From a virus: 21,698 bases of DNA. The DNA lies in the IMG/VR virus record IMGVR_UViG_3300025120_000655, positions 1-21,698 of that record, one strand, 5' to 3'. The first letter of the stretch is position 1. Every line of letters begins with the position of its first letter. The position numbers and the translations under genes are program-made. Shown piece after piece: positions 1 to 21,698 of this stretch. A model generated the notes under the pieces. The model did no database searches. It had not been told where the DNA came from and worked only from the letters and a program-made list of their open reading frames with translations.

Positions 1-406
1 TGTGATCATCGCCTACCAGCCAAGGACAAAGTATAACATCATCTTGTTGAAACCAGTCATTGCATATTTTTAAATTAGGAATGTGCTTTGCCCATTCAAA
101 ACTGTATATGTCACGTTTGTCTCTATAATACAAGTCGTGATTACCGGTTATAAAGTAGGTTATGTCAAAACTACGTGAAAGATTTTCTAAAGCTCTTAGA
201 CTGTGGCTCATAGTTTGCAAACTTAAACTTGCTCTATGATGATGCCAGTCGCCCATGAATATAGCAGTTTCACAGTTGTGTATTTTGCCTTGTTGTACTG
301 CCCATTCTACAAAGTTTTCACAGTCTTGATTGTGCATGATGCTATTGCTCTTCATGCCAAAATGAATGTCTGTGAACACTAGTGCTTTCTTAAACAGTCC
401 GCTCAT
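1..406 (-). CDS. 47: gp47-like recombination endonuclease subunit (SbcD/Mre11 family), partial
   Basis: N-terminal 135 codons of a calcineurin-type metallophosphoesterase; the C-terminus lies beyond the left edge. The metal-binding motifs are visible in order: DIHFG (D13, H15), GDWHHHR (G52, D53, H55) and GNHD (G88-D91). These are the phosphoesterase motifs I, II and III of SbcD/Mre11 proteins. In T4, gp47 (339 residues) pairs with the SMC-like ATPase gp46. The pair resects DNA ends, which supports recombination-dependent replication and host DNA breakdown. The start ATG overlaps the stop of the upstream leftward gene (ATGA at 403-406), with GAGGT about 7 bases before it, so translation is probably coupled. 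It is the distal visible member of the leftward gp55 operon. The assignment to gp47 rather than a generic phosphoesterase rests on the phage-type spacing (HNQDC, YYRDKRDIYS) and the neighbouring gp55. Confidence 0.92.
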   Translation of the reverse strand, partial: MSGLFKKALVFTDIHFGMKSNSIMHNQDCENFVEWAVQQGKIHNCETAIFMGDWHHHRASLSLQTMSHSLRALENLSRSFDITYFITGNHDLYYRDKRDIYSFEWAKHIPNLKICNDWFQQDDVILCPWLVGDDH

Positions 407-1311
407 GCAAATACCTCAATTAGTTTGTCTGTTGACGTTGGAAAGTCATTTAATCCATTGCATTTTAACATAATACCTTGTTGTTGTAAAGCTCTTTGAA
501 CAAATGCTTCAGTATAAAGTGTAATATCACTTGCATTCCATTTAAAGTTTGTACCATCAGTAATACTATTTAGAATCTGCAATGCAAATATATCTTGATA
601 CTTGTATTTTTGTTGTTTAACATTTGTTCTATGGAAATCTAATAGGTCTCGAGGATCGCGTATCCATTTTACATCTAAAAACTGTCTTATCTGCTCGATT
701 GTTGGTAAGAAGTTATAAAACAAATTGCTGATAAAAACAAATTTACAATTTAATATCTTTAGGTGATTTGGGGCAAACCATGCACATTGGCTTTCCCAAC
801 TGTCGAATATGTTCATACTATGGTGTTCTCTTAATATCCAACGAGGAATGGTGGTTAGATCTCCAGTTGTATCTACACCCCATCCTCTTTTTAAATCTTC
901 TCTGTCCACATACTCAAGTGCGCCAGTTAAGGAAAGCGGCATTTTATACAGATAATTGTGTACGCCAAGCAAGTAAGTAGAATGATCAAAATATGGAATT
1001 AACACACAGTCTACCAAAGTTGATATCTGCTCTATACCTTCAAGAAAACTTGGATCGTTGGTAGGTGATCCTGGATGTGCGATCGTAACTTGATACGGAC
1101 TGTCAGCGACTCCTTGTGCAAGTATACACATATAAGGATCAAACAATTCTGCATTTTTTGCATAATCACTTATGTAATCTTTACCATGACTAGTTGATCC
1201 GACCCATGGAGCAATAAGAGGTTCATCAATTAATAGACTATACAGAATCCACTTCATGTAATGTCCGTATGCTCCGCCAGGAAAAGCAATATTAATTCTT
1301 GGCAAACCCAT
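403..1311 (-). CDS. Unrecognised phage protein, weakly sulfotransferase-like, 302 aa
   Basis: I do not recognise this protein with certainty. It begins MGLPRINIAFPGGAYGHYMKW, a beta strand, glycine-rich loop and helix. This resembles the nucleotide-binding loop at the start of sulfotransferase-like proteins. The last third (FVFISNLFYNFLPTIEQIRQFL, read as shorter motifs) resembles their 'loop, then helix before FL' C-terminal pattern. No complete PAPS-binding signature is visible, so activity cannot be claimed. The start at 1311 is preferred over an in-frame ATG at 1362: AAGGA lies just upstream of 1311, partly within the stop codon of gp55, whereas the longer start would overlap gp55 by 41 bases. 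The gene sits between gp55 and gp47 with overlapping or near-overlapping ends, so it is probably cotranscribed and made at the same time as DNA-metabolism proteins. It could be a modifying enzyme or a DNA-transaction accessory protein. Confidence 0.82.
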   Translation of the reverse strand: MGLPRINIAFPGGAYGHYMKWILYSLLIDEPLIAPWVGSTSHGKDYISDYAKNAELFDPYMCILAQGVADSPYQVTIAHPGSPTNDPSFLEGIEQISTLVDCVLIPYFDHSTYLLGVHNYLYKMPLSLTGALEYVDREDLKRGWGVDTTGDLTTIPRWILREHHSMNIFDSWESQCAWFAPNHLKILNCKFVFISNLFYNFLPTIEQIRQFLDVKWIRDPRDLLDFHRTNVKQQKYKYQDIFALQILNSITDGTNFKWNASDITLYTEAFVQRALQQQGIMLKCNGLNDFPTSTDKLIEVFA

Positions 1312-1321
1312 ATGTGTTTCC

Positions 1322-2215
1322 TTATTTTGCTTTAGCGACGTCTGGTTGTAGTTTCTTTGCATCTGGTGAATTGTTAAACTGTCTTGTCCAACTTGGATTT
1401 AATCCGTTTTGTTCAAGTATATCATCACGTATGTTCTGATTCTTCTTTTCGATGTTTAACACTCTTGTAAAACTATTGGTAATAGTAGCAGTGTAATATG
1501 CAAATGGATTTTGACTTTTGCTTTCGTCAAACTGTAGTCCAATTTGACTCAGTTGTAGCAATGCTTGTCCACGCATCTCTTCGTTGTATGTGTAACCACG
1601 CCAGTTGCTACGTGTAGCATAACGCTCACACAACTTGATAAACATGTGTGCTAGTTTGTCTGTCATTTTGCCATGGTCTTTTGAAAAGTGTCCGTTTTCC
1701 ATTCCGCCAACCCAATGACTTTTACCTACAATGTATGGAACTTTGTCTTCATCAATCATGTAGTGCCAGAAAGGAGGAAAGTTTAGTTTGACATAATTCA
1801 AGTCCTGTTCAACTTCTTCCATAAGTTCCTGCAATCCATCATCTTCGACGTTTACATCATCCATTTCTAGCAGTTCTTCGAGTTTAGACTTTTTCTTTTC
1901 CTGTGCTTTGGTTAGTTTCTTAGGTACCATTGGAATATGTTCCCAACAAATTACACGGAATACCAGTTCTTGATTGTTTAACTTTGTAGGATCTACAATC
2001 TCACCTGTTTCTCTCTTAATTCTATCTGCTTTGTTGCGTCTTGCTTCTGCAACAGTACGTTGGTTGATCTTATCAACACTAGGCACAATAATATCATACT
2101 GTGCATACTCTCGTTCCATATAGGAACAGTAGGTATTTTTACTTTTCCAAACTTCTTTTAGTATATCTCTATTATTTAGATAATTTACTTTTTTAGGTGG
2201 TTTCACCGGTGGCAT
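1322..2215 (-). CDS. 55: gp55-like sigma factor for late transcription
   Basis: A 297-residue homologue of T4 gp55, the phage sigma factor that replaces sigma70 on host RNA polymerase and recognises the TATAAATA-type late promoter. The sigma-like core is at residues 172-282 and includes FSKDHGKMTDKL, RYATRSNWRGYTY, EEMRGQALLQLSQIGLQFD, NPFAYYT and NSFTRVLNIEKKNQN. T4 gp55 is about 185 residues; this one has a long N-terminal part (1-98, with DLVFRV-type ELVFRVICWEHIP) and an acidic, lysine-rich linker at 101-142. The start at 2215 is chosen over an ATG at 2257 because AAGGAG lies just upstream of 2215 and 2257 is upstream of the predicted transcription start. The C-terminus (KLQPDVAKAK) lacks the hydrophobic-acidic tail that T4 gp55 uses to bind the sliding clamp. 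A strong sigma70-type promoter precedes the gene. Head of the leftward operon. Confidence 0.94.
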   Translation of the reverse strand: MPPVKPPKKVNYLNNRDILKEVWKSKNTYCSYMEREYAQYDIIVPSVDKINQRTVAEARRNKADRIKRETGEIVDPTKLNNQELVFRVICWEHIPMVPKKLTKAQEKKKSKLEELLEMDDVNVEDDGLQELMEEVEQDLNYVKLNFPPFWHYMIDEDKVPYIVGKSHWVGGMENGHFSKDHGKMTDKLAHMFIKLCERYATRSNWRGYTYNEEMRGQALLQLSQIGLQFDESKSQNPFAYYTATITNSFTRVLNIEKKNQNIRDDILEQNGLNPSWTRQFNNSPDAKKLQPDVAKAK

Positions 2216-2245
2216 ATAATTCTCCTTTGCCTTAAAACAATATAT

Positions 2246-2274
2246 ATTATACAACATTACTTATCAGAAGTCAA
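2246..2274 (-). promoter_or_regulatory. sigma70-type promoter for the gp55 operon
   Basis: On the minus strand TTGACT (2269-2274) is followed by exactly 17 bases and then TATAAT (2246-2251), a near-consensus sigma70 promoter. Transcription would start near 2239, giving a leader of about 23 bases that contains the AAGGAG ribosome site of gp55. A host-sigma promoter for the late sigma factor fits early or middle expression. The start position is inferred. Confidence 0.85.
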
Positions 2275-2279
2275 TCATT

Positions 2280-2291
2280 AACTACGTAGTT
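2280..2291. promoter_or_regulatory. 12-bp perfect palindrome, candidate operator between divergent promoters
   Basis: AACTACGTAGTT is a perfect inverted repeat. It lies 5 bp upstream of the -35 box of the leftward gp55 promoter. Its core ACTACGTAGT (2281-2290) is exactly 10 bp upstream of the rightward late box CATAAATA. The same core with the same spacing recurs at 10417-10426. Function is inferred: a dimeric DNA-binding protein site is the simplest reading. A terminator is unlikely because no transcript should cross this divergent gap. Confidence 0.6.
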
Positions 2292-2300
2292 TTTGGTAAG

Positions 2301-2308
2301 CATAAATA
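2301..2308 (+). promoter_or_regulatory. Late promoter box CATAAATA for gp48
   Basis: CATAAATA matches 7 of 8 bases of the T4 late consensus TATAAATA and the NATAAATA form seen in marine T4-like phages. It lies 17 bases before the gp48 ATG. Start of transcription about 6 bases downstream leaves a short leader holding GAGGAG (2315-2320). It probably drives the rightward baseplate operon with RNA polymerase carrying gp55. Confidence 0.82.
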
Positions 2309-2325
2309 AGACTAGAGGAGTTAAC

Positions 2326-4236
2326 ATGGCAGGATTTGATCCAGTAAAAGCCGCTAGAATGAATGCACTAGCACAAGTGTACCCAAACGCAACTCTCAGT
2401 ACTTTAGCGACACTTGCTCGGGTATCTGTAAGTGATTTAGGAAATTACACAAATGACAGTGTAGGAACACGGGCAAGTAATGTAAACTTTGGCAGAGTAA
2501 CCAGCGAAACTTCGCAGAATGTACAGTCTTCTAATACGGCACCAAGAATCAATCCAGTTACTGGTAGAGCATTCGTAGCACCAGTACCTACTCCTGTAGA
2601 TGAAACTGCTGCCTTTGAACAAGAGTTTGACGGAGCAGGACAAACACCAGCACTGCCAACTCCGAGACCAGCAGTCCCTCAAGGCAATGTAGACTTTCCT
2701 GACGCATATGGTGAAAGTTTTAGAGAAGTAACGCCAATCCCAAACGATACAAGGTTTCCTGCTACCAGGACTGAAACAGTAACACAAAACACTGTTGACC
2801 CTGGACTAGCAAACGCATTAAGGGCAAGAGAACAAGCGGCGATAGAAGCCAGTAACGCTTTTAACGAACCAGCAGCTCCGAGTCCATTTCCTGCACCGCC
2901 ACCTCCTCGTCCAGTAGAAAGTTTTAATGCACCTGTAGATGACTTCAGTGGTTTTCCTGTAACACAAGTTGATGACTTTAGCGGGCCAACTAGAAACATA
3001 TCTCAAGTTGACGATTTCAGTGGCTTTCCGGTTACGCAAGTAGATGACTTTGGCGACCCGCCAAGAAATATATCTCAAGTAGATGACTTTAGTGGTTTTC
3101 CTGTAACGCAAGTAGATGACTTTGGAGCCGCTCCGCGTAACATTACACCAGTTGATGACTTTGAAGGATATGGTGGTGCTGCTTTAGATTTTACAGACGA
3201 ACCCGGAGCAGACTTTGATGCATTTGGTAATCCAGTAGAACCAATAGTTAGAAATGATGGAACCAGTTTAGTTGGAGATGATCCGATTGCTGACATCGGA
3301 GACGGTGCAGAAGGCGATGGTATCGATGGCGTTGAACAAGCTGCAATATCGGAACAACAACAAGCCGCTATTAATGCAATGGCTCTTAAGCAAAGAGCAC
3401 AACAACAACAAACAGTTAATGAGATGCGTCAAGCATCAGGTGTTAAAGATGCTGATGGCGATTGGCGTGTTAAATTACGCCTGGCACCACAAGCCCAATA
3501 TTTGTACAAAGATCCTAATCCTGGTATACTTGCACCATTGGCAGTGACAGATGGAATTATATTTCCTTACACTCCTACTATTGATATTCAGTACAGAGCA
3601 GAATACAATGCGTATTCGCCTACACATAGTAACTATAAACATTATTTTTATAAAAATTCAAGTGTAGAAACTGTGCAATTACAAGCAGAGTTCACTGCAC
3701 AAGATACAGTTGAAGCTGAATACCTATTAGCATGTATACATTTTCTAAAAAGTGCAAGTAAAATGTTCTATGGACAGGATGCACAACGGGGATCACCTCC
3801 ACCACTATTATATCTAAGTGGATTGGGTGAATACCAGTTTAATGAAGCTCCGTGTGCAGTTACAGAATTTAACTACAACCTACCTGCTGATGTTAATTAC
3901 ATACGAGCAAGGAGTAGGCATATAACCAGAGATGATAGATTGCAATTTGAAAAGCCTTTAGCAAGTTCAACAACAAATGGAAACTTTAGTGCGTTGAACC
4001 GACTTAGAACGGCAGTTACAAATGCACTAAACGGGTCACCAGAAGCGTTACAAGTTGGTGCACAACCGTTCCAACCAGCTCCTGGGAAATTAGGTTCCAA
4101 AGGGGCAACCTATGTGCCGACTAAAATGTCAATGACAATTAACCTATTACCAATTATAAGCAGACAGGCTGCAAGTCAAACATTTAGTCTGAAAGAATAT
4201 GCAAATGGTAACTTAATTAAGAAAGGAATGTGGTAA
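2326..4236 (+). CDS. 48: gp48-like baseplate tail tube cap with long repetitive N-terminal extension
   Basis: 636 residues against 364 for T4 gp48. The folded part is residues 382-636. It includes PHTN-like tube strands, FYGQDAQRGSPPPLLYLSG, the segment APCAVTEFNYNLPADVNYI and the closing PTKMSMTINLLPIISRQ, which parallels the C-terminal GPCQIQSI and TFTLEITMREI segments of T4 gp48. gp48 forms the ring that closes the baseplate and starts the tail tube with gp54. The first 380 residues are low-complexity: proline-rich (PSPFPAPPPPRP), three 24-residue VDDF repeats at 204-275, an acidic glycine-rich patch, and a glutamine-rich probable helix at 340-362. The ATG at 2326 is preceded by GAGGAG; an upstream TTG at 2293 lies inside the promoter and is rejected. 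It is the first gene of the rightward operon. The tail-cap role comes from the C-terminal domain and position; the N-terminal role is unknown. Confidence 0.86.
   Translation: MAGFDPVKAARMNALAQVYPNATLSTLATLARVSVSDLGNYTNDSVGTRASNVNFGRVTSETSQNVQSSNTAPRINPVTGRAFVAPVPTPVDETAAFEQEFDGAGQTPALPTPRPAVPQGNVDFPDAYGESFREVTPIPNDTRFPATRTETVTQNTVDPGLANALRAREQAAIEASNAFNEPAAPSPFPAPPPPRPVESFNAPVDDFSGFPVTQVDDFSGPTRNISQVDDFSGFPVTQVDDFGDPPRNISQVDDFSGFPVTQVDDFGAAPRNITPVDDFEGYGGAALDFTDEPGADFDAFGNPVEPIVRNDGTSLVGDDPIADIGDGAEGDGIDGVEQAAISEQQQAAINAMALKQRAQQQQTVNEMRQASGVKDADGDWRVKLRLAPQAQYLYKDPNPGILAPLAVTDGIIFPYTPTIDIQYRAEYNAYSPTHSNYKHYFYKNSSVETVQLQAEFTAQDTVEAEYLLACIHFLKSASKMFYGQDAQRGSPPPLLYLSGLGEYQFNEAPCAVTEFNYNLPADVNYIRARSRHITRDDRLQFEKPLASSTTNGNFSALNRLRTAVTNALNGSPEALQVGAQPFQPAPGKLGSKGATYVPTKMSMTINLLPIISRQAASQTFSLKEYANGNLIKKGMW
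2935..3150 (+). repeat. Three 72-bp in-frame tandem repeats (24 aa each) in gp48
   Basis: Three units begin at 2935, 3007 and 3079, each encoding VDDFSGFPVTQ followed by a VDDF-(S/G)xxPRNI-like half, so VDDF occurs six times plus a seventh at 3151. The first eleven residues are identical in all three units. Units 1 and 2 nevertheless differ at seven synonymous codon positions there, so the protein sequence is conserved more than the DNA. This argues for selection on the repeats rather than very recent duplication. Confidence 0.9.
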
Positions 4237-4541
4237 TGGATAATCCTTATCTAAGTACAAGTTCCTATTTTGATACTCCTATTGTACAAAATCAGTATCT
4301 TGGTGTAATGGTAGATAGACCAATTCCAAAACTAATAGATGATCTAAGTATGACAATAAATGAAACATATAACTTGCGTCCAGATCTTCTAGCCTTTGAC
4401 TTATACGGCAGTGCTGCTCTTTGGTGGGTGTTTGCACAACGTAATCCAAACCAATTACAAGATCCTCTATTTGATTTTGTTTCAGGTACAACAATATATC
4501 TTCCGCAAGAGTCTACACTTAAAACAGTATTAGGAATCTAG
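4236..4541 (+). CDS. 53: gp53-like baseplate wedge subunit (short form)
   Basis: 101 residues, about half of T4 gp53 (196). The diagnostic segment is at residues 45-66: YNLRPDLLAFDLYG followed by WWVFAQRN. This is the gp53/LysM-like pattern in which Y...RPD, YG and WW precede an Asn. The end (FVSGTTIYLP) fits the closing strand of a LysM-like fold. In T4, gp53 joins wedge gp6 and gp25 and helps wedges assemble around the hub. The ATG at 4236 overlaps the gp48 stop (TAATG, 4234-4238), with AAAGGA 8 bases upstream, so it is translationally coupled. A GTG at 4230 is in frame but too close to that ribosome site. Only the core domain is kept, so some T4 contacts must be absent or provided by another protein. 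Confidence 0.85.
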   Translation: MDNPYLSTSSYFDTPIVQNQYLGVMVDRPIPKLIDDLSMTINETYNLRPDLLAFDLYGSAALWWVFAQRNPNQLQDPLFDFVSGTTIYLPQESTLKTVLGI

Positions 4542-4542
4542 T

Positions 4543-7500
4543 ATGACAACTCCGGCAGAATTAAATGCAGCCAGACTCACGCAACAACTAGAGATAAACA
4601 GACAAAAAATTGCAGTAAAAGCTCTACAGGCAAAAGCTCGCAACGGAGCACAATGGGAAAATGTCCGCGATGACTGGAACACCAGTGATAATATTATTAA
4701 AACCACCAGAAGTACATTACAAAATCTTAATGGACAAAACGAAGGACTAAAAAATCAAACTGGCTATGTTAGTACTAAGGTAAAACTGACAACAAATATA
4801 GTAGAAACAAACGTACTTACAAACGACTTAGTTGAAGTACGCAAGATCACGCAATCAACAGAAAACACTGCCGAGATACTAAACAATTTGCCTCGAACCA
4901 GTGCAGGTACTATAGTACAAAATGAGGCCATTGGTGTTGTAAATCAAAGTAGGTTTACCGCACCTATCACAGGAAACAATCAATTCTTTGATGATACTAC
5001 GCAATCTGTAAAACAAGTAGAGGCAAGTGTTGCTAAGCCAACAAATGCAAGACTATCTAGTCTCAGTGGCTTAGAGGATCAAGAACTTGGTGATAATAAA
5101 GGTTCTGGTACTACTAGCAATGTTGGTGGAAATGTTCCTGTACGTAAAATTACTGCAACACAGAATAATACAGCAAACACAGGTGTAATAACAAGCAACA
5201 ACGGTTCGGCAATACGTGCCGTTGATGATGATTCGATTGATGGCGAACGAAACAGTGTAGGAAATGCCAGTCAAGTAGTAGAAGGCAGAGCCGCAGTGGC
5301 CGCTGAGTTTATGGAACCAATAGTATCAACACCAAACAAACTTGCGTCTTTAGCCAGTCAAACCTATAGTATTTCAATTTATATTATGAATATGGATGAG
5401 TACAAGCAATTACTGTCAACCGATAAAAAAACTCTACCAAGCGATCAACTTATTATTCAATCAGGCGGAGCTCCGGTTGGGCAACGTAATGAGTTCTTTG
5501 ATTTAGATTTTTACATTGAAGATTTAGAAATACGTTGTGCAATTGGAACTCAAGAAACAAATGCACCTCATAATGTGCAAACTATGAAGTTTAATATTCT
5601 TGAGCCACAAGGGATTACTTTATTACCGAGGTTGTCACAAGCATGTGCGGCTCACGAAAATAATGAAGATGTAAATGTAAATGCACAAACGTTCCTGATG
5701 GTAATACGTTTTTATGGTTATGATGATAACGGCAACTTGGTTTCTAATGCTCCTGCTAGTGGCGCCGAACAAACCAGTGATCCTAATGCATTGGTTGAAA
5801 AGTTTGTACCATTTCAATTTGCAAATATCACATACAAGGTCAATACTCAGGCAGTTGTTTACAGTGTAGAAGCAACTATTCCGCAAACACAAGTAGGATA
5901 CAGTACTGCTAGAGGAACTATACCATTTAACTTTCAGCTTAGTGCTCCTGATGTGCAGACCCTGTTAAATGGCAATACAGAACTAGTTGACTTACAACAA
6001 CCGGATACAAGTAATCTTAGCGATGAAGAGATAGAAGTCTTAGAAAGAGCTCCGCCGGCAAAAAAAATTGGAATAAGTGAAAGAACAGTGACACAGGGCC
6101 TTACTAGTGCTTTGAATCAACATCAGAAGCAAATAGTTGAGAAAAAAGGATATCTCATTGCTGATGAATATGTTATTGAACTTGAAGACGTTGCCGGACT
6201 TAAAGATGCTAAGATGAAGAAGCAGGGCGCTGTAGATATAAGACGTACTGCAATGCAAAAAAATACAGATCCCAATGAACAATTAAATCAAAAGAAACAA
6301 GCACTCGATGTAAACAGCCGAGAATACAGTATTGCGGCTGGTACGCAAATCACACAACTTATTGATCAGGTGATGAAAAATAGCACCTATATTACTGCAC
6401 AGCAAACAATTGCCTTTGATGAAGTTACAGGTGCTCGTATAGAAAATCCACCGGTGAAAACAGTTCAATGGTATAAAATAACACAAACATGTACACCAAT
6501 TGGCTATGATCAAAAACGCCAAGACTATGCGTATCGAATAAAATATTTTATAAGCAGGTACCAAATCAACACTCCGCGTTCGCCTTATTTTCCACCAGCG
6601 ATGTATAGAGGAACACAAAAGTTGTTTAACTATTGGTTTACTGGAGAAAACACAGAAGTCCTAGATTTTGAAATTGATGTGAATAGTAACTATCTAACAT
6701 CAATTGGCAAAGACGGACTGAACGACGATACACAAACAGTAGTAGGTGACGCCCGTTTTGCAGAACGTAAGTTTTTTCAAACTGCATCTGGTACAAGTCA
6801 ACAAGGTGGAGAAGGTGAAAGCACACGTCCTGCGGCAGAATTAGCGTCAAGATTATATGACCCTGCAGATGTTGCAAAAAGCGAAGTGACTATTGTAGGT
6901 GATCCAGACTTTATAACACAAAGCGAGATTTTTTATAATAAAGTATCTCTTGGAGCCTTTGAAGCTGATGGTAGTGTTAATACTAATTCTGGAGAAGTGT
7001 TATTTGAAATACGTTTTAACAGAGTAGTAGACTATGACATGGCCTCAGGACTTACTCCGGTGTTTAAAGAAAACTTAGCAAAGAGTGGTATCACTGGTGA
7101 AACAAATATTGCACAAGAAAGTCTTGTGTTTACAGCTATAGAAATTTTTAACTATTTTAAAGATGGAAAGTTTACACAAAAACTATTAGGAGCAATAAGA
7201 GTTTTTGATACGGCAGTTGATAGTCCAGAACAAAAGAAGGCAGAATCTAACAAAGTCGAAAAAGTTCCAACACCTGTTGCTCGACCAAGTGGCGTGCGTA
7301 GCACAAAGAATGAGCCAGTACCTAGTTATGATGATGCAATACAACGTAGAGCAAGAGGACTAGGAGTTGCAAATAATTCAGCACCAACAGGTGTTAATCA
7401 ACGACCTGATTATATAACCGGTACTGCTAGAAGTAGCGGACCAACTCCTATCGAAAACCAAGGTGGTAAAGTTGCTCCGACTCAAAACTATGACGATGCA

Positions 7501-7773
7501 ATTATGCGTAATCAAAGAATTTCTACACTAACAAATAGTAGTACTAACTACGTAGACCCTATTATAAACAAAGGTAACTGGCAACCAAAAGTTAATCCAA
7601 AGCCTGGATCTAACGTGGTTAGTGATGATGCTGGTGCTAATACTGGATTTCAAGGATCGTTGTTGAAAAAGAAAACTCAACGTGCTTTAGAAAGATCAAA
7701 ACAGAGAGTAAAGGCCGGTGCAAAAGTAGTTGGTGGCGGTGGAGCTGGAACTAATTCGAGTGCTTTCAGATAA
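4543..7773 (+). CDS. Large virion structural protein, candidate baseplate hub component
   Basis: 1076 residues. It starts one base after the gp53 stop, with TAGGA 7 bases upstream. Residues 1-270 are polar and helical or low-complexity (many Asn, Thr, Gln). A beta-rich domain starts near 276 (SISIYIMNMDEYKQLL) and includes DFYIEDLEIRC and MKFNILEPQGITLLPRL. A second ordered part runs to about 890 and ends IEIFNYFKDGKFTQKLLGAI. The last 185 residues are disordered, with two YDDAIxR motifs (PSYDDAIQRR, QNYDDAIMRN) and a Lys/Arg-rich then Gly-rich tail. I recognise the type as a large structural protein found between gp53 and gp5 in marine T4-like phages, but have no firm T4 counterpart. Its place immediately before the gp5 spike gene, and the absence of a recognisable gp27 here, make a hub role plausible. 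That role is an inference. Confidence 0.8.
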   Translation: MTTPAELNAARLTQQLEINRQKIAVKALQAKARNGAQWENVRDDWNTSDNIIKTTRSTLQNLNGQNEGLKNQTGYVSTKVKLTTNIVETNVLTNDLVEVRKITQSTENTAEILNNLPRTSAGTIVQNEAIGVVNQSRFTAPITGNNQFFDDTTQSVKQVEASVAKPTNARLSSLSGLEDQELGDNKGSGTTSNVGGNVPVRKITATQNNTANTGVITSNNGSAIRAVDDDSIDGERNSVGNASQVVEGRAAVAAEFMEPIVSTPNKLASLASQTYSISIYIMNMDEYKQLLSTDKKTLPSDQLIIQSGGAPVGQRNEFFDLDFYIEDLEIRCAIGTQETNAPHNVQTMKFNILEPQGITLLPRLSQACAAHENNEDVNVNAQTFLMVIRFYGYDDNGNLVSNAPASGAEQTSDPNALVEKFVPFQFANITYKVNTQAVVYSVEATIPQTQVGYSTARGTIPFNFQLSAPDVQTLLNGNTELVDLQQPDTSNLSDEEIEVLERAPPAKKIGISERTVTQGLTSALNQHQKQIVEKKGYLIADEYVIELEDVAGLKDAKMKKQGAVDIRRTAMQKNTDPNEQLNQKKQALDVNSREYSIAAGTQITQLIDQVMKNSTYITAQQTIAFDEVTGARIENPPVKTVQWYKITQTCTPIGYDQKRQDYAYRIKYFISRYQINTPRSPYFPPAMYRGTQKLFNYWFTGENTEVLDFEIDVNSNYLTSIGKDGLNDDTQTVVGDARFAERKFFQTASGTSQQGGEGESTRPAAELASRLYDPADVAKSEVTIVGDPDFITQSEIFYNKVSLGAFEADGSVNTNSGEVLFEIRFNRVVDYDMASGLTPVFKENLAKSGITGETNIAQESLVFTAIEIFNYFKDGKFTQKLLGAIRVFDTAVDSPEQKKAESNKVEKVPTPVARPSGVRSTKNEPVPSYDDAIQRRARGLGVANNSAPTGVNQRPDYITGTARSSGPTPIENQGGKVAPTQNYDDAIMRNQRISTLTNSSTNYVDPIINKGNWQPKVNPKPGSNVVSDDAGANTGFQGSLLKKKTQRALERSKQRVKAGAKVVGGGGAGTNSSAFR

Positions 7774-7782
7774 GGAATATAA

Positions 7783-10023
7783 ATGGCTAACGAAAATTAT
7801 CAAAGAAGTTCAGGAGTAGCAAAAAACTTTAAACCAGATGTCGGCGGAACTCCGGCTGATAGTGGACCGTTTATTGGAGAAGTGGTTAATAATGTTGACC
7901 CAACCAGAAGCGGAAGGTTGCAAGTTTTTCTAACACACTTAGCAGGTGCTGATAAAAATACCAAAAGCCTTTGGCGCACAGTCAGTTACCTCAGTCCTTT
8001 CTACGGATATACCCAACAGAGTGCACCGCAACCTACAGGACCTGGCAGTTTTACAGGTAACAATCAAAGTTACGGTTTTTGGGGAACTCCGCCGGACTTA
8101 GGAACAAAAGTTTTATGTTTTTTTGTAAACGGCGACCCATCTCAAGGTTATTATATGGGCATGCCAATACAGTCAGGAATAAATCACATGTTACCGGCAA
8201 TCGGAGCAAGTGACAATTTTATCGATGACAGTAATTCTCCACTATTTGCAAACCAGAAGAGATTGCCTGTAGTAGAAATCAACAGTGCAAATCCTGCAAT
8301 CAGAGAAAATCCTAGATTTTTTGATCAAACAAAACCAGTACATAGCGTACTAGCTGGACAAATGCTCAGCCAAGGTGTAATTGCAGACCCGTTGATCGGG
8401 CCTATTACTTCTAATAGTCAAAGAGAGTCACCAAGTTCGTGTTTTGGTATCAGTACACCTGGAAGGCCAGTTTTTTCGGGAGGACTAACAGATGCACAGT
8501 TAGAAGAGAAGTTAAACAGTTCAACTTTACAACCAAATGAAGTCAATGTAATTGGTCGTAAAGGCGGACATAGTCTTGTCATGGACGATGGAAGTCAGAG
8601 TAACGAAGATAATCTTATTAGATTGCGTACTAGCGGTGGACATCAAATAATGATGAACGACACACCTGATGGACAGACTATCCATATTATGCATGCAAAT
8701 GGACAAGCATGGGTAGAACTAGGGAAAGAAGGCACAATTGATGTGTATGCTGCAAACAGTTTAAACATTAGAAGTGCCGGCGAAATAAACATGCATGCGG
8801 ATAAGAACATTAACTTTAATAGCGAAAACGGTAGTATAAACATGCATGCCAAAGCGGCTATGAGTTTAGAAAGTGCTAGTCTTTCGTTAACAGGTACAAA
8901 CAGTTTACTAGCATATAGTAAAAGTATGATTGGTTTAAAAAGTGACAGTGCATTAATGCTTAAAAGCAACACCGGTTCATGGGGAGCAGGTTCGGGACTT
9001 ACGCTTGAAGCAGGGTGTATAAAATTAAATTCAGGTGCCGCAGGTGACGTACCAAAAGCACAAGAAATACCAAAACGTAGATTACCAGATACAAAATTTG
9101 ATGCAAGTCAGGGTTGGATACCAGAGCCGGCTGCAATAGAAACTATTGTTACTCGAGCTCCAACGCACGAACCATACGCTGAGCGTGGCACCGGCGTAAA
9201 CACAATCACTAACTTGTCAAGCACTAGTGTAAATGAGGTGCCTCTCGAGCCAAAAACTCAAGAAGCAGTTGATAAAACTACAACAACTGAAATTACAAAA
9301 ATTGAAAAAGGTGACTACGAAGCACAGAAGTCAGCAACAAGTAATGTTGGAAAGATTGCTCCAACAAAAGTTACTGGTATGTTGGCACAATCAAGTAAAC
9401 TTGTAGCACAGAAATCAAATGAAATATCTAATGCCAAGGGTGTTGGTAAGTTTGGATTTGGTGCAGTTGAACTAGAGGATGCAGGATTTTTGAAGCCGGG
9501 TACTGCTGACTTTTTCCTTAAGGATGCTACGTCTGATCTAAACACTGTACTAAGCAGTTCAAGTGTGTGGAGCGGGAATCAAGGCATAAACGGTGTAAGC
9601 GATTTTTTAAACAATGAGTCAATACAGGATTTGACTAAAACTGATTTATTTACAAAAGGTCTAAACAGTTTACAAAATGCAGGCATTGTTACTGGTTTAG
9701 AAAACGAGGCAGACTTAGCAGGACTGGTAAGCGGTGCTAGTAAATTTGGAGCTGACGCAGTAAAAAAATGGACACAAGGTAGTGCAATACTAGGGCAAAC
9801 TTTTAACGGCGCTCTTAGCGGAAACATAACTGCTGGACAGATGAATGAACTGGTTAAAGGCGGGCAGTATGCAGTTAATCTTACACAACAAAAGATCAGT
9901 AGCGAAATACAAGGCTTTACTACTAGTAGTACAGGCACAACCGGAACTGTGATACGTAGTGAAATTGATACGGCAGTACAGACAGTAATTGCTAGTCAAA
10001 AAGTCACAGGAATAGAAACATAA
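7783..10023 (+). CDS. 5: gp5-like baseplate hub spike (OB fold plus beta-helix), no internal lysozyme
   Basis: 746 residues against 575 in T4. Residues 27-130 are the N-terminal OB fold (FIGEVVNNVDPTRSGRLQVFL ... GFWGTPPDLGTKVLCFF). Residues 258-418 are the VgrG/gp5 type triple beta-helix, with GHSLVMDDG, RTSGGHQIMMND, a GQAWVELGKEG turn and repeating short strands (INMHADKNINF, INMHAKAAMSL). T4 gp5 has a lysozyme domain between these two; here the linker of about 125 residues lacks it. A C-terminal extension (420-746) follows the spike and includes a region near 550-700 that resembles a degenerate lysozyme-like domain. gp5 forms the trimeric puncturing needle at the centre of the baseplate. 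The ribosome site TAAGGA overlaps the preceding stop codon. The hub identity is secure; the role of the extension is not. Confidence 0.9.
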   Translation: MANENYQRSSGVAKNFKPDVGGTPADSGPFIGEVVNNVDPTRSGRLQVFLTHLAGADKNTKSLWRTVSYLSPFYGYTQQSAPQPTGPGSFTGNNQSYGFWGTPPDLGTKVLCFFVNGDPSQGYYMGMPIQSGINHMLPAIGASDNFIDDSNSPLFANQKRLPVVEINSANPAIRENPRFFDQTKPVHSVLAGQMLSQGVIADPLIGPITSNSQRESPSSCFGISTPGRPVFSGGLTDAQLEEKLNSSTLQPNEVNVIGRKGGHSLVMDDGSQSNEDNLIRLRTSGGHQIMMNDTPDGQTIHIMHANGQAWVELGKEGTIDVYAANSLNIRSAGEINMHADKNINFNSENGSINMHAKAAMSLESASLSLTGTNSLLAYSKSMIGLKSDSALMLKSNTGSWGAGSGLTLEAGCIKLNSGAAGDVPKAQEIPKRRLPDTKFDASQGWIPEPAAIETIVTRAPTHEPYAERGTGVNTITNLSSTSVNEVPLEPKTQEAVDKTTTTEITKIEKGDYEAQKSATSNVGKIAPTKVTGMLAQSSKLVAQKSNEISNAKGVGKFGFGAVELEDAGFLKPGTADFFLKDATSDLNTVLSSSSVWSGNQGINGVSDFLNNESIQDLTKTDLFTKGLNSLQNAGIVTGLENEADLAGLVSGASKFGADAVKKWTQGSAILGQTFNGALSGNITAGQMNELVKGGQYAVNLTQQKISSEIQGFTTSSTGTTGTVIRSEIDTAVQTVIASQKVTGIET

Positions 10024-10030
10024 ATACGTT

Positions 10031-10411
10031 ATGACAACAGTAATCGGATATAGCTCAGTAGGTAGATATAAAAATTATACACTAACTGATTTTGAACTTA
10101 TTAAAACTGATTTATTAAATGCACTTAATATCAGACAAGGTGAGGTTCCTGGCAGACCAGATGTTGGTACTTCGATGTGGAGTCTTATATATGAACCTCA
10201 ATCTGCACAAACCTCTCAATCGATAATTAATGAGCTACAACGAGTAGTTGCACAGGACCCAAGAATACAAATTTCAGAGATTAATGTTTTTGCACAAGAA
10301 AACGGTTTTTTATGCGAACTTGAAGTTGAAACAATCGCTGGTCAAGATGCAAACAGTTTACGTGTGTTTTTTGACAATCAATCACAAAGAGCAGCCTTCT
10401 CAGACGTATAG
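10031..10411 (+). CDS. 25: gp25-like baseplate wedge subunit
   Basis: 126 residues, close to T4 gp25 (132), and covering the whole gp25-like domain. Recognisable parts are IGYSSVGRYKNYTLTDFELIKTDL at residues 5-28 (read in short blocks), LLNALNIRQGEVPGRPDVG, SMWSLIYEP and INELQRVVAQDPRI. gp25 lies at the inner ring of the baseplate. There it works with gp6 and gp53 and contacts the first sheath ring, and the same family is conserved in type VI secretion. The ATG is seven bases after the gp5 stop. No good ribosome site is seen: the nearest purine run (AGGAA, 10008-10012) is about 18 bases away. Translation may therefore depend on termination of gp5. A CATAAATA at 10019-10026 overlaps the gp5 stop and is too close to the ATG for a normal leader. 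Confidence 0.93.
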   Translation: MTTVIGYSSVGRYKNYTLTDFELIKTDLLNALNIRQGEVPGRPDVGTSMWSLIYEPQSAQTSQSIINELQRVVAQDPRIQISEINVFAQENGFLCELEVETIAGQDANSLRVFFDNQSQRAAFSDV

Positions 10412-10412
10412 T

Positions 10413-10430
10413 ATAAACTACGTAGTTTAT
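10413..10430. promoter_or_regulatory. 18-bp perfect palindrome upstream of the gp6 late promoter
   Basis: ATAAACTACGTAGTTTAT is a perfect inverted repeat in the gap after gp25. Its core ACTACGTAGT (10417-10426) is 10 bp upstream of GATAAATA, the same arrangement as at 2281-2308. In RNA it could form a 7-bp A/U-rich hairpin with an ACGU loop followed by UUUU. A weak terminator for the upstream genes is therefore an alternative or additional function. Confidence 0.6.
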
Positions 10431-10436
10431 TTTAAT

Positions 10437-10444
10437 GATAAATA
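10437..10444 (+). promoter_or_regulatory. Late promoter box GATAAATA for gp6
   Basis: GATAAATA matches 7 of 8 bases of the T4 late consensus and is 18 bases from the gp6 ATG, nearly the same as the 17 bases before gp48. The leader would contain TAAGGAAA (10451-10458). An internal late promoter here would let gp6 and gp7 be made independently of the upstream baseplate genes. Confidence 0.8.
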
Positions 10445-10462
10445 CTAGGTAAGGAAATACAT

Positions 10463-13400
10463 ATGGCTAAAACTACAAGACAAACTAGTATCTTTGGCGT
10501 TGAAGATTGGAAAAGAATTTACCAAACTTACCGCGAAGCAGACTTTCAGAGTTATGACTTTGAAACCTTGCGTAAGAGCTTTATAGACTACATTCGTTTA
10601 TATTACCCAGAAAGTTTTAATGACTATACTGAATCCAGTGAATTTATTGCACTACTTGACGTTATGGCATTTATGGGTCAAGCAGGTAGTTTTAGGAACG
10701 ATCTAAACACAAGGGAAAACTTCATCGACACTGCTGAAAGAAGAGACAGTGTAAACAGATTAGCAGAACTAGTAAGTTACACACCAAAGCGGAATACTGC
10801 AGCCGAAGGATTTTTAAAAGTACAAAGCATTAGTACTACAGAGGGCGTAATTGATTTTACAGGTGTAAATCTTTCAAATATTACAGTCAACTGGAACGAT
10901 ACTACAAATGCAAACTGGCTAGAACAGTTTACAGTAATAGTAAATGCATCATTGGATAATAGTCAACGATTTGGACGTCCGGGCAATTCGCAAACTATTT
11001 TAGGCGTACAGACCGAAGAGTATGCAATTAATCTTTTGCAAGGTTTCTTGCCTGTGATTCCATTTACTAGCGAGATAAACGGCACTGAAATGTCCTTTGA
11101 GGCAGTTTGTGCAACATCTCAAGATAAATCATTTGTTTACGAGCCATCACCTGCACCAAATGGTGCGTTTAACATTCTATACAGGAACGATAAGCAAGGG
11201 TATGCTAGTGCAAACACAGGTTTCTTTTTCTTATTCAAACAAGGCAGTTTACAAGACCTAGATTTTAATCTCGGAGAACGTATTTCAAATAGAGTTGTTA
11301 ATGTGAATATCGAAGGAATTAACAACGATGACACTTGGTTATATCAACTAGACTCAACAGGCAACATCGAAAACGAATGGGAATATGTTGAAAATATCTA
11401 TTCAGGAGCGGTTGAAGAACTAACTCCAGATCAGCGTAGATACTTTACTATTACGTCAAGAACTAACGACCAAATAAATTTAAACTTTGGTGATGGCGTT
11501 TTTAGTAGTATACCAGTAGGAAGTTTTAGAACTTATGTTCGTGCATCAAATGGATTGAGTTATATTATAAATCCAGACGAAATGCAAAATGTGACTGTAT
11601 CAATTGCGTATATAAGTCGTACTGGCCGTAACGAAACATTGACACTTACTTGTGCTTTAACACAACCAGTTAGCAATGCCGCTAACAGAGAAAACATTAA
11701 CGACATAAAGCAACGTGCGCCTGCTAGATACTATACACAAAATAGAATGGTCAACGGCGAAGACTACAATAATTTTCCATATACACTTTATTCAACTATA
11801 ATCAAGTCCAAGGCTGTTAATCGTAGCTCAATTGGCACTAGTAGATATTTGGATCTTGTTGATATCACTGGAAAATACTCTAGCACAAATATTTTTGCGT
11901 CAGACGGATTAATCTACGAAAACACCGCAGTGCCTAGTTTTACTTTTACATATGTGGACCAAAACGACATAACTGATGTTATAGTAAATCAAGTAGAACC
12001 TGTACTAGCAAGTAGAGGAATGCAAGAATTCTATTATGAAAACTTTACACGTCCAGACTTAACTGTGTTAAATTTAAATTGGAGTCAAAGTACAACAAGC
12101 AACAATGAGACAACAGGTTTTTTTAGATTTGTTGCAAGTAATGCACCAGCACCGGTTGGACCGTCAGCAAGTGATAATAAAAAATATATAGCCAAAGGCG
12201 GACTTATAAAATTTACACCGCCAGTAGGACAATATTTTACTGCTACTAATAGACTAGCAGTCGGTTCGCCTACGTTACCCGGAGATAAAATGATATTGTG
12301 GGCAACTGTGACTGCACTCGAACTTGATGGCACAAACTTTGGCACAGGTAATAATGCAGATGGTACAGGTCCAGTGACACTGAATAATTTTATTCCAACT
12401 AACGCAATTCCTACTGAAGTTATACCAAATTTTATTACTGATTTACCAACTGCGATAGAAACAACTATACGTGAAAACATTGAGCTGTACAGAGACTTTG
12501 GACTTGGTTATGACAACTTAACAGGCACATGGTATGTAATCACAAGTACTAATTTAAACCCAGCCATCACATTTAGTCTTGTAAATGCACAAAATACATC
12601 CGGCACTGGATTAGATAATTCATGGTTAGTAGCATTTGAAACAGACGGTGTAACATATACTGTTAGTTCTAGAAGTTTAAACCGCTTTTGGGCTAGTGTA
12701 TTAGAAACACGTTTCTTTTATGATGGAACACAAAAAGTTTATGATCCAAAAACAGGAACAGTTATAAACGACTTTGTAAATGTATTGAAAACCAATAGTT
12801 TGCCAGATTCAAGTGCGACACTTAACAGTGATGAAGTCTTAGATATTATCGATCAGCCAGTCGAAACAGATGGCTTTGTAGATGACTTTCGAGTAAGAAT
12901 AAGTTATAAAGATTCAGACAATGATGGGATTCCTGACAATCCAGATTATTTTCAAACACTAGTTGCTCCTCTTGTAAACCCAAATAATAAAAGAGTTTAC
13001 CTACAACAAACAGTAGACTTTGATAATTTAGAAAGATACTTGCCATTAGCGGCTGGTGTAGTAGTAGGATCACTTGCAACTAAGGCAGCAATAGAACTAG
13101 TAAAAAGTGAATATCCTGACTTGCAGGTATTTTATGCCTACACCGATAAAAAGTTTTATAAACTATCAGTAGATTACGAAGGGGTCAGAACTATTGCAGT
13201 TGTAACAGGTTATCAAACGTTTGTTGGCAGACAAGGATTGTATTTTCAGTACAGACACAATGCACCATTAAGCCGACGTATCGATCCTGGAACAACAAAT
13301 ATAATCGACATCTACTTGATTACTCAAGCATACTATATTGCATACCAAAATTATATTCGTGATAGCACAAACACTGTTGTCGAGCCAACAAAGCCGACTA

Positions 13401-13870
13401 TCGACGAGCTCACAACTAGTTATAGTACACTTGATCAGTACAAAATGATCAGTGACAATATTATTCTAAACAGTGTTACTTTTAAACCTCTATTTGGTAC
13501 TAAAAGTTCAGTAGAACTACGTGCTACAATAAAGTGTGTAAAGAATACAACAAGCACTGCTAGTGTAAGTGAAATTAAAAGCCAAATTGTAAGTGCAATG
13601 AACTCGTATTTTACAATCGATAATTGGGATTTTGGAGATACATTTTTCTTTAGTGAACTTAGTGCGTTCTTACATGACAGACTAGGAAGTATTATAAGTT
13701 CAGTCGTGCTTGTGCCAACTGATCCTCTAAAGAGTTTTGGAGACTTATATGAAATACGTAGTCAGGCAAATGAAATATTTGTAAACGCCGCTACAGTAAA
13801 TGATGTTCAAATAATTGATGCATTAACTGGTAGTCAATTACGTACTGCACCAAATAGTGGAGTAGTATAA
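10463..13870 (+). CDS. 6: gp6-like baseplate wedge subunit, enlarged
   Basis: 1135 residues against 660 in T4. The N-terminal 110 residues carry the marine gp6 signature: LRKSFIDYIRLYYPESF, ALLDVMAFMGQAGSFRNDLNTRENF and RRDSVNRLAELVSYTPKRN. A baseplate J-type core is seen at residues 341-365 (NFGDGVFSSIPVGSF, then YVRASNGL). Near 410-440 is RYYTQNRMVNGEDYNNFP. Residues 817-828 read DSDNDGIPDNPD, a calcium-loop-like pattern. The C-terminal part (about 980-1135) has alternating strands and helices, including NSYFTIDNWDFGDTFFFSEL, typical of gp6/J-protein ends. gp6 forms the ring that holds the wedges together around the hub and drives the shape change before sheath contraction. A good ribosome site (AAGGAA) precedes the ATG. 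The extra length probably forms added surface domains. Confidence 0.93.
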   Translation: MAKTTRQTSIFGVEDWKRIYQTYREADFQSYDFETLRKSFIDYIRLYYPESFNDYTESSEFIALLDVMAFMGQAGSFRNDLNTRENFIDTAERRDSVNRLAELVSYTPKRNTAAEGFLKVQSISTTEGVIDFTGVNLSNITVNWNDTTNANWLEQFTVIVNASLDNSQRFGRPGNSQTILGVQTEEYAINLLQGFLPVIPFTSEINGTEMSFEAVCATSQDKSFVYEPSPAPNGAFNILYRNDKQGYASANTGFFFLFKQGSLQDLDFNLGERISNRVVNVNIEGINNDDTWLYQLDSTGNIENEWEYVENIYSGAVEELTPDQRRYFTITSRTNDQINLNFGDGVFSSIPVGSFRTYVRASNGLSYIINPDEMQNVTVSIAYISRTGRNETLTLTCALTQPVSNAANRENINDIKQRAPARYYTQNRMVNGEDYNNFPYTLYSTIIKSKAVNRSSIGTSRYLDLVDITGKYSSTNIFASDGLIYENTAVPSFTFTYVDQNDITDVIVNQVEPVLASRGMQEFYYENFTRPDLTVLNLNWSQSTTSNNETTGFFRFVASNAPAPVGPSASDNKKYIAKGGLIKFTPPVGQYFTATNRLAVGSPTLPGDKMILWATVTALELDGTNFGTGNNADGTGPVTLNNFIPTNAIPTEVIPNFITDLPTAIETTIRENIELYRDFGLGYDNLTGTWYVITSTNLNPAITFSLVNAQNTSGTGLDNSWLVAFETDGVTYTVSSRSLNRFWASVLETRFFYDGTQKVYDPKTGTVINDFVNVLKTNSLPDSSATLNSDEVLDIIDQPVETDGFVDDFRVRISYKDSDNDGIPDNPDYFQTLVAPLVNPNNKRVYLQQTVDFDNLERYLPLAAGVVVGSLATKAAIELVKSEYPDLQVFYAYTDKKFYKLSVDYEGVRTIAVVTGYQTFVGRQGLYFQYRHNAPLSRRIDPGTTNIIDIYLITQAYYIAYQNYIRDSTNTVVEPTKPTIDELTTSYSTLDQYKMISDNIILNSVTFKPLFGTKSSVELRATIKCVKNTTSTASVSEIKSQIVSAMNSYFTIDNWDFGDTFFFSELSAFLHDRLGSIISSVVLVPTDPLKSFGDLYEIRSQANEIFVNAATVNDVQIIDALTGSQLRTAPNSGVV

Positions 13871-13873
13871 ACT

Positions 13874-16800
13874 ATGGCCAAGCGTATACGTTCAGAAAAT
13901 TTTCTTCCAGAGATATTTCAAACTCCTGCTAACAAGCAGTTGCTTAGAAGTACATTAGATCAGCTTACTCAGAACCCAAAACTTAAACCAACTGAAGGCT
14001 TTATTGGACGCAAGATTGGACCTGGTGTAACTTCGTCTGATAGTTATGTACTTGAACCTACAACAACAAGAACCAATTATCAGTTAGAGCCTGGTGTTGT
14101 GCAAACCAAAGATAACAGTGATAGTATTGCAAATACAATTACATATCCTGGTATAATTGACAGTCTGCAACTTCAAGGTGCTAATACAACACGCGATGAT
14201 CGACTGTTTGATAGCGAGTATTATAGTTTTGATCCAATGGTGGATTTTGACAAGTATATTAACTTTGGACAATATTACTGGATTCCGGCCGGACCTGATA
14301 GTGTTAGTGTATTTGCAAATGCAGTCCCAATACGTGCTACCTACAACGTCAAGTATGAAAATACTGGGTTTACATTTAGCGGTATCGGCGGAACATTACC
14401 AACAATATCACTTGCTAGACAAGGTGAATATAATTTTAATGTTAGTGACAGTGGTAGAAATTTTTGGATACAGTCACAACCTGGAACAACAGGAGTACTA
14501 AGACAACAGCCTAATCAAAGTTCAAGAGAAGTACTCGGAGTTACAAATAACGGCGATGATGTTGGAACTATTACGTTTGCAGTTCCTGATAAAACTGCAC
14601 AGAATTTTTTCTTTACACTTGCTGATATTGGAAGCACAGATTTAGTAGAAGACACTTTACAGTTTAATCAAATCAATGGACAGTTTGTTGATGTATTCAA
14701 CGAAGCAAACGGCGGCATTGATGGAATAACAGACTTAGACGGTAGAACACTTATTATTACAACAGATACAGATACTGGCTGGGAAGTGTTAACACCTTTT
14801 GATGACACACTGTTTGATCAAGATAACCCTGGAATTCCAAATCCTGGATTTGATAATAGCGTAGCATTACCAACTGACCCAGAGCGTTATGTACAATGGA
14901 GGATCAGTTTCAATTATGCAAATCCACTGCGTCCGTTTATGGAACTTACTAAAGTACAAGATGTTGCTAATTTAAGTAAAAGTCTTATTAACTACGGCAC
15001 AGATTACGCTGGTGTAACTTTTTATAAAAATGCAAACGGCTTGTTTGAAAGACAACCTCTTATTACTGCAAACTTAGATCTTCTTTATTATCAGGATCAA
15101 AGTGATGAGTTAAATTTTGGCGTAATACGTTTGGTTGACCAAGCAAATATATTAGATCTAAATGTTGATGAAGATATAGTCGGAAAGAAAAATTATACAT
15201 CTCCTAATGGAGTAGTTTTTACCAATGGAATAAAGGTACAATTTACAGGATCAGTGGTTCCTAGTTCATACGAAGGTAATCAATACTATGTCGAAGGGGT
15301 TGGTACTGCTATAGAACTTTTACTGGTTACAGACTTTGTTACACCTGAGACATATACAATAAGTGCCAGTGTTCCGTTTGATAGCACTGCATTTGATGTT
15401 GGAGGCTTTGATGCTACTGCAAATGCTCCGACTGCACAAGATTACCTAACAATTAATAGAGCAAGCATTGATCAAAATGCATGGAGTCGAGGTAATAGAT
15501 GGTTCCATATTGATGTACTGACTGTAACTGCAACATATAACAATATACCTTTAGAAGTAAACAATACGCAACGAGCAAAACGTCCAATACTTGAATTCAG
15601 AAACAGTTTAAAGTTATTCAACTATGGTACACTGGCCACAGATCCTGTTGACATTATAGACTTTGCTCAAACAAACGCTTTCCAAAATGTTAACGGAAGC
15701 ATAGGGTATAGCGTAGATGGATATTCACTAATACAAGGATCAAGAATTATATTTGCGGCGGACACAGATCCTCAGGTACGTAATAAAATTTATACAGTAA
15801 ACTTTGTAGACTTCAATGATAGTAGTGTAAACACTATAGACTTGCAAGCCGCAAGTTTAACATCTCCAGAGGTACCAGTGAACACAAATACTGTTGTGCT
15901 TAGTGGAATAACAGAACAGGGCAAGAGCTATTGGTTTGATGGAACCACATGGACTGCAGGGCAACAAAAGACAGATACAAACCAAGCGCCTTTATTTGAT
16001 GCGTATGACTCAAGTGGTTTTAGTTTCAGCGATACAACAGTGTATCCTTCAACTACATTTACAGGTACAAAGATATTCAGCTATGCAGTAGGAACTGGTG
16101 TTACAGACAGTGTAATAGAACAACCATTAAAGTATCTAACCATTTCTAATGTTGGTGATATAGTTTTTGACAACAACTTATACATTGATAAGTTTACTTT
16201 TGTAAGCGGAACAACAAGTAGCACACAAAAAATTGATACTGGAATTATAAGACAGTATACGTCGATATCCTATTTTAATAAATTGCTTGGATGGCAAACA
16301 CATTTTGATACAAGCGTACAACGACAAAGTTTCACTTTTGACTATGCCGGAATCCCATTGGTTCTTGATATACCAGTAATTACAGATACAAGTAAAATAC
16401 CTGTAAAGGTTTTTGTTGAAGGGCAATTTGTACTTCCAGACTCATATACATATGCCACTAATGCTGACAATATAACAGTTATTACATTTAATCCAGATGT
16501 AGTTGGACAACCGGCAACACAACCTGTAACGGGAGCTGTAGTCGAAGTTCAAGTAATAAGTGACAGTGCAAGCACAATAGGTTTTTATACAATTCCTGTT
16601 AATTTAGAATCAAACGCTATGAATAGAAATAGCGACGGATTTACTCTTGGCACAGTTCGTACTCATTACGAAAGTATTTGTCAAAACTTAGAAGACTTTA
16701 CAGGAAAAATACACGGAGCAAACAATGTTCGTGATCTTGGAAATATAATACCATTTGGTAATCTAATACTGCAACAGAGTTCGCCTCTTACACTGCTTAC

Positions 16801-19800
16801 ACCGTTTATAAATGGAAGAGAATATGAATTCTTCCGTGGATTAGAGTTTAACAGTCAAGAATATTCAAAAACAAAAAATAAAATTTTAGACTTTGTAGCA
16901 AACAACGATTGGTCTGGAAAAACAACTGCAACTATACTTGATACAACACTATTATCGATTAATGCAGGAAAAAATGCAAACGCACCATTTTACTGGACAG
17001 ATGCAGTGCCTAGTGGCAATGATTTTCAAACAACAACCTACACTTTTAGTCCGATATCAACTTATGTATTTGATACTCTTTACAGTTATAATTTTACAAG
17101 TGCTAACTATCAAGGTATATTAGTTTATCTAACTCCAAAAGCAACTGGAATACAGTCGATACTTGTTGGTGACGGTGAAGAATATACCGTTGCAACTGAT
17201 GGTCCAACAATTACAATTAACAGTGAGAAGATTACACTAGTAAACGGTGACATTATAACTATACGAGAATATACTGCAACATATGGAAGTTATATACCGG
17301 CAACACCAAGTATGATGGGACTATATCCTGTATACTTGCCACAAACATTTCTCGACAATACATATGTAACACCAACAACAGTAATTCAAGGACACGATGG
17401 AAGTCTTACGGTTGCATACGAAACTGGTGATTACAGAAATGAAATATTACTAGAATTAGAAAAACGTATATACAATAATATTAAAATTACCACGGCTGAA
17501 AAATACGATCCTCCGTTACGAGCAAGTGATGTTATACCTGGACAGTTTAGAACAACTGATTATACCCTAACCGAAATAAACAATATACTTAATGTAAGTT
17601 TTCTTGCATGGGTCGGCGCAAGTCGTGTGCCTTACAAAGACCAAACTTATGATGCTAATAATGAATTTACTTGGAACTATTCTGCCAGTCAAAATAGATT
17701 AGACGGCGACCCTTTACTAGGTTTTTGGAGAGGTATCTACTTTGACTTATATGATACTGATAGCCCTCACACACGACCATGGGAGATGGTTGGACTTAGT
17801 GTTAAGCCAAGTTGGTGGGAAACCACATATGGACCTGCACCTTATACAAGTGGTAATACTGTCTTGTGGGGCGACATGGCCAAAGGTATAATTGCATATC
17901 CAACAGGCAACGTTATAGTAAAAGAATTTATTCGATCACAACTTCTTGACTGCTTACCGACTGACAGTCAAGGCAATCTTGTATCGCCGATGCAAAGTAT
18001 TGTTGGAAGTTATGACCAAAGTAGTTTTGTAAGAAGCTGGGTGGCAGGCGATTATGCTCCAACTCAGACTGCTTGGAGAAGAAGTAGTTATTATCCATTC
18101 GCAATACAACGTCTATTAGCCTTAACACAACCTGCAAAGTATTTTAATTTATTTGCAGACAGAGACCTATACAAATATAATACAGATTACAATCAGTATT
18201 TGTTTAACAACAGATTTAGAATTGATCCAGCAACCTTAACAGTCTACGGAAACGGCACCAGCAAAAATAGTTATATAAACTTTGTTGTAGATTATAATCG
18301 AGTTACTGGTTTAGATAGTACTACAACTATTACAAATAGGTTAGCCAATCTTGATATCCGATTATGCTATAGAATGGCATGTTTTAGTGATAAATCATAT
18401 TTGAAGATATTTTCAGAAAAGTCATCGCCAAATAGTTTAAACAGTAGTCTTTTGTTACCTGATGAGAGTTACCAATTATTTTTATACAAGAACCCAAGTT
18501 TTGCTGAGATACAATATTCAGCAGTTACAGTGCAGAGAACATCAGCCGGATATGCAGTAGGTGGTTACAGTACTACAAAACCATATTTTGAAATTCTTGA
18601 AAGTGTACCAACTGGTAAGTTTACCACTATTGATGTAAACGGAAACACAAGCAGAATTAGTAATTCTTATAGTAATAATGTTATACAAATTCCATATGGA
18701 TATGTGTTTACAAGTACCAATGCAGTAGTTGACTTTTTAAACAGCTACGGTGAATATCTCAAAAAGCAAGGCTTAAGTTTTGATAGTCAAATAAACGATA
18801 CAATAGTTGACTGGACACAAATGAGTAGAGAGTTTTTATATTGGGTTGGCCAAAGTTGGACTGTTGGCAGTTTGATTAATCTAAATCCTGGTGCAGATAT
18901 ACTTACACTCAACAAACCATTTGCCGTTGTAGAAAGTTTACAGAACGAAAACATAAACGACATAATGCTTGATCAGAACTTTGAGCCACTATTTGGCAAG
19001 GATTATGCAGTTGAAAGATTAGACAACGAACTTAAATTGATTGGATTAAACAATCAAACTTTTAGTTTTTTAAATGCAAGATATACAAGTTACGAACATA
19101 TAATAGTATTTGATAATACTAGTATATTTAATGACCTACTATATAATCCAATTACTGGTGCAAGGCAAAACAGACTATTACTAACCGGTCGCACTGTGTT
19201 TGATTGGAACGGTACACTTGATGCACAAGGCTTTATACTAAATCAAAATAACATCCAAGAATGGGTTGCAAATCAGTCTTACACTAAAGGACAGATTGTT
19301 CTTTATAAAGAAGCATACTGGAGTGCAACAAAACTGTTGTCTCCAAGTGCTACGTTTGTGTTTGCTGATTGGATAAAAAGTAATTTTAATCAAATACAAA
19401 CCGGGTTACTGCCAAACATAGCAACTAAAGCAGATGCTTTAAGAGAAAACTATGATATACATACTGCCAACTTAGAAAATGATGCAACACTACTTGGTTT
19501 GGGCCTCATTGGTTTCCGTCCAAGACAGTATATGCAAAATCTAAACTTAGACGATATTTCACAAGCAGGTTTATATAGTACTTTCTTAGGAACTAAAGGT
19601 ACACTGAATTCAGCTGAACAATTTAAGAATGCTAATCTTGGTAAAGAAGAAGCAGAATATGAAATACGTGAGAATTGGGCAATCCAAAGAAGCATATATG
19701 GTGCTAATGCAAACAGAAGTTACTTTGAACTACGCTTAGATGAGAGTGAACTATTAGGAAATCCTAGCACTGTTGCAGTAGTTGACCCAGGAGAGATCAC

Positions 19801-21698
19801 CACTGCAAATCAACAGGTTCTTGTTAACAACATCTGGAAACAAAGTTATAAAATTACAAGCAAAAATATATTACCTACTGTAGGTACTATACCAGATGAT
19901 GTTGCATTGCCAACTGCAGGTTATGTAAACTTTGACGATGTACCAATTAAAGTATTCAACTTTGATGATCTAACTAATGTAGTTGCAAACTTAGATAAAA
20001 TTGCTATAGGAACAAATATATGGGTTGCAAAAGCAAATTCATATGATTGGAACATATATAGAAATAATTTGGTGAATGCAACGGTAACAACAGTAGTTGA
20101 TAATTTAAATGGAACATCCACTTTAACATTTGATACTAATCATGGTTTGTTAGTAGGTAGTAGAATTGTAATAAAGTTTTTTGACACCACTGTTGATGGT
20201 GCATATATTATTGATACTGTACCTTCGTTACAAACCATCACCATAACATTAAGTTTATCCGGAGAAACAACTTCTATTACTGGTATTGGGATAGTTCTAA
20301 TACTCGAAAGTGTGCGTGTAGCACAAGCAAGCGATGTTGCTGGACTCAGTTTTGCTAATAACATAGTACCAGGAAATCAAGCATGGGTTGATGACTACGG
20401 CGATGGTAATTGGGCAGTGTTACAGAAGATAAATCCATTTGGGACTCCTACAGAAATTGATGCAGATACTCCAATACTAAATGACCTATTTGGAACAACA
20501 GTAGAACAAGGCCTGATAGGTCAAGGACTATCAATTGGTGCTCCTGGGTATGCAAGTGGTAAAGGTGCATTGTATTGCTATAACAAGTCAGATACTAATA
20601 CATACAAAGAAACAACTATAATGACCCCTACTGCAACTGGATTTTTAGGTTTGGGCACAAGTTTAAGTGTAGGTAACAACGAACGAGTTGTAGCAGGAGC
20701 TCCGGCTAGTGATAGTAACAAAGGGTACGCAGTTGGCATTAGAAGAAACAGTGGCAATGGAGAATATACACAAACACAACTTTTTAACACAGGTACAAAT
20801 GACACAGATAACTTTGGACAAGACGTTGCTGTTAGCGATGACGAACGTTGGTTGTATATAAGTGCTCCAACCGCGACAACCAGTAGCGATTATGTTTGGG
20901 CATATAATCAAGTAAGTGTACAAAGTCAAACACTAAACTTCACAGGTAATGGCTTAACTAAAGACTATATTATAACTGGTACAATTGTTGTCAGTGGTGT
21001 GAATACAACTGCACAAATACAACTAGGTGTAACTAGAAATAATATTTCTCAAACTGCTGGCGCAGACTTTACAGTGCAAACTAGCGGAACCAATCAAGTT
21101 GTTCGATTTACAACTGCACCAAACGATAATGACACAATACGTATAACAAGAAGACAAGGCGTAACATATCTACCAAGTACTCCAACTACGGCTTTTAGTA
21201 CTGCAACAGTTTTTTCAGTAACTGACATTTATAGTTTTGCAGTATATTACAATGGCACATTATTGCGTCCAATTAAAGACTATACTTTTGCGGCTAATAC
21301 AGTAACATTACTTGTTAGTATAAACTCAGGTACACTACTAATTGATGCAAAAACATATTGGGACTTTAATCAGACAATAAACATTTCAGGTAGTGTAGGT
21401 GACTTAATTGGACAAAGCATATCAACTACAACTGACGGTAGACAACTTATAATTGGTGCTCCTGGATCGGAAGTTACTGTTGGATCAACTACAACCACTG
21501 ATGCTGGTAAGGTTTACATTTATGATAGAAGTGTACAACGTTTTCAAGTTACCACTGCATCAACAACTACACAAAACTTTATCACAACAGATACACCTGT
21601 AGGAGCAGTTACAGTTACAGTAAATGGTACATACCTTGTGCCAACAGAGCAAAACAATAACGCAGAATTTAGTTTTAGCGGAACCACAACTACAATCG
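13874..21698 (+). CDS. 7: gp7-like baseplate wedge initiator, giant, partial at right edge
   Basis: Open for 2608 codons to the right edge with no stop, already over 2.5 times T4 gp7 (1032 residues). The N-terminus has the family's blocks: NFLPEIFQTPANKQLL, TLDQL, GFIGRKIGPG, SDSYVLEPTTTRTNYQLEPGVV, RLFDSEYYSFDPMVDFDKYINFGQYYWIPAGP. Near residue 435 is KKNYTSPNGVVFTNGIKVQF, also typical of marine gp7. About 2000-2200 is AGYVNFDDVPIKVF and WVAKANSYDWNIYR. From 2213 onward are FG-GAP-like blades with beta-sandwich inserts. gp7 initiates wedge assembly with gp10 and joins gp8 and gp6. The ATG is three bases after the gp6 stop. No strong ribosome site is seen, only AGTAGTATAAACT, so coupling to gp6 is likely. 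Confidence 0.93.
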   Translation, partial: MAKRIRSENFLPEIFQTPANKQLLRSTLDQLTQNPKLKPTEGFIGRKIGPGVTSSDSYVLEPTTTRTNYQLEPGVVQTKDNSDSIANTITYPGIIDSLQLQGANTTRDDRLFDSEYYSFDPMVDFDKYINFGQYYWIPAGPDSVSVFANAVPIRATYNVKYENTGFTFSGIGGTLPTISLARQGEYNFNVSDSGRNFWIQSQPGTTGVLRQQPNQSSREVLGVTNNGDDVGTITFAVPDKTAQNFFFTLADIGSTDLVEDTLQFNQINGQFVDVFNEANGGIDGITDLDGRTLIITTDTDTGWEVLTPFDDTLFDQDNPGIPNPGFDNSVALPTDPERYVQWRISFNYANPLRPFMELTKVQDVANLSKSLINYGTDYAGVTFYKNANGLFERQPLITANLDLLYYQDQSDELNFGVIRLVDQANILDLNVDEDIVGKKNYTSPNGVVFTNGIKVQFTGSVVPSSYEGNQYYVEGVGTAIELLLVTDFVTPETYTISASVPFDSTAFDVGGFDATANAPTAQDYLTINRASIDQNAWSRGNRWFHIDVLTVTATYNNIPLEVNNTQRAKRPILEFRNSLKLFNYGTLATDPVDIIDFAQTNAFQNVNGSIGYSVDGYSLIQGSRIIFAADTDPQVRNKIYTVNFVDFNDSSVNTIDLQAASLTSPEVPVNTNTVVLSGITEQGKSYWFDGTTWTAGQQKTDTNQAPLFDAYDSSGFSFSDTTVYPSTTFTGTKIFSYAVGTGVTDSVIEQPLKYLTISNVGDIVFDNNLYIDKFTFVSGTTSSTQKIDTGIIRQYTSISYFNKLLGWQTHFDTSVQRQSFTFDYAGIPLVLDIPVITDTSKIPVKVFVEGQFVLPDSYTYATNADNITVITFNPDVVGQPATQPVTGAVVEVQVISDSASTIGFYTIPVNLESNAMNRNSDGFTLGTVRTHYESICQNLEDFTGKIHGANNVRDLGNIIPFGNLILQQSSPLTLLTPFINGREYEFFRGLEFNSQEYSKTKNKILDFVANNDWSGKTTATILDTTLLSINAGKNANAPFYWTDAVPSGNDFQTTTYTFSPISTYVFDTLYSYNFTSANYQGILVYLTPKATGIQSILVGDGEEYTVATDGPTITINSEKITLVNGDIITIREYTATYGSYIPATPSMMGLYPVYLPQTFLDNTYVTPTTVIQGHDGSLTVAYETGDYRNEILLELEKRIYNNIKITTAEKYDPPLRASDVIPGQFRTTDYTLTEINNILNVSFLAWVGASRVPYKDQTYDANNEFTWNYSASQNRLDGDPLLGFWRGIYFDLYDTDSPHTRPWEMVGLSVKPSWWETTYGPAPYTSGNTVLWGDMAKGIIAYPTGNVIVKEFIRSQLLDCLPTDSQGNLVSPMQSIVGSYDQSSFVRSWVAGDYAPTQTAWRRSSYYPFAIQRLLALTQPAKYFNLFADRDLYKYNTDYNQYLFNNRFRIDPATLTVYGNGTSKNSYINFVVDYNRVTGLDSTTTITNRLANLDIRLCYRMACFSDKSYLKIFSEKSSPNSLNSSLLLPDESYQLFLYKNPSFAEIQYSAVTVQRTSAGYAVGGYSTTKPYFEILESVPTGKFTTIDVNGNTSRISNSYSNNVIQIPYGYVFTSTNAVVDFLNSYGEYLKKQGLSFDSQINDTIVDWTQMSREFLYWVGQSWTVGSLINLNPGADILTLNKPFAVVESLQNENINDIMLDQNFEPLFGKDYAVERLDNELKLIGLNNQTFSFLNARYTSYEHIIVFDNTSIFNDLLYNPITGARQNRLLLTGRTVFDWNGTLDAQGFILNQNNIQEWVANQSYTKGQIVLYKEAYWSATKLLSPSATFVFADWIKSNFNQIQTGLLPNIATKADALRENYDIHTANLENDATLLGLGLIGFRPRQYMQNLNLDDISQAGLYSTFLGTKGTLNSAEQFKNANLGKEEAEYEIRENWAIQRSIYGANANRSYFELRLDESELLGNPSTVAVVDPGEITTANQQVLVNNIWKQSYKITSKNILPTVGTIPDDVALPTAGYVNFDDVPIKVFNFDDLTNVVANLDKIAIGTNIWVAKANSYDWNIYRNNLVNATVTTVVDNLNGTSTLTFDTNHGLLVGSRIVIKFFDTTVDGAYIIDTVPSLQTITITLSLSGETTSITGIGIVLILESVRVAQASDVAGLSFANNIVPGNQAWVDDYGDGNWAVLQKINPFGTPTEIDADTPILNDLFGTTVEQGLIGQGLSIGAPGYASGKGALYCYNKSDTNTYKETTIMTPTATGFLGLGTSLSVGNNERVVAGAPASDSNKGYAVGIRRNSGNGEYTQTQLFNTGTNDTDNFGQDVAVSDDERWLYISAPTATTSSDYVWAYNQVSVQSQTLNFTGNGLTKDYIITGTIVVSGVNTTAQIQLGVTRNNISQTAGADFTVQTSGTNQVVRFTTAPNDNDTIRITRRQGVTYLPSTPTTAFSTATVFSVTDIYSFAVYYNGTLLRPIKDYTFAANTVTLLVSINSGTLLIDAKTYWDFNQTINISGSVGDLIGQSISTTTDGRQLIIGAPGSEVTVGSTTTTDAGKVYIYDRSVQRFQVTTASTTTQNFITTDTPVGAVTVTVNGTYLVPTEQNNNAEFSFSGTTTTI
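20489..21526 (+). repeat. FG-GAP-like blade repeats in gp7
   Basis: At least four related segments are visible in the gp7 frame: IGQGLSIGAPGYASGKGALY, then LGTSLSVGNNERVVAGAPAS, then FGQDVAVSDDERWLYISAP, then IGQSISTTTDGRQLIIGAPG ending AGKVYIYD. The 'G-x-S/D-V/I ... I-x-GAP ... G-x-V/L-Y' pattern is that of FG-GAP beta-propeller blades, as in integrin alpha chains. Blades 3 and 4 are separated by beta-rich inserts. The full propeller would need further blades beyond the window or earlier in gp7. Confidence 0.7.

What the first reader, a model, noticed from the sequence alone, without database searches (positions are those of the whole stretch)
2280..2308. Palindrome ACTACGTAGT at a fixed 10-bp distance from the late promoter box: candidate operator for late transcription
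ACTACGTAGT at 2281-2290 is followed by 10 bases and then CATAAATA. The only other exact copy in the window (10417-10426) is also followed by exactly 10 bases and then GATAAATA. The spacer sequences differ (TTTTGGTAAG and TTATTTTAAT), so this is not a copied block; palindrome, distance and box are kept. The palindrome centre is 16.5 bp before ATAAATA, about -29 relative to the expected start, which is where a -35 element would be. T4 late promoters are known to have only the TATAAATA box and no -35 element, with activation by gp33 and the sliding clamp. A symmetric site at this position suggests a dimeric regulator that helps or blocks gp55-polymerase. I know of no description of such an element in T4-like phages.
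Basis: partly seen in the sequence, partly recalled or inferred. Interest (0 to 1): 0.8.

Follow-up and report, generated by a model that had tools for sequence, protein, structure and literature searches.

The report
Palindromic -35 element in tail-gene late promoters
In a group of giant T4-related viruses of bacteria, the switch that turns on tail and baseplate genes late in infection carries a conserved mirror-symmetric DNA site at a fixed distance from the usual late signal, although textbook T4 late promoters have nothing there, so these tail genes probably have their own regulator.

Summary
AACTACGTAGTT lies just upstream of ATAAATA at 2280-2308 (between the divergent gp55 late-sigma gene and a phrog_12050 structural gene) and at 10416-10444 (before baseplate gene gp6). 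In relatives found by protein similarity alone, not by the motif, the best match to this 12-mer falls uniquely at the same distance (gap 11/12) before gp6 (35/43), tail tube (22/28) and the gp55-adjacent structural gene (32/63); shuffles give 1-3. The element is kept while spacer and upstream DNA diverge. Its general form is WAACTNNGCNGTTWW; the perfect palindrome is the most symmetric version. In seven long contigs (1.32 Mb), 315 late-type boxes precede ORFs; 22 carry the element, 20 of them at four genes: phrog_12050, gp6, tail tube and a phrog_11259 gene. So it is not a general late operator but marks two to four tail-cluster promoters per genome. Best explanation: a symmetric DNA-binding factor at about -34 to -23 acts with gp55-polymerase, more likely as activator (spacing strict to 1 bp) than repressor. 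The binding protein is not identified; a conserved 89-aa winged-HTH protein is only a candidate. I found no published description. New variant of a known kind.

The parts
2280..2291 (+). Palindromic element 1, AACTACGTAGTT, about -34 to -23 of the late promoter of the phrog_12050 structural gene
   Evidence: orthologous elements
2302..2308 (+). Late (-10 type) box ATAAATA of promoter 1; inferred start near 2314 by analogy with T4
   Evidence: T4 numbering from PMC2988020
2326..4236 (+). Virion structural protein (phrog_12050), first gene of baseplate operon 1; ATG 17 nt after the box with Shine-Dalgarno GAGGA
1322..2215 (-). Late sigma factor gp55 homologue (phrog_12791), divergent from promoter 1; likely ATG at 2215 with its own Shine-Dalgarno
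2246..2274 (-). Sigma70-like promoter for gp55 (TTGACT-17-TATAAT), 5 bp beyond element 1; in many relatives this promoter instead overlaps the element
   Evidence: sequence; relatives
10416..10427 (+). Palindromic element 2, AACTACGTAGTT, in the gp25-gp6 intergenic gap, 4 bp after the gp25 stop codon
   Evidence: orthologous elements
10438..10444 (+). Late box ATAAATA of promoter 2; inferred start near 10450
10463..13870 (+). Baseplate wedge gp6 (phrog_10646), first gene of baseplate operon 2
10020..10026 (+). Third ATAAATA, 4 nt before the gp25 ATG, without the element: an internal contrast

Best explanation
The two sites are promoter-specific upstream elements of T4-type late promoters. A symmetric DNA-binding factor, most simply a homodimer reading AACNNC half-sites, binds at about -34 to -23, in the -35 region that gp55 (which lacks sigma region 4) and gp33-type factors do not read. 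From there it most likely contacts the gp55-RNA polymerase at ATAAATA and raises initiation at a small set of tail and baseplate operons (phrog_12050, gp6, tail tube, phrog_11259), giving them separate control within late transcription. Shown: conservation, fixed spacing, partial symmetry, restriction to these promoters. Inferred: protein binding, dimer, activation rather than repression, identity of the factor.
For: Independent protein-based scans: best match uniquely at gap 11/12 in 35/43 gp6, 22/28 tail-tube and 32/63 gp55-adjacent promoters, against shuffle means 2.0, 1.2, 3.1. At gp6, pairwise identity is 0.65 in the element against 0.34 in the spacer and 0.37 upstream; at tail tube 0.62 against 0.36. 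Four unrelated promoters share it. Tail-tube positions -18/-15 relative to the box change together (A-T 11, G-C 8 of 28), as expected for two equivalent half-sites. Spacing is kept to 1 bp at gp6 and tail tube where no divergent gene exists, and in the window where the gp55 sigma70 promoter sits elsewhere: the conserved relation is to the late box, as for an element whose ligand touches polymerase. Whole-contig scan: 11 and 11 hits at the two true offsets, 0-3 at each of the other 32. T4 late promoters have no -35 conservation and gp33 does not read DNA (PMC2988020).
Against: No binding protein, no expression data, no mapped start. Most gp6 elements are not true palindromes in the core (inner pairs complementary in only about a third), so a single asymmetric reader is possible. 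About half of the gp55-adjacent boxes have no clear element. Before the MSRPKP gene the same palindrome sits at gap 6-8 or 15-16, which a strict activator geometry does not explain. Cultured relatives mostly lack it.
Confidence: 0.55

Rival explanations
1. Repressor operator: a phage dimer binds between -34 and -23 and blocks gp55-polymerase at tail and baseplate operons, delaying or limiting them until derepressed.
For: Operators between -35 and -10 are a usual repressor position (general knowledge). The element overlaps the gp55 sigma70 promoter in many relatives, where binding should block it. The variable gap at the MSRPKP promoter suits a repressor.
Against: Repressor operators seldom keep one spacing to 1 bp over four unrelated promoters and such sequence divergence.
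Confidence: 0.22
2. Built-in -35 box: the element is read by the late polymerase itself (a gp55 extension, a gp33-like beta-flap protein or a host factor), making these simply the strongest late promoters.
For: Position and 1-bp tolerance resemble a -35/-10 spacer. The gp55 homologue (311 aa as called) has a long conserved N-terminal part before the stretch that matches the T4-type late sigma family (residues 193-292).
Against: Most late-type boxes in the same genomes lack any form of the element. T4 gp33 does not recognise DNA. The element is partly symmetric, unlike a sigma4 target.
Confidence: 0.15
3. Operator of the divergent gp55 promoter: the element regulates sigma70 transcription of the late sigma gene, and the distance to the late box is incidental.
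For: Many relatives have TTGAC-17-TATAAT for gp55 with the element inside the spacer.
Against: gp6 and tail-tube copies have no divergent gene, yet the same gap. In the window the gp55 promoter is displaced while the late gap is kept.
Confidence: 0.05
4. RNA signal or terminator remnant at the end of the upstream gene's transcript.
For: Inverted repeat located just after stop codons or after terminators.
Against: No loop; inner positions at gp6 break pairing in about two thirds of sequences. Tail-tube copies already have a terminator-like T-run upstream. Position is fixed to the promoter box, not to the stop codon.
Confidence: 0.03

Closest known systems
Bacteriophage T4 late promoters (TATAAATA, gp55, gp33, gp45 clamp)
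   Same: ATAAATA box before structural genes, a gp55-family late sigma that ends after its region 2-like part
   Different: T4 late promoters show no conservation at -35 and need no upstream recognition (PMC2988020); here a partly symmetric element is conserved at -34 to -23 of a few promoters
ATAAATA late promoters of Rak2-like jumbo phages (CBB, GAP32)
   Same: Related jumbo phages; ATAAATA predicted at 35 places, found before structural genes; gp55 present (PMC5259590)
   Different: No palindrome reported; RaK2 and GAP32 gp6 upstream regions lack it
T4 middle promoters (MotA box near -30 with a sigma70 -10)
   Same: A phage activator site in place of a -35 box at fixed distance from a -10 element (general knowledge)
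   Different: MotA works with sigma70 and AsiA on a non-palindromic box; here the partner box is the gp55 late box and the site is symmetric
NATAAATA late promoters of marine T4-like cyanophages (S-PM2, Syn9)
   Same: Late box sequence (PMC2984593)
   Different: No upstream element described; P-SSM4 has no pattern match

Membership tests
T4-type late promoter | (T/N)ATAAATA box a short distance before late structural genes | tested here: met
   boxes 17-18 nt before the ATG of virion genes
T4-type late promoter | Phage encodes a gp55-family late sigma | tested here: met
   window 1322-2215, phrog_12791 E=6e-77 and phrog_234 E=1.7e-23
T4-type late promoter | No conserved sequence in the -35 region | tested here: not met
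   conserved WAACTNNGCNGTTWW at -24..-9 relative to the box
T4-type late promoter | Transcript start about 6 nt after the box, dependent on gp33 and clamp | not testable with these tools
   no transcript data
MotA-type middle promoter | MotA box with sigma70 -10 TATAAT on the same strand | tested here: not met
   the partner is ATAAATA at both window sites and at gp6 and tail tube in relatives
Sigma70 promoter with spacer operator | TTGAC and TATAAT 17 bp apart flanking the palindrome | tested here: not met
   met only at gp55-adjacent sites of relatives on the opposite strand; not at either window site
Dimeric HTH operator | Symmetric half-sites and an encoded dimeric DNA-binding protein | tested here: inconclusive
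   arms AAC/GTT symmetric, core only partly; HTH_39 protein shared by G016, G018, G026, G001 but not linked to the site

The most novel reading that the evidence does not exclude
Late transcription in these T4-related jumbo phages has a second, gene-specific layer: a dedicated dimeric factor reads a palindromic -35-like element and co-activates gp55-polymerase at just the two to four tail-cluster promoters, so tail and baseplate synthesis is timed separately from other late genes.
Probability: 0.35. Interest if true: 0.8.

Novelty: new variant of a known kind. Interest (0 to 1): 0.63.

Why it matters
T4 late transcription is the model in which -10 recognition plus the sliding clamp suffices, with no upstream DNA recognition. 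A conserved, symmetric, spacing-constrained element confined to tail and baseplate operons would mean that some T4-related lineages regulate subsets of late genes individually. It also yields a sequence signature for finding such promoters in uncultivated phages and a concrete target for finding a new phage regulator.

Tried and rejected
Chance: rejected. Copied block: rejected, spacers and flanks diverge. Control palindrome: its gap-12 peak is one replicated coding family. Element as a property of all late promoters: rejected. gp55-operator-only reading: rejected by the gp6 and tail-tube copies. RNA hairpin: not supported. Self-complementarity by offset in the gp55-adjacent set was uninformative, dominated by the divergent TATAAT. 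Named phages: the strict pattern is at chance level over whole records (3 hits against 8 for the reversed control in the eight named records); the PA5oct 49608-49636 and Phosso 352374-352402 hits are therefore not claimed; only Atu_ph07 has a degenerate copy, ATTAAATTAGTAGTTAAT, at the orthologous place with gap 11. gp33 search: a 100-aa core protein (G018 70276-70578) gave no informative match. Literature: no paper on this sequence or element.

Full report
What is in the window. The window (21,698 bases, a virus record by itself) is part of a T4-related jumbo phage whose nearest named relatives by protein are Pseudomonas phage PA5oct, Agrobacterium phage Atu_ph07, Sinorhizobium phage Phosso and the Rak2-like phages. 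It holds, on the minus strand, an SbcD-like nuclease and the late sigma gp55, and on the plus strand a baseplate cluster: phrog_12050 structural protein, a baseplate wedge protein, a large structural protein, gp5-like hub lysozyme, gp25, gp6 and a giant structural protein.

The observation. ACTACGTAGT occurs exactly twice, at 2281-2290 and 10417-10426, each followed by 10 bases and NATAAATA. The shared core is AACTACGTAGTTT. The first copy lies between the divergent gp55 gene and the phrog_12050 gene; the second lies in the gap between gp25 and gp6. In what follows 'gap' is the number of bases between ACTACGTAGT and ATAAATA (11 in both window sites).

Collection scan. The downstream genes at 11/12 are of several kinds: gp6, tail tube, phrog_12050 opposite gp55, a gp25-like protein and a baseplate-hub protein. 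A control palindrome of the same composition gave only one replicated coding family at gap 12.

Tests free of motif selection. Relatives were collected by protein similarity and their upstream DNA examined: gp55, gp6, tail tube. With AACTACGTAGTT fixed beforehand as query, the best match over gaps 3-25 is uniquely at 11/12 in 35 of 43 non-redundant gp6 promoters, 22 of 28 tail-tube promoters and 32 of 63 gp55-adjacent promoters; shuffles give on average 2.0, 1.2 and 3.1. In gp6 promoters the element is kept (pairwise identity 0.65) while the spacer (0.34) and upstream DNA (0.37) are not. The consensus is WAACTNNGCNGTTWW: the arms AAC and GTT are strongly conserved and the centre varies, so the perfect palindrome of the window is the most symmetric version. 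In tail-tube promoters the positions flanking the centre change together (A-T 11, G-C 8 of 28), as two equivalent half-sites would.

How many promoters carry it. In seven long contigs (G021, G016, G018, G001, G026, G031, G029; 1.32 Mb) there are 315 NTAAATA boxes before ORFs. Twenty of the 22 stand before four genes: phrog_12050, gp6, tail tube, and a 200-aa phrog_11259 gene about 20 kb beyond gp6. The 356-kb contig G026 has four. Some of the gp6 and tail-tube sites of these contigs were in the training set; the phrog_11259 sites were not. How many of the 315 boxes are active promoters is unknown.

Relation to the gp55 promoter. In many relatives a sigma70-like promoter for gp55 (TTGAC-17-TATAAT) overlaps the element on the other strand. 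In the window that promoter is displaced (2246-2274), yet the gap to the late box is unchanged, and gp6 and tail-tube copies have no divergent gene. The conserved relation is thus to the late box. An extra effect on gp55 expression remains possible.

Mechanism. By T4 numbering (box -13 to -6, PMC2988020) the element spans about -34 to -23. T4 late promoters have no conservation there, gp55 lacks a -35-reading region and gp33 does not read DNA. A fixed distance, tolerance of 1 bp and partial symmetry point to a symmetric DNA-binding factor that touches the polymerase; I favour activation (about 0.55 for the whole statement), with repression (0.22) and a reader built into the polymerase (0.15) as main rivals. 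The factor is unknown. A winged-helix protein of 89-95 aa (HTH_39, PF14090, E=2.9e-7) is shared by G016, G018, G026 and G001 and has no tblastn match in PA5oct, Atu_ph07, Phosso or RaK2, where the element is absent or degenerate. This is a correlation in few genomes only.

Limits. All evidence is comparative. Contigs are uncultivated and mostly incomplete; hosts are unknown (gp6 relatives occur in contigs binned with Pelagibacter, Marinimicrobia and other marine genomes, which does not prove host). The named cultured phages do not carry a convincing element apart from a degenerate copy in Atu_ph07. Before the MSRPKP gene the palindrome has other gaps, 6-8 or 15-16, which is unexplained.

Literature. 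The papers held describe ATAAATA-type late promoters in T4, cyanophages and Rak2-like phages without an upstream element, and searches for the sequence and for such an element found nothing. The held library is partial, so absence there is not proof of novelty.

Noticed in passing
L003:2288-2350, L021, L047, L004 (upstream of the MSRPKP gene): A 96-aa protein of unknown function (MSRPKP...), shared with PA5oct, Phosso, Atu_ph07 and SCTP-2, has a late box before it; in sublineages the same palindrome lies at gap 6-8 or 15-16, about half a helical turn from 11/12.
   Followed up: partly
L003, L004, L021, L047 just before the MSRPKP start codon: A short inverted repeat with matching changes on both sides (TATGCGTA/TACGCATA, TATACGTA/TACGTATA, TATACAT/ATGTATA) holds the Shine-Dalgarno in its loop and ends at the ATG: possible 5'-end mRNA hairpin.
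   Followed up: no
G018:C1:84435-84683 (homologues in G016, G026): An 82-aa phage protein matches RNA polymerase omega/Rpb6 (PF01192, E=2.2e-12), shared by element-bearing genomes.
   Followed up: no
window 10020-10026; tail-tube loci L597-L676: Many late boxes lie only 4-5 nt before the ATG, implying late mRNAs with almost no leader.
   Followed up: no
L473:7735, L510:4069, L532:496: AACTACGCCGTT preceded by a second GTAGTT and followed by TAAATA at a shorter gap (8-9) before other genes of related phages.
   Followed up: no
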